From Gemmatimonadota bacterium (GTDB lineage Bacteria; Gemmatimonadota; Gemmatimonadetes; Gemmatimonadales; GWC2-71-9), in assembly GCA_003223415.1 (NCBI GenBank), contig QHUY01000046.1, positions 4,856-67,883 on the forward strand: 63,028 bases of DNA. The letters are read 5' to 3'. Below the pieces are notes generated by a model. The model did no database searches, was not told the origin of the DNA, and saw only the letters and a list, made by a program, of their open reading frames with translations. This document shows, in pieces, positions 1-63,028 of this stretch. How positions within the stretch are numbered: position 1 is the first letter of the stretch; every line of letters starts with the position of its first letter. A program made the position numbers and the translations under genes.

Positions 1-719
1 CCCCCCCGTCTGCCGCCGCCCCCACCCCCTCGTCTTCTCCTGCGGCTCCGCCGAGGCCGCCGCTGCGACCACCGCTTGCCGCCCCCTCTCCAATGCGGCC
101 GTCGGGCCCCTCGGTTGTCCCGCCCGTGGCGCCCGTGGCGCCGCCTTCCCCACGAGCCGCGCCGCCGATAGCGCCACCCGTGCGCCCGGCGGGAGCGACG
201 TCCGCCTTCCCCCCCTCCCCTCGCCCCTCGACGGCACCGCCAGTCATACCTCCGGCGGTCGGCAAGCCGACTGGCCCGCGACAGGTTGCGACGCCGTCCC
301 TGCCTCCCGCGGCACCGGCCGCGCCGGCCGCCCCCGCTGCTCCCAAGCTCACTGCAGCGCCGGTTGCTGCTCCGACGCCTCCAGCGGCCGGGGGAGGGGG
401 AGCCGGAAGCGCAGGGGGTAGTGGGGTCGTCCAGCGCAAGACCGGCCCGCTGCGGGCGGTGAACCCGTTCATGGTGCAGGATCCCAAGCAGAAGGCGCGG
501 CGGCTCGCGCGCGCGCTGATCTCGGACATGCTGGTGTATCACCCTGAGAAGCGGCAGCAGGGGATCCGCAACGGCACGTTGCCGCAGCTGTTCAAGGACG
601 AAATTGAGAAGAGCTGGCTCGAGTACGTGGAGCAGGTCGGCAAAGACATGGCCGAGACCACGTCGTTCTGGACCGAAGCGCTCAACGAGATCCTGGCGGG
701 AGGCGGCAAGGTCTTTTAG
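1..719 (+). CDS. Pro/Ala-rich protein with conserved C-terminal domain, 5' end outside window
   Basis: The frame is open from the left edge of the window, so the first ATG at 93 is internal and the true start lies upstream. The visible part is a low-complexity Pro/Ala linker of about 145 residues, then a compact charged C-terminal domain of about 90 residues (from about KTGPLRAVNPF to LAGGGKVF). Its motif ALISDMLVYHPEKR and its helical character resemble the C-terminal domain of proteins that carry an N-terminal zinc-ribbon in deltaproteobacteria and relatives. That resemblance is from memory and the zinc ribbon would be outside the window. Function unknown. The TAG stop at 717-719 is followed by a 113-base gap before prfB. 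Confidence 0.6.
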   Translation, partial: PPSAAAPTPSSSPAAPPRPPLRPPLAAPSPMRPSGPSVVPPVAPVAPPSPRAAPPIAPPVRPAGATSAFPPSPRPSTAPPVIPPAVGKPTGPRQVATPSLPPAAPAAPAAPAAPKLTAAPVAAPTPPAAGGGGAGSAGGSGVVQRKTGPLRAVNPFMVQDPKQKARRLARALISDMLVYHPEKRQQGIRNGTLPQLFKDEIEKSWLEYVEQVGKDMAETTSFWTEALNEILAGGGKVF

Positions 720-737
720 AGGGTGGTCAAAACGAGG

Positions 738-753
738 CTAAGCCCTTATATTT
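738..753 (+). promoter_or_regulatory. Possible promoter element upstream of prfB
   Basis: An AT-rich CCCTTATATTT block stands out in otherwise G+C-rich sequence, about 85 bases before the prfB start. Similar blocks precede larC (CCCGTTTATATT, about 27921-27932) and tRNA-Arg (CCCCTCTACATTA, about 54648-54660). I infer a -10-like element. No convincing -35 was found and no transcription start is known. Confidence 0.25.
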
Positions 754-773
754 CCAGTATTTCCAGAGCGTAA

Positions 774-804
774 GAGCCGTCCCCCCGGTGCGGGCGGGCG
801 GCTC
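774..804 (+). other. Hairpin in the prfB leader
   Basis: GAGCCG (774-779) pairs with CGGCTC (799-804). The C-run at 781-786 can pair in part with the G-rich stretch before the right arm. The hairpin ends 28 bases before the prfB start. No T-run follows, so a classic intrinsic terminator is unlikely. It may be an mRNA leader structure. Confidence 0.35.
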
Positions 805-832
805 ATCTCATACTTAGCAGAGCGAGTGCATC

Positions 833-1946
833 GTGCCACTGACCGAGCGTTTCGTCGAATTCGACCGCCGACTCCAAGAGCTCCGGAGTTTTCTTTGACG
901 TCGACATGAAGGCCGCTCGCCTGGCCGAGCTGGAGCGGACCATGGCGGAGGGGGGGGGCGCCCTCTGGACAGACCAGGAGCGCGCCCGGAAGGTCGTCGA
1001 GGAGGTCAAGAGCCTGAAGCGTTGGCTCGAGCCCTACCACGCGCTGCGCAAGCGGGTGGACGATGGGCGCGAGCTGAGCGAGCTGTTCGAGGCCGAGAGT
1101 CACGTGGACCTCGCGATGCAGCGCGGTCTCGAGGAGGAGGCCGAGCGGATTGCTGGCGATCTCGAGACCCTGGAGCTGCAGCACATGCTGCAGGGGCAGG
1201 ACGACGCTCGGAACGCGTTGCTGACGATCCACCCGGGGGCCGGCGGCACCGAGTCGCAGGACTGGGCGGAGATGCTGACCCGGATGTACACGCGCTGGGC
1301 CGAGCGCCATGGGTTCGCGGTGGAGGTGCTCGACCTCGAAACGGGCGAAGAGGCGGGGATCAAGCGGGTCGAGCTCGAGGTCCGCGGGCGATACGCCTAC
1401 GGGCTGCTCAAGGCGGAGATCGGCGTGCATCGGTTGGTCCGGATTTCGCCCTACGACGCGCAGTCGCGGCGCCACACGTCGTTTGCATCGGTGATGGTGT
1501 ATCCGGAAGTGGACGAGGACATCGAGATCGAGATCCGGGATGACGACCTGCGCGTTGACGTGTTCCGCGCCTCCGGCAAAGGCGGCCAGCACGTCAACAA
1601 GACGTCCTCGGCGGTGCGGATCACGCATCTGCCGACCGGCATCGTCGTCCAATGCCAGAACGAGCGCAGTCAGTTCAAGAACAAGGCGACGGCGCTCAAG
1701 ATGCTGAAGGCGCGCCTGTACGAGCGCGCCGTGAAGGAGCGCGAAGCGAAGAAGGCCGAGCACGACAAACAGAAGACCGACATCGCGTTCGGGAACCAGA
1801 TCCGTTCGTACGTCTTCCAGCCGTACACGATGGTGAACGACCACCGCACCGAGCTCAAGGTGACCGACGTGCAGAAGGTGATGGACGGCGACCTCGACCC
1901 GTTCATCGAAGCGTTCCTCAGGCGGTTCGGGAGCAAGGCGGCATGA
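833..1946 (+). CDS. prfB: Peptide chain release factor 2 (programmed +1 frameshift)
   Basis: RF2 recognises UGA and UAA in the ribosomal A site and triggers peptide release. Translation starts at GTG 833 and reads 21 codons to CTT (893-895). There it meets an in-frame TGA (896-898) and must shift +1 to continue from GAC at 897 to the TGA at 1944-1946. The joined product is 370 residues, the usual RF2 length. The catalytic GGQ is at residues 250-252, as in E. coli. The stop-codon recognition tripeptide at 205-207 reads SPY rather than the usual SPF. A G9 run (950-958) lies in the early coding region. The stop overlaps the lysS start. An ATG at 906 also opens the long frame, but starting there would remove the conserved N-terminus. 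Confidence 0.95.
885..899 (+). promoter_or_regulatory. RF2 programmed +1 frameshift site
   Basis: The slippery core is CTTTGAC (893-899), as in classical prfB genes, where slow decoding of TGA when RF2 is scarce favours the +1 shift. A Shine-Dalgarno-like GGAG lies at 885-888, four bases upstream of CTT, where the stimulatory internal SD normally sits. The result is autoregulation of RF2 level. Seen in sequence: the stop, the slippery codon and the SD. Known from the family: the mechanism. Confidence 0.93.
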
Positions 1947-3415
1947 CCAGTTTCGTGGAGGCTGCGCGGCGGGAGAAGCTCAAGGAGCTGATCGCGCGCG
2001 GGGTCGCGCCGTTCGCCTATCGCTACGATCGCACGACGACGACGCAGGCCGTGCTGCAGGGCTTCCGGGACGGCGATGAGACGGTGCACCGGCTCGCGGG
2101 GCGGCTGATCCTGCTGCGCCCCATGGGGAAGTCGACCTTCGGACATCTCGAAGACGCCTCGGGGAAGATCCAGATCTTCTGCAAACTCGATACCCTCGGG
2201 AAGGACGCCTACGGGATGCTGAGACTGCTCGACCTGGGCGATTTCGTCGGGGTCGAGGGTCACCTATTCCTTACCAAAACGGGCGAGGTCACCGTGTGGG
2301 TGGATCGCCTCACGCTGCTCACCAAGTCGCTGCGGCCGCTGCCGCTCGGCAAGGAAGACGCGCAGGGGGTGGTGCACGGAGCCTTGTCGGACCCGGAGCA
2401 GCGAGCTCGCCAACGGTATGCCGATCTCGCGGTGCATCCGCACGTGCGGGAGGTCTTCCGCCTGCGCACCCGCGTGGTTGGCTACATCCGCACGTTCCTC
2501 GACGCCCGCGGCTACCTCGAGGTCGAGACGCCCGTGCTGCAGCCGTTGTACGGCGGCGCCACGGCTCGGCCCTTCCGGACTCATGTCGAGGCCCTCGACG
2601 CGGATTTCTACCTGCGCATCGCGGACGAGCTGTACTTGAAGCGCTGTATCGTGGGCGGGCTCGAGAAGGTGTACGAGATCGCGCACGACTTCCGCAACGA
2701 GGGGCTGTCGCGCTTCCACAACCCCGAGTTCACGATGGCGGAGTGGTACGAAGCCTACGCGGACTATGCGGGGATGGCCGAGCTCACCGAAGCGATGCTC
2801 GCGGGATTGGTGCGGGCGCTGTTCGACACGACGACGCTCGAGCGGCACGGGGCGACCCTGTCGTTTGAGCCCCCGTTCGCCCGCCGCGACTACTACGCGC
2901 TGGTGCGGGAGACGGCCGGCATCGACCTCACGGGGGCGACGGAGGCAGAGTTGCGGCAGGCGCTCCAGCGCAAGGAGGTGGCCGAGGCGGACGCGCTCAC
3001 GGGGGCGAAGCTCGTGGACGAGGTGTTCAAGGCCTACGTGGAGCCGACGCTGGTGCAGCCCACCTTCGTGCTCGACTATCCGGTCGCGCTGTCGCCGCTC
3101 GCGAAGCTCAAGCGCGATGATCCGACCCGGGCGGAGCGCTGGGAGTTGTTCATGCACAAGCGGGAGATCGCGAACGCCTTCAGCGAGCTGAACGACCCCG
3201 AGGAGCAGCGGCGCCGGTTCGAGCAGCAGGCGCGGCTCCGCGTCGCCGGTGACGCGGAGGCGCAGCAGCTCGACGAGGACTTCCTGCGCGCGCTGGAGTA
3301 CGGCATGCCGCCGACGGGCGGGGTGGGCCTCGGCATCGACCGACTGCTCATGGTGCTTGCCGACCAGACGAACATCCGCGACGTGATCCTGTTTCCGATG
3401 CTGCGGCCCGAATGA
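1943..3415 (+). CDS. lysS: Lysyl-tRNA synthetase, class II
   Basis: Charges tRNA-Lys in the cytoplasm. The start at 1943 overlaps the prfB stop (ATGA) and gives 490 residues, typical of bacterial LysRS. An OB-fold anticodon-binding domain spans about residues 50-130. Class II motif 2 includes FRNEG at 250-254, and motif 3 is GLGIDR at 462-467. The frame stays open upstream of 1943 inside prfB, but that part is only the prfB antiphase sequence. The prfB-lysS pairing is common in bacteria. Its stop overlaps the lolC/E start by four bases, so it is co-translated with the lipoprotein export genes. Confidence 0.95.
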
Positions 3416-4743
3416 GTCTCCCGGAAATCGCGCTGGCCGCGCTCGTCCTCGCCCTGCTCGGGTGCGCGGTGGCCTTCGTGCGGGTCAACTGGCCCTCGCG
3501 ACTCGAGGCCGGCGTCGCGTTGCGCTACCTGCGCAGCCGGCGCTCCTCGCGGCTGCTGTCCCTGATCACCGTCATCGCGGTCGGCGGCGTCGTCGTGGGG
3601 GTCATGGCGCTGGTGATGGTGCTGGGCGTGATGAACGGGCTGCAGAACGACCTGCGCGACAAGATCCTCGTCGCGAACCCGCACCTGCGGGTGCTCACCT
3701 TTGGCGAGGGGCTGCGGCTCGACGACTGGCGCCGCGTGCTCGCCGAGGTTCGGCGCACGCCGGGCGTCGAGGCCGCCGCACCATTCGTGCTCACCGCGGG
3801 GATGATCTACAAGACCCGGGACTATACCGAGGGCGTCTACGTGCTCGGCGTGGAGCCGGACACGGGAGCCCGGGCGGTCACCACACTGGCCCACCACTTC
3901 ATCAAGGGCGATCTCCGATTCCACGCTACACGCCCGGACGTGGAGGGCGGCGTCGCACTCGGGAACCGGCTCGCCACCAAACTGTCAGTGGTCACTGGGG
4001 ACGTCGTCACGGCCGTCTCCGCCGCCGGGGCGAAATTCAACCCCAGCCTGGGGGCGTATCTGCCGCAGTTCTACCGCTACCAGGTGACGGGAGTCTTCGA
4101 CACCGGGATGTACGAATATGACAACAATTACGTGGCCATGTCGCGCGCGACGGCGCAGCGCTTCGCCGGGCTCGACAGCGCTGTGACCGGGCTCGAGGTG
4201 CGCCTCGCGGACCCCTGGGGCGCGCAGCGCTTCGCGGCCGACCTCGAGAGCCGCCTCGGCTACCCCTACCGGGCGCTGGACTGGCAGTCCCAGAACGCGT
4301 CGCTGTTCTCGGCCTTGAAGCTCGAGAAACTCTCGATGGCGCTCGTGGTGTTTCTCATCTGCGTCGTGGCCGCGTTCAACGTGGTGGGCACCCTGACGAT
4401 GGTGGTGCGCGACAAAACTCGGGAGATCGGGATTCTCCTGGCGATGGGGCTGCGCCGGGCCTCGGTGCGCCGCATCTTCCTGGCGCAGGGGGTGCTCATC
4501 GGGCTCACCGGCACCGCCATCGGTGCCGTGCTGGGCGGGGTGCTGGGCGGCATGGTGAATCGTGGGCAGTGGATCCGGATCGACCCGTCGGTCTACTTCA
4601 TCGACCACCTCCCGGTGCACACGCAGCCCCTCGACGTGCTGCTCGTGGTCGCCGCCAGCCTGCTCGTCGCCACCCTCGCGCCGCTGTACCCGGCCATGCA
4701 GGCGGCGCGCCTCGACCCCGTGCCGGCGATCCGCTACGAATGA
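3412..4743 (+). CDS. lolC: Lipoprotein-releasing ABC permease, LolC/LolE family
   Basis: Inner-membrane subunit that works with LolD to detach lipoproteins from the inner membrane for delivery to the outer membrane. It has the FtsX-like layout: a membrane segment near residues 45-75 followed by the VLGVMNGL motif, a periplasmic domain of about 200 residues, and three C-terminal membrane segments with the family loop [13 protein letters not shown]. An additional hydrophobic segment at residues 3-24, before the usual ALRYLRSRR start, is not typical. Only one permease gene is present, so the complex probably uses a homodimer (LolF-type) or a partner encoded elsewhere. 443 residues, start overlapping lysS. 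Confidence 0.9.
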
Positions 4744-5441
4744 ACGCGCTGCTGGAGGCCCGGGGCATCCGGAAGGTGTTCGCCGGTGGCGACGGCCAGC
4801 CGCTCGAGGTGTTGCGCGGCGTGGACCTGGATGTACGGCGGGGCGAGCTGATCGCCGTGGTGGGCGCCTCCGGGGCGGGGAAGAGCACGCTGCTCCACCT
4901 GCTGGGCGCGCTGGACCGGTCCACGAGCGGCGACGTGTGGCTGGACGGCTCCCGTTACGCCGACCTCGACCCGGCCGGGCTGGCCGAGCTGCGGAACCGC
5001 AAGTTGGGATTTGTCTTCCAGTTCCACCATCTCTTGCGCGAGTTCACCGCTTTGGAGAATGTGATGATGCCCCTGCTGATCGCGGGCCTCCCGGAGCGGG
5101 CAGCGCGCTCGCGCGCCGAGGAGCTGCTCTCGGAGGTCGGGCTCGCCGGGCGGATGACGCACCGACCGGTGGAGCTGTCGGGCGGGGAGCAGCAACGCTG
5201 TGCCGTGGCGCGGGCGCTGGTGCACGACCCGGCGCTGGTCCTCGCGGACGAGCCGTCGGGCAACCTCGACCACGCCAACAGCGAGCGGCTGCACGAGATC
5301 TTCTTCCGGCTGGTGCGCGAGTTCGAGACGGCGGTCGTCGTCGTGACCCACAACCGCCAGCTCGCGGCCCGGGCCGACCGGATCCAGTGGCTCGAGGACG
5401 GCCGACTCACGGCGGTGCGCTCGGTCGAGGCGATCCCCTGA
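4740..5441 (+). CDS. lolD: Lipoprotein-releasing ABC ATPase LolD
   Basis: Cytoplasmic ATPase that powers the LolC/E permease just upstream. 233 residues from the ATG at 4740, which overlaps the permease stop. Walker A GASGAGKST is at residues 42-50, followed by the Q-loop (FVFQFHHLL), the signature LSGGEQQR, Walker B LVLADEPSGNLD and the H-loop VVVTHN. The closely related MacB ATPases share these motifs, but adjacency to a LolC/E permease supports LolD. Its stop shares one base with the mcsA start. Confidence 0.93.
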   Translation: MNALLEARGIRKVFAGGDGQPLEVLRGVDLDVRRGELIAVVGASGAGKSTLLHLLGALDRSTSGDVWLDGSRYADLDPAGLAELRNRKLGFVFQFHHLLREFTALENVMMPLLIAGLPERAARSRAEELLSEVGLAGRMTHRPVELSGGEQQRCAVARALVHDPALVLADEPSGNLDHANSERLHEIFFRLVREFETAVVVVTHNRQLAARADRIQWLEDGRLTAVRSVEAIP

Positions 5442-5938
5442 TGCTGTGCGACAACTGTAAGGAACGCGACGCGGTCATCAACCTGACCCAGGTGGAGCAC
5501 GATTCGAAGGTGACGCTCCACCTCTGCGAGCAGTGCGCTCAGCAGAAAGGCGTGGAGACGGGGGTCGCCGTGCTCAAGTCGCCGCTGGGTGGATTCCTCG
5601 CCTCCATGGGCAAGGGGGGGGGGACGACCAACGTCCTGCCGAGCCCCGCCGACGGCCTGCGCTGCCGCGGGTGCGGCGCCACCCTGCGAGACTTCCGCGA
5701 GTCCGGCCGGCTGGGGTGCGCCCAGTGTTACGACTCCTTCGACGCCCACCTGCGCGACCTGCTGCGCCGGCTGCACGGGTCGAGCCAGCATGTCGGCGAG
5801 CGCTACCAGCCGCCTGGGGCCGGGGCTGATCCACGCCGCCAGCTGCTCGAGCTCAAGGACCAGCTGCGCCGAGCGGTGGACAGTGAGAACTTCGAGCTCG
5901 CCGCCGAGTTGCGCGACCGCATCAGGGTGCTGGAATGA
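5441..5938 (+). CDS. mcsA: McsA-type zinc-binding UVR-motif protein
   Basis: Activator and adaptor of the protein-arginine kinase McsB in the Bacillus paradigm. 165 residues. Four CxxC pairs that can bind zinc are visible: CDNC at 3-6, CEQC, CRGC and CAQC. The C-terminus carries a UVR motif (ENFELAAELRDRIRVLE) like those in UvrB, UvrC and ClpC. A G10 run at 5614-5623 encodes part of a glycine loop between the zinc modules. It is a slippage-prone site whose frameshift would abolish the second half. Directly upstream of mcsB with a four-base overlap. Confidence 0.88.
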   Translation: MLCDNCKERDAVINLTQVEHDSKVTLHLCEQCAQQKGVETGVAVLKSPLGGFLASMGKGGGTTNVLPSPADGLRCRGCGATLRDFRESGRLGCAQCYDSFDAHLRDLLRRLHGSSQHVGERYQPPGAGADPRRQLLELKDQLRRAVDSENFELAAELRDRIRVLE

Positions 5939-7008
5939 TCGACCTGTCCTTGCTCCCCGACGGCGGGATGACCTGGCTCGACGCTTCCGGCCCGGGCGGG
6001 CACATCGTGTTGTCGACCCGAATTCGACTGGCCCGCAACCTGCAAGGCTGCGTCTTCGGCCAGCGCGCTCGGGACGCCGACCGGACCGTCGTCCTGACCC
6101 GGGTGGAGGAGGCCGCCGCCGCCAGCACTCACCTGCGGCACGCCATTACCTTCCGACTGGACCAATTGGACCGGCCAGATCGGCAGCTGCTGCACGAGCG
6201 CCACTTGGTGAGCAAGGAGTTAGCGGGACTGGATCGGGAAGCACGCCCGCGGCCGGGGGCGGCGCTCGTCGTGCACGGCCCGGTGGGCGTGATGGTGAAC
6301 GAGGAAGACCACCTGCGGCTGCACGGGATGTGTTCGGGGTTCGCTCTGGAGGAGGCCTATGCCGCCCTCGAAGCTGTCGACAGCGACCTGGGGCGGCTGC
6401 TTCCCTTCGCGTTTCACCCGGAATTTGGCTATCTTACGTCTTGCCCGACCAACGCAGGGACCGGGCTGCGGGCAAGCGTGCTTATCCACTTGCCCGGCTT
6501 GGTCTTGACCAAGGAAATCGGGAAGGTGCTACAGGGCCTGACCCAAGTGGGGCTGACTTTTCGGGGGTTGTACGGGGAGGGGAGCGAAGTCGTCGGGAAC
6601 TTCTTCCAGTTATCCAATCAGACGACGCTGGGGAAGTCCGAAGAGGAGTTGCTTGACCACTTGGGGAAAATCGTCCGGCAGGTGATCGAGTACGAGACGC
6701 AGGCGCGGGAAATGCTGTTGCAGAAGGCGTCGGACGAAGTGGGCGACAAGACGTGGCGGGCGTACGGGCTTCTCAAGTACGCGCGCAGCTTGACCTTCGA
6801 AGAGACGATGAACTTGTTGAGCGGGGTGCGGCTGGGGGTGGGCCTGAATCTGATCAAGGGCCTGAGTGTATATACCCTCAACAAGCTGCTGATCTATACC
6901 CAGCCCGCGCACTTGGCGGCGCTTGAGGGGCGGCAGACCGGCGACCCCGAGCTGCCGACGGTGCGCGCCACGTATGTGCGGCGGCTGCTCGAAGCCGAGG
7001 CCGGTTGA
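5935..7008 (+). CDS. mcsB: Protein-arginine kinase McsB
   Basis: Phosphagen-kinase-fold enzyme that phosphorylates arginines on proteins, marking them for ClpCP degradation in Bacillus. 357 residues, the family length. The ATP-binding STRIRLARNLQG motif is near the N-terminus. The family signature around CPTNAGTGLRASV matches the phosphagen-kinase CPTNxGT core. The ATG overlaps the mcsA stop (ATGA). It sits between its activator gene and the protease ATPase gene, as in Firmicutes, but no ctsR repressor gene accompanies the cluster. Hence the regulation is likely different or encoded elsewhere. Confidence 0.92.
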   Translation: MIDLSLLPDGGMTWLDASGPGGHIVLSTRIRLARNLQGCVFGQRARDADRTVVLTRVEEAAAASTHLRHAITFRLDQLDRPDRQLLHERHLVSKELAGLDREARPRPGAALVVHGPVGVMVNEEDHLRLHGMCSGFALEEAYAALEAVDSDLGRLLPFAFHPEFGYLTSCPTNAGTGLRASVLIHLPGLVLTKEIGKVLQGLTQVGLTFRGLYGEGSEVVGNFFQLSNQTTLGKSEEELLDHLGKIVRQVIEYETQAREMLLQKASDEVGDKTWRAYGLLKYARSLTFEETMNLLSGVRLGVGLNLIKGLSVYTLNKLLIYTQPAHLAALEGRQTGDPELPTVRATYVRRLLEAEAG

Positions 7009-7029
7009 GGCGGGACGTGAGGAGCGGGG

Positions 7030-9506
<2,477 letters not shown>

Positions 9507-9510
<4 letters not shown>

Positions 9511-11909
9511 GCCGCCGGCTCCTCCTCAGTCTCGCCCTCACCGCCGTCGGTCTCGCTCCGCGCCCCAGCGCCGCGCAAGGCGGGGGCGTGACGGGGGGCG
9601 CCCGCGTGCCGGATTCGATCGCCGTGGTGGGCGCCCAGCGTGTCGGGCGAGCGAGCGTGCTCCTCACCAGCGGCCTGGTGCCGGGCCGCCAGGTGAGCTA
9701 CCGCGACCTCGGCCACGCCATCCAGGCGCTCTACGCCACCGGCCAGTTCGACGACATCCGCATCGAGCAGGACACCACGGCGGCGATCCCGCTCCTCGTG
9801 ATCCGCGTGAAGGAGCGCCCGACCCTCATCAAGTGGACGGTCCGGGGCGTCAACCGGTTGAGCGAGCACGCGGTCCGCGACCGGGTGCAGCTCTCCGAGG
9901 GGCGGCCCTTCGACCCCGCCGCGGTGGAGCGCGCGCGCGGGCGCATCGACTCGCTGTACCGCGCCAGCGGCTACTACCTGGCGCGCGTGCGGACGCTGCG
10001 CGTATTCGAAGGAGACTCGAGCCGCGTGCGGCTGGTGTTCGACATCGACGAAGGCCGCCGGGTGGCGATCGCCCGGATCGACGTCAAGGGGAACACACAC
10101 TTCCAGGCTGCGCAGATCGTCGCCCACATGGGCACCAAGCCCGAAGGGTTCTGGTGGTGGCGGGACGGCGCGTACGACGACGAAAAGCTGCGGGCGGACG
10201 AGCAGGAGCAGTTGCCCGCATTCTACGGGAGCCGAGGGTTTGCCGACTTCCAGGTGACGGGGGACACGATCCTCGTCAACGACACCACCGGCAAGGCCAC
10301 GCTCGTCCTGCAGGTGAGCGAGGGCGACCCGTACCGTGTGGGCACATTCGAGGTGGTCGGCAACCGTCGGTTTTCGACCGACGAGATCGAGACGTTGAAC
10401 CCGTTCCGCCATGAGCCGCGGCAGGGCGCGCGCGCGGCCGTGACCTACTTCAACCAGGGCAAGTGGGACGACGCTACGCGAGCGCTGCAGACGTACTACT
10501 CGAACGAAGGCTACATCTACGCGCAGGTGCGGCCCGAGGCGATCCGGCGCACGGGGCCGGACGGCAAGCCCGTCGTCGACCTGCGGTGGGTGATCACCGA
10601 GGGTCAGCCGGCGATCGTCAACAAGGTCGACATCGTCGGCAACGACGTGACCCGCGAGCGGGTGATCCGGGACGCGATCGTCCTCATCCCGGGCGACGTG
10701 TTCCGCCAGGACGCCCTGATCAAGTCCTACCAGAACATCTCGAACCTCGGGTTCTTCAATCAGCCGCTGCCCGTCCCCGACACCAAGCCGGCCAACGACC
10801 AGGGCGACGTGGACGTGATCTTCCGCGTCTCCGAAAAGCGCACCGGTAACGTGAACTTCGGGGCGTCGGTCGGGCAGGGGACCGGATTGGGGGGGTTCCT
10901 CGGTCTGGACGAGCCCAACCTGTTCGGCCAGGGCAAGCGGGGCCGGTTCCAGTGGCAGTTCGGCAAGAACATCAACGACTTCCAGGTGACGTACACCGAC
11001 CCGGCGATTCGCGAGTCCCGCATCTCGGGGACCCTCGACGTGCACGACACGCGGCTGCGCTACCAGATCGCGGACCTCGGCCGGTTGCGCCGGCGCGGTA
11101 CCAGCCTGCAGCTCGGGTTCCCGGTCTTCAACGACCGCTACACCCGTCTCTTCGCCTCGTATGCGCTCGACGAGCAGACGTTCGAGGGCTCCGCCTCCAA
11201 CCAGGCCTTCCGGGCCCGCTTCGGGTGCGCGAACTGCCTGCGCTCCACCCTCGGGGTCTCGGTCCTGCGTGACACCCGCATCGACCTGCCATTCCCCACC
11301 GCCGGCTCGATGGCCAGCGCGGGCCTCTCCCAGAGCGGCGGCCTACTCGGCGGCAAGGGCGACTTCCAGCGCCTCGACCTCGAGGGCCGCTGGTACGCGC
11401 CGCTTGGCCAGCTGGGCGGCAAGGGAGGGCCGGTCGGCGGCGGCATGCGCTTCGTGCTCGGCCTCTCGGCCCGGTCGGGGTTCGTGTTCGGCGACTCGCC
11501 GTTCTTCGACCAGCTCTTCTTCATGGGCGGCACGCAGTTCGGCATTCCCCTGCGCGGCTACGACGAGTTCTCCATCACCCCCAACGGCTACGATCCCAAC
11601 GCCAGCTCGGGGCAGGCGACGGGCGCCAATTCCTTCGGGAAGGCGTTCTTCAGCATGACGGGCGAGGTGGGCCTGCGGCTGTCGCAGATGTTCTACGTGA
11701 GCACCTTCTACGACGCCGGCAACCTGTGGGCGCGCGCCAGCCAGTTCAACCCGACCCGGCTGTTCCGCGGCGCCGGCATCGGCGTCGCCGTCATCTCCCC
11801 GCTCGGCCCCCTCGGGGTCGATTGGGCCTACGGCTTCGACAAGATGGACCTTCTCGGCCGGCCCGCGCCGGGCTGGAAACTCCACTTCAAACTCGGCAAC
11901 TTCTTCTGA
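9507..11909 (+). CDS. bamA: Outer membrane protein assembly factor BamA
   Basis: Central component that folds and inserts beta-barrel proteins into the outer membrane. The start GTG 9507 overlaps the clpC stop and yields 800 residues. A signal peptide (MSRRLLLSLALTAVGL, cleavage near PSAAQ) is followed by about five POTRA repeats (residues about 30-430) and a C-terminal 16-strand barrel. The protein ends in an aromatic residue (KLGNFF), the usual outer-membrane beta signal. Upstream frame extension into clpC is spurious. Followed by the periplasmic chaperone gene and the lipid A genes, a classical envelope-biogenesis order. Confidence 0.95.
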
Positions 11910-11932
11910 TGCCAATTCCCTCGGAGACGTTT

Positions 11933-12502
11933 ATGAAGCGTGTAGTCGTGGTGTGTCTGGCGCTGGCGGGCACGCTGCAGGCGGCGGCCCAAGCCCCGGC
12001 CGCCCCCGCCCCCGCCCCCCCCGCCCCGCGGGCGACGGTCGCGCCCGGTCCGCTCAAGTTCGGATTCGTGTCCTCGCGCCAGATTCTGCAACGCACGCCC
12101 GGCTACGCCGCGGCGGAGTCGACCTTCAACAAAGAAGTGCTGGGCTTCAAGGAGGAGGTCCAAAAGCTGTCGCAACAGCTCGACTCCGCGACCCAGGCGT
12201 ATGAACAGGCGACGATCGCGCTGTCCCCCGCCGCCAAGCAACAGCGGCTGGATCAGCTGCGCCAGATGCAGACGCGGCTGCAACAGCGCACCGACGAACT
12301 GCAGCAGCGGGCCCAGCAGCGCGAGGCCGAGTTGCTACAGCCGATCCAGGCGCGGGTGAACTCGATCATCCAGGGGCTGCGCGCCGAAGGGAACTACTCG
12401 TTCATCTTCGACGCGGACGCCCCGGGGAACCCCATCGTGGCCGCCGACCCCGCGCTGGACCTCACGGCCAAGGTACTGCAGCGCCTCCAGTCGGCGCAGT
12501 AA
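11933..12502 (+). CDS. skp: Periplasmic chaperone Skp/OmpH family
   Basis: Holds unfolded outer membrane proteins on the way to BamA. From ATG 11933 it is 189 residues. A signal peptide (MKRVVVVCLALAGTLQAAAQA) is followed by a Pro/Ala linker, a short beta segment (KFGFVSSRQIL) and a long Gln-rich coiled coil that forms the tentacles. An alternative in-frame ATG at 11909 overlaps the bamA stop. I prefer 11933 because GGAGA lies seven bases upstream and the signal peptide then begins correctly. Confidence 0.88.
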   Translation: MKRVVVVCLALAGTLQAAAQAPAAPAPAPPAPRATVAPGPLKFGFVSSRQILQRTPGYAAAESTFNKEVLGFKEEVQKLSQQLDSATQAYEQATIALSPAAKQQRLDQLRQMQTRLQQRTDELQQRAQQREAELLQPIQARVNSIIQGLRAEGNYSFIFDADAPGNPIVAADPALDLTAKVLQRLQSAQ

Positions 12503-12545
12503 CGGAAAGGGCGCCCGGCGCGTGAAGGGCGGCGCGGGAGGCGGC

Positions 12546-13550
12546 GTGGAGCACGAGCGGGCGATCACCGCGCAGGAGATCGCGGCCCTGACCGGGGGCC
12601 GCCTCATCGCGCCGGGGAGCGGCGAGGTGCGGGTCGTCGCGGTCGCGCCCATCGATCGGGCCGGGCCGGACGACCTTTCGTTTCTTGCCAGCTCCAAGTA
12701 CCTCCCCTACTTTCAGCGCTCGCGCGCCGGGGTGGTGCTCTGCAAGGAAGAATTCGCCGCCGCCCCCGGAGGGCCGGCCGTGCGCATCGTCGTACCGGAC
12801 ACCCATGCCGCGCTGCTCGCCGTCCTGCCGGTGCTCTACCCGCCACCCGTGTGGCAACCGGGCGTGCACCCGACCGCCGTCATCGGGCGCGGCGCCACGT
12901 GGCAGGACCCGGTGGTGATCGGGCCGCATGTGGCCGCGGGGTGTGCCCTGGCGGACGGGGTGCAGGTCGGCGACGACGTCGAGCTGTTCCCGCGCGTGAC
13001 CGTCTACAGCGGGACGGAGATCGGGAACCGGGTGATCCTGCATGCGGGGGCCGTGCTGGGCAGCGACGGCTTCGGATACGTGCCGAGCACGCGGGGCGAG
13101 CTGCCGCGCAAGATTCCCCAGGTCGGGCGCTGCCTCATCGGCGACGACGTGGAGATCGGCGCCAACACCACGGTGGACCGGGGCAGTGTCGACGACACGG
13201 TGATCGGCCCGGGCACCAAGATTGACAACCTCGTGCAGGTGGCGCACAACGTCCGGATCGGGGCCCGCTGCCTGATCGCCGCCATGGTGGGCATCGCGGG
13301 GAGCACCCACGTTGGGGACGACGTCTTCCTGGCCGGCCAGGTGGGACTGGCGGACCACCTCACGATCGGCAGCCGGGTGCGGGTCACGGTCCAAGGCGGG
13401 GTGATCGGCGACATCCCCGACGGCGCTATCGTGTCCGGGTACCCCGCCCGCTCCCATCGGGAATACCTGCGCGCCCAGGCGGCGCTGTATCGATTGGCCA
13501 AAATCGTCGACGACCTCGAGGCGCTGGTGCGCCGGGACCGGGATGCCTAA
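12546..13550 (+). CDS. lpxD: UDP-3-O-acylglucosamine N-acyltransferase LpxD
   Basis: Third committed step of lipid A synthesis: adds the N-linked acyl chain to UDP-3-O-acyl-glucosamine in the cytoplasm. It has an N-terminal uridine-binding domain, then many hexapeptide repeats forming a left-handed beta helix, with the catalytic His in the VAHNVRIG region. I choose GTG 12546 because GGGAGG lies five bases before it. GTG 12522 is an alternative that would add eight Gly-rich residues. 334 residues from 12546. It overlaps the following lpxC-fabZ by eight bases. Confidence 0.93.
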   Translation: MEHERAITAQEIAALTGGRLIAPGSGEVRVVAVAPIDRAGPDDLSFLASSKYLPYFQRSRAGVVLCKEEFAAAPGGPAVRIVVPDTHAALLAVLPVLYPPPVWQPGVHPTAVIGRGATWQDPVVIGPHVAAGCALADGVQVGDDVELFPRVTVYSGTEIGNRVILHAGAVLGSDGFGYVPSTRGELPRKIPQVGRCLIGDDVEIGANTTVDRGSVDDTVIGPGTKIDNLVQVAHNVRIGARCLIAAMVGIAGSTHVGDDVFLAGQVGLADHLTIGSRVRVTVQGGVIGDIPDGAIVSGYPARSHREYLRAQAALYRLAKIVDDLEALVRRDRDA

Positions 13551-14829
13551 CGCGAGACGCTCCATTCAGCAGCCGCAGTCGCTCTCGGGCACGGGGCTGC
13601 ACACGGGGGCGGCCACGCAGGCGACGTTCCTCCCCGCGCCCTCGGGCCAGGGGATCGTGTTCCGGCGGGCAGACCTCGCCGGCCGGCCGGAGATCGCGGC
13701 GCGGATCACCGAGGTGGAGGCGCTCGAGCGCCGCACCGCCATCGGTCACGGCGACCAGACCATCCACACGGTCGAGCACCTGTTGGCGGCCGTCGCGGCC
13801 CACGAGATCGACGACTTGATGATCGAGCTCACCGGGCCGGAGCCGCCGATCCTCGACGGCAGCGTGCAACCCTACTTCGAGGCCCTGGCCCGGGCGCGTC
13901 CGGTGGACGTGGGGGGCGAGCCCTCGGTGCTCACGGTGCAGGCGCCGTTCACCGTCACCGAGGGCGAGGCGGCCTACGTGGTCGCGCCCGCGAAGACGCT
14001 CCGCCTCACCGTAACGGTCGAGTTCCCGCATCCCCTGATCGGCCGCCAGGCCGGCACCTTCGACGTGACGACGGAGCTGTTCGGCCGCGAGCTCGCGCCC
14101 GCGCGCACGTTCGGGTTCGCGAGCGAGGTGGAGGCGCTCAAGGCCAAGGGGCTGATCAAAGGCGCCAGCGCGTCCAGTGCGATCGTCCTGGACGAGCGCG
14201 GCGTGGTGAATGGCGGCCAGCTGCGCTGGCCGGACGAGTTCGTGCGCCATAAGACCGCGGACATCGTCGGCGATCTGGCGCTCACCGGGGCGCGCATTCG
14301 GGCGCACATCGTGGCCACGCGGCCCAGCCACATCGGGAACGTGGCGCTGGCGCGTGCCCTGGCGCGCGCCGCCAAGCGAACCGGACGCCCGGCATTCGAC
14401 ATCGGCCGGATCATGGACATCCTGCCGCACCGCTACCCCTTCCTGCTGGTGGACCGGATCATCGAGGTGGAGGGCGACAAGCGGATCGTGGGGATCAAGA
14501 ACGTCACGATCAACGAGCCGTTCTTCCAGGGGCACTTCCCGGGGCACCCGATCATGCCGGGGGTGTTGATCATCGAGGCGATGGCGCAGGTCGGCGGGAT
14601 GCTGCTGATGAGCCATTTCGAGGGACAGGACGTGGAGGACAAGGTCGTCTACTTCATGTCGCTCGACAACGTGAAGTTCCGCCGTCCGGTGCTGCCCGGG
14701 GACCAGATCCGCTTCGAGCTGGAGATGCTCCAGTTCCGGGGCAAGACCTGCAAGATGAAGGGCGCCGGCTACGTCGACGGCCAGCTCGTGGCCGAGGCGG
14801 AGATGATGGCGATCGTGACGGACCGGTGA
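13543..14829 (+). CDS. lpxC/fabZ: Bifunctional LpxC deacetylase / FabZ dehydratase fusion
   Basis: One 428-residue polypeptide with two enzymes. Residues 1-275 are LpxC, the zinc-dependent UDP-3-O-acyl-GlcNAc deacetylase. The zinc ligands are H79 (HTVEHLL), H236 and D240 ([10 protein letters not shown]), and the catalytic His is H263 (SHIGN). Residues 285-428 are FabZ, the 3-hydroxyacyl-ACP dehydratase, with catalytic H331 (QGHFPGHP) and E345 (IIEAMAQ). Such fusions are known in Bacteroidota and some other didermic phyla. They couple the first committed lipid A step to competition for hydroxyacyl-ACP. All catalytic residues I could check are present. Confidence 0.95.
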
Positions 14830-15593
14830 TCCATCGCACGGCGCTCATCGATCCCACCGCCGAGCTCGGGCCCGACGTCGCGGTCGGACCGTTTGCCATC
14901 ATCGGGCCGCGGGTGACCGTCGGGGACCACACGCAGATCGCCGCCCACGCGGTGCTGGAGCGCACGACCCGGATCGGCCGCGGCGTGAAGATCGGCTACG
15001 GCACGGTGATCGGCAACGATCCCCAGGACCTCAAGTACAAGGGCGAGGAAACCTGGGTCCAGATCGGCGACGGTACCATCATCCGCGAGTACTGCACCAT
15101 CAACCGCGGCACCACCGCGACGGGCAAGACTTCGGTCGGCCAGCGCTGCTTCATCATGACGTACGTGCACATCGCGCACGACTGCGCCATCGGCAGCGAC
15201 GTCATCCTGGCCAACGGCATCCAGATGGCGGGGCACGTGACCGTCGAGGACCGGGCGATCATCAGCGGCCTCGTGCCGATCCACCAGTTCGTGCGTATCG
15301 GCACGTATGCCTTCGTGGGCGGGGGCTCGCGCGTCAACCAGGATGTGCCGCCATACACGAAGGCGGTGGGCAATCCGGTCCACCTCTACGGCCTCAACTC
15401 GGTGGGGCTGCAGCGGGCGGGGTTCTCGCCCGACGTGAAGCTGGCGCTGAAGCGGGCCTACCGCCTACTCTTCAATTCCGACCTCACGGTCAGTCAGGGG
15501 ATCGCCCGGGCGCGAGCCGAGCTGCCGCCCCTGCCGGAGGTGGAGAAGTTCCTCTCCTTCATCGAAGCCTCCCAGCGGGGGGTCATGGTGTGA
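14826..15593 (+). CDS. lpxA: UDP-N-acetylglucosamine acyltransferase LpxA
   Basis: First lipid A step: transfers 3-hydroxyacyl from ACP to UDP-GlcNAc. 255 residues of left-handed beta helix with a C-terminal helical domain. The catalytic His lies in YVHIAHDC. The family landmarks NRGTTATGKT and GLVPIHQFVRIG are present. GTG 14826 overlaps the fabZ-domain stop. The order lpxD-lpxC/fabZ-lpxA matches many Gram-negative genomes. Confidence 0.95.
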   Translation: MIHRTALIDPTAELGPDVAVGPFAIIGPRVTVGDHTQIAAHAVLERTTRIGRGVKIGYGTVIGNDPQDLKYKGEETWVQIGDGTIIREYCTINRGTTATGKTSVGQRCFIMTYVHIAHDCAIGSDVILANGIQMAGHVTVEDRAIISGLVPIHQFVRIGTYAFVGGGSRVNQDVPPYTKAVGNPVHLYGLNSVGLQRAGFSPDVKLALKRAYRLLFNSDLTVSQGIARARAELPPLPEVEKFLSFIEASQRGVMV

Positions 15594-16567
15594 CCACGCG
15601 GCGGGTGCGCGTCGGCGTCATCGGGACCGGCGCCCTCGGCTTCCACCACGCACGGCTGTACCGGAAGCTGCCGGACGCGCAGCTGGTGGGCATCTACGAT
15701 CATCATCCGGGCCGTGGCGACCAGGTGGGGCGCGAGCTGGATACCGTCGCGTTTCCCACCCTGGAGGCCTTGCTCGAGCGGGTCGAAGCCGTGTCGGTCG
15801 TCGTGCCCACCAGGGCGCACGCCGAGGTGGGATTGGCCGTGCTGTCCCGCGGCATCTCCGCGCTGATCGAGAAGCCGCTCGCCGACACGCTGGAGAGCGC
15901 GGAGCGCCTGGTACGCGCCGCGGACGCGTCCGGTGCCACGCTGCAGGTGGGGCACGTGGAGCGGTTCAATCGCGCGGTACGCGGCGCGGCGCCCTACCTC
16001 GAGAGCCCGCGGTTCCTGCAGTGCGAGCGGTTGGCCCCGTTCCAGCCGCGGGGCACCGACGTCGCGGTGATCCTCGACCTCATGATCCACGACCTCGATC
16101 TCGTGCTCGAGCTGGTGCACGCGGACGTCACCGAGGTGCGGGCGACGGGGGCGCCGCTCCTGACCGCCCATGTGGACATCGCGAACGCCCGGGTCGAGTT
16201 CGCCAACGGCGCGGTGGCCTTGGTGACGGCGAGCCGCGTGACGCCGAAGCGCACGCGCACGCTGCGCATCTTCCAGCCGACGGGATACTTCTCCCTCGAC
16301 CTCGCGCAGGGCACCGGGCATTTCTACGAGCTGAAGGCGGGCTGGCAGGCGATGGGCGCGCGCCATCTCGAGGAGATCGTGCACCACGTGAAGCTCAGCG
16401 CCCCGGAGGCCGAGCCGCTGGCGCTCGAGCTCGAGAGCTTCCTGCGCGCCGTCCGCGGGGAAGGCGACGTCGTCGTGTCCGGCGCGGCGGGGCTCCAGGC
16501 GCTGACGCTCGCCTACCGCGTCGCCGACGCCATCCAGGCTTCGCCGCTCTCCGCCGCCCGGCCGTGA
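15590..16567 (+). CDS. Gfo/Idh/MocA-family oxidoreductase in lipid A operon
   Basis: A 325-residue NAD(P)-dependent sugar dehydrogenase. The Rossmann motif VIGTGALGFHHARLY is at the N-terminus, and the family motif IEKPLA sits near residue 100. GHVERFNR and the VILDLMIHDLDLV segment belong to the substrate half. It lies between lpxA and lpxB with four-base overlaps on both sides, so it probably acts on a UDP-sugar of the lipid A route. GnnA of Acidithiobacillus and Leptospira is a Gfo/Idh enzyme that oxidises UDP-GlcNAc at C3 before transamination by GnnB. A GnnA-like role is possible, but no aminotransferase gene is adjacent. Fold is certain, substrate inferred. Confidence 0.8.
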   Translation: MTTRRVRVGVIGTGALGFHHARLYRKLPDAQLVGIYDHHPGRGDQVGRELDTVAFPTLEALLERVEAVSVVVPTRAHAEVGLAVLSRGISALIEKPLADTLESAERLVRAADASGATLQVGHVERFNRAVRGAAPYLESPRFLQCERLAPFQPRGTDVAVILDLMIHDLDLVLELVHADVTEVRATGAPLLTAHVDIANARVEFANGAVALVTASRVTPKRTRTLRIFQPTGYFSLDLAQGTGHFYELKAGWQAMGARHLEEIVHHVKLSAPEAEPLALELESFLRAVRGEGDVVVSGAAGLQALTLAYRVADAIQASPLSAARP

Positions 16568-17679
16568 GCGGGTCGCCTCGCATCTACCTCTCGGCGGGCG
16601 AGCCGTCGGGGGACGCCCATGGCGCCGCCGTAGTGGCCGCCTTGCGACGCCGCTTGCCCGGCGCGCAGCTCGAGGCGTTCGGCGGGCCCCGCATGGCTGG
16701 GGCAGGCGCGACGCTGCTGGACCGCATGGAGCAGTTCTCCGTGGTGGGGTTCGTCGAGGCACTGGCGAAACTCCCCGCGCACTACCGCCTCCTGGCGCGG
16801 ACCCGGGCGGCGTTCCGGTCGGGCCGCTACGACCTCGCCTTGTTGATCGACTATCCCGGCTACCACCTGCGCGCCGCGGCCGCCGCGGCCGAGGCGGGGC
16901 TGCCCGTCCTCTATTACATCGCGCCGCAGTTGTGGGCTTGGGGGCGCGGACGGGTCAAGCGTCTCGCCCGGACGGTGCGACGGTTGGCCGTGATCCTGCC
17001 GTTCGAGGAACAGTTCTTCCGCGAGCGCGGCGTGCCCGCGACGTTCGTCGGGCATCCACTCAAGGACCGGCCGCCTGCACCACCTCGCCCGGAAGCCAAG
17101 CGTGCCCTCGGCCTCGATCCGGCGCGGCCGGTGCTCGGCCTCTTCCCCGGGAGTCGGGGGCAGGAGGTCCGGCGCATGTGGCCCGCCTGGCGTGTCGCCG
17201 CCGCGCGGGTGCGGGCGGCGCGGCCGGAGGTGCAGGTCGTCGTGGCGGGCAGCCCGGGCGCCGCCTACCCGGACGCGGGGGAGTTCCTCGTCGCCTCGGG
17301 GGATCCGGCCGTCGTGTTCGCCGCCGCCGACGCCGGCATCTGCAAGTCGGGCACGACCACCCTGGAGGCGGCGCTGGCCGACGTGCCGATGGTGATCGCC
17401 TACCGGCTGCACCCGGTCTCCGGGTTCATCGCCATGCGGTTGATCCAGGTGCGGTGGGTCGGGCTGGTGAATCTGGTGGCGCAGGCAGCGGTCTGCCCCG
17501 AGTTGTTGCAGGGCGCGGCGAACCCGCGCGCGCTCGCTGAGGCGGTACTGCCGTTGCTCGACGCGGACGGCGTCGCCGCGCGGCGCCAGCGCGAGGGCCT
17601 GGCGCAGGTGCGGGAGCGGCTCGGCGCTCCGGGGGCCGCGGACCGCGTGGCGGATATTGCTGCGGAGCTGCTGCGATGA
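16564..17679 (+). CDS. lpxB: Lipid-A-disaccharide synthase LpxB
   Basis: GT19 glycosyltransferase that joins UDP-2,3-diacylglucosamine with lipid X. The N-terminal signature SAGEPSGDAHG is present, along with LLIDYPGYHLR, APQLWAWG and the C-terminal donor-site motif KSGTTTLEAAL. GTG 16564 overlaps the oxidoreductase stop and gives 371 residues, the usual size. No lpxH or lpxI gene is found in the window, so UDP-2,3-diacylglucosamine hydrolysis must be encoded elsewhere. Confidence 0.95.
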   Translation: MSGSPRIYLSAGEPSGDAHGAAVVAALRRRLPGAQLEAFGGPRMAGAGATLLDRMEQFSVVGFVEALAKLPAHYRLLARTRAAFRSGRYDLALLIDYPGYHLRAAAAAAEAGLPVLYYIAPQLWAWGRGRVKRLARTVRRLAVILPFEEQFFRERGVPATFVGHPLKDRPPAPPRPEAKRALGLDPARPVLGLFPGSRGQEVRRMWPAWRVAAARVRAARPEVQVVVAGSPGAAYPDAGEFLVASGDPAVVFAAADAGICKSGTTTLEAALADVPMVIAYRLHPVSGFIAMRLIQVRWVGLVNLVAQAAVCPELLQGAANPRALAEAVLPLLDADGVAARRQREGLAQVRERLGAPGAADRVADIAAELLR

Positions 17680-18302
17680 AGCTGCGCTGGGCGGAGCGGC
17701 TCGCGGCCGTGATCGGCCCCGCGCTGGTCCGGCTGCTCGCCGCGACCTGGCGCATCCGCGTGCGCGGTGCCGAGCACCTGCGGGCGCTGCGCGAGACGCG
17801 GCGGCCGTTCGTGTTCGTGCTGTGGCACAGCCGCATCCTGCCCTTGTTGTTCCACCACCGGCACGAGGATGTCGTGCTGCTCATCAGCCGCCATCGTGAC
17901 GGCGGCTACTTGGCGGACCTGGCCCAGCGCTGGGGCTACCGCTCGGTGCGCGGCTCCACGAAACGGGGTGGGGAAGTGGGGCTGCTCGGCATCGTTCGGG
18001 CGCTGCAGGGGGGCGCGGTGGTTGCCGTGACGCCCGACGGGCCGCGCGGCCCCGCCGAGCGGGTGCAGCCTGGCGCGGTCGCCGCGGCGCAGCACGCGGG
18101 CGTGCCCCTGCTGCCGATCGGCGCGCGGCCCTCGTCGGCGTGGTGGCTGCCCACTTGGGACCGCATGTGCATCCCCAAGCCGTTCGCGACGGTCGAGGTC
18201 GTGTACGGGCCGGCGGTGTCGGTGGCGGAGGGCAAGGAAGCCCTGCGCCGGGGGATGACGGCCGTCGCGCACGCCCTGCGCGAGGTGACGCAACCGGCAT
18301 GA
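17676..18302 (+). CDS. Lysophospholipid acyltransferase-fold protein (DUF374)
   Basis: A 208-residue LPLAT-superfamily protein of the DUF374 type. The acyltransferase H-x4-D-like core appears as LWHSRILPL and SRHRDGGYLADL. A VTPDGPRGPAERVQPG motif is the DUF374 hallmark. Its place between lpxB and lpxK suggests acyl transfer to a lipid A precursor, replacing LpxL/LpxM-type late acyltransferases. That is an inference, and the acyl acceptor is unknown. It overlaps both neighbours by four bases. Confidence 0.8.
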   Translation: MKLRWAERLAAVIGPALVRLLAATWRIRVRGAEHLRALRETRRPFVFVLWHSRILPLLFHHRHEDVVLLISRHRDGGYLADLAQRWGYRSVRGSTKRGGEVGLLGIVRALQGGAVVAVTPDGPRGPAERVQPGAVAAAQHAGVPLLPIGARPSSAWWLPTWDRMCIPKPFATVEVVYGPAVSVAEGKEALRRGMTAVAHALREVTQPA

Positions 18303-19339
18303 GACAGCATCCCCTCCACCGGCTGGCCCGCTGGCTGTGGCAGAGCCGGAACGCGCTCGCGCGGACGGTCCGAGCCGCGCTGCTCCCCCTCTCGGCGCTG
18401 TACGGTGCCGTCGTGTGGGTACGCGCCGCCCTCTACCGAGTCGGACTCCTGACGCCGCGGCCGCTCCCACTCCCTTCGGTCGCCGTGGGGAACCGCGCGG
18501 TCGGCGGCGCCGGCAAGACGCCGCTCGCGGCGTGGATCGCGGCGTTCTACGCGGCGCGCGGCCGGACGCCGGGAATTCTGCTCCGGGGCCACGGTGGGGA
18601 TGAGCCCAGAGTCCACGAGCGGCTCGTGCCCGGCGCAGTCGTCGTACCGAACCCCGATCGCGTGGCGGGGGCGGCGCAGGCGTTGGCGGGCGGCGCGGAC
18701 GTGCTCGTGTTGGACGACGCCTTTCAAACCCTCGCCGTGCGACGCGATCTGAACCTCGTTCTGGTGAGCGCCGAGGACGTCCGGCTCCCGCCCTGGCTGC
18801 TTCCGGCCGGCCCGTGGCGTGAATCGGGGAGCGCGCTGCGGCGCGCCGATGCGGTGGTCGTCACCCGCAAGCGGGCGGGAGCTGAGGAGGCCCGCGGGCG
18901 GGCCGCCGCCCTGGCCGCGCGCTGGCCCGGGAAACCCGTGGCGGTGGTGCACCTCGCGCTCGACCATCTGGAGGGCATGCTGTCCGGCGGCCGGGTGGAG
19001 ACCGCCGCCCTGACGGGCCGGCACGTCGTCGCGGTGGCGGGCATCGCGGACCCGGAGAGCTATGCCGTGCAGGTCCGGGCCGCGGGAGCGAGCGTGCAAC
19101 TCGTGGCGTACCAAGACCATCACCCCTACGACGAGGCCGACCTCGCGCGGCTGGTGCGGGCCCAGGCCGCGGCCGATTATGTTGTAGTCACGGAGAAGGA
19201 TGCTGTGAAACTGCGTCACCGGTGGCCGGCCGACGCGCGCGAGCCGCTGGTGGCGATCCTGACCGTCCGGTGGGAGCACAACGGCGAGGCGATCGTGCAG
19301 GCGCTGGATGCGCTGCCCGTGGTGCCCCGCCGTTTTTGA
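18299..19339 (+). CDS. lpxK: Tetraacyldisaccharide 4'-kinase LpxK
   Basis: Inner-membrane P-loop kinase that phosphorylates the 4' position to form lipid IVA. An N-terminal hydrophobic helix (about residues 24-45) is followed by the unusual P-loop [22 protein letters not shown] as the Walker B region, and the late motif [10 protein letters not shown]. 346 residues. It ends the lipid A run. No waaA (Kdo transferase) is seen next to it, although the two are often paired. Its upstream frame extension overlaps the acyltransferase and is not coding. Confidence 0.93.
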
Positions 19340-19364
19340 CCCGAGAGACCTTGACCAGGATCCC

Positions 19365-20675
19365 ATGAGCGACACCGCCCGAGCCACCGAACCACGCGTG
19401 CTCATCCGGCCCGACAAGGACACCTTCCTCGCCGAAGAGAACCCGTTCGAAGCGATGATGGAGCGCTTCGACCACGCGGCCAAACTCCTCAATCTCGACC
19501 CCGGTCTCTACAAGGTGCTCCGCAACCCCGAAAAACAGATCATCGTGTCGGTGCCCGTCGTGCGCGACAGCGGCGAGGTGGAGGTGTACACCGGTTACCG
19601 GGTCCTCTACAACACGTCGCGCGGGCCGGCCAAGGGGGGCATCCGCTTCGACCTCAACGTCACGCTGGAAGAGGTCAAGGCGCTGGCGGCGTGGATGACC
19701 TGGAAGTGCGCGCTCGTGAATATCCCCTTTGGTGGCTCCAAAGGCGGCGTGGTCTGCGACCCGACCGCGATGTCGATGGGCGAGCTGGAGCGGCTGACTC
19801 GCCGGTATACGTCCGGGATCATCGAGACGCTGGGTCCCGACTCCGACGTACCGGCGCCCGACGTGAACACCAACGAGCGCGTGATGGCCTGGATCATGGA
19901 TACCTATTCCATGCACAAGCGTCACACCGTCACGGCCGTGGTGACGGGCAAGCCCGTCGAGATGGGCGGCTCGCTCGGCCGGCGCGAGGCCACGGGGCGC
20001 GGCTGCACGTTCGTCACGCGCGAAGCGCTGGCACGCCTGGGGATGGCGCTGAAGGGCGCCCGCATCGCGGTCCAGGGATTCGGGAACGTGGGCTCCATCA
20101 CCGCGGACCTGCTGGCCAAGGAGGGCGCCGTCATCGTGGCCGTGGCCGACAAGTCGGGCGGGCTGCACAATCCGCAGGGGCTGGACGTGCCGGACCTGCT
20201 GCGCTGGGTCCGGGAGCGCCGCCAGCTGGCGGGCTACCCGAAGGCCGACCCCATCACCGGCGAGGAGCTCCTCACCACCGACTGCGACGTGCTCGTCCCC
20301 GCAGCCACGGAAAACGTCATCACCCGCAAGAACGCTCCCAACATCAGAGCCAAGATCATCTGTGAGGGCGCCAACGGCCCGACCACCGCGGCGGCGGACA
20401 AGGTCCTGGAGGAAAAGGGCATCTTCGTCATTCCCGACATCCTGGCCAACGCCGGCGGGGTGACGGTGAGCTACTTCGAGTGGGTGCAGGACCGCGGCGG
20501 CTACTTCTGGGACGAGGAGACGGTCAACCGCCGTCTCGAGAGCATCATGGTGAAGTCGTTCCACGACGTGGTGGCCCTGGCCGACAAGCACAAGGTGAAC
20601 ACCCGCATCGCCGCCTACATGCTGGCGGTCGGCCGCGTCGCGGCGATGCACCGCCTGCGCGGGATGTATGCTTGA
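19365..20675 (+). CDS. gdhA: Glutamate dehydrogenase (Glu/Leu/Phe/Val family)
   Basis: Oxidative deamination of glutamate to 2-oxoglutarate, or the reverse, linking carbon and nitrogen metabolism. 436 residues from ATG 19365, which has AGGA four bases upstream. The catalytic-lysine region is PFGGSKGGV and the substrate site GPAKGGIRF. The NAD(P)-binding motif is [17 protein letters not shown] is also typical. An in-frame ATG at 19308 lies inside lpxK and lacks homology. A 25-base gap separates it from lpxK. Confidence 0.95.
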
Positions 20676-21100
20676 TGCGCTACCGCGTCGTCGCGGTAGG
20701 CCGCGTGAAGGACGCGGCGCTCCGGGCGGCGTGCGACGAGTACGTGGGCCGGCTGTGCCATTACACGCGCGTTGAGGAACGGGAAGTGAAAGACGAGGCG
20801 CGGATCCTCGAGGCGATCCCCGAGGACTCGCGCCTCGTCGCGCTTTCGCGGACGGGGGACCAGTGGACCTCGGAGGAGCTGGCGGACTGGACCGCGCGCT
20901 GGGAGCTGGAGGGTCGCGACGTGGCGTTCGCGATCGGCGGAGCCGATGGCCTGCCCGAGCCGACCCTCCGCAAAGCCGAGCGGCGCTGGAGCCTGTCTCG
21001 GTTGACGTTCCCGCACGAGCTGGCGCGGGTGCTGCTCTACGAGCAGCTCTATCGCGCCTATACCATCCGGCGGGGGGAGCCGTACCATCGCGGACCCTGA
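20675..21100 (+). CDS. rlmH: 23S rRNA pseudouridine-1915 N3-methyltransferase RlmH
   Basis: SPOUT-class methyltransferase acting on the 70S ribosome at helix 69. 141 residues, slightly short of the usual 155. The knot region is FAIGGADGLP and the C-terminus ends in YEQLYRAYTIRRGEPYHR, both diagnostic. Its start shares one base with the gdhA stop. The following AMMECR1 frame overlaps the 3' end. Confidence 0.93.
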   Translation: MRYRVVAVGRVKDAALRAACDEYVGRLCHYTRVEEREVKDEARILEAIPEDSRLVALSRTGDQWTSEELADWTARWELEGRDVAFAIGGADGLPEPTLRKAERRWSLSRLTFPHELARVLLYEQLYRAYTIRRGEPYHRGP

Positions 21101-21641
21101 GCTCTCCCCGGCCGACCGCGCCGCCCTGGCCGCGCTGGCGCGCCGGTCGGTCGAAGCGACCGTGCGAGGCGACTCGGCGCCGGAGATCCCGGACGTCCCC
21201 GGCGCTCGGCTACGGCGCGGGGCCTTCGTGACCGTCGCCGTCGCCGGAGCGCTGCGAGGATGCCTGGGCCGCATCCTCGGCGACCGTCCGCTGGGCCCCG
21301 TGGTGCGGGCCATGGCGGCCGCGGCGGCGCGGGAGGACGCGCGCTTCCCTCCACTCGCCCCCGAGGAGTTGCCGGAGCTGCACGTCGAGGTGTCCGTGCT
21401 CGGTGAGCCGGCGCCGCTCGCCGCGGCGGACGCCGCCCGGGTCACCATCGGCCGGGACGGGCTGCTGGTGCGGCGAGGGCGCGTGTCCGGGCTGCTGCTC
21501 CCCCAGGTGGCGCTCGAATGCGGCTGGGGACCCGAGGAGTTCCTCGCGGCCACCTGCCGCAAAGCCGGACTCGGGCCGGACGCCTGGCGGGAACCCGGGA
21601 CCGAGCTGTTCACGTTCCTAGCGGACGTGTTCGGCGAATGA
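21087..21641 (+). CDS. AMMECR1-family protein (AmmeMemoRadiSam system A type), non-canonical start
   Basis: The C-terminal 160 residues carry the AMMECR1 landmarks GAFVTV, LRGCLGRI, GLLLPQVALE and the Trp-containing end (GPDAW). The first canonical start is GTG 21162, which would cut off the conserved N-terminal helix LSPADRAALAALARRSVEA encoded just upstream in the same frame. That frame is open back to a TGA at 21003 but contains no ATG, GTG or TTG. A strong GGGGGGAG (21072-21079) points to an ATC codon at 21087. I annotate from there with reservation. In other bacteria AMMECR1 is linked to a Memo-like dioxygenase and a radical SAM enzyme, neither of which is nearby. Function unproven. Confidence 0.75.
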   Translation: MADPELSPADRAALAALARRSVEATVRGDSAPEIPDVPGARLRRGAFVTVAVAGALRGCLGRILGDRPLGPVVRAMAAAAAREDARFPPLAPEELPELHVEVSVLGEPAPLAAADAARVTIGRDGLLVRRGRVSGLLLPQVALECGWGPEEFLAATCRKAGLGPDAWREPGTELFTFLADVFGE

Positions 21642-21666
21642 CCGTAGGGTGGGGGGAGGTGCGGGC

Positions 21667-23088
21667 GTGATCCCACGCATCGTCGCCACGCCGCTCGCGG
21701 GCGACGCTCGCCCGCGCACCCTGGCGCTCCGCCGGGTGAGCGCCGACGTTCTCGCGGCGGTGCTGCCCGGCCCGGGCCGCGACCGGCTGGGAGCAGGGGA
21801 GGGGCTGGTCGTGACGACCGGACAGCAGCCCGGGCTGTTCACGGGCCCCCTGTACACCATTTATAAGGCGCTTTCCACGATCGCGATCGCCGCCCGGCTG
21901 GAGCGGGAGCGCGGCGGCCCCGTCGTCCCGGTCTTCTGGGTGGCGGGCGACGACCACGACTTCGCCGAGGCCAATCACGCCGAGTTCCTGAACAGTGGCG
22001 GCGACCCGGCGCGCATTGTGCTGCGCGAGCGGCCGCCGGAGGCGCCGCAGCTTCCCTTGTGGCGCGAGCGATGTGCAGAGGACGTCCGCGCCGCTCTCGA
22101 TCAACTCCGCACCGGGACGCCGGAGACGGAGTTCAAGGCCGCAGTGCTGCGCTGGCTCGAGGCTGCCTACCGCCCCGACGCTTCCCTCTCCGACGCCTTC
22201 GCCGACGCCCTGAACGCTCTGCTCGGATCGCGTGGGCTCGCCGTCTTCAAGTTCCACATGCCGAGCGCCAAGCGTGCATCCGCCCCCCTCACCCTGAAGG
22301 GGCTGGACCTCACCCTCCCCGACGGGCTGACTCCGGTATTGGTCGAGGCCGCCCAGGGTCGCGACCGCCTGCGCGCCGACGGCGGCGCCTTCGTCACCCG
22401 CCGCAGCGGGGAGCGGTTCACGCGCGCCGCGCTCGAGCGGCTCGCCGCGGAACAGCCGGAGCGGCTGTCGCCCAACGTCCTGCTGCGGCCGGTGATCGAA
22501 GCGGCTCTGTTTCCCACCGTCGCCTATGCGGCGGGGCCGGCAGAGCTCGAGTACTTCCCGGAGGCGGCGCCGCTGTACCGAGCGCTCGAGGTGGAGGCGC
22601 AGCCCGCCGTGCCGCGATGGTCGGGCGTCCTGGTCGAGGCGCGCGTCGACAAGCTTCTCGAGAAACATGCACTGACGCTCCAGGATCTGCAGGGGCCGCC
22701 GGGCGCCTTGGAGGGGCGCCTGGTGCGTGAGACGCTGTCCGGTGAGCTCGCGGGCACCCTCGCCGCGCTGCGGTCCGGGATCGATGGCGATTACCGCCGG
22801 CTCGCGCAGGCCGTCGAGCAGGTCGACCCGACGCTGCGGCGGACACTCGAGTCCGCCCGCAATGCCGCGCTCGCGGGCACGCACGACATCGAGAAGAAGC
22901 TGGTGGCGAGTCTCAAGCGGACCAATGAGACCCTGCTCGGCCAAATCGCCCGCGCCCGCGCCGCCGTGTTCCCGACCGGGCGCCCCCAGGAACGCGTGCT
23001 CACGCTGGCCTCCTTCTCGATTCGCTACGGGCCGGCGCTGTTGGATGAGCTCGCAACCGAGGTGGCGCGGTGGGCGGACGCTTCGTAG
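21667..23088 (+). CDS. bshC: Putative cysteine ligase BshC (bacillithiol synthesis)
   Basis: BshC adds cysteine to GlcN-malate in the last step of bacillithiol formation. 473 residues. The nucleotide-binding-like N-terminal motifs TTGQQPGLFTGPLYTIYKA and VFWVAGDDHDFAE are family hallmarks. A long central coiled coil separates them from the C-terminal part (FSIRYGPALLDEL). GTG 21667 is chosen for the GGAGG seven bases upstream. GTG 21649 is an in-frame alternative. bshA and bshB are not in this window. Confidence 0.9.
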   Translation: MIPRIVATPLAGDARPRTLALRRVSADVLAAVLPGPGRDRLGAGEGLVVTTGQQPGLFTGPLYTIYKALSTIAIAARLERERGGPVVPVFWVAGDDHDFAEANHAEFLNSGGDPARIVLRERPPEAPQLPLWRERCAEDVRAALDQLRTGTPETEFKAAVLRWLEAAYRPDASLSDAFADALNALLGSRGLAVFKFHMPSAKRASAPLTLKGLDLTLPDGLTPVLVEAAQGRDRLRADGGAFVTRRSGERFTRAALERLAAEQPERLSPNVLLRPVIEAALFPTVAYAAGPAELEYFPEAAPLYRALEVEAQPAVPRWSGVLVEARVDKLLEKHALTLQDLQGPPGALEGRLVRETLSGELAGTLAALRSGIDGDYRRLAQAVEQVDPTLRRTLESARNAALAGTHDIEKKLVASLKRTNETLLGQIARARAAVFPTGRPQERVLTLASFSIRYGPALLDELATEVARWADAS

Positions 23089-23098
23089 TATCCACCGT

Positions 23099-23345
23099 AT
23101 GATGATCCTCTCGCTTATCCTCGTGGTGGCGCTGATGATTCCCATCATCGCGATCCTCGTGGACTCACCCCTAGGCCGCTCGATCGCCCGCCGGCTGGAG
23201 GGGCGCACTGCGCGACCTGCAGCGCAAGGTCGACATGCTGGAGGGCGAGGTGGAGGAGTTGAACCGCTCGCTCTCGGCCACCCGCGAGGAGCTGCAGTTC
23301 GTGCAGCGGCTGCTGGAGAAGCCCAAGCGCCAGCCGAACGCCTGA
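23099..23345 (+). pseudogene. Small membrane/coiled-coil protein, reading frame disrupted
   Basis: An ATG at 23099 opens a strongly hydrophobic helix (MMILSLILVVALMIPIIAIL) followed by DSPLGRSIARRLEG. The natural continuation, a heptad-patterned coiled coil (DLQRKVDMLEGEVEELNRSL) ending at TGA 23343-23345, lies in the +1 frame. A TAG in that second frame at 23172-23174 puts the break between about 23175 and 23211. The combined product would be about 80 residues: one membrane segment plus a cytoplasmic coil. Either a real frameshift, a sequencing error, or recoding. Function unknown. Confidence 0.6.
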
Positions 23346-23347
23346 CC

Positions 23348-24952
23348 GTGGCGCGCGTGGGCGGCGGGGAGGAGGGGCGGGAGGGAGAGCGAGCGGACGC
23401 GGGGGGCGGACGACACGCCGTACTCGTCGCGGCCGGCATCCTCCTCAGCCGGGTGTTCGGGTACCTGCGCCAGTGGGTCATGGCGCATTACATCGGCAAT
23501 TCGGGCGCGGCCGCCGACGCCATCGGCGCGGCGCTCAAGATTCCCAACGTCATCCGCAACCTGCTGGGCGAAGGCACGCTCCTCGCCTCGTTCATCCCCG
23601 TGTACGCGGCGCTCAACGAGCGCGAGGACAAGGGCCCCGCCCGCGCCCTCGCCGGCACGGTGCTCGGCCTGCTGCTCCTGGCGAGCGGCGTGCTCGCCGT
23701 GCTCGGCGTCCTCTTCGCGCCGGCCATTACGACGGCCGTGGCGGCCGGGTTCGACGAGCCCCGGCGCCGTCTCACCATCGCCCTGGTCCGGATCCTGTTT
23801 CCCATGACAGGACTCATGGTCGTATCGGCCTGGTGTCTCGGGGTGCTCAACACCCACCGCAAGTTCTTCCTGCCGTACGCCGCGCCGGTGGTCTGGAACG
23901 TCTGCGGGATCGCGGCCCTCGTGGCGGCGGGGACGTGGCTGATCAGCCCGCAGCTCCCCCTGGACGAGCAGCTCAACCGGCTCGCCTTCGCCCTCGCCTG
24001 GGGCCTCGTGGCCGGCAGCGTGGTCCAGGTCGTCGTCCAGCTGCCGGCCTGCTGGCGCGCGCTACACGGCATCCCGCTCGGCGCCAACGTCGCCGTCTTC
24101 GGCGTGCGGGATGTGCTCAAGGCCTGGCTCCCCGTCGTGCTGGGGATGGGCGTGTGGCAGATCTCGGCGTTCGTCGACACCCAGCTCGGCTCGCTCGCCG
24201 GGCCGAGCGGCGTCTCCAGTCTGACCTACGCCCAGCTCATCCAGCTTCTCCCGATCAGCATGTTCGGGACGTCGGTGGCCGCCGTGTCCTTGCCCGATCT
24301 CTCGCGGGACGCGGCGAGCGCCACCCCGAACGACCAGCTGCGCGCTCGCATCGGCATCGCGTTCCGGCGGATCACCTTCTTCGTGGTGCCCTCCTCGTTC
24401 CTGTTCGCCGCTTTCGGGCCGCTGCTCATCGCGGCCCTGTACCAGACGGGTAGATTCACGCGCGCGGACTCCATCCAGGTCGGCGGCGTCCTGGCCGCCT
24501 ACGGCATCGGTCTCCTGGGACAGGCCTGCGTCAAGCTGTTCGCCTCTGGGTTCTATGCCCTGCGGGACACGAAAACCCCGGTCAAGATCGCTGCGTTCTC
24601 GGTCGTGATTTCCAGCGCGTTGGCCTTTCTGCTCATGCGGCGGTTCGGCGTGGCGGGGATCGCGCTGGGGTCCTCGATCGGCGCCTGGGTCAACGTCGTG
24701 CTCCATCTCAAGGACCTGGACAAGCGCATCGGCACGGTGATGCGCGGGGAGGACTGGCGCGGGTTCGGGACCGCGCTCGCGGCGGCCGCGGCGGCGAGCG
24801 GAGCAGGGGCGCTCGCGGCTCACGCCGCGGCCGGCTGGCATCCGATCCCCCTGGCCGTGGCGGCCGTGGCTATCTTTGCTGTGGTGTATGGCAGCCTGAC
24901 CCTGGTGTTGCGCCACCCTGACGCCCATCGCCTGTGGCAGTTCCTGCGCTGA
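23348..24952 (+). CDS. murJ: Lipid II flippase MurJ
   Basis: MOP-superfamily transporter that flips lipid II across the inner membrane for peptidoglycan synthesis. 534 residues from GTG 23348 (GTG 23357 is an alternative), with about 14 membrane segments. The N-terminal signature LLSRVFGYLR and the NLLGEGTLLASFIPVY segment are characteristic. The first 25 residues are a Gly/Glu/Arg low-complexity stretch encoded by G-rich sequence and are not conserved, so the true start is uncertain. The upstream frame contains the first half of the small membrane protein. The 3' end overlaps uvrC by 19 bases. Confidence 0.9.
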   Translation: MARVGGGEEGREGERADAGGGRHAVLVAAGILLSRVFGYLRQWVMAHYIGNSGAAADAIGAALKIPNVIRNLLGEGTLLASFIPVYAALNEREDKGPARALAGTVLGLLLLASGVLAVLGVLFAPAITTAVAAGFDEPRRRLTIALVRILFPMTGLMVVSAWCLGVLNTHRKFFLPYAAPVVWNVCGIAALVAAGTWLISPQLPLDEQLNRLAFALAWGLVAGSVVQVVVQLPACWRALHGIPLGANVAVFGVRDVLKAWLPVVLGMGVWQISAFVDTQLGSLAGPSGVSSLTYAQLIQLLPISMFGTSVAAVSLPDLSRDAASATPNDQLRARIGIAFRRITFFVVPSSFLFAAFGPLLIAALYQTGRFTRADSIQVGGVLAAYGIGLLGQACVKLFASGFYALRDTKTPVKIAAFSVVISSALAFLLMRRFGVAGIALGSSIGAWVNVVLHLKDLDKRIGTVMRGEDWRGFGTALAAAAAASGAGALAAHAAAGWHPIPLAVAAVAIFAVVYGSLTLVLRHPDAHRLWQFLR

Positions 24953-26745
24953 TTGCCCGCAAGCTCGCCGCGCTCCCGGACCAATCGGGGGTGTATCTCT
25001 GGAAGAATCAGGCGGGCGAGGTGCTCTACGTGGGCAAAGCCAAGAGCCTGCGCAATCGCGTGCCGAGCTATTTCGGGCCCGAGGCCGCCGATAACCCGAT
25101 GCATGCCGCATTGGTCCGCCAGATCGCCGACCTGGAGACGATTATCGTCCCGAGCGAGGCCCAGGCGCTGCTGCTCGAGAACAACCTCATCAAGGAGCAC
25201 AGCCCCCGCTTCAACGTCCTACTGCGGGACGACAAGAGCTACCCCCGCATCGCGGTGACCGTGGGGGAGCCCTTCCCCCGGGTGCTGGTCGTGCGGCGGG
25301 TGAACCTCGAAGGCGCGCGCTACTTCGGCCCGTACACCGACGTCTATACGCTTCGCAATACCCTCAAGATCATCCGCCGCATCTTCACCGTCCGGTCCTG
25401 CCACTACGCCCTGCCGGATGACCACCCCGACCGGCCGTGTCTCGATTACCACATCGAGCGCTGCCGGGCGCCGTGCGTGGGCTACCAGTCGCGGGAAGAT
25501 TACCGCCGGATGATCGACGACGTGCTGCTGTTCCTCGAGGGTAAGACGGTGGACGTGCGCCAGCGCTTGCGGGAGCGGATGCAGCAGGCGAGCACGGGCC
25601 TGGACTTCGAGCGGGCGGCGCAGCTGCGGGATGCCATCCGCTGGCTGGAGCAGCTGGAGCAACCCCAGACCGTCGAGCTGGTTGGCGGCGGCGACGCGGA
25701 TGCCATCGGCTTCGCCCGCGACGGCGACGACGCCTGCGGCGTCATCCTGCGGGTGCGCAGCGGGCGGGTGATCGCCCGGGAGCACCGCTTCCTCGAGCAC
25801 GCCGAGCACGAGGTGGACGGAGCGATCCTGAGCGCGTTCCTGGTGCGCTACTACCTGCCACTCGAGGCCCGCGCGTCGAGCGCTCTGCTGCCGTTGGTCC
25901 CCGAGGATGTCGGGGCGTTGCACCAGCTCGCGCCAGGGGTGACCTGGCACGTCCCCCAGCGGGGCACGAACGCCAAGCTGGTCGAGCTCGCGGACCAGAA
26001 CGCCCGGCACCTCCTCGAGAGCCTGCTCATCGAGGCATTCGACATCGAGGAGCGCGCCGCCGACCCCGTGTACGCGCTGGGGCGCGACCTCGGCCTCGCC
26101 GAGGTGCCGCGGTCGTTCGTGTGCATCGATATCTCGACCAACCAGGGCCGCGACACGGTTGGCTCGCTCGTGTGGTTCGACGCCGGCCGGCCGCGCAAGG
26201 CGGAATACCGTCGCTTCAAGATCCGTGGGCCTGGCCAGCAGGACGACTTCGCGGCGGTGCACGAGGTGGTGACGCGATTCCTGAAGCGACGGCTGGAGGA
26301 GGGCAAGCCGGTCCCCGATCTCATGGTGATCGACGGCGGCAAGGGCCAGCTCGGCGCCGCGGTCGACGCGGCGCGCGCCCTCGGGCAGGAGGCGCTCCCC
26401 ATCGTGAGCCTGGCCAAGAGGGAAGAGGAGGTCTTTCTCCCCGGCAGATCCGTGAGCCTGCGGCTGTCGCGGCGCAGCTCCTCGCTCAAGCTGCTGCAGC
26501 GCGCGCGCGACGAGGCGCACCGCTTCGCGGTCGGCTACAGCCGGCGGCGGCGCGCGCAGCGCACGATCACCTCCGAGCTCCTGACCATTCGGGGCATCGG
26601 CCCCGGACGGCGCCGGTCGCTGCTCGAGCGGTTCGGCTCGCTGGCTGGTGTGAAGACGGCGAGCAGCGCCGAGATCGCCGCGCTCCCCGGTTTCTCGACC
26701 ACCCTCGCCGAGCGCATCCTCGAGACCCTGAACGGACGCCGATGA
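24934..26745 (+). CDS. uvrC: Excinuclease ABC subunit C
   Basis: Makes the dual incisions in nucleotide excision repair with UvrA and UvrB. 603 residues. The GIY-YIG nuclease is at about residues 15-95 (GVYLWKNQAG, VLYVGKAKSL). The UVR motif FERAAQLRDAIRWLE is near 210. The RNase H-like endonuclease carries CIDISTNQG and VIDGGKGQL, and the tandem HhH tail reads IRGIGPGRRRSLLERFG. GTG 24934 lies inside the end of murJ. A TTG at 24953 is an alternative start. Confidence 0.95.
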   Translation: MAVPALIARKLAALPDQSGVYLWKNQAGEVLYVGKAKSLRNRVPSYFGPEAADNPMHAALVRQIADLETIIVPSEAQALLLENNLIKEHSPRFNVLLRDDKSYPRIAVTVGEPFPRVLVVRRVNLEGARYFGPYTDVYTLRNTLKIIRRIFTVRSCHYALPDDHPDRPCLDYHIERCRAPCVGYQSREDYRRMIDDVLLFLEGKTVDVRQRLRERMQQASTGLDFERAAQLRDAIRWLEQLEQPQTVELVGGGDADAIGFARDGDDACGVILRVRSGRVIAREHRFLEHAEHEVDGAILSAFLVRYYLPLEARASSALLPLVPEDVGALHQLAPGVTWHVPQRGTNAKLVELADQNARHLLESLLIEAFDIEERAADPVYALGRDLGLAEVPRSFVCIDISTNQGRDTVGSLVWFDAGRPRKAEYRRFKIRGPGQQDDFAAVHEVVTRFLKRRLEEGKPVPDLMVIDGGKGQLGAAVDAARALGQEALPIVSLAKREEEVFLPGRSVSLRLSRRSSSLKLLQRARDEAHRFAVGYSRRRRAQRTITSELLTIRGIGPGRRRSLLERFGSLAGVKTASSAEIAALPGFSTTLAERILETLNGRR

Positions 26746-27920
26746 GTCTGTCCTGGACCCTCGAGTGCTCCGGCTGCGGGCAGACGCGCGGCGCCGAGGG
26801 CCTCCCCAGCGTGTGCGAGGCCTGTGCCCAGCCCTACCTGGTCCGCTACGCGGCCGCGCCGTCGCCCGAGATCAAGCGCCTGCTGCGCGAGCGGCGAGGC
26901 ACCATGTGGCGCTTCCGGGAGTGGCTGCCGCTCGCCGATGGCGAGGAGCCCGTGACCCTCGGGGAAGGGGGGACGCCGCTGCTGCGGGTGGACCGCATCG
27001 CGGCGCGATACGGCTTCCAAGAGCTCCTCGTCAAAGAGGAAGGCACGAACCCTACCGGCTCCTTCAAGGCGCGCGGGCTCGCCGCCGCGGTGACCCGAGC
27101 GGTGCGCGCGGGAGCGAGCCGGTTCGTCGTGCCCACCGCGGGGAACGCCGGGATCGCGCTCGCCGCCTACGCCGCCCGCGCGGGGGCGAGCGCCCGGGTG
27201 TACGCGCCCGCGAACACACCGCCCACGATCCTCGCCCAGATCCGCAGCTTCGGGGCTGACCTGGTGCTGCTCGACGGCCACATCGGCGATTGCGGTACCG
27301 CGGCGCGCACCTACGCCGCGGACTCCGGTGCGATCGACGTGTCGACGCTACGGGAACCCTACCGCATCGAAGGCAAGAAGACACTCGGACTTGAGCTCGC
27401 GGAACAAGGGAACTGGACCCTGCCGGATGCGATCGTGTACCCCACCGGAGGGGGAACCGGACTGATCGGGATGTGGAAGGCGTTTCAGGAGCTGCGCGCC
27501 GCCGGGTGGCTCCGAGGGCGGGGGGGAGGGGGGGACGGAGCGGGCGCGCTGCCGCGGATGTACAGCGTGCAGTCGAGCGGCTGCGCGCCCGTCGTGAAAG
27601 CCTTCGAGGAGCGGTTGGACCGTTGCACCCCGTGGCCGGAGCCGTGGACCGTCGCCTCGGGATTGCGTGTGCCTGGACCGTTCGGCGACCGCCTTATGCT
27701 GCGCGCCTTGCGCGAGAGCGGCGGTGGAGCCGTGGCGGTGTCCGACGAGGCGCTCACCGCCGCCGCGCGGGAGCTCCAGACCGCGGAAGGGATCGATGCG
27801 GCCCCGGAAGGCGGCGCGGCCCTCGCCGCGGCCGTCGAGCTCAAGCGGCGTGGCGCCATGCGGCCCTCCGACCGCGTGGTCTTGTTTAACACCGGGGCTG
27901 GGTGGCTCTACCGGGGCTAA
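26742..27920 (+). CDS. thrC: Threonine synthase-like PLP enzyme
   Basis: Fold-type II PLP enzyme. Threonine synthase converts O-phosphohomoserine to threonine. 392 residues. An N-terminal rubredoxin-like zinc ribbon (CSGC and CEAC) is followed by the PLP lysine in PTGSFKARG, the phosphate-binding VPTAGNAGIALAAY loop and YPTGGGTGLIGMWKAF. An unconserved loop at 27511-27545 contains two G7 runs encoding a Gly-rich insertion. No hom or thrB gene is nearby, so threonine synthase is the best guess within a family that includes related beta-replacing enzymes. ATG overlaps the uvrC stop. Confidence 0.82.
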   Translation: MSLSWTLECSGCGQTRGAEGLPSVCEACAQPYLVRYAAAPSPEIKRLLRERRGTMWRFREWLPLADGEEPVTLGEGGTPLLRVDRIAARYGFQELLVKEEGTNPTGSFKARGLAAAVTRAVRAGASRFVVPTAGNAGIALAAYAARAGASARVYAPANTPPTILAQIRSFGADLVLLDGHIGDCGTAARTYAADSGAIDVSTLREPYRIEGKKTLGLELAEQGNWTLPDAIVYPTGGGTGLIGMWKAFQELRAAGWLRGRGGGGDGAGALPRMYSVQSSGCAPVVKAFEERLDRCTPWPEPWTVASGLRVPGPFGDRLMLRALRESGGGAVAVSDEALTAAARELQTAEGIDAAPEGGAALAAAVELKRRGAMRPSDRVVLFNTGAGWLYRG

Positions 27921-27945
27921 CCCGTTTATATTGGGCCACTTGCCC

Positions 27946-29130
27946 ATGCGAATCGCAATCCTGGACCCAGCCGCAGGGATCAGCGGCGACATGACGTTGG
28001 GCGCCCTCCTCGCTCTTGGGGTGTCGCCCGCCTGGCTCGAAGAGTTGCCGCGCCGGTTGCAGCTCGAGGGGGTCGCGGTGGCTATCCGGGACGTGCAGCG
28101 CGCCGGGGTGGGCTGCAAGCAGGTCGAGTTCACCATCCCCGAGCGGCCGCACGGGCGGCATGTCGGCGAGCTGCTGCGCCTCGTGGGGCGCGCGCCCGTC
28201 TCCGATTGGGTCAAGGAGCGCGCGTTGCGCGCGTTTCGGCTCGTCGGGGAAGCCGAGGGGAAGGTGCACGGCGTGCCACCGGAGACAGTGCACCTTCACG
28301 AAGTCGGCGCGGTGGACGCCGTGCTCGACATCGTCGGGGCAATCGAGGGATTCGAGCGCCTGGGCGTGGACGCGATCTATTCTTGGGCGCCGGCGCTCGG
28401 CACGGGCTGGGTGGAGGCGGCGCATGGCCGTTTGCCCGTCCCGGCGCCCGCGACGATGATCCTGCTCGAGGGGCTCGACGTCGCGTCGGGCGGTCCGGTG
28501 GAAGGGGAGGGGACGACGCCGACCGGCGCCGTGCTGCTGCGGGTGCTGTCGCAGGGTCGCCCGCCCGCGCGGTGGCGGGTGACGGGGAGCGGTTGGGGGG
28601 CGGGTGGGCGCAATCCCAAGCATTATCCCAACGCGCTGCGCATTCTCGTGGCGGAGGCGGCGGAGGAGGCTGGACGAGTAGCGCTGCTCGCGACGGACGT
28701 GGACGACATGACCCCCGAATACGTCGAGCCGCTGCGCCAGGCGCTGGTCGCGGCGGGGGCGCTCGATGTCCAAACCTGGCCGGTCCAGATGAAGAAGGGA
28801 CGATCGGGCTTCCGGGTGGAGGTCGTCGCGCCCGAGGACCGGATGGACGCCGTGACGGCCGCGCTGTTTCGGCACAGCACGACGGCGGGCGTGCGGCGCT
28901 GGGTGGCCGAACGGGCCACGCTGCCGCGACGTCAGGTGACGGTGCAGCTGGGCCCGGACATACACGTGCGGGTGAAGGTGTTGGAGCAGCCGGACGGCGG
29001 CGCCGTGCGGCTCAAGCCTGAGTACGACGATGTGCTCGCGGCCGCCGAGGCGCTCGGTCGGCCGCCGCTCGAGGTGGCGCGCGCGGTGCAGCGCGACGCC
29101 GAGGCCTTGATGGCCAAATCCAAGGAGTGA
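27946..29130 (+). CDS. larC: LarC, nickel-insertion protein for the nickel-pincer cofactor
   Basis: LarC inserts nickel into the pyridinium bis-thiocarboxylate nucleotide to form the NPN cofactor of LarA-type racemases. 394 residues. N-terminal DPAAGISGDMTLGALLALG, the HLHEVGAVDAVLDIVG motif and TDVDDMTPEYVEPL are family hallmarks. In Lactobacillus the protein is made by a programmed frameshift (larC1/larC2), whereas here one uninterrupted frame encodes it. larB, larE and larA are not in this window. An AT-rich promoter-like CCCGTTTATATT (about 27921-27932) lies in the 25-base gap before the ATG. Confidence 0.9.
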   Translation: MRIAILDPAAGISGDMTLGALLALGVSPAWLEELPRRLQLEGVAVAIRDVQRAGVGCKQVEFTIPERPHGRHVGELLRLVGRAPVSDWVKERALRAFRLVGEAEGKVHGVPPETVHLHEVGAVDAVLDIVGAIEGFERLGVDAIYSWAPALGTGWVEAAHGRLPVPAPATMILLEGLDVASGGPVEGEGTTPTGAVLLRVLSQGRPPARWRVTGSGWGAGGRNPKHYPNALRILVAEAAEEAGRVALLATDVDDMTPEYVEPLRQALVAAGALDVQTWPVQMKKGRSGFRVEVVAPEDRMDAVTAALFRHSTTAGVRRWVAERATLPRRQVTVQLGPDIHVRVKVLEQPDGGAVRLKPEYDDVLAAAEALGRPPLEVARAVQRDAEALMAKSKE

Positions 29131-29134
29131 CGAG

Positions 29135-30763
29135 ATGACGATGCGGCCGGTGTGCGGACTGGGACCGAGGTTGGGACTGGCGCTGGCGCTGGCGGCGACG
29201 CCGGCGGCCGCGCAGCACGGCATCTGGCTTCCGGTAAGGTGTGACCTCAAGCCGAACCACTACCTAGTGAATGCCGGCCTCCTGTATCTGAAGAGTGCGG
29301 CGGAAGGGCGCTTCCAAGAGCAGATCCAGAAGGACCTGAAGGACGCCAACCGGAATCTGCTCCAGGCCGTCACGGCCAATGGTCAGGACCAGAACCCGGC
29401 GGCCTGGTACTATCTGGGCCGCTACTATGGCATGGTGAAAGACGCCGCGGGGGCGGATTCCGCGTTTCGCCGGGCCGAGCAGCTGAAACCGGCCTGCAAG
29501 GACGATATTGCCTTCTGGCGACGGGATCTCTGGGTGCCCCTCTACAACGGCGCGGTGGCGGCCTATAACGCCGGTCAGAGCGACTCGGCGATCCACCTGC
29601 TGCAACAGGCCAACGCGATCTACGCGGGCGAGCCCACCGGTTTCAAGCTGCTTGGCGCGCTGTTCTACAACGCCAACGAGGCCGACTCCGCCGCCCGGTA
29701 CTTCCGCCTCGCCATCGCCGCCTCCAGCGATCCCAAGTACGCCGCTGACAAGAAGGAGGCGCTGTTCAACGTCGCCGCCTCCTACTATCGGGCCCAGCGC
29801 TGGCCCGAGGCCGAGGCCGCCTACAAGGACTATCTGGCCGTCGTGCCGAGCGACGCGCAGGCTCTGGCCGGGCTCGCGGCGGTCTACACCTCGCTCGGGA
29901 GGACCGACTCGGCCACCGCGATTTACACGAAGATCGTGAACAACGCCGACTCGGTGGACGCCATGGGGTTGTTCTTCGCGGGCACGTCGATCTTCTCTTC
30001 CGCGCCGCCGCTCCCGGACACGGCCGCGACCGGGACCTCCTGTCGGACGGAGGCCCGGCGCACCGGCCGCACGCTCACGGCCCGCGCGATCAGTGCCCGC
30101 TGTGATTCGGTGACCGCCCGGCGGGTCCGCGACTACGACGGCGAAGTCGCGGTGACCTACCGACTGGCAGCGAAGGCGTTCGAGGCCGGTCTCGCCAAGA
30201 ATCCATTCTTCCGAGACGGGCTGTTCAACCTGGCGAACACGTACCTGGCGCTGCATGACTCGGCGAGAATGCTGCCGGTGGCCCAGCGGCTGTACGCCGT
30301 CGACCCGATGAACCGCAGCACGCTGCGGCTCCTTGCCCAGGGCTTCCAGTTCCAAAAGAAGCCCGACTCGACCCTCCATTATCTGATGGTGGCCGATACC
30401 GCCCTGCCGTTCGAGGTCACGGTGGGCAGCTTCTTGCCGGGAGACCAGAATGCGACGCTCTCCGGCCTGTTCACCAACTATCGCTCCCTGCCCGATTCGG
30501 CCACGCTCGTCAGCCGCTGTCGGGCCCCTGGTCCGGCGACGACGGTAGCCGCTCGCTGCGGCTATCAGAAGCTCGCTGCTGACGCGGCAGCGAAGCTGAC
30601 CAACGCGCCGCTGAAGGTCACGTTCGAGTTCCTGAACGCCAAGGGCGAGGTGGTGGTCGCGCAGTCCGTCGACGTCCCGGCCATCGAGCCGGGAGGCAAT
30701 CACCCGTTCCAGCTGAAGGCGAACGGCGCGAAGATCGAAGCCTGGAGGTACAAGCAGAGCTAG
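29135..30763 (+). CDS. Secreted TPR-repeat protein, paralog A
   Basis: A 542-residue protein with a signal peptide (about residues 1-26, cleavage near AAAQ), then several tetratricopeptide repeats. NPAAWYYLGRYYGMVKDAAG and the repeated ADSAxxxFRxA helices are visible. A Cys-containing low-complexity linker sits near residues 295-325, and a C-terminal beta domain of about 50 residues begins KVTFEFLNAKGEV. The same layout and motifs occur in the protein at 44729-46354, so the two are paralogs. Probably periplasmic or outer-membrane scaffolding, client unknown. Starts four bases after larC and ends 11 bases before a convergent gene. Confidence 0.8.
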   Translation: MTMRPVCGLGPRLGLALALAATPAAAQHGIWLPVRCDLKPNHYLVNAGLLYLKSAAEGRFQEQIQKDLKDANRNLLQAVTANGQDQNPAAWYYLGRYYGMVKDAAGADSAFRRAEQLKPACKDDIAFWRRDLWVPLYNGAVAAYNAGQSDSAIHLLQQANAIYAGEPTGFKLLGALFYNANEADSAARYFRLAIAASSDPKYAADKKEALFNVAASYYRAQRWPEAEAAYKDYLAVVPSDAQALAGLAAVYTSLGRTDSATAIYTKIVNNADSVDAMGLFFAGTSIFSSAPPLPDTAATGTSCRTEARRTGRTLTARAISARCDSVTARRVRDYDGEVAVTYRLAAKAFEAGLAKNPFFRDGLFNLANTYLALHDSARMLPVAQRLYAVDPMNRSTLRLLAQGFQFQKKPDSTLHYLMVADTALPFEVTVGSFLPGDQNATLSGLFTNYRSLPDSATLVSRCRAPGPATTVAARCGYQKLAADAAAKLTNAPLKVTFEFLNAKGEVVVAQSVDVPAIEPGGNHPFQLKANGAKIEAWRYKQS

Positions 30764-30774
30764 CCGCGCCCTCC

Positions 30775-33700
30775 TTAATCGTTCAACGCCGGTCCGGGAG
30801 ACTTGAGTGGATCGGGGAGCTTGCTCCACTGCTCGGGGGCGAGCACCGCGCGGGCGCGCTCGAGCGCCCACCGGGCGTTGTCCCGCGCCGCCGCGAGCTT
30901 CAAGCCGGTATCCAGCGACTCCGGGAGCAGGTGGTTCCGCGCGTCGAGCGAGTCCGCGATCGCCCGCAGCTGGGCGATTTGGTCGGGGGTGCAGCCCAGC
31001 GAATCCCGCAGCCCGAGGATCGCGGTGATGGGGTTGCTGGGCAGGGTGGGGGCGGGCAGACCCGGAGTCGTCTGCCGGGCGCCGCGCACGCTCCGGCGGA
31101 TCGGGCCGGGGCCGATTGCGAGGTGTCCCTGCAGGGCGATCTGGAACGGGACGGTGATGCCGCTGCTCGCGCTGGCGGTAGCGCCGAACCGCCCGTTCAC
31201 GGTGTAGTGGAACCGGGGGGTCGCCGGGTCGAAGCCGCGCACGTACAGGAGCACGGGGTCCGGCGCCGCAGCCCACCCCCAGCCGCGCAGGTTCACGGCG
31301 CCGTGCAGCCAGGCATCGAGGCCGCCGAGCAGATTCACGGTCAGGAGCGAAACCGTGAGCCGCCGGTCGAGCCCCAGCCCCGCCGGTCGCCAGTTGAGCT
31401 GCAGGTCGAGGGCGGGCTGCCAGGGCCCCGTGCAGGAGTTGCGCGCCGCGATCCGGCCGAGCTGGCGGCGCAGGCAGCTGCGCACGGCTGAGGGCGCGGT
31501 GGCGAGCAGCGCTTGCATCCCGTTCGTCACCGCCGTGTCCGCCGTCAATCCAGGATCGAAGATGAACGCGCGGTCGTTCCTGGCGCCGTCGCCGTTGATA
31601 TCGGACCGGACGAGCGGCGTGAAGGGGACCCCCGAGGTGAAGCTGCCGATCGCGCTGACGTCGAGCGCCCGCGTGACGGGAAGCGTAACGGTGCCCACGA
31701 ACGCGTGACGCCGCTCCAGACCGCTCCTGCTCCACTCGCGCGCGTCCGGATTACCACCGGTCGTCGGCGAGCCGAACCCGGCCGACGCCGAACAGCACGA
31801 GAATGACGACTGGTCACGGGCGCGCGTGAGCGTGTACCCGAGCCGGAACGACGCGCCCCACCGGGTCGCTCCCGTGAAGGTGAGGGTGAGTTGCTTCGTG
31901 TCCGACTGGAGATCGGAGCGCATGAGCAGCACGCTGCCGAACTCGGGGTGGAGGCGCGAGCCGGTGGAGCCAACGGTGCCCGTCGCCGGGACGATCGAGT
32001 CGGCCGGCACATAGATGGGGCGGCCGCCTTCGTCCGAGAGCGCGAAGCGCGGCGTCGTGGCCAGGTTCAGGTCGCGGAAGCCGTACTGGCTCAGGCCGCG
32101 CGCGTAGCTGCCCTCCAGCGTCACCCAGTAATAGCTGCTTCCGAAGCGTTGTACCAGCGCGAGGGATGCGCGCCGGGCGCGAGGCGCGGCGAAGTCGGGA
32201 GCGAAGGCTGTCACGTTCGGTCGGGGAGCGACGGCGACCGCGGTGGCCGTGTCCGCACACCGCGATGGAATCGTGGACGGGTCTTGAGCGTACCGCGACC
32301 ACTCGGGTACCGGCACAGCCGGGCCGACGCAGATCAGCTGGGTTTCCGCGGTCGCAAGCCCCGGGGCACCGAGTGCGGCCGCGTAGAGGGAAGTCGGCGT
32401 CAGGCCGCGGAAGTCGCCGACCCCGCCGCGCAAGAAGGTGGTCTGCGGCCCCCCGGACCCGGCTCCCAACGCCCAGGTGAAGCCGATGCGGGGCGAGACG
32501 TGTATCTCGCTGGGAATCCGGTCGGTGCGCACCCCGAACAGAGAATCCGCGGCGCGATTATAGGGCGGGGCGCCGCTGAAGCGGGCAGCCTCGAGCCGCG
32601 CGCCATACGTGAGCTGCAATCCCCCGGCCGCGCGCCAGGTGTCGCCCGCGTACACGGCGCTGTTCCAGGCCGTCCCCGGCTGGGCTTGAGGCACGAGCGT
32701 CCGCGTGAACATCGCTGCGCTGTCGGCGGCGAGCGCGGCGAGCGACGGGTAGATGAACGTACCGAACTGGTTCGGCGTCTGGTTCTCCTGCAGCCGTGTC
32801 CCGATCACGTCGACGCCGACCTTCAGCCGATGCGCCGTGGCGCCCGGCAACCACGACAGCTCGTCGGCAAATTCGAGGCTACGATTGTTGGTGCGCTGGG
32901 GGAGCCCGCCGTTGCCGCCGAACGCCAGCGCCGCCACGCCCTGACCGCCGTTCGGCAGGTCCGATGCGACGTCCACGATCGCGGACGGCAGCGCGAGGAA
33001 GGCGCGCGCCTCCCGGTGCTGGCGCGCCACGTACCCGCGCAGCTCGTTGATGAAGCGTCCGCCGAAGTACGAGGTGAGCGACGCCATCACGCCGCCGCCC
33101 CGCGCCGAGCGCGTTCCTCCGGTCGCGGGGAGGGCGAGCGTGCCCACGCGCGTGGGCTCCTGGGATTCCCAGCTGCCGTCGAGACGGAGCGTCAGCGTGT
33201 GAACGTCGCTCGCTTGCCAATCGAGGCGCAGTAAGGCGAGGGTGGTGTTCGTGCTGCGGCCGTCCGGGAGGCTGGGGAGCGTCACCGGGACTCCCCTCGC
33301 GGCGGCGAGCGCGACGAAGCGCGCGGCGGAATCGGGGCTCACGCCGAGCCGCGCGAGCGTGCCGGGATCGGCGGTGGTGAGCGAGGGCAGGGCCTGCGCG
33401 CGCCAGCGTCCCTGGAGTGCCGCGAACACGAAGAGCTTGTTGGGGACGATCGGGCCGCCCATCCCGCCCCCCAGCTGGTTCTGCGTGGCGCCCTGGCCGA
33501 ATGGCGAAGCCGTGGTTTCCCCCCAGGCGAGCGAGCGGTCGCGCAGCGCATAGGTGAACGCGCCCTGCGGGACGTTGGTGCCGCTGCGTGTGGTCGAGGT
33601 CACGAGGCCGCCGGAGAACTGGCCGCGGGCCACGTCCCAGCTGTTCGTGACGACGCGGATCGAGCGGACGGCGTCCTGGGGCACGCTCCCCGTGCCGAAC

Positions 33701-34317
33701 GATAGACCGTCGAGGGTGACGTTGTTCGCGGTGGGTCGTTGCCCGGCGACGGAGAACGCCGTCGCGGTGGAGTCGCTCTCGCGCATCCCAAGGACCCCGG
33801 GCTGCAAGGTCGCCACGGCGTTCAGGTCGGAGGCGTTGATCGGCAGGCGCGCCAGCCGGTCCGGGTCGAAGCTGCGATCGCTCGACCCCGGCCCCGCGCG
33901 ATCCCTCTGCGCGCCCGACCGTACGCTGACCGTGACGGGCTCGAGCGGCACTGCGAGCAGGCCCATCCGGATGCTGGCTTCGATCCGGTCTTCGTCCGCC
34001 TGACGGGCGACGTTGATCTGGACCGCGGCCATGCCGATGAAGCGTGCCGTCAGCTCGTAGCGCCCGCCGCCGTCGGGGAACACGATGGTGACCCGGCCGC
34101 GCCCGTCCGTGGTCCGCTGGCGCGACACCCGGGTCTCGACGGAGGTGGCCTGCACGGTGGCCCCGGCGAGGGGTTGGCTGTCGGGCCCCGTGACCATGCC
34201 GGTGATGATGTCGGTAGTCGCGCCGACCTGGGCGGCTGCCGGGCGCGCCGCCATCGCCACCAGGAGAAGGAGCGCCGGGAATAGCCGGCGGATTCGGTGC
34301 AGTCCGAGCGCGATCAT
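30775..34317 (-). CDS. TonB-dependent receptor with carboxypeptidase regulatory-like domain
   Basis: An outer-membrane protein of 1180 residues. A signal peptide (cleavage near AAAQ at about 30) is followed by a carboxypeptidase-regulatory-like beta sandwich (about 38-110), a plug domain (INASDLNAVATLQPGVLG, then FSVAGQRPTANNVTLDGL) and a long 22-strand-type barrel, as in Oar-like receptors. Instead of ending at the last barrel strand, it continues with about 90 residues of charged helix (DSLGCTPDQIAQLRAIADSL, later RAVLAPEQWSKLP) reminiscent of Spy/CpxP-type LTxxQ helices. It is the last gene of the leftward operon and overlaps the ATP-grasp stop by four bases. Substrate unknown. Confidence 0.85.
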   Translation of the reverse strand: MIALGLHRIRRLFPALLLLVAMAARPAAAQVGATTDIITGMVTGPDSQPLAGATVQATSVETRVSRQRTTDGRGRVTIVFPDGGGRYELTARFIGMAAVQINVARQADEDRIEASIRMGLLAVPLEPVTVSVRSGAQRDRAGPGSSDRSFDPDRLARLPINASDLNAVATLQPGVLGMRESDSTATAFSVAGQRPTANNVTLDGLSFGTGSVPQDAVRSIRVVTNSWDVARGQFSGGLVTSTTRSGTNVPQGAFTYALRDRSLAWGETTASPFGQGATQNQLGGGMGGPIVPNKLFVFAALQGRWRAQALPSLTTADPGTLARLGVSPDSAARFVALAAARGVPVTLPSLPDGRSTNTTLALLRLDWQASDVHTLTLRLDGSWESQEPTRVGTLALPATGGTRSARGGGVMASLTSYFGGRFINELRGYVARQHREARAFLALPSAIVDVASDLPNGGQGVAALAFGGNGGLPQRTNNRSLEFADELSWLPGATAHRLKVGVDVIGTRLQENQTPNQFGTFIYPSLAALAADSAAMFTRTLVPQAQPGTAWNSAVYAGDTWRAAGGLQLTYGARLEAARFSGAPPYNRAADSLFGVRTDRIPSEIHVSPRIGFTWALGAGSGGPQTTFLRGGVGDFRGLTPTSLYAAALGAPGLATAETQLICVGPAVPVPEWSRYAQDPSTIPSRCADTATAVAVAPRPNVTAFAPDFAAPRARRASLALVQRFGSSYYWVTLEGSYARGLSQYGFRDLNLATTPRFALSDEGGRPIYVPADSIVPATGTVGSTGSRLHPEFGSVLLMRSDLQSDTKQLTLTFTGATRWGASFRLGYTLTRARDQSSFSCCSASAGFGSPTTGGNPDAREWSRSGLERRHAFVGTVTLPVTRALDVSAIGSFTSGVPFTPLVRSDINGDGARNDRAFIFDPGLTADTAVTNGMQALLATAPSAVRSCLRRQLGRIAARNSCTGPWQPALDLQLNWRPAGLGLDRRLTVSLLTVNLLGGLDAWLHGAVNLRGWGWAAAPDPVLLYVRGFDPATPRFHYTVNGRFGATASASSGITVPFQIALQGHLAIGPGPIRRSVRGARQTTPGLPAPTLPSNPITAILGLRDSLGCTPDQIAQLRAIADSLDARNHLLPESLDTGLKLAAARDNARWALERARAVLAPEQWSKLPDPLKSPGPALND

Positions 34318-35174
34318 GGCAACGACTCGCTCAGGAGGGTGGCCCGATCTGGCATCACCGGCTGTCCCCGCGCGGCGCGCTCCGCCGCCGCGCAGATGTG
34401 CTGCGCCAGGAGCCGCGGCGCGTCTGGGACACCCTTGAACCCGGGAAGGCTGGACACGTCCACGACGTACGGCTTCCCCTCGCTCTCGATGATATCGACG
34501 CCGTAGAGGTCGATGCCGAACGCCCGGCCGCAGCGCAGCGCGATGTCGCGCAGCTCCGGCGTGGGCATGAAGGGCTCCCCGTGCTTCTCCGCTTCGGTGC
34601 GGCGTGGAAACACCTTCTGGACGCCGAACAGCCGGCGGCCGATCGCGTAGATCTTCCGGTCAGGCCCCTGCGGCGGATGGTAGCGCTGAGCGAAGACCGG
34701 CTCGCGGCTCTGGCGCGGCACGCTCGCCAGCTCGGTCGGGTCCCGCACGATGTGCACGTGGTGCCCGCCCGCGCCGTCGTAGGGCTTGATGACGAGGGGC
34801 CCCGCGTCGAGCAGCGGGGCCAGGTCGTCGGGGCTCGACGCGCAATAGGTGGCGGGGGTGGGCAAGCCCGCGGTCTGCAGAATGCCGGCGGCGACGATCT
34901 TGTCGTGCACCGCTGCGGTCGCGGGATATGAGTTCAGGATCGTGGCGCCCAGCTCGTGCAGCGCCCCGGCGAGGCTTAGCGCGAGACCGCTGAGCTTGCG
35001 CAGCACGTACAAGTCGTGCCGGACCTGGAGCGTAGACAGCTCGAGTGGCCGAGCGAGCGGATGGATGATTTCGATCTCCGCCCCAAGGTCGGCGACCGCC
35101 TGCACTACGAGCGGCCAGCAGCTCGTGCTGCGCTGCGAGTAGCGTGGCAGTAGGAAGCCGATGCGCCGCCTCAT
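34314..35174 (-). CDS. ATP-grasp ligase/kinase, RimK-like
   Basis: 286 residues, starting at the ATG at 35174 that overlaps the preceding gene's stop. The N-terminal preATP-grasp domain is followed by the typical SYPATAAVHDKIVAAGILQ segment, the ATP-lysine in LVIKPYDGAGG, and a C-terminal GVDIIESEGKPYVVDVSSLPGFKGVPD. The metal-binding E-x-N of RimK/GshB-type ligases reads D-V-S here. The PGFKGVP ending recalls the inositol-phosphate kinase (ITPK) branch of the ATP-grasp fold. It may form an amide or phosphorylate a small polyol. No peptide substrate gene is seen nearby. Confidence 0.72.
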   Translation of the reverse strand: MRRRIGFLLPRYSQRSTSCWPLVVQAVADLGAEIEIIHPLARPLELSTLQVRHDLYVLRKLSGLALSLAGALHELGATILNSYPATAAVHDKIVAAGILQTAGLPTPATYCASSPDDLAPLLDAGPLVIKPYDGAGGHHVHIVRDPTELASVPRQSREPVFAQRYHPPQGPDRKIYAIGRRLFGVQKVFPRRTEAEKHGEPFMPTPELRDIALRCGRAFGIDLYGVDIIESEGKPYVVDVSSLPGFKGVPDAPRLLAQHICAAAERAARGQPVMPDRATLLSESLP

Positions 35175-36325
35175 GGCAAGGTCTCGCACAGGACCCTGGC
35201 CAGGACCAGCTTGGCGTCGAAGTAGGCCGCCGCGATGTCCCGGGCCGCGCGGCAATGCCGCTGGTAATCGGCGTTGATGGCGTCGAGCGCGGCGGCGGCT
35301 TCGTCGAGCGTGGTGAACCGGAACAGGCCTTCGCCGTTGGGCAGGTAGGCGCTGGGGCCGGTATGTTGCACGACCGCGGGCTTGCCGCTGGCGAGATAGC
35401 ACCCGGTCCGATCGCTGACCCAGGCGTTCTGCAGCTTGACGAAGAAGGGCTTCGCACAGCTCCACTCTCCCCGGGAGCCCTGGATGTAGGCCCGATATTG
35501 CTCCGGCGTGCTCGCGACCTGGCGCGCGTCGCGGATGCGCCAACCGTGACGCTCGAGCAGGGAACGGTCTGCCACGTCACCGTTCGCCAGCAGCAGCGCG
35601 AGCTCGAGCGGCTGCGCAGTCATCTCGGGAAGGGTCGCGTACTCGAGGAAGGCCACCCGCTTGTTGTTGTCGTAGCAGATTTCGTCGCCGTTTTCGATCA
35701 GCTTGACCCACTTGCCCGACCACCAGCCGGCCACCGTGGTGAACGCCTCGCAGCGCGGGTCGTGCACGTACGGCCAGAGCTCCAGGAACACCGGCGGTTG
35801 AATGTGCACCCATTGGACGCCGCCATCGGGTAATCGCGCCGCCGGCGCTCCGACGGCTTCCCCGATCGTGAAGTAGACGTCGTGCGCGGGGACGCGCAGC
35901 TGGCCCGTGCTCATCCAGATCTGGGTCAGCCCCGGATCGATGTCGACGAGGGCGGTGCGACGCGCACAGGCGAGCAGCCGCGGGTCGATGGCGTAATGGA
36001 AGTTCAGCACGAGATCGGCGCGTCGCAGCACGGCCTCGGCTACGGCCCGGGACACGCCGATATACTCGATCGGCGCGCCGTCCCCCTCGTCGAGCGTGTA
36101 GAGCAGCACGCGCTTCCCCAACCCGAACCGCTCCATCCGCTCCAGGAACGTCGCGAGCGCGCGCGCGTCGCGGTCGGGGTCCTTGCGGCGGCGGACCTGC
36201 TCGAGCCAATAGACGTCGCATCCCAGGCGGCGCAGGCCCTGGACGTACTGCATGTACACCCAGAAGTGCCCGCCCCCTTCCGGGAAGCTCACCACGTCGT
36301 ACGCAGACACAACGATGGTTGCCAT
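35171..36325 (-). CDS. GT-B-like glycosyltransferase, putative
   Basis: 384 residues, ATG at 36325. The first 60 residues look like a GT-B N-terminal Rossmann half: VVSAYDVVSFPEGGGHFWVY, then GLRRLGCDVYWLEQV. The C-terminal part contains GCYLASGKPAVVQHTGPSAYLPNGEGLFRFTTLDEAAAAL, which resembles the donor-binding half and final helix of family 1/CgeB-like glycosyltransferases. I recognise the fold rather than a named family. One-base overlap with the upstream kinase gene and four-base overlap with the ATP-grasp gene place it in one translationally coupled unit. Confidence 0.6.
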   Translation of the reverse strand: MATIVVSAYDVVSFPEGGGHFWVYMQYVQGLRRLGCDVYWLEQVRRRKDPDRDARALATFLERMERFGLGKRVLLYTLDEGDGAPIEYIGVSRAVAEAVLRRADLVLNFHYAIDPRLLACARRTALVDIDPGLTQIWMSTGQLRVPAHDVYFTIGEAVGAPAARLPDGGVQWVHIQPPVFLELWPYVHDPRCEAFTTVAGWWSGKWVKLIENGDEICYDNNKRVAFLEYATLPEMTAQPLELALLLANGDVADRSLLERHGWRIRDARQVASTPEQYRAYIQGSRGEWSCAKPFFVKLQNAWVSDRTGCYLASGKPAVVQHTGPSAYLPNGEGLFRFTTLDEAAAALDAINADYQRHCRAARDIAAAYFDAKLVLARVLCETLP

Positions 36326-37377
36326 CACTCGGGGAGCGCGAGCTCCAGAGCGTCGAACCACCGTTCGACCTCGGCGAGCTGCTCGAAGCCCCACGCGGCA
36401 CGCTCCTCGAGCAGCGCCACGGCGGGCCAGATGATGCGATTGGCGTAGCGCGCGTACTCGGCGGTTTCGAAGACGGCGTTCAGGATCCCTGTCGGCGGCA
36501 GGCGCCAGCCGGCGCCCGCCACGGCGCGCCGATAGGCCTCCAGAATCCACCAGCGCTCCGGCTTGGGAAAGCGGTAGAGGAACGTCGAGAGGTCGTAGCT
36601 CACCGGGCCGACGGCCGCGTGGTCCCAGTCGATGAACCGCGCCACCAGGCCGCGGGCCGTGGGGCTGACGAGCGTGTTCGTCGTCCACAGGTCCCCGTGC
36701 AGCAGGGTATCGGGCCCCCCAAGCGTCTCCAGCAGGTGCACGCGCCGGGGCAAGTCGTCGCGGAGCTGGTACAGCCGACCGAGCAGGCGGCCGCGCAACG
36801 CGCCCTGCTGCGGAGTCGGATCGACCTTCGGTGGAGCCAAGGCCTCGAGCACGGCGATCGCATCGCGCAGGTTCGCGACGAAGAACGGTGCGCCCAGGTT
36901 GCCGCAGTAGTGCCGGCACTCGGGCACCACGGCGTGGCCGGCGGCGCGGGTGTGGAGCTGAGCGATGAGATCAACGACCGCCGCGACGGGTTTCGGGTCC
37001 GGATGCGCGGCGTCCAGCGCTCCCTCACCCAGGTCTTCGTACACATGCCACACGCAGCGGCCGTACCGCTCCGCCGCCGTGGCGAGCAGGCGGGGGGCAC
37101 AGGCGCCCAGTCCCAGGGTGGGCAACCAGCGCTGCAGCACGAGCTCGTTGCGGCGCGCGAGCCAGGGATCGAACCGCTTCAGCACGAACGAGCGCGCGCC
37201 ACCGTCCGCCCCAGCCCGCAGGCGATAGACCCGGGACTTCAAGCGCTCGAGCTCGGTGGGGCCCTCGTCCGCACCGTGGTCCGCGAGCAGCTCCCCCAGC
37301 ACCTCGCCGAGTTCGGCCCAACCGGGTTCGGCGGTGCCCGGGATAGAGGGGCGGGGTGGCGCGCTGGCATCGATCAC
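36325..37377 (-). CDS. APH-fold small-molecule kinase 1
   Basis: A 350-residue aminoglycoside-phosphotransferase/choline-kinase-fold protein. A Lys in SFVLKRFDPW fits the ATP lysine. The Brenner catalytic loop is HGDLWTTN at 227-234 and the metal-binding IDWD is at 249-252, both intact. In a biosynthetic operon such proteins usually phosphorylate a sugar, amino-alcohol or polyol rather than confer drug resistance. Substrate unknown. It overlaps the second APH gene by four bases and the glycosyltransferase gene by one. Confidence 0.8.
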   Translation of the reverse strand: MIDASAPPRPSIPGTAEPGWAELGEVLGELLADHGADEGPTELERLKSRVYRLRAGADGGARSFVLKRFDPWLARRNELVLQRWLPTLGLGACAPRLLATAAERYGRCVWHVYEDLGEGALDAAHPDPKPVAAVVDLIAQLHTRAAGHAVVPECRHYCGNLGAPFFVANLRDAIAVLEALAPPKVDPTPQQGALRGRLLGRLYQLRDDLPRRVHLLETLGGPDTLLHGDLWTTNTLVSPTARGLVARFIDWDHAAVGPVSYDLSTFLYRFPKPERWWILEAYRRAVAGAGWRLPPTGILNAVFETAEYARYANRIIWPAVALLEERAAWGFEQLAEVERWFDALELALPE

Positions 37378-38369
37378 GTCAGTGCCTCCAGCTCCCGGAC
37401 GGCGTCGGCGAGCCGCTCGTGTAAGACCCGCAGCCAGGCGGTCGGCCGGCTGAGGTACAGCGCCCGGTCGTACGCGAGCTCCGGGCTCACCCAGCGAATC
37501 CCGGCGAGCTGCAGGAAAATCCGGCCCACGACAGCGAGGCGCTGTACGTCCTTGAGCCGGACGTGAGGCCAGAAGGGCCGCACCACGGACCAGTACGTCG
37601 GCAAGTCGACGAGCGGCAGGTCCGAGGCCGGCATGCCCCAGCCGGCGGTCTCCCAGTCGATGAGGAAGAGCGCGGGCCCGTTTGCGACGCTCCGGATGTA
37701 GATGTTTTTCCGCTGGATGTCACCGTGTGTCAGCGTCGCGGGGACGCCGGTGCACGCGGCCTCGATGCCGGCCCAGCGGCTCTCGAGGGCATCGAGGTCC
37801 ACCGAGAGGTGCTCAAGCATCGTCACGGCCGCGGGGGTGAGCGCGGGATTCGCGAGATGGACGCGGATCGTGTGGCGACCGGCGCGCAGATGATCCCGGT
37901 AGCGCGGCGGCCCGCCATCGGGCAGGTCGCGCGCCGCGGCGACGCCGGTCGCGCCGGTGTGCATTGCGCCGACCCAGCGGGCCGCGAGCTCTGCGTGGGC
38001 CGGGTCGGTCTTCGAAAAACGCTCGTCGCCCACGTCTTCGAGGAACAACCAGACGAAGTCGCGGCCTTCCGCGCGGGACCCGTAGTAGCGGGGCGCGGTG
38101 ACGGCGAGGTGCGGGAGGATCCGCTCGTAGACCGCCCGCTCGATCAGCGCCCTGGCAACGGGCGCGCGCTGCGCGATGATCGACTCACCCTTCGGCCCCG
38201 CGCTGACGAGCCGATACGTGCCTGACTTCTTCCCGTTGCGCAGCACTTCGATGCTTTCCGGCGCGGCCGCGCCGGCCGCGAATGCGGTCCAGGCCACGAC
38301 CGCCGGATGCCACGCGAGTTTCCCCCAGAAGACGGCTCGGGGCGGCTTCCGGCTCAGCGTGTCTGACAT
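37374..38369 (-). CDS. APH-fold small-molecule kinase 2
   Basis: 331 residues of the phosphotransferase fold. The catalytic loop is HGDIQRKN (215-222) and the metal site IDWE (237-240), where Glu replaces the usual second Asp. It is only distantly similar to its neighbour, so the pair is probably not a recent duplication and may act on different substrates or in sequence. Its start overlaps the end of the ABC transporter remnant by 16 bases. Two kinases side by side suggest two phosphorylation steps in the pathway, an inference. Confidence 0.78.
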   Translation of the reverse strand: MSDTLSRKPPRAVFWGKLAWHPAVVAWTAFAAGAAAPESIEVLRNGKKSGTYRLVSAGPKGESIIAQRAPVARALIERAVYERILPHLAVTAPRYYGSRAEGRDFVWLFLEDVGDERFSKTDPAHAELAARWVGAMHTGATGVAAARDLPDGGPPRYRDHLRAGRHTIRVHLANPALTPAAVTMLEHLSVDLDALESRWAGIEAACTGVPATLTHGDIQRKNIYIRSVANGPALFLIDWETAGWGMPASDLPLVDLPTYWSVVRPFWPHVRLKDVQRLAVVGRIFLQLAGIRWVSPELAYDRALYLSRPTAWLRVLHERLADAVRELEALT

Positions 38370-40059
38370 ACCAACGACGGGGTAGCCTCTACGAGGCGTC
38401 CTCGCTCCAACTGCAGTTGCCTGTCACAGGTCGCGAGCGCGCTATGCCGGTGTGTGATCAGGAACGCCGTGCGGCCTCGCATCAGGCGATCCATCGCCTC
38501 GAGGATCACCGCCTCGGTCTTCACGTCGACGGAGCTCGTGGGCTCGTCCAGGATCAACAGCGGCGCGTCCTTGAGGAAGGCGCGCGCCAGCGCGATCCGC
38601 TGCCGCTCGCCGCCCGAGAGCTTCATGCCACGCTCCCCGACGGGTGTGTCGTACCCCTCGGGGAGCCGCTCGATGAACTCGTGGGCGTTGGCTGCTTGGG
38701 CCGCCGCGACGATTTGCTGCGGGCTTGCTTCGGGGGCCGCATAGGTGATGTTCTCGGCGATGCTGACGGAGAAGAGCACCGGCTCTTGGAGGACGATCGC
38801 GAACTGGCGACGGAGATCGGCGAGCTTGAGCCGGTGCTCTTCTCCGTCAGCATCGCCGAGAACATCACCTATGCGGCCCCCGAAGCAAGCCCGACGACCC
38901 CCAGACGCGTCCCCGGTGCGATCTCGAACGAAATGTCGTGCAGGACGGCGCGATCCGGGTCGGGCCCGTAGGCAAAGTACACGTTCCGAAACGTCACGGC
39001 GCCCGCGGCGCGCGCGAGGGGCCGCGCGTGGGGGCGCTCCGGCACTTCGGGTTGCTCATCCAGGAGCGTGAAGGCCCGTTCGGCGCTCGCGAGGTAGGAT
39101 TGGAGCCCCGCGGCCTTGCGGCTGATCGTCTTCAGCGGGTCATACAGCTGCCCCAGATAGATCAGCGCCATCAGCAGTTGCCCCAGCGTCAGCGCGCCCT
39201 CGCGCACATGGCGGACGCCGATGAGCAAGACCGCCGCCGTACCCGCCGCGATTGTCAGGCCCACGAGCAACCCGAAGAGGCCTTCGAGCAGAGCCAAGTG
39301 CAGGCGTGTGCGTAGCGCTTCGGTCGAGCGATAGACGAAGCGGTCGGTCGCGCGCGCCTCCTGCCCGAACGCCTTCACGACGCGCAGCGCGCCCAGTGTC
39401 TCCTGCACGACCGCGAGCGCGGCGCTCTCACGCTTCTTCAGACGCCGCGACTGGCGGCGCATGCGCGGGCGATAGACGCTGGAGAGCACCAGCAGGGGCG
39501 GCGAGACCGCCAGGGCCACGAGGGCGAGCTGCCAGTCGAGCCGGATCGTGACCGCGATCATCGTCGCCAGCGTGATTCCCGCTGCGACGAACGGGATGAT
39601 GCCCTCAACCATAATCTTGTCAATCACGGAGGCGTCCTGCTGGATTCGGTACAAGGAGTCCGCGGTGCCCCGCGAGTCGTGATACGACAAGGACAGGCGC
39701 TGCGCCTGCTGGACGAGCTGGGCGCGGAAGCCGAGCACCAGCCGCTCGCCGACGGAGGTCTGCGTGTACTTGTTCACCAGCGCCTGCAGCTGGTTCAGCG
39801 CCGCCACGACCAGGAGGAGCACGATCGCGACCGCGAGGATCGCCCCTGGGGACCTTGTGACGGCCGTGGGGAGCAGGGGCTGCAGGAACGCCGGCAGCGG
39901 TCGGCTCCCGAGGACGGAATCCACGACGATCTTGAGGGGGACCGGGTTGAGCAGGGCGATGGGGCTCGCCAGCAGCCCGATCCCGAACAACACGCCCAGG
40001 CGCGGCCAGTAGGGCCGCGCCTCGCGCAGCAGGCGGCGGTACAAGGCGATGTCGCCCAT
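38354..40059 (-). pseudogene. ABC exporter (MsbA-like, TMD-NBD), nucleotide-binding domain disrupted
   Basis: From ATG 40059, 396 residues encode a type I exporter membrane domain with six helices and the start of the ATPase domain (FRNVYFAYGPDPDRAVLHDIS, GTRLGVVG), then LASGAA and a stop at 38869-38871. The rest of the ATPase domain lies downstream in another frame: LADLRRQFAIVLQEPVLFS, signature LSGGERQRIALARA, Walker B LLILDEPTSSVD and H-loop THRHS, ending at 38354. About 34 residues containing Walker A are absent, replaced by one arm of a perfect inverted repeat (38720-38785/38828-38893). As given, no active ATPase can be made. This is either a natural fold-back rearrangement or an assembly artefact. 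The start shares one base with the GH-GT2 stop. Confidence 0.85.
38720..38893. repeat. Perfect 66-bp inverted repeat with 42-bp spacer
   Basis: Left arm 38720-38785 and right arm 38828-38893 are exact reverse complements, by base-by-base reading. The spacer is 38786-38827. The left arm and spacer are genuine ATPase-domain coding sequence on the - strand (spacer LADLRRQFAIVLQ, arm EPVLFSVSIAENITYAAPE). The right arm is the inverted copy that displaces the Walker A region. Both arm edges end abruptly in non-matching sequence. Confidence 0.97.
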
Positions 40060-42524
40060 CAGGCGTCTCCGCTCCGCAGTCGCGCCACGGCCCAGCGGAT
40101 CGCGGCCATGGCGGCCATGCACTGCTCGACCATGTGCAGCGCGGGCAGCAGAGCGGCGAACCCGAGGAGGAGGGCGGCCTCCCAGGCCCCGGCGCGCGCG
40201 GCGGCCACGGTGAGCCCCGCGAAGCCCAGTGCGAGGACCGGCCCCCGCCCTGGTACCTCCGGCCACCACCGCAACCGAATCAACTGCTTGCCGCCGGGAT
40301 GATCTTCCAGGCCTATGAGGAGCCGTGCCGCGCCGAGAATGCCGCCACGGACCTCCAAGTCCCAGGGGTCGTGCTCTTCGCCGCGGAGCACGCACGCGCC
40401 CTCCACCCGGAGTCGTGCTTCGAGCGTCCGCAGGCGCTCGTGCTGCGTGCCCCAGCGCTCGCTCCAGATGGAGGCGGTGACGGGCCAGAGAGGCGCCGGC
40501 CGCAGGGCGCCGTGCCGGCGCCAGGGCGTGAGGCCGTTTTTGAGGCGCCCGCGCAGGCGGGCGAGGGGCTGGAGCAGGTGCAGTGCGGCGGTCAGCAGCC
40601 GCCGCAGCAACCGAGCTCGGCGCCCCGAGGCTTCCGGAAAGGGCGCGCGGGCCGCGCTCAGCCAGGCTTGGGCGACGGGCGGCAGCAGGGCAAAGATCAG
40701 CATGGGCACCGCGGGCTTGAGCGGCTCGAAGACGGCGCTCAACGCCGCCACGCCCGCCAGCGCCGCGGTGAGCAGATGCCATTCGGGCATCTGTGGCAAG
40801 AAGCCGAGCAAGCTGGGCGCCGGCTGGTAGAGCGACTGGAACGGCGCACTTCCCCAGACGCCGTGATAGATGCGGGGCTGGCGCCACCCGAGGGCGCGCG
40901 CGAGGCCGGGCCCGTACATGCGGCCCGCCCAGCGCACGTGCCCCGGCCCGTTGTACTTCTCGGGCCACTTCCGCTCCAGCATCGCCTCCGCGCGGCCGTA
41001 GCCGATCTGCTGCTTCCAGTAGGTGCGCACGGAATTCCGGCGGTGGTGCCAGACCATCGCGGCCGGACTGAAGCCGAGGCTCCAGCCGGACTCGCGTAGC
41101 CGCCAGCACACGTCCACGTCGTCGCCGGCCGTCCGGAACTGCGGATCGAACCCCCCAATCGCTTCCAGGCAGGCCTTCCGGAAAGCCATGTTGCAGCCAG
41201 GGATATGCTCTGCCTCGTGATCGGTCACGAGAACGTGCGCGGGCCCGCCGGGCGACTGGGCCACGCACTCGGCGATCGGTCCGTCCGCTGACGGGGCGAT
41301 GTTTGGTCCGCCCACCCCCGCGTGCGATGTGCTCATGAAGGTGGCCGCGAGATAGGTGAGCCACTGGGGGTCAGGATAAGCGTCGTCGTCGAGATAGGCG
41401 ACGATCTCCCCAGTCGCCGCTTTCAGCCCCGTGTTGCGGGCGTTGGCCAGCCCGCGATTCTCGGTGCGGATCAGCCGGCAGTCGTACTCGCGCGCGATGG
41501 CGGCGGTGCGGTCTGTGGATCCGTCGTCCACCACGATGACTTCGTAATCGGGGTACTCGAGCCGCCCCAATCCCTCGAGGCAGTCGCGGATGGTGCGACC
41601 GCCATTGTACGTGCAGACCACGACGGACACGCGTGGCCAAGGGAGGGTCGGCGAGAAGGGCACGTCGGTGAAAGCCTCGCGCACCGCGCGCAGCGCCGGC
41701 TTGGGGCTCCGGTCCCGGCGCGTGAGGCCGAAGTCCCAGTCCGCCACGTCTTCGGCGGCGCGGTGCCATTCGTCGGTCCAGGCGTACGCGAACGCGCCGG
41801 CGCACCCCGAAGCGAAGGCGCTGCGCACCTGCCAGTCCAGCGTCCGTGCCTGCATGTGCTCGCCGTGCCGCCGGCTGTCGAGCCCGAGCTCGGTCATGAT
41901 GAGCGGGCGATCTCCGGCGAGCGTCTGCAGCCGGGCGAGGTAGGCCTGGAGCCGCTCCTGGCACTCGAGGTAGACGTTGAAGCAAACGAGGTCGAGGAAG
42001 TCGAGCCGCAGATACTCGGTGGACGGGTAGTTGACGTAGGTGACGAGGCTCTCCGGCGCCTCGTCCTTGGCGGCGCGGTACAGCCCTTCGAGGTAGCGCT
42101 CGACCCGGCGGTGGCCGAACCAGCGCGACACCGACGCCGGGATCTCGTTGCCGACGGCGTAGCACAGGACAGCCGGGTGACCGGCGCAGGCCCGCACACC
42201 GGCGCGTACCAACGCCTCGATGTGGGGGGCGCCTTTCTTCTTGTCTGCGAGGAAGCCGATATAGCGTTCCACGGGGAGCCCGACCATGACGCGCAGGTTG
42301 TGATGCTGCGCGACATCCAGCAGCCAGCGGGGCGGCACCGAATAGGTGCGCACGGCGTTGATCCCGTTCGCCGCCATCAATGCGAAGTCCCGCGCCGCGA
42401 CGTCCGGCTCGGGGACCTCGCTGCCGTCGGCGCGCGGGCGGAACGTCCCGTAGGTGACTCCACGAATGTAGAGTTTTTCGGCGCCGGCGAAGAGGAACTT
42501 GCCGTGACGCTCCGGCGGCGCCAT
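40059..42524 (-). CDS. Glycoside hydrolase (clan A-like) fused to GT2 glycosyltransferase, membrane anchored
   Basis: 821 residues from the ATG at 42524. Residues 1-290 form a TIM-barrel glycoside hydrolase with the clan GH-A pattern: acid/base N126-E127 in CYAVGNEIPAS and nucleophile E212 in LIMTELGLDS. Residues 298-540 are a GT-A family 2 transferase (VSVVVCTYNGGRTI, VVDDGSTDRT, D379-D381 in YLDDDAYPD, later TAGDDVDVCWRL). Two or three C-terminal hydrophobic segments anchor it, with the catalytic part likely cytoplasmic. It could build and trim the same glycan. The frame is open to 42971, but the upstream 149 codons look non-coding. First gene of the leftward operon. Confidence 0.82.
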   Translation of the reverse strand: MAPPERHGKFLFAGAEKLYIRGVTYGTFRPRADGSEVPEPDVAARDFALMAANGINAVRTYSVPPRWLLDVAQHHNLRVMVGLPVERYIGFLADKKKGAPHIEALVRAGVRACAGHPAVLCYAVGNEIPASVSRWFGHRRVERYLEGLYRAAKDEAPESLVTYVNYPSTEYLRLDFLDLVCFNVYLECQERLQAYLARLQTLAGDRPLIMTELGLDSRRHGEHMQARTLDWQVRSAFASGCAGAFAYAWTDEWHRAAEDVADWDFGLTRRDRSPKPALRAVREAFTDVPFSPTLPWPRVSVVVCTYNGGRTIRDCLEGLGRLEYPDYEVIVVDDGSTDRTAAIAREYDCRLIRTENRGLANARNTGLKAATGEIVAYLDDDAYPDPQWLTYLAATFMSTSHAGVGGPNIAPSADGPIAECVAQSPGGPAHVLVTDHEAEHIPGCNMAFRKACLEAIGGFDPQFRTAGDDVDVCWRLRESGWSLGFSPAAMVWHHRRNSVRTYWKQQIGYGRAEAMLERKWPEKYNGPGHVRWAGRMYGPGLARALGWRQPRIYHGVWGSAPFQSLYQPAPSLLGFLPQMPEWHLLTAALAGVAALSAVFEPLKPAVPMLIFALLPPVAQAWLSAARAPFPEASGRRARLLRRLLTAALHLLQPLARLRGRLKNGLTPWRRHGALRPAPLWPVTASIWSERWGTQHERLRTLEARLRVEGACVLRGEEHDPWDLEVRGGILGAARLLIGLEDHPGGKQLIRLRWWPEVPGRGPVLALGFAGLTVAAARAGAWEAALLLGFAALLPALHMVEQCMAAMAAIRWAVARLRSGDA

Positions 42525-43189
42525 CGGCGACGAGATACGCGCCCTCGGCTGGGCGCGATCGAGCTCCGGCGCAGGCGCGCCGGCGGTGCCAAGACCATCG
42601 TGCTGCGCCGCGATGGCTGTGTTCTGGCCTAGCACCCGTTGACTGCGAGGCAGGTCCCCCTGCGTCACTCGTTGCGCGGCGGGCCTGGGCTGTGCCCCGG
42701 CACCCCCCCCCGGTGTCGGCGTGATCTTCGAGGCCAAAACCAAGGAGTGTTTCCGCAAGACACATGCCGAACGCAGTACGGACGTACTGGCAAGTGCACA
42801 AACTGCGCGGGCACCGCGCCGCACCGACAAGCGATTGTCGTGCAAAAGGGAACGCGCACACGCCTCAAGCGCGTGCGGCGTCGCGGGGCTGCTGCGATGG
42901 CTGGAGAGTTGCTCGGTGTATCTGTGTAGCGTCATCCCCTGTTGCGCCGAGGCGACACCCCTCGGAGGCATCGTCCCAGCTGCGTTACTTCGTGGGCAAA
43001 CAACGCGTCTTTAGGTTTTTTCCCCCTTTCTCTTTTTGTTTTCTTTGTGGCCGCTTTCTTCGCGGCCTCCAGCGATCACCGTACTGGAAGTGGGGCTGAC
43101 CCGGGGTGCACGGGTGGCAGATCTCCCAAGTCAGCAGCGTTGTGACCACCTGTGTTACCACGGTGGCGAATCGTCGCTCGCTCCGCCCG
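42525..43189. other. 665-base region without a recognisable gene
   Basis: The minus frame of the GH-GT2 gene is open up to 42971, but its translation shows no domain-like character. A C9 run lies at 42703-42711 (G9 on the leftward strand). A T-rich tract occupies 43015-43047 and is A-rich on the leftward strand, a possible promoter-upstream region for the operon. A weak GCGTT/AACGC hairpin precedes it. One copy of an imperfect direct repeat lies at 43140-43163. No tRNA or known RNA was recognised. Confidence 0.5.
43140..43163. repeat. Imperfect direct repeat, copy 1
   Basis: The 24 bases starting TTGTGACCACCTGTG match copy 2 at 44555-44578 at 21 positions. In one forward frame both encode a V-T-T-C-V-type peptide (VVTTCVTT here, FVTTCVIT in copy 2). 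Copy 2 lies just after the recombinase remnant, so copy 1 may be a fragment of a second recombinase 3' end or an attachment-site duplicate. Confidence 0.5.
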
Positions 43190-43594
43190 TCAGCGGGTTC
43201 GCCGCAGGCGGTCCCAGCAGCATCGCGGATCCACGATCGGCAGCGGGGCTCGCTCGACGACGCTCAGGAGATCCTTATCGCCGGTGACGAGGAGCTCGGC
43301 CCCACCCGCCACCGCTGAGGCGAGCACCCAGGCGTCTTCCGGATCGCGCAGCGGGACATCAGAGGGGGCGGCCGGTCGAGCGACGATGGTGTGGGCCCGC
43401 AGTTGGTCCTCGACCAGGGCGATCTTCGCTGGCGGCACCTTGAACCGCTCGCGCAAGACGCGGCGGAACTCCGTGAGATTGACTTCCCCGGTCAGCAGCT
43501 CGTGCTCCGTGACGACGAGGCGGAACAGGTCAGCGCTGAGCCCGCGCGTCGTGAAGGCGCCGATGAGGACGTTCGTGTCGAAGAAGATCTTCAC
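43190..43594 (-). CDS. PIN-domain toxin (VapC-like)
   Basis: 134 residues, GTG start at 43594. PIN ribonuclease acidic residues are visible: D6 in FFDTNVLIGAF, E in EVNLTEFRRVL, and D in RDPEDAWVLASAVAGGAELLVTGDKDLL. This matches the COG1569-type PIN subfamily. It would cleave RNA when freed from its antitoxin. The start overlaps the antitoxin stop by four bases, the usual antitoxin-first order. It sits next to a recombinase remnant, consistent with transfer. Confidence 0.85.
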   Translation of the reverse strand: MKIFFDTNVLIGAFTTRGLSADLFRLVVTEHELLTGEVNLTEFRRVLRERFKVPPAKIALVEDQLRAHTIVARPAAPSDVPLRDPEDAWVLASAVAGGAELLVTGDKDLLSVVERAPLPIVDPRCCWDRLRRTR

Positions 43595-43806
43595 GACACA
43601 TCACGGAACACGTCCTCATCGGTCAGGTAGCCGGCGGCCTCGGCGTAGGGCATGAGGCGTCGCCGCCCCTCATCGAAGTGCAGCCGCGCGATTTGGCGGC
43701 GGAGCGCGTCTCGCATGACTTCGCTGCGCGTCCGGCCGAGCCGCCGGCACAGGCGGTCGAGTTCCCGTTGGAGCTTGGAGTCGAGGCGGATGGTCACGGC
43801 GCTCAT
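43591..43806 (-). CDS. Ribbon-helix-helix antitoxin
   Basis: 71 residues from the ATG at 43806. The N-terminal SAVTIRLDSKLQRELDRLCRRLG is a ribbon-helix-helix (CopG/MetJ-type) DNA-binding domain, with RSEVMRDALRRQI as the second helix. The C-terminal tail (RRRLMPYAEAAGYLTDEDVF) should bind and block the PIN toxin. An upstream in-frame ATG at 43863 would cover the putative operator and is rejected. Likely represses its own operon. Confidence 0.82.
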   Translation of the reverse strand: MSAVTIRLDSKLQRELDRLCRRLGRTRSEVMRDALRRQIARLHFDEGRRRLMPYAEAAGYLTDEDVFRDVS

Positions 43807-43824
43807 GTATGACAGTGTAATACA
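43806..43824. promoter_or_regulatory. Candidate antitoxin operator
   Basis: TGTAT (43806-43810) and ATACA (43820-43824) are inverted, separated by nine bases, and the first abuts the antitoxin start codon. The local AT-richness (GTGTAATACAA) also suits a promoter. Ribbon-helix-helix antitoxins commonly bind such palindromes. The short arms could arise by chance. Confidence 0.35.
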
Positions 43825-43921
43825 AGAGCGGGCTGGAGGCAAGGGGATCGCGCAGAACGCCATGACGCTCAGTGTTGGACTGCAAAGTTCATATCAACAG
43901 CGCGGCGATGTCTGTGTCCAC

Positions 43922-44212
43922 TTAGTTGAGCCGCACCGACACAGGTCGGGTCGCAAGGCGTAAGCCTTGGGCCGAAAAGGCTGCATGCACCGAGTAGACG
44001 CCCGAAGGGAGGGGGCTGGTCAGAGGCTCCGGGGCGAACTCCGTACCCCCGGCCCACAGAAACGTCTGTGTGTCGGGCTGCCCCGGCTGTAACTCGGTGC
44101 GTGATAGAGGAACGGTGACCGTCAGCCCGGCCGCGGACCCGGGTGTCACGGGCTCATTGTGGCAGGCGAGAGTAACGACGATGGTGAGCAACGTGAACGT
44201 CTGAAGTCCCAT
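43922..44212 (-). CDS. Small putative lipoprotein
   Basis: 96 residues with an excellent ribosome site (AAGGAGG, seven bases between it and ATG 44212). The N-terminus is hydrophobic and reaches a Cys at 17 (IVVTLAC), an imperfect lipobox without a basic n-region. The mature part is beta-like: LTVTVPLSRTELQPGQ, then LPSGVYSVHAAF and a terminal TRPVSVRLN. It vaguely recalls the last strands of BsuPI-type beta-sandwich domains. Function unknown. It lies between the toxin-antitoxin pair and a recombinase remnant. Confidence 0.55.
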   Translation of the reverse strand: MGLQTFTLLTIVVTLACHNEPVTPGSAAGLTVTVPLSRTELQPGQPDTQTFLWAGGTEFAPEPLTSPLPSGVYSVHAAFSAQGLRLATRPVSVRLN

Positions 44213-44241
44213 GGAGGCCTCCTTGTTCCGCGCGGCTAGCG

Positions 44242-44624
44242 GATCGCGCTCTTGCTGCGGCGCCCCGACTGCTCGACGCGGTGGCGGCCCGGGCTGGCTG
44301 GAAGCCGGGCGAGATCCGCTCGAAGATGTTCCGACACACCTACTGCGCCGCGCGGCTTCAAACGCTTGACCAGGGCGCCCCGGTCAGCGTCTATACGGCG
44401 GCGAAAGAGATGGGGCACGGTGGTGAGTCGATGGTGCGCCGGGTGTACGGGCACCTCGGGCAGGTGCGGCATCGGGCTGATGCGGTGGAGTACCGCATCG
44501 AGCAGTACACTGCTAAGTTGGGGGGTCGCTTGGAAGCGCTGCGCAGTGTAGGATTTGTTACCACCTGTGTGATCACGGGCCTAGACAGCCAGCTTGTTCG
44601 TGTAAGTGATGTAGCGGTAACCCC

Positions 44625-44634
<10 letters not shown>
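44242..44634 (+). pseudogene. Tyrosine recombinase (phage integrase) C-terminal remnant
   Basis: The forward frame from about 44242 reads like the catalytic C-terminus of a tyrosine recombinase. MFRHTYCAARL supplies the box II Arg-His, EMGHGGESMVRRVYGHL supplies the GH and the Tyr nucleophile, and a charged helical tail follows. The N-terminal half with the first catalytic Arg is missing: the sequence runs directly into the upstream region of the lipoprotein gene. The frame ends at 44634, inside tRNA-Gly. It is the scar of an element once integrated beside the tRNA. Confidence 0.72.
44555..44578. repeat. Imperfect direct repeat, copy 2
   Basis: The 24 bases starting TTGTTACCACCTGTG match copy 1 at 43140-43163 at 21 positions. 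This copy lies at the 3' end of the recombinase remnant, 47 bases before tRNA-Gly. The two copies bracket the toxin-antitoxin pair, the lipoprotein and the remnant. Confidence 0.5.
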
Positions 44635-44696
<62 letters not shown>

Positions 44697-44728
44697 CTCT
44701 CTCCCTCCTGCCTTGACCTGAGGAACCC

Positions 44729-46354
44729 ATGCGCTCGCCTGCCGTCGCTCTCGCTTGCTGCCTCCTTGCCGCCCCCGCCGCCCCCCTTGCCGGCCAGAAC
44801 CCCTGGGTGCCACCCCAGCCGCCCTGCGACATCTCCCCGGGCTACTTCCGGATCAACAGCGCGGTGGTCGACCTCAAAGGGGCGTCCGAGCAGCCCCGGC
44901 AGCGGGAGCACCTGCTGGCCCAGGCTGTGGACGTCCTCACCCGGTCCATTCGCGACGACCATCAAGACAAGAACCCCGCCGCCTGGTACTACCTGGGCCG
45001 CTACTACATCGAGGTGGGGAATGCCGCCGGCGCCGACTCCGCCTTCGGGAAAGCGCAGGCGCTCGCGCCCCAGTGCGCCAAGGACATCACCAGCTATCGC
45101 ACCCGGCTCTACAGTGACCTGCTGGCCGGCGGCCAGCGCACCTGGCAGGAGAGCAAGCTGGATTCGGCAATCGGGCTGTTGCATCTCGCCCAGCACCTGT
45201 CCCCCGACAACCCGCGGGCCTACTTCGTGCTCGGCGCCGTCTTTACGGCCCGCGATGAGCTCGACTCGGCGACTACGTACCTCAGCAAGGGAGTGCAGGC
45301 CGCCGGGACGGATACCGCGTTCACCGCGGCGAAACAGCAGGCGCTGAGCACCGTCGCCCACGCCGCCGTGCGACGCGTCCAGACCGATCCCTCCGCCCAG
45401 CAGTGGCAGCGAACCCGCTACAGCCGCGATTCCCTGGGCCGCGGGGTGGCCAACGACTCGCTCGTTCTGGCGCGCATGCAGGCCTCGGCGGCCTCGCGCC
45501 GTGCCCGCGGGGCCCGGCTCTCGCCTGCCGACCAGCGCACGTTCACGGCGGACTCCACGACCCGGGCCCAGACGGTGGAGCGGGGGCTGGCCGCCCGGCG
45601 CGAGATGGCGCCACGGGTCGCGCACGACAGCGCCGCCGTGGCAACCGCGTTCGGCCCGGCGATCAGTGCCTACCAGGCGTACGTGGCGGCCTACCCGACG
45701 GACGCCGATGCCGTCATGTCCCTGGCTGCCCTGTACTCCCAGAGCGCCCGACCTGCCGAGGCCAGCGGCGTCTTCGACGCGTTCTTCAGTCATGCCGCCG
45801 CCGTGGACGTTGGGGTGCTGTTTGATCTGGGCCAGCGTCTCGTGAATGGTGGAGCGCTGACGACCGGCGCGAAGGCCTACGCCCTGGGCCTCCAGCGGAG
45901 CCCCTGGAACCGGAACGCCCTCTTCGATCTGGGGAGCGCCTACCTGAACCTCAAGGACACGGCCAATGCCGTCGCGACCGCCCAGCGCCTGGTCGCCCTC
46001 GACCCCCTCAGCCGGGCCTCGCTGCGGCTCGCGGCTTCCGCCTGGGATCTGCGCGGCCGCCGCGACTCCGCTCAGCGGTACGTCGCCCTGGTAGACTCCA
46101 CGCTCGCGGTGGACGTGAGCGTCGGGAGCTTCGTGCCCGACAGCGGCGGCGACATCCTCACGGCCATCGCGACCAATATCCGGACAGCCGACTCCAAGCC
46201 GTTCCGCGTCACCTTCGAGTTCCTCGATGCCCAGGGGAGCGTCCAGGCGACCCAAACGGCGGACATTCCGAGCATGCCCGGCGGCACGAGCCACCAGTTC
46301 CAGCTGCGCGTGACCGGGAAGGGGCTCCTTGGCTGGCGCTACCGGCCCTCCTGA
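44729..46354 (+). CDS. Secreted TPR-repeat protein, paralog B
   Basis: 541 residues, nearly the same length as the paralog at 29135-30763. The signal peptide (about residues 1-22, ending near LAGQ) is followed by TPR helices. NPAAWYYLGRYYIEVGNAAG and NRNALFDLGSAYLNLKDTAN are counterparts of segments in paralog A. The same C-terminal beta domain closes it (RVTFEFLDAQGSV, ending GWRYRPS versus AWRYKQS). An Arg/Ala-rich, possibly coiled middle section (about 220-290) differs between the two. Periplasmic or outer-membrane scaffold, client unknown. TGAGGA lies upstream of ATG 44729. Confidence 0.8.
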   Translation: MRSPAVALACCLLAAPAAPLAGQNPWVPPQPPCDISPGYFRINSAVVDLKGASEQPRQREHLLAQAVDVLTRSIRDDHQDKNPAAWYYLGRYYIEVGNAAGADSAFGKAQALAPQCAKDITSYRTRLYSDLLAGGQRTWQESKLDSAIGLLHLAQHLSPDNPRAYFVLGAVFTARDELDSATTYLSKGVQAAGTDTAFTAAKQQALSTVAHAAVRRVQTDPSAQQWQRTRYSRDSLGRGVANDSLVLARMQASAASRRARGARLSPADQRTFTADSTTRAQTVERGLAARREMAPRVAHDSAAVATAFGPAISAYQAYVAAYPTDADAVMSLAALYSQSARPAEASGVFDAFFSHAAAVDVGVLFDLGQRLVNGGALTTGAKAYALGLQRSPWNRNALFDLGSAYLNLKDTANAVATAQRLVALDPLSRASLRLAASAWDLRGRRDSAQRYVALVDSTLAVDVSVGSFVPDSGGDILTAIATNIRTADSKPFRVTFEFLDAQGSVQATQTADIPSMPGGTSHQFQLRVTGKGLLGWRYRPS

Positions 46355-46374
46355 GCGATATTACTCGTCGTCCA

Positions 46375-46418
46375 AGTTTCTGCCGGCGTTGAGGTTGCAA
46401 CGCCAGGCCTGAGAAACT
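46375..46418 (+). terminator. Long hairpin after TPR paralog B
   Basis: AGTTTCT (46375-46381) pairs with AGAAACT (46412-46418). Inside, GCC pairs with GGC, and GGCGTTG pairs with CAACGCC around a six-base loop. A short CCTTT follows instead of a long T-run. It lies in the 88-base gap before the next gene, so a terminator or mRNA-end stabiliser is likely, but the weak T tract leaves doubt. Confidence 0.5.
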
Positions 46419-46442
46419 CCTTTAAGCCGCTGGAATGACACG

Positions 46443-47801
46443 GTGATTCGCGTTCAATCCGTGGCGCCGCGCTCCCTCGGCGCCGAACTCGGCCTCGTCC
46501 CCGGGACGCAGCTCCTGACCGTCAACGGCCGGAAGCTCGAGGACTTCCTCGACTGGGAATTCCTGACCGCCGAGGATGAGTTCCTGCTGCGTGCGCAGCT
46601 GCCTACGGGCGAGGAGGTCGAATACGACATCGAGCGTCCTGAGGGGCTGCCGATGGGCGTGAGGCTGGAGCCGCCGCGCATCCGGCGCTGCGCCAACCAC
46701 TGCGATTTCTGCTTCGTGGATGGCAACCCCGAGGGGTTGCGTGAAGCCCTCTATATTCGGGACGACGACTACCGGCTCTCATTCCGGTACGGCAACTTCG
46801 CCACCCTGACGAACCTGAAGCCTTGGGACGAGGCCCGGATCGTGGAGTATCGGTTGTCGCCGCTGTACGTGTCGGTGCACGCGAGCGACCCCGTGATCCG
46901 CCGCTGGTTGCTGCGCAACCCGGAGGCGCCCGCGATCATCCCGCAGCTGCGCGGCTTCGCGGCGCAGGGGATCCAGTTTCATGCCCAGGTGGTGTTGGTC
47001 CCCGGCGTGAACGATGGTGCCGAGCTGGGGCGCACGCTCACCGATCTCTGGGGCCTGGGCGAGCCGATCCTGTCGGTCTCCGTCGTGCCGGTCGCCCTCA
47101 CCGAGTACAGCAAGCATCAGTTGGTGCGCCAGCCGATACGTGAGGAGTGCCGCGCGGCGCTCGCCGTGGTATCCGACTTTGCCACTCGCGCGGTGGCGGA
47201 GCGGGGCTACCCGTGGTGTTTCGGCGCGGACGAGCTTTATCTGCGGGCGGACGAGCCGCTGCCGCCGGCCGAGTGGTACGGCGACTTCGAGCAGCGCGAG
47301 AACGGGGTAGGGGCGGTGCGCTACCTCCAGACGCGGATCGCGGCGGCGCAGGACCGCCTGGCCGACCTGCGCGGCAAGCGGATCGCGATTGCCACGGGGA
47401 CGGCGATGGGCCCGCTCATGCCGCAGGTCGTGGCGGACCTGGAGCGGGCGACGGGCGCGACGTTCGAGGTGCTGGCGCTCGAGAATCCCCTGTTTGGGTC
47501 CGCCGTGACGTCGGCCGGCCTGCTGCCCGGCGCCGCGTTCCTCGCGGCGCTCGGGGACCGACGCGACGTGGACCTCGCGCTGTTGCCCGCCGAGGCGGTG
47601 AACGACGACCTGCGGTTCCTGGACGACCTCGAGGCGCACGGTCTCGCCGCGCGTCTCCCGATGCCGATCCGGTTCTCTTACGATTTTGCGGATGCGCTCG
47701 AGGATTGCGGATTGCGGAATGCGGATTGCGGATTGGAACGACCGGCGGTGGAATCCGCAATTCGCAATCCACAATCCGCAATGAGGGGAGGGGAAGAGTG
47801 A
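46443..47801 (+). CDS. DUF512 PDZ / radical-SAM family protein
   Basis: 452 residues from GTG 46443. The N-terminal PDZ-like domain (about 1-65: SVAPRSLGAELGLVPGTQLL) is followed by a radical-SAM-type Cys cluster C-x3-C-x2-C (CANHCDFC, about residue 82-89) and the TIM-barrel segment. The DUF512 C-terminal domain contains ATGTAMGPLMPQVV. This family is widespread and nearly always next to der, as here, but its reaction is unknown. The final 35 residues (from about EDCGLRNADCGL) are encoded by an intergenic-type repeat and are not part of the family. It overlaps der by four bases. Confidence 0.85.
   Translation: MIRVQSVAPRSLGAELGLVPGTQLLTVNGRKLEDFLDWEFLTAEDEFLLRAQLPTGEEVEYDIERPEGLPMGVRLEPPRIRRCANHCDFCFVDGNPEGLREALYIRDDDYRLSFRYGNFATLTNLKPWDEARIVEYRLSPLYVSVHASDPVIRRWLLRNPEAPAIIPQLRGFAAQGIQFHAQVVLVPGVNDGAELGRTLTDLWGLGEPILSVSVVPVALTEYSKHQLVRQPIREECRAALAVVSDFATRAVAERGYPWCFGADELYLRADEPLPPAEWYGDFEQRENGVGAVRYLQTRIAAAQDRLADLRGKRIAIATGTAMGPLMPQVVADLERATGATFEVLALENPLFGSAVTSAGLLPGAAFLAALGDRRDVDLALLPAEAVNDDLRFLDDLEAHGLAARLPMPIRFSYDFADALEDCGLRNADCGLERPAVESAIRNPQSAMRGGEE
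47703..47782. repeat. GATTGCG-type short tandem repeat with inverted partner
   Basis: Several near-identical GGATTGCG/GGAATGCG units run from 47703 to 47735. The complementary units (AATCCGCA, CGCAATCC) run from 47752 to 47782, so the two halves can fold into an imperfect hairpin. Such repeats are seen between genes in many uncultured bacterial phyla. Here it has been read into the 3' end of the DUF512 gene, supplying its stop-proximal codons. It does not have CRISPR-like repeat-spacer spacing. Confidence 0.75.
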
Positions 47802-49126
47802 GTGGGGTCCCCACGGTGGCCATCATCGGCCGCCCCAACGTCGGGAAGTCCACGCTGTTCAACCGGCTGATCGGCCGCCGCGAGGCGATCGTGGACGGCC
47901 GGCCGGGCGTGACGCGGGATCGGAATTTCGCCGCCGCTGACTGGAATGGGCGGCGCTTTTGGCTGGTGGACACGGGGGGCCTCGTGCCCGGCTCCACCGA
48001 TCCCTTGGACCGCGCGATCCGGACCCAGGTGGAAGCGGCGGTGGCCGAGAGCGACGTCGTGCTCTTCCTCGTGGATCTCGGGGCCGGGGTGCATCCCGCC
48101 GACCTCGCGATCGCCGAGTATCTGCGCAAGGCCCAGCGTCCGGTCCTGCTCGTGGTCAACAAGGCCGACCGCCTCCCCGACGAGACCGAGCACCTGGTGT
48201 TCTACGAGCTTGGGCTGGGCGACCCGTTCCCGGTGTCCGCGGCAGTGGGGAAGAGCACTGGGGACCTGCTCGACCGCGTGGTGGAGCGCTTGCCTCCCGC
48301 CGGCGGCGCGGAGAGCGAGCCGGGGATCCACGTGGCGGTCGTGGGTCGGCCCAACGTGGGGAAGTCGAGCCTCGTGAATCGCCTGCTCGGCAAGGAGCGC
48401 GTCGTCGTGGCCGCAGAGCCCGGCACGACGCGCGACGCCATCGACACGCCCTACCTTTACCAGGACCGCCAGCTGGTCTTCATCGATACTGCCGGCCTGC
48501 GCAAGCGCAGCAAGGTGCAGGACGATATCGAGTTCTATTCGACGCTGCGGACCGCGCGCGCCGTCGAGCGCGCGGACGTGTGCGTGCTCGTGGTGGATGC
48601 CGCCGACGGCATGCACACCCAGGACCTGCGCATCGCCACGGAGGCGTGGGACCGCGGCGCCGGGGTGATCGTCGCCGTCAACAAATGGGACCTGATCGAG
48701 GAGAAGGAGACCAACACGGCGGTGCGTGGCGAGCGGGAGCTCAAGGACCGCGCGCCGTTCCTCGCATTCATCCCGTTCCTGTACATCTCCGCGAAGACCG
48801 GCCAGCGCGTCACCAAGCTGCTCGACCTGATCCTCCAGGTTGCCGAAGAGCGGGAGAAGCGCGTGCCCACCGCCGAAGTCAACCGGGTGCTCGAGGCCCT
48901 GGTGGAACGCCAGCAGCCGCCGCAGCCGGTGGGGGAGTCGCTGCGCCTGTTCTATGCCTCCCAGATCGGGACGGCGCCGCCCCGGTTCGCGGTGGTCGCG
49001 AACCGGCCCGAGGCGATCCCGGAGTCGTACACGCGCTACCTGGTCAACGGCTTCCGCGCGGCGTGGGCATTCACGGGGGCGCCGCTCAACATCAAGTTCC
49101 GCCGCCGGCGGCAGGAGCGCCGCTGA
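47798..49126 (+). CDS. der: Ribosome-associated GTPase Der (EngA)
   Basis: Tandem-domain GTPase needed for 50S subunit assembly. 442 residues from GTG 47798, which follows a GAGGGGAGGGGAAGA ribosome site. G domain 1 has GRPNVGKST, DTGG and NKAD. G domain 2 has GRPNVGKSS, DTAG and NKWD. The C-terminal KH-like domain ends in NIKFRRRRQERR. Its start overlaps the DUF512 stop. Confidence 0.96.
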   Translation: MSGVPTVAIIGRPNVGKSTLFNRLIGRREAIVDGRPGVTRDRNFAAADWNGRRFWLVDTGGLVPGSTDPLDRAIRTQVEAAVAESDVVLFLVDLGAGVHPADLAIAEYLRKAQRPVLLVVNKADRLPDETEHLVFYELGLGDPFPVSAAVGKSTGDLLDRVVERLPPAGGAESEPGIHVAVVGRPNVGKSSLVNRLLGKERVVVAAEPGTTRDAIDTPYLYQDRQLVFIDTAGLRKRSKVQDDIEFYSTLRTARAVERADVCVLVVDAADGMHTQDLRIATEAWDRGAGVIVAVNKWDLIEEKETNTAVRGERELKDRAPFLAFIPFLYISAKTGQRVTKLLDLILQVAEEREKRVPTAEVNRVLEALVERQQPPQPVGESLRLFYASQIGTAPPRFAVVANRPEAIPESYTRYLVNGFRAAWAFTGAPLNIKFRRRRQERR

Positions 49127-49731
49127 GCGCCGCGCTGTGGCTCCTGGCCGCCTACCTGCTGGGTGCCACGCCCACGAGCTACATCGCGGGTCGGATCGGC
49201 CGCGGCATCGACCTCCGCGAGCACGGCAGCAAGAACCTGGGGGCCACCAATGTCTACCGCGTGCTCGGCGTGCGGTACGCGATCCCGGTGGGACTCGTGG
49301 ACGTCGCCAAGGGGGCCGCGGCCGTGGCACTCCTCGGCGCCTGGGCGCGCGGCCCGGCGTGGCTCCCCGTGGCACTGGGCGTCGCGGCGGTGCTGGGGCA
49401 CATGTACTCGCCCTACGTGCGGTTCCGGGGTGGGAAGGGGGTCGCCACCGCCGGAGGGATGTTCCTCGCCCTCGCACCGCTCGCCGTGCTCATCGCGCTG
49501 CCGGTGTGGGGTGTAACGCTCTGGCTCTCCGGCTTCGTCTCGCTCAGCTCGATCGTGGCCGTCCTCACGTTCCCGGTGTGGGTGCGGCTGACCGCGCCGG
49601 GCGCGCCCTTCGCCTTTTGGGCGAGTGGCGCGCTCGCTCTGATGATCGTGTTCGCGCACCGCTCGAACATCAAGCGGCTGCTCGCCGGCACCGAGAACCG
49701 GTTCCGGACGCGCAAGGCGGTCGCCTCGTGA
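49123..49731 (+). CDS. plsY: Acyl-phosphate glycerol-3-phosphate acyltransferase PlsY (CTG start)
   Basis: Integral membrane enzyme that makes lysophosphatidic acid from acyl-phosphate. 202 residues with five or more membrane helices. Conserved loops are LLGATPTSYIAGR, HGSKNLGATNVYRVLG and RFRGGKGVATAGG. No ATG, GTG or TTG is available at the N-terminus: the natural first residues LSAALWLLAAYLLG begin at a CTG (49123) that overlaps the der stop and has GGCAGGAG five bases upstream. I therefore annotate a CTG start. It is directly followed by gpsA, which makes its glycerol-3-phosphate substrate. Confidence 0.9.
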   Translation: MSAALWLLAAYLLGATPTSYIAGRIGRGIDLREHGSKNLGATNVYRVLGVRYAIPVGLVDVAKGAAAVALLGAWARGPAWLPVALGVAAVLGHMYSPYVRFRGGKGVATAGGMFLALAPLAVLIALPVWGVTLWLSGFVSLSSIVAVLTFPVWVRLTAPGAPFAFWASGALALMIVFAHRSNIKRLLAGTENRFRTRKAVAS

Positions 49732-50729
49732 CCCGCGTCGCGGTTGTGGGGGGGGGCGCGTGGGGAACCGTCCTCGCGGACCTTCTGACCCGCAAGGGCG
49801 AGGCGGTCACCTTGTGGGCACGTGAGCCCGAAGTTGTGGAGGCCGTCAATCGCGACCACCGCAACCCGTTCTTCCTGCCGGACGCGCCGCTCGCGCCGGC
49901 GGTGCGGGCAACCGGGGACCTCGCCGCCGCCGTCCGGGACGCGGAGGTCGTCGTGTCGGCCGCCCCATCGCACGCCGTGCGCGAGGTGATGACGGAGGCG
50001 GCTCGGGCCGTGACGGGCAAGCCGCTCATCGTGAGCGTGTCGAAGGGGCTCGAGCCCGATCGGTTGGTGACGCTGTCCTGCGTGCTGGACCAAGTCTTCG
50101 GGCCCGCCACGCCGCTCGCGGTGCTCTCGGGGCCGTCGTTCGCGCGGGAGGTCTACCAGCGCCAGCCCACCGCCGTCGTCGTCGCGGCGGCGGACGAGGC
50201 CGTGGCCCGGCGGGTGCAGCAGGTATTCTCCTGCGCCCACTTCCGGGTCTACACGCACACGGACGTCGCGGGCGTGGAGCTCGGGGGCGCGCTCAAGAAC
50301 GTGATCGCCCTCGCCGCGGGCATCCTCGAGGGGCTCGGCCTGGGCCACAACCCCCGGGCCGCGCTGATCACGCGTGGGCTCGCCGAGATCACCCGGCTCG
50401 GGGTCGCGCTCGGCGCGGACCCGCTCACCTTCGCGGGGCTGGCCGGCATGGGCGACCTCATTCTGACGGCCACCGGCGCCCTGTCCCGCAACCGGGGTCT
50501 GGGAGTGGAGCTGGGGCAGGGGAAGACGCTCGAGCAGGCGCAGGCCGGCAAGCAAACAGTCGCCGAAGGCGTCCCGACCGCTCGCGCCGCAGTGGCGTTG
50601 GCGGACCGCCACGATGTCGAGCTGCCCATCACCCGGGAGGTCGCGGCGATCCTGTTCGAAGGGAAAGCCCCCCGCGACGCCATCGCCGCCCTGATGGAGC
50701 GCGACCTCAAAGCGGAGCAGTGGCGGTGA
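49728..50729 (+). CDS. gpsA: Glycerol-3-phosphate dehydrogenase [NAD(P)+]
   Basis: Reduces dihydroxyacetone phosphate to sn-glycerol-3-phosphate for phospholipid synthesis, feeding PlsY. 333 residues. The N-terminal Rossmann motif VVGGGAWGT is encoded in part by a G9 run (49748-49756). The catalytic Lys lies in VELGGALKNVIALAAG. VSVSKGLE, SGPSFAREV and GLAGMGDLILTATG are also present. GTG 49728 overlaps the plsY stop. Confidence 0.95.
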   Translation: MTRVAVVGGGAWGTVLADLLTRKGEAVTLWAREPEVVEAVNRDHRNPFFLPDAPLAPAVRATGDLAAAVRDAEVVVSAAPSHAVREVMTEAARAVTGKPLIVSVSKGLEPDRLVTLSCVLDQVFGPATPLAVLSGPSFAREVYQRQPTAVVVAAADEAVARRVQQVFSCAHFRVYTHTDVAGVELGGALKNVIALAAGILEGLGLGHNPRAALITRGLAEITRLGVALGADPLTFAGLAGMGDLILTATGALSRNRGLGVELGQGKTLEQAQAGKQTVAEGVPTARAAVALADRHDVELPITREVAAILFEGKAPRDAIAALMERDLKAEQWR

Positions 50730-51103
50730 GCGCTCCCCATCCCGTGCAGGAGTTCTTCTCCATCGGCGAGGTCTGCCAGCTCACCGACTTGAAGCCGCAC
50801 GTGCTGCGCTACTGGGAGAGCCAATTCCGGTTCTTGAACCCCGCCAAGAACCGCTCGGGCAACCGCGTCTACCAGCGGCGCGAGATCGAGCTGATCATGC
50901 TCGTCAAGCACCTGCTCTACACGGAGAAGTACACCATCGAGGGGGCGCGGCAGAAGATCGAGCAGTACCGCCGCAGCGGCGAGCTGAAGCCCGAGGCCCG
51001 GCGCGCGCTGGCGACCGAGACGGTGCGCGACCTGCGCGCCGAGTTGAAGGCGGTGCTCGCCATCCTGGAAGGCAGCGCCCCGCCGCATGCCGGACCGCGC
51101 TGA
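50726..51103 (+). CDS. MerR-like transcriptional regulator
   Basis: 125 residues. The winged-helix MerR DNA-binding domain is clear (FFSIGEVCQLTDLKPHVLRYWE, then NRVYQRREIELIMLVKHLL), followed by an amphipathic dimerisation helix. No effector-binding domain follows, as in short MerR proteins found next to der/gpsA-type loci in several phyla. GTG 50726 is chosen because it overlaps the gpsA stop and GGAG lies eight bases upstream. GTG 50720 is possible. Target genes unknown. Confidence 0.85.
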   Translation: MSAPHPVQEFFSIGEVCQLTDLKPHVLRYWESQFRFLNPAKNRSGNRVYQRREIELIMLVKHLLYTEKYTIEGARQKIEQYRRSGELKPEARRALATETVRDLRAELKAVLAILEGSAPPHAGPR

Positions 51104-51781
51104 CGTCCGGATCGCCGTGGTCGTTCCCGCGTTCCAGGCGGCCACGAACGTGGGCGCCGTGGTCGCGCGGACCCTGGCGACGGTGCCGGCGGCGCGGGTG
51201 ATCGTCGTAGACGACGGCTCGACCGACGGTACCGGGTCCGCCGCGTCCGCTGCGGGCGCAACCGTGGTCCGGCACGAGACCAACCTTGGCAAGGGTGCCG
51301 CCCTTCGGACCGGCGTGGCAGAGGCGGCCGCGCGCGGAGCGGGGGGCGGAAGGTGGAGGGGGGGGAGGATCCTCCCGAAGAGATCCCCCGCCTGGTGGCG
51401 CCGGTCGCCGCCGGTCGGGCGGATCTCGTCCTCGGCGCCCGCGAGCGGACTGTCGCCATGCCGTTCGGCCGGCGGCTCACCAACCGGATCTCGGCCGCCC
51501 TCGCCTCCCGCATCGGCGGCCAGCCGATCTCCGACGCCCAAACGGGCTTCCGGGCCTTCACCGGAGAGGTCGCGGCCCTGGTCCGGCCGGCCGAGTCCCA
51601 CTTCGAGTACGAGACCGCGTTTCTGCTGGAGGCGCTGGCGCGCAGGATACGGGTGGCGTCGGTCGCCATCCCGACCGTATACGACGGGGCGCCGAGCCAC
51701 TTTCGGGCGGTCGCCGACACGTGGCGACTGGCGCGCGTGTTCGCGCGCTACGGCCGCACGATCCTGTTCGGCGCCTCATGA
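51087..51781 (+). pseudogene. GT2 glycosyltransferase (dolichyl-phosphate-sugar synthase-like), frame disrupted
   Basis: From ATG 51087 the frame encodes a GT-A N-terminus: IAVVVPAFQAATNVGAVV, VIVVDDGSTDGT and ETNLGKGAALRTGVAEAAARG. It then runs into a G-rich stretch with G6 (51341-51346) and G7 (51358-51364). The remainder of the family (PPEEIPRLVAPVAAGRADLVLGARER, DAQTGFRAFTG, to TGA 51779-51781) continues in another frame. One extra base in the G7 run would rejoin the frames. The expected DxD-containing segment between the halves is replaced by Gly/Arg-rich sequence, so even a restored protein may be inactive. Whether this is real or sequencing error cannot be told here. Confidence 0.8.
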
Positions 51782-52527
51782 AGATCCTGCTCAGCAACGA
51801 CGACGGTATCCTGGCCCGCGGGCTCGCCCTGCTTGGGGAAGTGTGTGCCACGGTCGGACAGGTGACGGTGGTCGCCCCCGACCGGGAGCAAAGCGCGACC
51901 TCCCACTCGCTCACACTGCACCGCCCGCTGCGGTCGACGCGCCGCGTCGACGGATCGTTCCAGGTGGACGGTACGCCAACGGACTGTGTCCTGCTCGCGC
52001 TCGGCGGCTTGATGCCGGAAAAGCCGGACTTCGTGATCTCCGGCATCAACCACGGCCCCAACATGGGCGAGGACGTGCTCTATTCCGGGACAGTCGCGGC
52101 GGCGATGGAAGGCCTGGCGGCCGGCGTCCCGAGCATCGCCGTCTCCTACGGCAGCTTCGATCTCGAGTACTTGGAGAGTCATCGCGATGGCCTGCGGCGT
52201 CTCATCGAGCGGATCGTGCAGCGGAACGACTTTCCCCCCGAGACGCTGCTGAACGTCAACCTCCCGCCGATCGCGGGCGATGAGGTAAAAGGGGCGCGGA
52301 TCACCCATCTGGGGAGCCGCGTCTTCCACGAGGAGATCGCGCGGATGAAGGACCCCTGGGGTCGCGAGATCTACTGGATCGGCGGAGGGCACGTCACCTG
52401 GTCGGGCGGGGCTGATTCGGACTTCCAGGCGGTCCAGGAAGGCTTCGTTTCGGTGACGCCGCTCCACGTCGACCTGACGAACTACAAGCTGATCGAGGTG
52501 GTGCGCTCGTGGAACCTCGGCACGTAG
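51778..52527 (+). CDS. surE: 5'/3'-nucleotidase SurE
   Basis: Metal-dependent phosphatase acting on nucleoside monophosphates. 249 residues. The metal site ILLSNDDGILARGL at the N-terminus, APDREQSATSHSLT and SGINHGPNMGEDVLYSGTVAAAMEG are diagnostic. ATG 51778 overlaps the glycosyltransferase stop. Followed by pcm, a conserved surE-pcm stationary-phase repair pairing in many bacteria. Confidence 0.95.
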   Translation: MKILLSNDDGILARGLALLGEVCATVGQVTVVAPDREQSATSHSLTLHRPLRSTRRVDGSFQVDGTPTDCVLLALGGLMPEKPDFVISGINHGPNMGEDVLYSGTVAAAMEGLAAGVPSIAVSYGSFDLEYLESHRDGLRRLIERIVQRNDFPPETLLNVNLPPIAGDEVKGARITHLGSRVFHEEIARMKDPWGREIYWIGGGHVTWSGGADSDFQAVQEGFVSVTPLHVDLTNYKLIEVVRSWNLGT

Positions 52528-53177
52528 GCCGCGGGACCGACAGCTACGGCGGCTACCGCGTGCGGCTCGCCGAGACGCTGCGCGCGCAAGGGATACGCGA
52601 CCTGGCCTTCCTGAAGGCGTTTGCGGAGACACCGCGTCATCTGTTCGTCCCGGAGGCCGTGCGACACCGGGCTTACGAGGACGCCGCCCTCCCCATCGGC
52701 GCGGGGCAGACGATCTCCCGGCCGTTCACGCAGGCGCGCTACCTCGAGGCGCTGCGCCTCACGGGGCGGGAGAAGGTGCTGGAAGTCGGGACCGGGTCGG
52801 GCTACGAGACCGCCCTGCTCGGCGCCCTGGCCGACCAGGTGTTCAGTGTGGAACGGGTCCTCACCCTCGCGGAGGCGGCCCTGCACGCTCTGCGCGCCGC
52901 CGGGGTGCGGAACGTCTCCGTCCTCGTGGGCGACGGCACGCTGGGATGGAGCGCCTACGCACCCTACGACACGATTCTGGTGTCGGCGGGCGGCCCCGAG
53001 GTCCCGTCGCCGCTGCTCGAGCAGCTCGCTCCGGGCGGTCGTCTGCTGATCCCGCTGGGCGCAAAGGGGGCCCAGGCGCTCACGCTGATCCAACGGACCA
53101 CGGACGGCGTACGGCGAACCTCCCTCGGCGATGCCCGCTTCGTCCCCCTGGTCGGGGAGCACGGCTTCGATGCTTGA
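52509..53177 (+). CDS. pcm: Protein-L-isoaspartate O-methyltransferase
   Basis: Repairs isoaspartyl residues in damaged proteins using S-adenosylmethionine. 222 residues from GTG 52509, overlapping surE by 19 bases. The SAM-binding motif VLEVGTGSGYETALL, the substrate loop GAGQTISRPFTQA and APYDTILVSAGGPEVP are present. The protein matches the family along its length. Confidence 0.94.
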   Translation: MEPRHVGRGTDSYGGYRVRLAETLRAQGIRDLAFLKAFAETPRHLFVPEAVRHRAYEDAALPIGAGQTISRPFTQARYLEALRLTGREKVLEVGTGSGYETALLGALADQVFSVERVLTLAEAALHALRAAGVRNVSVLVGDGTLGWSAYAPYDTILVSAGGPEVPSPLLEQLAPGGRLLIPLGAKGAQALTLIQRTTDGVRRTSLGDARFVPLVGEHGFDA

Positions 53178-53817
53178 GCACCTCATCGCCTGGCTGCTGG
53201 ACCGGTTCCGCGACCTCGGCTATCCCGGGATCGTCGTCCTCATGGCCATCGAGTCGTCGATCCTGCCGCTACCGAGCGAGCTGGTCATGCCGCCAGCGGG
53301 TTACCTCGCGGCCAAGGGTGAGATGGACTTCCTCGTCGCGGTCGCCTGCGGGGTGCTGGGGTCGATTCTCGGGGGGCTGGCGAACTACGGCCTGGCGCAC
53401 TGGCTCGGCCGGGCGTTCGTGCGCCGGCTCGGCCGCTACCTGCTCGTGTCAGAGAAGAGCCTCGACCGCTCCGAGCGCTTCTTCGCCGCTCACGGCGAGA
53501 TCAGCACCTTCATGGCCCGTATGGTCCCCGTCGTGCGGCATCTGATCTCGCTGCCGGCGGGACTGGCCCGGATGCCGCTGCCGCGCTTCGTGCTGTTCAC
53601 CGGCCTCGGCGCTGCGGTCTGGTGCACGATCCTCACCTGGATCGGCTGGTTCATCGGCAAGAAGGAGGACCTACTGCGGAGCGCTCTCGACCAGGAGGCG
53701 CGCCACTACGCTGGCCGGGCCGTGATGATCGTGCTGCCGGTTCTGGCGGCCTTGGGGGCGGCGTACGTCCTTTGGTACCGTCGCCAGGCGTCCCGTCAGT
53801 CTGGACGGAGGGGCTGA
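53170..53817 (+). CDS. DedA-family membrane protein
   Basis: 215 residues, integral inner-membrane protein. Conserved features are ESSILPLPSELVMPPAGYLAAKG near the N-terminus, and FMARMVPVVRHLISLPAGLARM with the essential Arg and Pro residues. Some DedA/VTT proteins recycle undecaprenyl phosphate or phosphatidylethanolamine carriers. Which one applies here is unknown. The upstream ATG at 53131 is inside pcm, so ATG 53170 is used, overlapping pcm by eight bases. Confidence 0.88.
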   Translation: MLEHLIAWLLDRFRDLGYPGIVVLMAIESSILPLPSELVMPPAGYLAAKGEMDFLVAVACGVLGSILGGLANYGLAHWLGRAFVRRLGRYLLVSEKSLDRSERFFAAHGEISTFMARMVPVVRHLISLPAGLARMPLPRFVLFTGLGAAVWCTILTWIGWFIGKKEDLLRSALDQEARHYAGRAVMIVLPVLAALGAAYVLWYRRQASRQSGRRG

Positions 53818-53820
53818 GCG

Positions 53821-54093
53821 ATGGCGCGGGCGCGCTACCTGGTGCGGGGACGGGTGCAAGGGGTAGGGTTCCGCTGGTTTGTCCTGCAGGAAGCGGAGCG
53901 GCTGGGACTGGGAGGAGTCGTACGCAACCTCAGAGACGGTTCGGTGGAGGTCTTGGCCGAGGGGGGCCCGGAGGCGATGGCAGAGCTCGAGCGAACTCTG
54001 CGGTGCGGACCGCGGCTGGCACGAGTCGACGATGTTGAAAAGAGCGACGTTCCACATGATATGAATCTGCCTAAGCCATTTGGAGCCAGTTGA
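53821..54093 (+). CDS. acyP: Acylphosphatase
   Basis: Small enzyme hydrolysing acyl phosphates. 90 residues, the family size. The signature GRVQGVGFRWFV carries the catalytic Arg, and VVRNLRDGSVEVLAEG carries the catalytic Asn. Three bases after the dedA stop. The acyl-phosphate made by the PlsX/PlsY route is a possible substrate, but the physiological role of acylphosphatases is not settled. Confidence 0.93.
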   Translation: MARARYLVRGRVQGVGFRWFVLQEAERLGLGGVVRNLRDGSVEVLAEGGPEAMAELERTLRCGPRLARVDDVEKSDVPHDMNLPKPFGAS

Positions 54094-54110
54094 TTGGACA
54101 AGGATCCTGA

Positions 54111-54647
54111 TTGTCCACTGCCAGAGATTTGACGGCGCTGCGGCGGGCTATACGGGACGTAGCGGACTTTCCCAGACCAGGGATCGTTTTCAAGGACATC
54201 ACCCCGGTGCTGCTCGACCCGAGGCTGTTCGCGAGGGCCGTCGCACTGATGACGCAGCCCTACCGCGCGGCAGGTGTGACGCGGGTCGTGGCGATCGAGT
54301 CCCGAGGGTTCCTGCTGGGGGCCCCGGTTGCGCTCGCGCTCGCAGCCGGCCTGGTGCCGATCCGCAAGCCGGACAAACTGCCGGCGCTGCGGGACCGTGT
54401 GGAATACGCTCTGGAGTACGGCACCGACGCGCTGGAGATGCACCTGGACGCCGTTCAGCGGGGGGACCAGGTCCTGGTGGTGGACGACGTCCTGGCAACG
54501 GGTGGCACCGCAGAGGCGGCTGGCAAGCTCGTGACGAACCGCGGGGCGGAGCTCGTAGGATTCACGTTCTTGATCGAGCTCGAATTCCTGCACGGCCGCC
54601 GGAGGCTGTCGCAGGCGCGGGTCGAGGCCTTGCTGGGCTATACGTAA
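54111..54647 (+). CDS. apt: Adenine phosphoribosyltransferase
   Basis: Purine salvage: adenine plus PRPP gives AMP. 178 residues from a TTG start (54111) with AGGA seven bases upstream. The APRT N-terminal segment DFPRPGIVFKDITP, AIESRGFLLGAPVA and the PRPP loop VLVVDDVLATGGTAEA are present. An 8-residue insertion-free core matches the short bacterial form. Ends 23 bases before tRNA-Arg. Confidence 0.95.
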   Translation: MSTARDLTALRRAIRDVADFPRPGIVFKDITPVLLDPRLFARAVALMTQPYRAAGVTRVVAIESRGFLLGAPVALALAAGLVPIRKPDKLPALRDRVEYALEYGTDALEMHLDAVQRGDQVLVVDDVLATGGTAEAAGKLVTNRGAELVGFTFLIELEFLHGRRRLSQARVEALLGYT

Positions 54648-54670
54648 CCCCTCTACATTACGACGCTTAC

Positions 54671-54744
54671 GCCCCTGTAGCTCAGGTGGATAGAGCAGCG
54701 GTTTCCTAAACCGTTGGCCGGGTGTTCGAGTCACCCCAGGGGCA
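54671..54744 (+). tRNA. tRNA-Arg (CCT)
   Basis: A 74-base cloverleaf. Acceptor GCCCCTG (54671-54677) pairs with CAGGGGC (54737-54743), discriminator A. D stem GCTC, anticodon stem GCGGT/ACCGT (with a G-T pair) and loop TTCCTAA give anticodon CCT. The T arm is GGGTG-TTCGAGT-CACCC. The 3' CCA is not encoded. A promoter-like CTACATTA lies just upstream. Confidence 0.95.
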
Positions 54745-54801
54745 CTGACGGGGGGGGTGGGGGTCGAACAGCAGGCGCGGCTCTTGAGAGGATCGAGCGG
54801 C

Positions 54802-55473
54802 ATGGCGACATCGGTGGGAACAGCGCGGCCGGTTGCGGATGACAGCGACGTGCTCATGCGCGTGATCGCGTGGATCAAGGCGCACAGGCAAGTGTCCCTG
54901 TGGGTCGCCGTGATCCTCGTGGTGGGTGGCGGGCTGGTGTGGTGGAACGCGCTTTCCACCAAGCAGAGCGAGCAGAATGCCGGCCGGGCTCTGGTTTCGG
55001 CGCGTCTCGCCTTCGAGTCCCGAAACTTTCCACTCGCCTCGAGCGAGCTGGCACGCATCGTTGAGAACTACTCGGGCACGCACGCGGCGCAGGAGGCGAA
55101 CCTGCTGCTCGCTCAAGTGCGCCTCGCACAGGGGCAGAACCAATCAGCGATCGAGCTGCTACGTCGGTTTGCGCCCGACGCGAGCCGGGACTTCCGCGCC
55201 CAGGCCTATGGGCTGCTGGGGGCGGCCTACGAGAACGTCGCTCATCCGCGAGAAGCGGCGGACGCTTACGAAAAGGCGGCTGAGGCGGCTCGGATGCCGT
55301 TCCTGAGGGCGCAATTCCTCTCCGACGCCGGACGCGCCTGGTCGGCGGCGGGGGATACGGCCAAGGCGGTCGCCGCCTACCAGGAGATTGTCACCAAGCT
55401 CGATTCCACCAGCACCGTGGTCGAGGCGAAGGTGCGCCTGGGCGAGCTGACTCGGGGAGCTATTGTGAAGTGA
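54802..55473 (+). CDS. Membrane-anchored TPR protein, YfgM-like
   Basis: 223 residues from ATG 54802. A cytoplasmic N-terminus leads into one membrane helix (about 31-52: VSLWVAVILVVGGGLVWW), then four TPR units in the periplasm (AAQEANLLLAQVRLAQGQNQ, AQAYGLLGAAYENV, AVAAYQEIVTKL). YfgM of E. coli has the same layout and works with periplasmic chaperones and the Sec translocon. Similarity is architectural. An ATG at 54757 would add 15 residues of non-conserved sequence. Last + strand gene before the dif-like site. Confidence 0.75.
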   Translation: MATSVGTARPVADDSDVLMRVIAWIKAHRQVSLWVAVILVVGGGLVWWNALSTKQSEQNAGRALVSARLAFESRNFPLASSELARIVENYSGTHAAQEANLLLAQVRLAQGQNQSAIELLRRFAPDASRDFRAQAYGLLGAAYENVAHPREAADAYEKAAEAARMPFLRAQFLSDAGRAWSAAGDTAKAVAAYQEIVTKLDSTSTVVEAKVRLGELTRGAIVK

Positions 55474-55488
55474 GACGGGCCAGGATCA

Positions 55489-55516
55489 GCTTCGTATAAT
55501 AGATGTTATGTTAAGC
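55489..55516. other. dif: dif-like XerCD recombination site (chromosome dimer resolution)
   Basis: 28 bases with an 11-6-11 layout: GCTTCGTATAA (55489-55499), central TAGATG (55500-55505) and TTATGTTAAGC (55506-55516). The right arm matches the E. coli XerD arm TTATGTTAAAT at nine of eleven positions, and the left arm matches at seven of eleven. Agreement with the B. subtilis dif is similar overall. The arms are inverted with eight of eleven matches. It sits in the 72-base gap between convergent genes, where coding strand switches from + to -. No XerC or XerD gene is in the window. Confidence 0.8.
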
Positions 55517-55545
55517 TGCTCTGTGGTGGAATGTGGACAACCACT

Positions 55546-56349
55546 TCAGGTAAGCACACCCCGAAAGACCATCCGTGCCTCCCCTCCCAGCCATACGTCG
55601 TCGTAGCCATGGCCTGGCTTCCGTAGGGCCTGCACATCCAGCCTTCGGCCACTTGAGGTCAGGATGATGGTAGGAAGCCGCGCTAGGCCCCATTCAGACA
55701 AGGCGCAGGCCGCTGCCACGGCGCCTGTCCCGCACGCTAGGGTCTCCCCCTCGACCCCCCGCTCGTAGGTTCGCATCCGCCATTCGCCAGGCGCTTGGGC
55801 TGGCGAGATGAAGTTCACGTTGGCCCCCCCCTGGGGGGCGAGCGCGGGATGGAATCGTAGGGACCGTCCTCGAGCCGCCAGCGCTACCTGGTCGACGTTT
55901 TCGACCAGGACCAAGAGGTGTGGCACGCCGACCACGCCAAGGGCGAGACGCCGCTCCCCTGGCTCGAGCTCGATGCCGGGCACGGCCACCGGTGACTGCA
56001 ATGGAGTCAGATGCAGCTCGGCCCGTCCGGGATCCGCGGTGCAGCGGCTCTCGTACACGCCCGCGTCGGTCTCCAATCGCATCCCTTCTGCGGGCGCAAC
56101 GCCCAGGTGCGCGGCGAGACGGGTGCTGCACAGGGCCGCGTTGCCGCACATGGCCGCGTGCGAGCCGTCGCTGTTGAAATAGATCATGCGGACCGCCCCG
56201 GGCGCGGACCCCGCGAGCACGAACACGACGCCGTCGGCGCCCACCCCGGTGCCGCGCGCGCACGCCGCCCGGATGTCGGCTGGGGACCAGTCCCCGGGCG
56301 TGGAGACCCGCCCGTCGACCATGACGAAGTCGTTGCCCGACCCCGTCAT
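55546..56349 (-). CDS. dapF: Diaminopimelate epimerase
   Basis: Converts LL- to meso-diaminopimelate for lysine and peptidoglycan. 267 residues from the ATG at 56349. Catalytic cysteines are in AAMCGNAALC and in ACGTGAVAAA. FNSDGSHAAMCGN is the family core. The conserved N-terminus normally starts about five residues earlier (LPVYKMTGSGNDF), but no ATG, GTG or TTG exists there between the preceding gene's stop and 56349. A non-canonical start such as CTC 56364 or GTC 56358 may therefore be used. Convergent with the TPR gene. Confidence 0.9.
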   Translation of the reverse strand: MTGSGNDFVMVDGRVSTPGDWSPADIRAACARGTGVGADGVVFVLAGSAPGAVRMIYFNSDGSHAAMCGNAALCSTRLAAHLGVAPAEGMRLETDAGVYESRCTADPGRAELHLTPLQSPVAVPGIELEPGERRLALGVVGVPHLLVLVENVDQVALAARGRSLRFHPALAPQGGANVNFISPAQAPGEWRMRTYERGVEGETLACGTGAVAAACALSEWGLARLPTIILTSSGRRLDVQALRKPGHGYDDVWLGGEARMVFRGVLT

Positions 56350-56369
56350 CTTGTAGACGGGGAGCCCGA

Positions 56370-57092
56370 CTAAATGCGGCCGAACCAGCCCATCAGCCGC
56401 AGGCGCGGTACCATCCACACCGCCTCGCGCACGATGGCCTTGTTCATCTTGCTCTGCCCCTCGGTCCGGTCCACGAACACGATGGGGATTTCCGCCAGTT
56501 TGAATCCTTTTCGCCATGCCCGGACACTCATTTCGATCTGGAAAGCGTACCCATTGGAGCGCACCTGGTCGAGGTCGATCGCCTCGAGCACATGCCGGCG
56601 AAAGCACTTGAACCCGCCGGTCAGGTCCCAGATCCGCAGCCCCGTCAACCAGCGGGCGTAAATGTTGGCGCAGTACGACAGTAACAGCCGGCCCATGGGC
56701 CAGTTGACCACCGTCACCCTGCCTCCAAGATAACGCGATCCGAGCACCAGGTCCGCCCCTTGGACGGCCTTGAGAAACTCCTTCAAGTGCGCGGGATCGT
56801 GCGAGAAGTCAGCGTCCATCTCGAAGAGGTAGTCGTAGCCGCGCTCGAGTCCCCAACGAAACGCGGCCCGGTAGGCCGTGCCGAGTCCCAGCTTCTCCTC
56901 TCGGTGCAGCACGTGGACCCGGGAGTCGGCCCGGGCGAGCTCGTCGGCGATGCGGCCGGTCCCGTCCTGGGAGTTGTCGTCCACGACCAGCACGTCGATC
57001 CTCGGGTCTTGCGCCAGGACCTGCGGCAGGAGATTGGCGAGGTTCGGCGCCTCGTTGTACGTCGGAACGACGACGAGGGCTCGCTCAGCCAC
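56370..57092 (-). CDS. GT2 polyprenol-phosphate sugar transferase (DPM1-like)
   Basis: 240 residues, GTG at 57092. VVVPTYNEAPNLANLL, LVVDDNSQDGT and the DxD in YLFEMDADFSHDP are intact, as are GSRYLGG and DLTGGFKCFRR. No C-terminal membrane domain, so it resembles soluble dolichol-phosphate mannose synthase-type enzymes that load a sugar from a nucleotide donor onto polyprenol phosphate. The YfhO-type protein encoded just upstream in the same operon could use the lipid-linked sugar. It overlaps that gene by eight bases. Confidence 0.9.
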   Translation of the reverse strand: MAERALVVVPTYNEAPNLANLLPQVLAQDPRIDVLVVDDNSQDGTGRIADELARADSRVHVLHREEKLGLGTAYRAAFRWGLERGYDYLFEMDADFSHDPAHLKEFLKAVQGADLVLGSRYLGGRVTVVNWPMGRLLLSYCANIYARWLTGLRIWDLTGGFKCFRRHVLEAIDLDQVRSNGYAFQIEMSVRAWRKGFKLAEIPIVFVDRTEGQSKMNKAIVREAVWMVPRLRLMGWFGRI

Positions 57093-59505
57093 GCCGCCTC
57101 CGCCGCGAAAGCGGGGGGACCACCAGCCCCAGGGCCAGCACCAGCAGCGACAGCAAGGTGGCCTTCCGGCCGGTGCGGTAGTCGTGCGAGTCGAACACCA
57201 GGTCGATCCCCCGGGCGCCCGCCGGCACCGGGACCGTGATGAACGTCTGGTCGCCGCGGTACACCTCTGCCGGCGCGCCATCCACCGTCGCGTGCCAGTC
57301 CGGATACCAGTTCTCCGCGACCAGCAAGTAGCTCGGCGCGGGGGGCGCGGGGTCGAGGCTGATCGACATCTGCCCGGGCGCCCAGTGCGTCACCGTCGGC
57401 TTGGACGGGCTCGGTGGTGGCATCTCGGTGATGGGTAGTGGGTTCAGGTGCTGTGTGGTATCGAGCAGCACCAGTCGGTCGAAATCGAGCCGCCGGTCCA
57501 GCAGCGTTGGCACGATGCGTTCGGGCTCGGCTTTAACTGCCGCCGGCACCACCCGAGCGTAGGGGGGCACGGTGTCGGCCTCGTGAACATAGGCGCGGCC
57601 GCCCGCCGCGGTGGTCGAGGGGCCCAACACGGGGTGATAGCCGGGCACACGGCTGCTGTCGGCCAGAATCACGTACCGTACGGCGAGCAGCTGCCACAAG
57701 TGCGTGGTGCCGAAGACGTAGCGGTAGCCCTCGTCCTTGTCCACCAGCTCATCATAGGCTCGCAGTTCGAAGCCATGGTAGCCCAGCACCTGTGGGATGC
57801 CGTGCCTCATGAGCACGGTGCCGGGGTAGACGGTATCGAGGGCGCGGTAGGGCGGCGGGGTCGCTTTGATGAGTCGCTCAATGGGGTCCTCGGCGTACAG
57901 CTCCTGCTCCGGGCGGCTCCACTGCCAGAAGCCTGCCCCCGCTCGCCAGAGATCTGCGCCCACGACGAGCGCGAGCACAGTGGCGAAGACAGGCGGGGAG
58001 GCCTTGCCGTCCACGAACGTGAGCCCCACCCCGGCGACCAGGGCGAGCGCCACGCAGCTCCCCACCGCCCCCCACAGGATTCCCGACTGGGCGGTGCGCG
58101 CGGCTGCCGTGACGTTGCCGACCACGTGGCGCACGGTAGCCGCGTGCGCCGCGGCCCAGGATTCCGCTATCGTGCCGTAGACGCCCACCAGGCCGAGCAG
58201 TCCGAGCAGGCCGGCGACGCCAAGTGCGTAGAGCAGCACCGTGCGGCCCTCGCGCCGCTCCAATCGCTCAACACCGGCGGCCGCGAGGATCGCGACCGCG
58301 AGCGCGACCACGTAGAAGGCGATCCCTGGGGCGCGGGTCTTGTTCACATAGGGGACCAGCGTCCACCACAGCCGATAGAACGGCGTTCCTCCCCCAAGGC
58401 TGACGAGCAGGAACAGCACGGCGAGCGCCAGCGCCCAACGCGTGAGCCTCTTGTGTTGCCCTTCCCCCTCCCGCCCCCCCGCGGCCCCGAGGACGGCGAG
58501 TAGGATGAGCGGGAGCCCGAGGTACTCACTGTGGAGCTTGAGGGAGTTCGGCCCCCAGTACGTGTCGTGCGCACCAGTGAGATCGGTGACGCCGGTGAAA
58601 CCCGACAGGAAGAATTCCGGGACATGGATCCACGGCGTGCCGTAGCTGGCGGACCATTCGAACCCTTGGGCTGCCGCGCGAACCGAAAACGGTATGTAGT
58701 GGAAGAACGGGAGGACTTGGATCAACGACATTCCGAAACCGAGCAGGACACCGCCGAGGGCGAACGCGAGGCCGGTCCACCGCTCGCGCGGGGTCAGCTT
58801 GATCGGCTCACCAAAGACCAGGTACAGCGCGAAGATGCCGGCGACGATGAGCGCGTACTGCGCGGTCTGGTACTGCGGCGACAACAGCGCCAGGCCGACC
58901 GCGAGGCCGAGCAGGGCGTGGCCCTCGAGCCGCCGCCGTCGGATCCCCAGCACGAGGCCGATCAGCATCAGTGGCAGCAGCGCGGTGACAAAGAGCTTGC
59001 CGTCGTGACCTGGTGAGGCGTAGGAGACCACCACCCCGCTCAACTGGTAGGCCGTGCCACCGACGACCGAGCCGAGCCAGGAGAACCCCAACATCCGCAG
59101 CAGCAGATAAAGAAAGAACCCGGCCATCACGTAGTGGGCCACGAACGCGATGTCCATGGCAGGCACCGTGGACATGAACAAGCGGAGCCAGGCGGTGGGA
59201 TAGAACAGGTCGCCGAAGCCGGCGAACACCGGGACGCCGCCCACCATCATGGGGTTCCACTGCGGAGGGTGCCCCGTGGCCTTCCACTGCAGCGCGCCCC
59301 ACAGCCGGATGGCGTAGCCGGTGGCGTGCTGGTCACTGTTGGGCCCCGCCAGGAGCTGCCCGCCCCACATCGGCAGCGAGAGGATCGCGATCCACAGGCA
59401 GCAGAACCCGAATGCGGCCAGGTCGGGCCGGGCCGGAGCGTACGGGACGAGGGGTGGAGAGGGTGCGAGCGTGGGGGCCGGGGCGCCGCCGGGGGATTTG
59501 CTCAA
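57085..59505 (-). CDS. YfhO-family multispanning membrane protein (putative GT-C)
   Basis: 806 residues, TTG at 59505, which overlaps the next upstream gene's stop and has GGGAG seven bases before it. About 12 membrane helices occupy residues 30-530, followed by a soluble beta-rich periplasmic C-terminus (WYPDWHATVDG, YRGDQTFITVPV) and a last membrane segment before the Arg-rich end. The DLFYPTAWLRLF region and these C-terminal motifs match Pfam YfhO. Bacillus YfhO glycosylates lipoteichoic acid using lipid-linked sugar. Here it would glycosylate a surface polymer, an inference. Frame extension up to 60408 is antiphase to the next gene. Confidence 0.82.
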   Translation of the reverse strand: MSKSPGGAPAPTLAPSPPLVPYAPARPDLAAFGFCCLWIAILSLPMWGGQLLAGPNSDQHATGYAIRLWGALQWKATGHPPQWNPMMVGGVPVFAGFGDLFYPTAWLRLFMSTVPAMDIAFVAHYVMAGFFLYLLLRMLGFSWLGSVVGGTAYQLSGVVVSYASPGHDGKLFVTALLPLMLIGLVLGIRRRRLEGHALLGLAVGLALLSPQYQTAQYALIVAGIFALYLVFGEPIKLTPRERWTGLAFALGGVLLGFGMSLIQVLPFFHYIPFSVRAAAQGFEWSASYGTPWIHVPEFFLSGFTGVTDLTGAHDTYWGPNSLKLHSEYLGLPLILLAVLGAAGGREGEGQHKRLTRWALALAVLFLLVSLGGGTPFYRLWWTLVPYVNKTRAPGIAFYVVALAVAILAAAGVERLERREGRTVLLYALGVAGLLGLLGLVGVYGTIAESWAAAHAATVRHVVGNVTAAARTAQSGILWGAVGSCVALALVAGVGLTFVDGKASPPVFATVLALVVGADLWRAGAGFWQWSRPEQELYAEDPIERLIKATPPPYRALDTVYPGTVLMRHGIPQVLGYHGFELRAYDELVDKDEGYRYVFGTTHLWQLLAVRYVILADSSRVPGYHPVLGPSTTAAGGRAYVHEADTVPPYARVVPAAVKAEPERIVPTLLDRRLDFDRLVLLDTTQHLNPLPITEMPPPSPSKPTVTHWAPGQMSISLDPAPPAPSYLLVAENWYPDWHATVDGAPAEVYRGDQTFITVPVPAGARGIDLVFDSHDYRTGRKATLLSLLVLALGLVVPPLSRRRRRG

Positions 59506-60425
59506 CGAAGGGCTCCCTTTCGCACGACGAGGAACGGCGCCGCGGCGCCAAGCTCGGTGATCGTCAGCAGCACCCGCGACGCGAGCGCCAGCGCGACCGC
59601 CAGCTTCGGCCCGACGGCGCCCGCGAGCAGGAGATAGAACAGCGACTCCCGAGGGCCGAGGCCCGCCGGGGCGAACACCGCCACGAGGCCTACAAGATAC
59701 GAGATCGTGAACACGGTCGCGGCCAGGCCCCAGCCAAGCGTCACGTCCGCCGTGAGCCCGCGGGCGAGGCACTGGAAGGCCAGCCCATATGCGGCCCAGG
59801 CGACGACGTTGACCAGAAAGGCGGCGAGCATGACTCCCGCCGGGATCGGCGCGAGGGCCGGCCAGGAGGCGGGCAGGACGCGCCGCAGCGTCCCCAACGC
59901 CCGCGGCGAGGACAGCGCGACCACGCCCAGTAGCGCGCCAATGCCGAGCGTGAGCGTTACGACGACCATCCAGGCCGGCGCGGCGCGCAAGGCCGCGGGG
60001 CTGAGCGCCCCCACCAGGGCGAGGCCGCTCCCCAGCGCGAGGGCCTGGTTCACGAGCGCGGCCGCGACCGCGGCCGGCGCGTCTACACCGGCCTGTTGGG
60101 CCAGCAGCGCATTGCCCGCGATGGCCCACACCTTGCCAGGAAGGTACTTGCCAAGGTTCGACACCATGCAGATACGCGCGGCGTCGCGGTACCCGAGCCG
60201 CTGATGCATCGAGACCACCACCCGGCGCCACGCCTCGACGAGCAGCGCGTAGGCTGTCCAGACGATCGCCACACTCGCGACGAGCCAGGCCGGCCGCACT
60301 TCCCAGGCTACTGGCTGCGCTCGCAGCGCGTCCCAGCTTCCCGCGAGCCTGCGTACCGCGAGCCCGATGACGAGCAGTGCGAGCAGCGCCTGGGCGGTTC
60401 GCCACCAACGCCTCCGCTCAGCCAT
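59502..60425 (-). CDS. Flippase-like membrane protein (LPG synthase TM / UPF0104 family)
   Basis: 307 residues with seven to eight membrane helices. MVSNLGKYLPGKVWAIAGN near residue 88 and APAGLGPRESLF near the C-terminus are the family hallmarks of the lysylphosphatidylglycerol-synthase transmembrane/AglD-type superfamily. These proteins are proposed lipid or lipid-linked-sugar flippases without the MprF catalytic domain. Start at 60425 overlaps the deacetylase stop by eight bases. Confidence 0.85.
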   Translation of the reverse strand: MAERRRWWRTAQALLALLVIGLAVRRLAGSWDALRAQPVAWEVRPAWLVASVAIVWTAYALLVEAWRRVVVSMHQRLGYRDAARICMVSNLGKYLPGKVWAIAGNALLAQQAGVDAPAAVAAALVNQALALGSGLALVGALSPAALRAAPAWMVVVTLTLGIGALLGVVALSSPRALGTLRRVLPASWPALAPIPAGVMLAAFLVNVVAWAAYGLAFQCLARGLTADVTLGWGLAATVFTISYLVGLVAVFAPAGLGPRESLFYLLLAGAVGPKLAVALALASRVLLTITELGAAAPFLVVRKGALR

Positions 60426-61905
60426 GGTCGCCGGCCGGCCAAGGACGCGTCTCCACCACCCTGCCCTGGCCGTCTTCCAGGACGAGCGGCCACTGCTGCC
60501 GCTCTTCCCCGTCGGCCACGAGGTCGAGCCGGCCCTCGGACGTCACGGTCCGCGCCCGCACGCCACGTCGCGCCGCGCGCCACGCGACGACCTCGCCGAG
60601 GGTCCCGACAAACGGGGGGCGCTCGCCCGCCAGGACCTCGCGCACCAGCCGCCCGTACCCTGCCGGAGCGTCGGGAAACCCCAGCGCGGGGGTGAGATTC
60701 GGGTGCCAGAGGCCCACCCACAACCCTTCCACCTCCCGGCAGGCGGCCGCGAGCGACACCCCGTCCTCGATCCAGGCGTCGGGATCTTCCACGCCGCCGT
60801 ACTTACTCAACGCGCGGTCCATCCAGACGAGCGGCACCTCATCGAGCGGGGTGGACGCCTGCGTCTTCGCGTCCCAGCCGGGGACGATGTCGGCGACGCC
60901 GAGCCGGAAGCCGCTCCGGTCGGGGTAGCCGTAGGTGGCGTCGTAGCGGAAGCCCGCGGCGAGCATCGCCTGCTGGGTCGCCCCGGGGCGCATGCGCAGG
61001 AAGTGCTGCCGCACTCCCCCCGGCACCCGACCGGTAACGGCGGCCAGCCGTTCCCGCTCGCGGCGCAGCGTGGCCACGTCGAGCCAGCTCGCGAAGCTGC
61101 CGTGCAATCCGATCTCGTGGCCACCGTCGCTCACCGCGGAGAGGAGCCGCCGCGTGGCGCGGGACTCCGGGCGGTAGGTGACGTCTCCCCCGGCCCAGGT
61201 GCGCAGTGTGGGGGTCCCGCCGATCACGAACCATGTCGAGCGCACACCGGCGTCGCCGTCGGCGCGCAGCAACTGATCGACCCCCTGCCAGACCGGTGAC
61301 TGCCCGCCGCCCGCCCTCCTCCCCGCGGCCGCGAGCCCGGCCCAGGTACTCCGTGCGGCCCGACCGACCTCGCCCCGGCGGAGCAGTTCGACCAACCGGA
61401 GCAGTGTGAAAACAGGCCACCCGGCGACGACATCGAGATCGTGGGTGAAGGCCGCAGCCCAGCGTCGCCCGTTCGGCCAGGGCGCGAGGCAGCGCACGGG
61501 CCGGGGGCCGGCGGCGGTGCGCACGGCCGCCCGCAGCGCGGCGGCGTGGCGGCTCACCACGGGTTCGCGCCAGCGCTCGGCGCGCACCAGGGGGTTCTCG
61601 TGGGACGGCACCCGGTCGTGCGGGTCGTAGCTCTCCGACCGCTGCTCCTCCCCCGCCCCGGCCACGTCGCTGACGTAGGTGAGCACGTTGCGGGAGAAGC
61701 GTACCTCACCGTCCTCGTGCGTCAGCGCCCAGCGGCCGGCGAGGAACGCGTCGTAGTCGTCGCGGCGATCGTTGGTGATGGTGAGCCGCACGACGTCGGC
61801 GGCGGGGTCGTCCACCGGCAGGAGCCGCGACGCGTCGAGCAGCACGGCAAGGCCGTAGCGCTCGTTGGGCCGGAGGTGCGCGGCCGGCGTCGTGAGGCGG
61901 ATCAC
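60418..61905 (-). CDS. Polysaccharide deacetylase-like protein
   Basis: 495 residues, GTG at 61905 overlapping the acetyltransferase stop. An N-terminal beta-domain of about 170 residues is followed by a NodB-fold deacetylase: FTHDLDVV (metal Asp), [22 protein letters not shown] (metal His) and [12 protein letters not shown] Gly-rich insertion (RRAGGGQ) lies between the first two motifs. It would remove acetyl groups from a surface glycan, and neighbours support this role. Frame extension beyond 61905 lies within the acetyltransferase gene. Confidence 0.85.
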
Positions 61906-62366
61906 GACCAGCCGGTCGGCGGGGTGAGCACGCGGATGGTGCGCGCCGGCTGGCCGGCGACGACGTGCAGCGGCGGCACGTCTTGCGTGACGACGCTGTT
62001 CGCCCCGACGACCGCGCCGCGGCCGATCGTCACGCCGGGCAGGACCACGACCCCGGCCCCGAGCCAGACATCGGGCTCGATCACGATCGGCGCGCGCTTG
62101 ACGGGGGCAAAATCCCGGATGCGGGACTCGTTGGGGTGCGAGGACAGCACGAGAGTGACCCGCGGCGCCATACTCACGCGGTCCCCAATGGTCAGGTTGC
62201 CCTTGTCCTCCAGCTCCTCGGCGATGAGGATGTCGTCGGCGATGTACACGTCCCGCCCGATGCGGTAGCCGCACCAGCGCAGCAGGTGCACGCGCCACGC
62301 GGGGAAGAAGGCGTTCCGCGCCCAGCGCTTCAAGACCTTCTTCCGCAGCCGCCACAGGAATCGCAC
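61902..62366 (-). CDS. Hexapeptide-repeat acetyltransferase (LbH)
   Basis: 154 residues, GTG at 62366. The N-terminus is basic ([17 protein letters not shown]), then left-handed beta-helix repeats follow: [45 protein letters not shown] catalytic-type His is in VLSSHPNES. It resembles sugar O-acetyltransferases of the maltose/WcaF group. Together with the neighbouring deacetylase it could set the acetylation pattern of an exported polysaccharide. Confidence 0.85.
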
Positions 62367-62370
62367 CGGA

Positions 62371-63028
62371 TCACCCCAGGAAGCGGTACAGGGCCGACCC
62401 CAGTCGCGCGACGGGCGCCGGGAGCCACCCCCACACGCGGGCCGCCAGGGCCAGCGCGCCCCGATCGCGGCGCGCCTGATTCAAGCCGCCGGCGTCCGGC
62501 CAGTAATCATATGCCAGCGGTACCGCCTGCGCACCCCAACGCAGCTTGAACTCGGCGAGCGAGGCCTGCTCCGGCGCCGTGCGACCGAGGTCGCAGGTGA
62601 CGCCGGCCGCCGCGGCGCGTTGCAATCCGGCCCAGAGCAGCACATGCGTGGGCCGGTACTGCTGCACGTACGCCGGATCGGCGGCGCTGAACGCGTAGAT
62701 CCACTCGCGTGGCCCCTTGAACATCACGAATCCGGCGACGATCCGGCCGTCCGGGACGCGGGCCAGGTAGAGGTCCGCGAGCCGCTCCCGCTGCAGCCGC
62801 CGGCAGAGGTCCACGAAGAAGCGGCGTGGCGGTGCGGGCACGCCGTGGCTCTGCTGCACTCGCTCCTCGAGCCGGGCCATCGCGAGCCAGTCGGCCTCGG
62901 ACTCGCCGTCCACGACCACGACGCCCGCCTTCTGGCCCTTGCGGATGCGCTGCCGGGTGCTGGTGACGTGCAGCCGGCTCCACACCGCCTGTTCCCCGCC
63001 CTCCGTCGAGACGCGATAGGTGGTGTAG
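62371..63028 (-). CDS. GNAT/FemAB-like acyltransferase, 5' end outside window
   Basis: The frame is open to the right edge, so the true start is beyond 63028. GTG 62985 is only an internal codon. The visible 219 residues hold one GNAT-fold half of a FemAB-type protein: [68 protein letters not shown] and a C-terminal helix. Such proteins transfer aminoacyl or acyl groups and often occur in exopolysaccharide loci. Substrate unknown. Confidence 0.75.

Follow-up and report, generated by a model that had tools for sequence, protein, structure and literature searches.

The locus and its gene neighbourhood

The DNA analysed here, referred to as the window, is a stretch of 63,028 nucleotides (C123:4856-67883 of the source genome, handle G000) within a contig of 96.8 kb. 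The source is a draft genome of 3.53 Mb, which consists of 280 contigs and is 97.5% complete. At about 55.5 kb the window contains a dif-like site, located between the convergent genes of a TPR protein on the plus strand and dapF on the minus strand, and followed on the dapF side by a short conserved box (Table 1). The first-pass annotation had described a 28-bp sequence with two 11-bp arms and a 6-bp centre between convergent genes, and both its sequence and its coordinates proved exact.

Table 1. Features at and around the dif-like site, in coordinates of the window
Feature	Position	Strand	Sequence, basis and remarks
dif 28-mer	55489-55516		GCTTCGTATAATAGATGTTATGTTAAGC; coordinates and letters exact by direct reading
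XerC-type arm of dif	55489..55499	+	GCTTCGTATAA, 11 bp; direct reading and stack of 28 loci
Centre of dif	55500..55505	+	TAGATG, 6 bp; direct reading
XerD-type arm of dif	55506..55516	+	TTATGTTAAGC, 11 bp; direct reading and stack of 28 loci
Spacer between dif and box	55517..55531	+	15 nt, mostly unconserved; low conservation in the column stack
Putative accessory box	55532..55540	+	TGTGGACAA (complement TTGTCCACA, DnaA-box-like); fixed offset and stack
TPR-repeat protein gene, XerC side	54757..55473	+	Stop at 55473; ORF with Pfam TPR hits; start codon uncertain
dapF, diaminopimelate epimerase, XerD-arm side	55546..56607	-	Stop ends at 55546; PF01678 and TIGR00652 above cut-off; start probably internal to the ORF
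KOPS, nearest on the left, pointing to dif	53861..53868	+	GGGNAGGG
KOPS, nearest on the right, pointing to dif	58459..58466	-	GGGNAGGG
Second right-hand KOPS, pointing to dif	60459..60466	-

The plus-strand genes between 44.7 and 55.5 kb encode a TPR protein, a DUF512 radical SAM protein, Der/EngA, GpsA, MerR, GT2, PCMT and VTT proteins and the TPR protein next to the site. They are followed on the minus strand by dapF, a GT2 gene, a YfhO-like gene and others, and the gene listing supports the change of strand at this point that had been noted previously. Beyond the window the genes of the contig remain mostly on the minus strand as far as about +20 kb. Neither a terminator nor a promoter was found at the dif site. 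Elsewhere in the window, positions 30775-34317 encode a large outer-membrane beta-barrel protein (OMP_b-brl_4) with a carboxypeptidase-regulatory-like domain.

In most relatives checked dapF adjoins dif, and the gene order on both sides of the site is kept across families f1 and f2. The DapF matches with 68-71% identity belong to Gemmatimonadetes draft genomes, which places the source, an uncultured bacterium, in the phylum Gemmatimonadota. In the named Gemmatimonadetes dapF loci dif lies directly past the dapF stop. The exact 28-mer had no match in the named genomes searched.

Sequence, copy number and conservation of dif

In a stack of 28 loci from the family, the 28 positions of dif average 2.01 bits per base, as compared with 0.17 for 30 positions of the left flank. 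Conservation reaches 96-100% at positions 5-11 of the XerC-type arm and at each position of the XerD arm TTATGTTAA, while the 6-bp centre varies more among relatives than either arm. The XerD arm was expected to be that of known dif sites, and it is indeed TTATGTTAA-like, the whole site being identical at 20/28 positions to the dif of E. coli and at 20/28 to that of B. subtilis. A weight matrix built from 27 relatives assigns 46.4 bits to the site, and the next-best unrelated place in the contig receives 3.1 bits.

The core GTATAATNNATNTTATGTTAA has one copy in the window and none in 100 shuffles with three mismatches allowed, and it is single in the whole source genome at ≤3 mismatches. A strict core is present within two mismatches in 45/61 relatives, nearly always once, which agrees with the earlier expectation of one copy per chromosome. 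When genomes were drawn evenly from the phylum, a relaxed core was found in 277/295 Gemmatimonadota genomes, where the reversed control pattern gave few matches. The predicted presence of the site in relatives is borne out, and in most of them it lies beside dapF.

Xer recombinases and FtsK

A single close XerC-type recombinase is encoded in the source genome, in a trmFO-xerC arrangement (the neighbouring ORF was named by reading its translation), and TIGR02224 is the best model for the XerC-like gene on C110, with a score slightly below the cut-off. FtsK with the FtsK_gamma domain is present in 10/10 genomes tested, the source genome included. XerD is present in 54/61 relatives, and the second Xer protein of one relative exceeds the TIGR02225 (XerD) cut-off. 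Where dif and xerD share a contig, the two are mostly separated by 17-27 kb, with xerD on the side of the XerD arm and within the block pyrG-kdsB-pabA-xerD-dedA-ispF (gene names from reading translations). It has been reported that xerC is mostly found near dif (PMC3025954), whereas here it is xerD that lies near dif and xerC is placed beside trmFO.

A search of the source draft assembly for xerD did not find the gene. The conserved order breaks after pabA (L036, G000:C123:80000-96785), and dedA and ispF open contig C82, both within its first kilobase, so placed that the side on which xerD would lie runs off the contig end. Because these two neighbours sit at the start of C82, the missing xerD is attributed to an assembly gap, the gene being most likely lost at the contig end. 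A system with a single recombinase was considered and rejected in view of the position of dedA and ispF and of the xerD genes of the relatives. The break after pabA is itself either a rearrangement or a mis-join of the draft assembly. A relative with a perfect dif (G010, 98% complete) had neither XerC nor XerD matched at E 1e-20, probably due to assembly gaps.

FtsK-orienting sequences and the position of the terminus

GGGNAGGG is the FtsK-orienting sequence (KOPS) known in E. coli and V. cholerae (PMC5357621, PMC13342612). Strand polarity was analysed in an unbiased manner, with no motif preselected, over 1.93 Mb from 13 genomes. Among 14,950 gapped families GGGNAGGG ranks first in polarity (271:57), and among 24,071 octamer pairs the first place goes to GGGCAGGG (135:13). 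For the remaining arrangements of six G, one A and a free base the median is 64%. In the contig of the window GGGNAGGG is distributed 22:6 to the left of dif and 2:7 to the right (Fisher p 0.004); in the twelve other genomes the counts on either side are 111:21 and 28:131 (p 1e-31). The motif thus points to dif from both sides and its polarity reverses at the site. A literature search of incomplete coverage returned no earlier report of GGGNAGGG polarity in Gemmatimonadota, and the unbiased test extends FtsK-orienting sequences of the E. coli type to this phylum.

The source assembly is fragmented; the distance of dif from the origin was read from relatives assembled as a single contig. In G043 dif lies 42% of the way round, at 1.93 of 4.64 Mb, with dnaA at 1.2 kb, and in G058 it lies 45% of the way round, at 2.12 of 4.72 Mb, with dnaA at 1.3 kb. 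The exception is G019 (5.5 Mb, one contig), in which dif is 26% from dnaA and the skew samples are scrambled, and which is either a chimeric assembly or a chromosome that underwent heavy rearrangement. The xerD gene of G019 is 55 kb from dif, on the opposite side.

The first-pass annotation placed a dif site at the replication terminus, and both the identity of the site and this placement are upheld by its single copy per genome, the distance from dnaA in the two relatives, the reversal of GGGNAGGG polarity, the synteny with dapF and the Xer and FtsK genes. Its expectation that GC skew would flip at 55.5 kb holds only locally: the sign changes at dif (+0.10 and -0.07 in 1.5-kb flanks), but the contig as a whole shows only weak skew (+0.025 on the left, +0.003 on the right), with a cumulative maximum at 77 kb of the contig, 17 kb away from dif. 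Keto excess has its maximum 20 bases beyond dif, at contig position 60391. In G043 the two arms differ in sampled GC skew, with averages of +0.029 and -0.004 (Mann-Whitney p 0.006). GC skew was rejected as the main proof of the terminus, being too weak in the source contig and scrambled in G019, and KOPS polarity is the better evidence.

A conserved box beside the XerD arm

When the loci are stacked on dif, with dif as positions 1-28, a second conserved block, TGTGGNNAA, appears at +44 to +52. This box, which in the window follows the XerD arm after 15 nt, was overlooked in the first-pass annotation. It was followed in 53 distinct dif loci from families f1 and f2 and from named relatives; these loci are kin by descent and so are not independent, and the unconserved neighbouring columns serve as the internal control. 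With at most one mismatch, TGTGGNNAA lies 15-16 nt past the XerD arm in 50/53 loci, at offset 15 in 39 and at offset 16 in 11. Many loci have a second copy exactly 10 bp closer to dif, at offset 5 (10 loci) or 6 (11 loci), and every remaining offset, on both strands and both sides, has at most one match.

Exact TGTGGANAA is present in 33/53 loci, where composition predicts 0.0005, and occurs once in the window. The 1.93 Mb sampled hold 28 exact copies. Eight lie no more than 45 nt from dif, and one stands directly upstream of dnaA (G043). Further exact copies are located on the XerC side of dif in G018 (-1100/-1227), G030 (-1438) and G033 (-1529).

The distribution of the box was surveyed with a composite pattern made of the XerD arm, 15-20 nt and TGTGGNNAA. 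The pattern was found in 6/6 Gemmatimonadales controls, 4/7 genomes of family f6 and 1/7 of family f4; the tested genomes of families f5, f7, f8 and f9 all lacked it. It was also found in 0/29 genomes of other phyla, which were taken irrespective of whether they carry a dif of the same form. The box runs throughout the order Gemmatimonadales and is patchy in the class.

Interpretation

Taken jointly, the observations make it very likely that the 28-mer is the chromosomal dif at the replication terminus and that a genuine accessory protein site stands beside it; for the accessory site considered on its own, confidence is higher still. XerC would bind the left arm of dif and XerD the right arm, and FtsK, loading on GGGNAGGG, would be directed to dif from both chromosome arms. 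At the septum FtsK would join the two dif copies and activate XerD, and Xer recombination at 55489-55516, as predicted from the sequence, would convert a chromosome dimer into two monomers. In Gemmatimonadales, dif carries in addition a putative protein-binding box, TGTGGNNAA, 15-16 nt past the XerD arm, and the two copies that are often present, 10 bp apart, would lie on one face of the helix. The box is likely to be an accessory protein site for Xer recombination or for control of the terminus. The most likely interpretation places next to XerD a protein that recognises DnaA boxes, with DnaA as the candidate, which may modulate recombination or mark the locus that is replicated last.

Plasmids and integrated elements can also carry dif-like sites, and two copies are present in several relatives, so that a plasmid dif or the Xer site of an integrated element might be envisaged in place of a chromosomal dif. 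Among the relatives with two copies are the drafts G038, G185, G188, G191 and G265, in which the flanks of the copies are nearly identical and often at contig ends. Integrated mobile elements were rejected as the cause of this doubling, the flanks being the same or strain variants, and the duplicates inspected (L313-L322) are strain-variant or overlapping contigs. Against a mobile-element site there are also the housekeeping synteny on both sides, conserved across families, the single copy and the flip of FtsK-motif polarity at dif, and this origin is extremely improbable. A different question is whether the box is a by-product of the dapF coding sequence or of a terminator between the convergent genes, given that it is found in a short convergent intergenic region adjoining dapF. 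The dapF stop occurs anywhere from about +52 to +365 relative to dif, whereas the spacing between box and dif is fixed, and therefore the box belongs to dif and not to dapF. For the same reason the by-product explanation is largely refuted; moreover, no terminator-like hairpin was found and most other flanking columns are unconserved, which leaves it very improbable.

The protein that binds the box is harder to name. The DnaA box is TTATNCACA, and in actinobacteria TTGTCCACA. When the 9-mer is compared with TTWTNCACA or TTGTCCACA, the complement accepts any base at position 3 and has C at position 4 in 11/53 loci, and these two positions are thus looser than in classical DnaA boxes. Furthermore, DnaA is universal, whereas the box is confined to Gemmatimonadales and certain families of the class. 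Both points favour a genuine dif whose box is bound by a protein other than DnaA, such as a lineage-specific Xer accessory factor, an SMC-unloading partner, a nucleoid protein or a fork barrier, and this stands at slightly less than an even chance. On the other side, the complement of the box is exactly TTNTCCACA, which resembles a DnaA box, in 33/53 loci, a tandem pair of perfect DnaA-type boxes is present in G051, and TTATCCACA is found just upstream of dnaA in G043 and G058. The DnaA of the lineage aligns with the Bacillus-type protein and retains in domain IV the box-reading signature FGGRDHSTVIH. DnaA is accordingly a serious candidate for the binder, with a probability that falls just short of one half.

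More tentative, and rather doubtful as a whole, is the proposal that in Gemmatimonadales DnaA, bound to one or two boxes held in fixed helical phase by the XerD arm, gates XerCD recombination or the processing of the terminus in step with the replication cycle, so that dimer resolution would be coupled to the initiator. The dif sequence with its conservation and single copy, the polarity of the FtsK motif, the genes and the box at its fixed spacing were observed directly, whereas recombination at the site, the identity of the bound protein and its presumed role, as well as any part of the box in the control of Xer recombination, are inferred. That a box beside dif is conserved throughout an order points to a further level of control in the terminus. 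Should DnaA be the binder, the initiation and the termination of the same replication cycle would be linked.

Comparison with known systems

By itself, the assignment of dif and of the terminus is ordinary, and only the box beside dif is novel. A search of titles and abstracts, incomplete in coverage, for DnaA boxes at dif and for accessory sequences of dif gave nothing alike. The dif of this phylum was thought to be little described, which is correct for experiments but not for computation, as a site of the same class, a 28-mer known there by prediction only, was reported in one Gemmatimonadetes genome by Kono in 2011 (PMC3025954). No mention of dif-flanking elements or of KOPS in Gemmatimonadota was found in that work (PMC3025954).

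The dif sites of E. coli and B. subtilis are, like this one, 28 bp long with an 11-6-11 layout, have a nearly identical XerD arm and are present in a single copy at the terminus. E. coli also has in common with this lineage the FtsK-gamma domain and the KOPS GGGNAGGG. Chromosomal dif is usually described as a self-sufficient 28-bp site controlled by FtsK alone. What sets the Gemmatimonadales site apart is the conserved box that keeps a fixed distance from its XerD arm; the flank of the E. coli K-12 dif contains no such box.

With its complement TTNTCCACA and its occasional tandem arrangement the box is similar to the DnaA box, from which it differs in lying next to dif in the terminus, and not at the origin, and in its relaxed positions 3 and 4. 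The plasmid Xer sites cer and psi employ ArgR/PepA or ArcA/PepA on long accessory DNA on the XerC side. As in cer and psi, the site described here combines an Xer core with a fixed, predicted protein-binding stretch on one side, but the stretch consists of one or two putative 9-bp boxes, is placed on the XerD side and accompanies a chromosomal dif.
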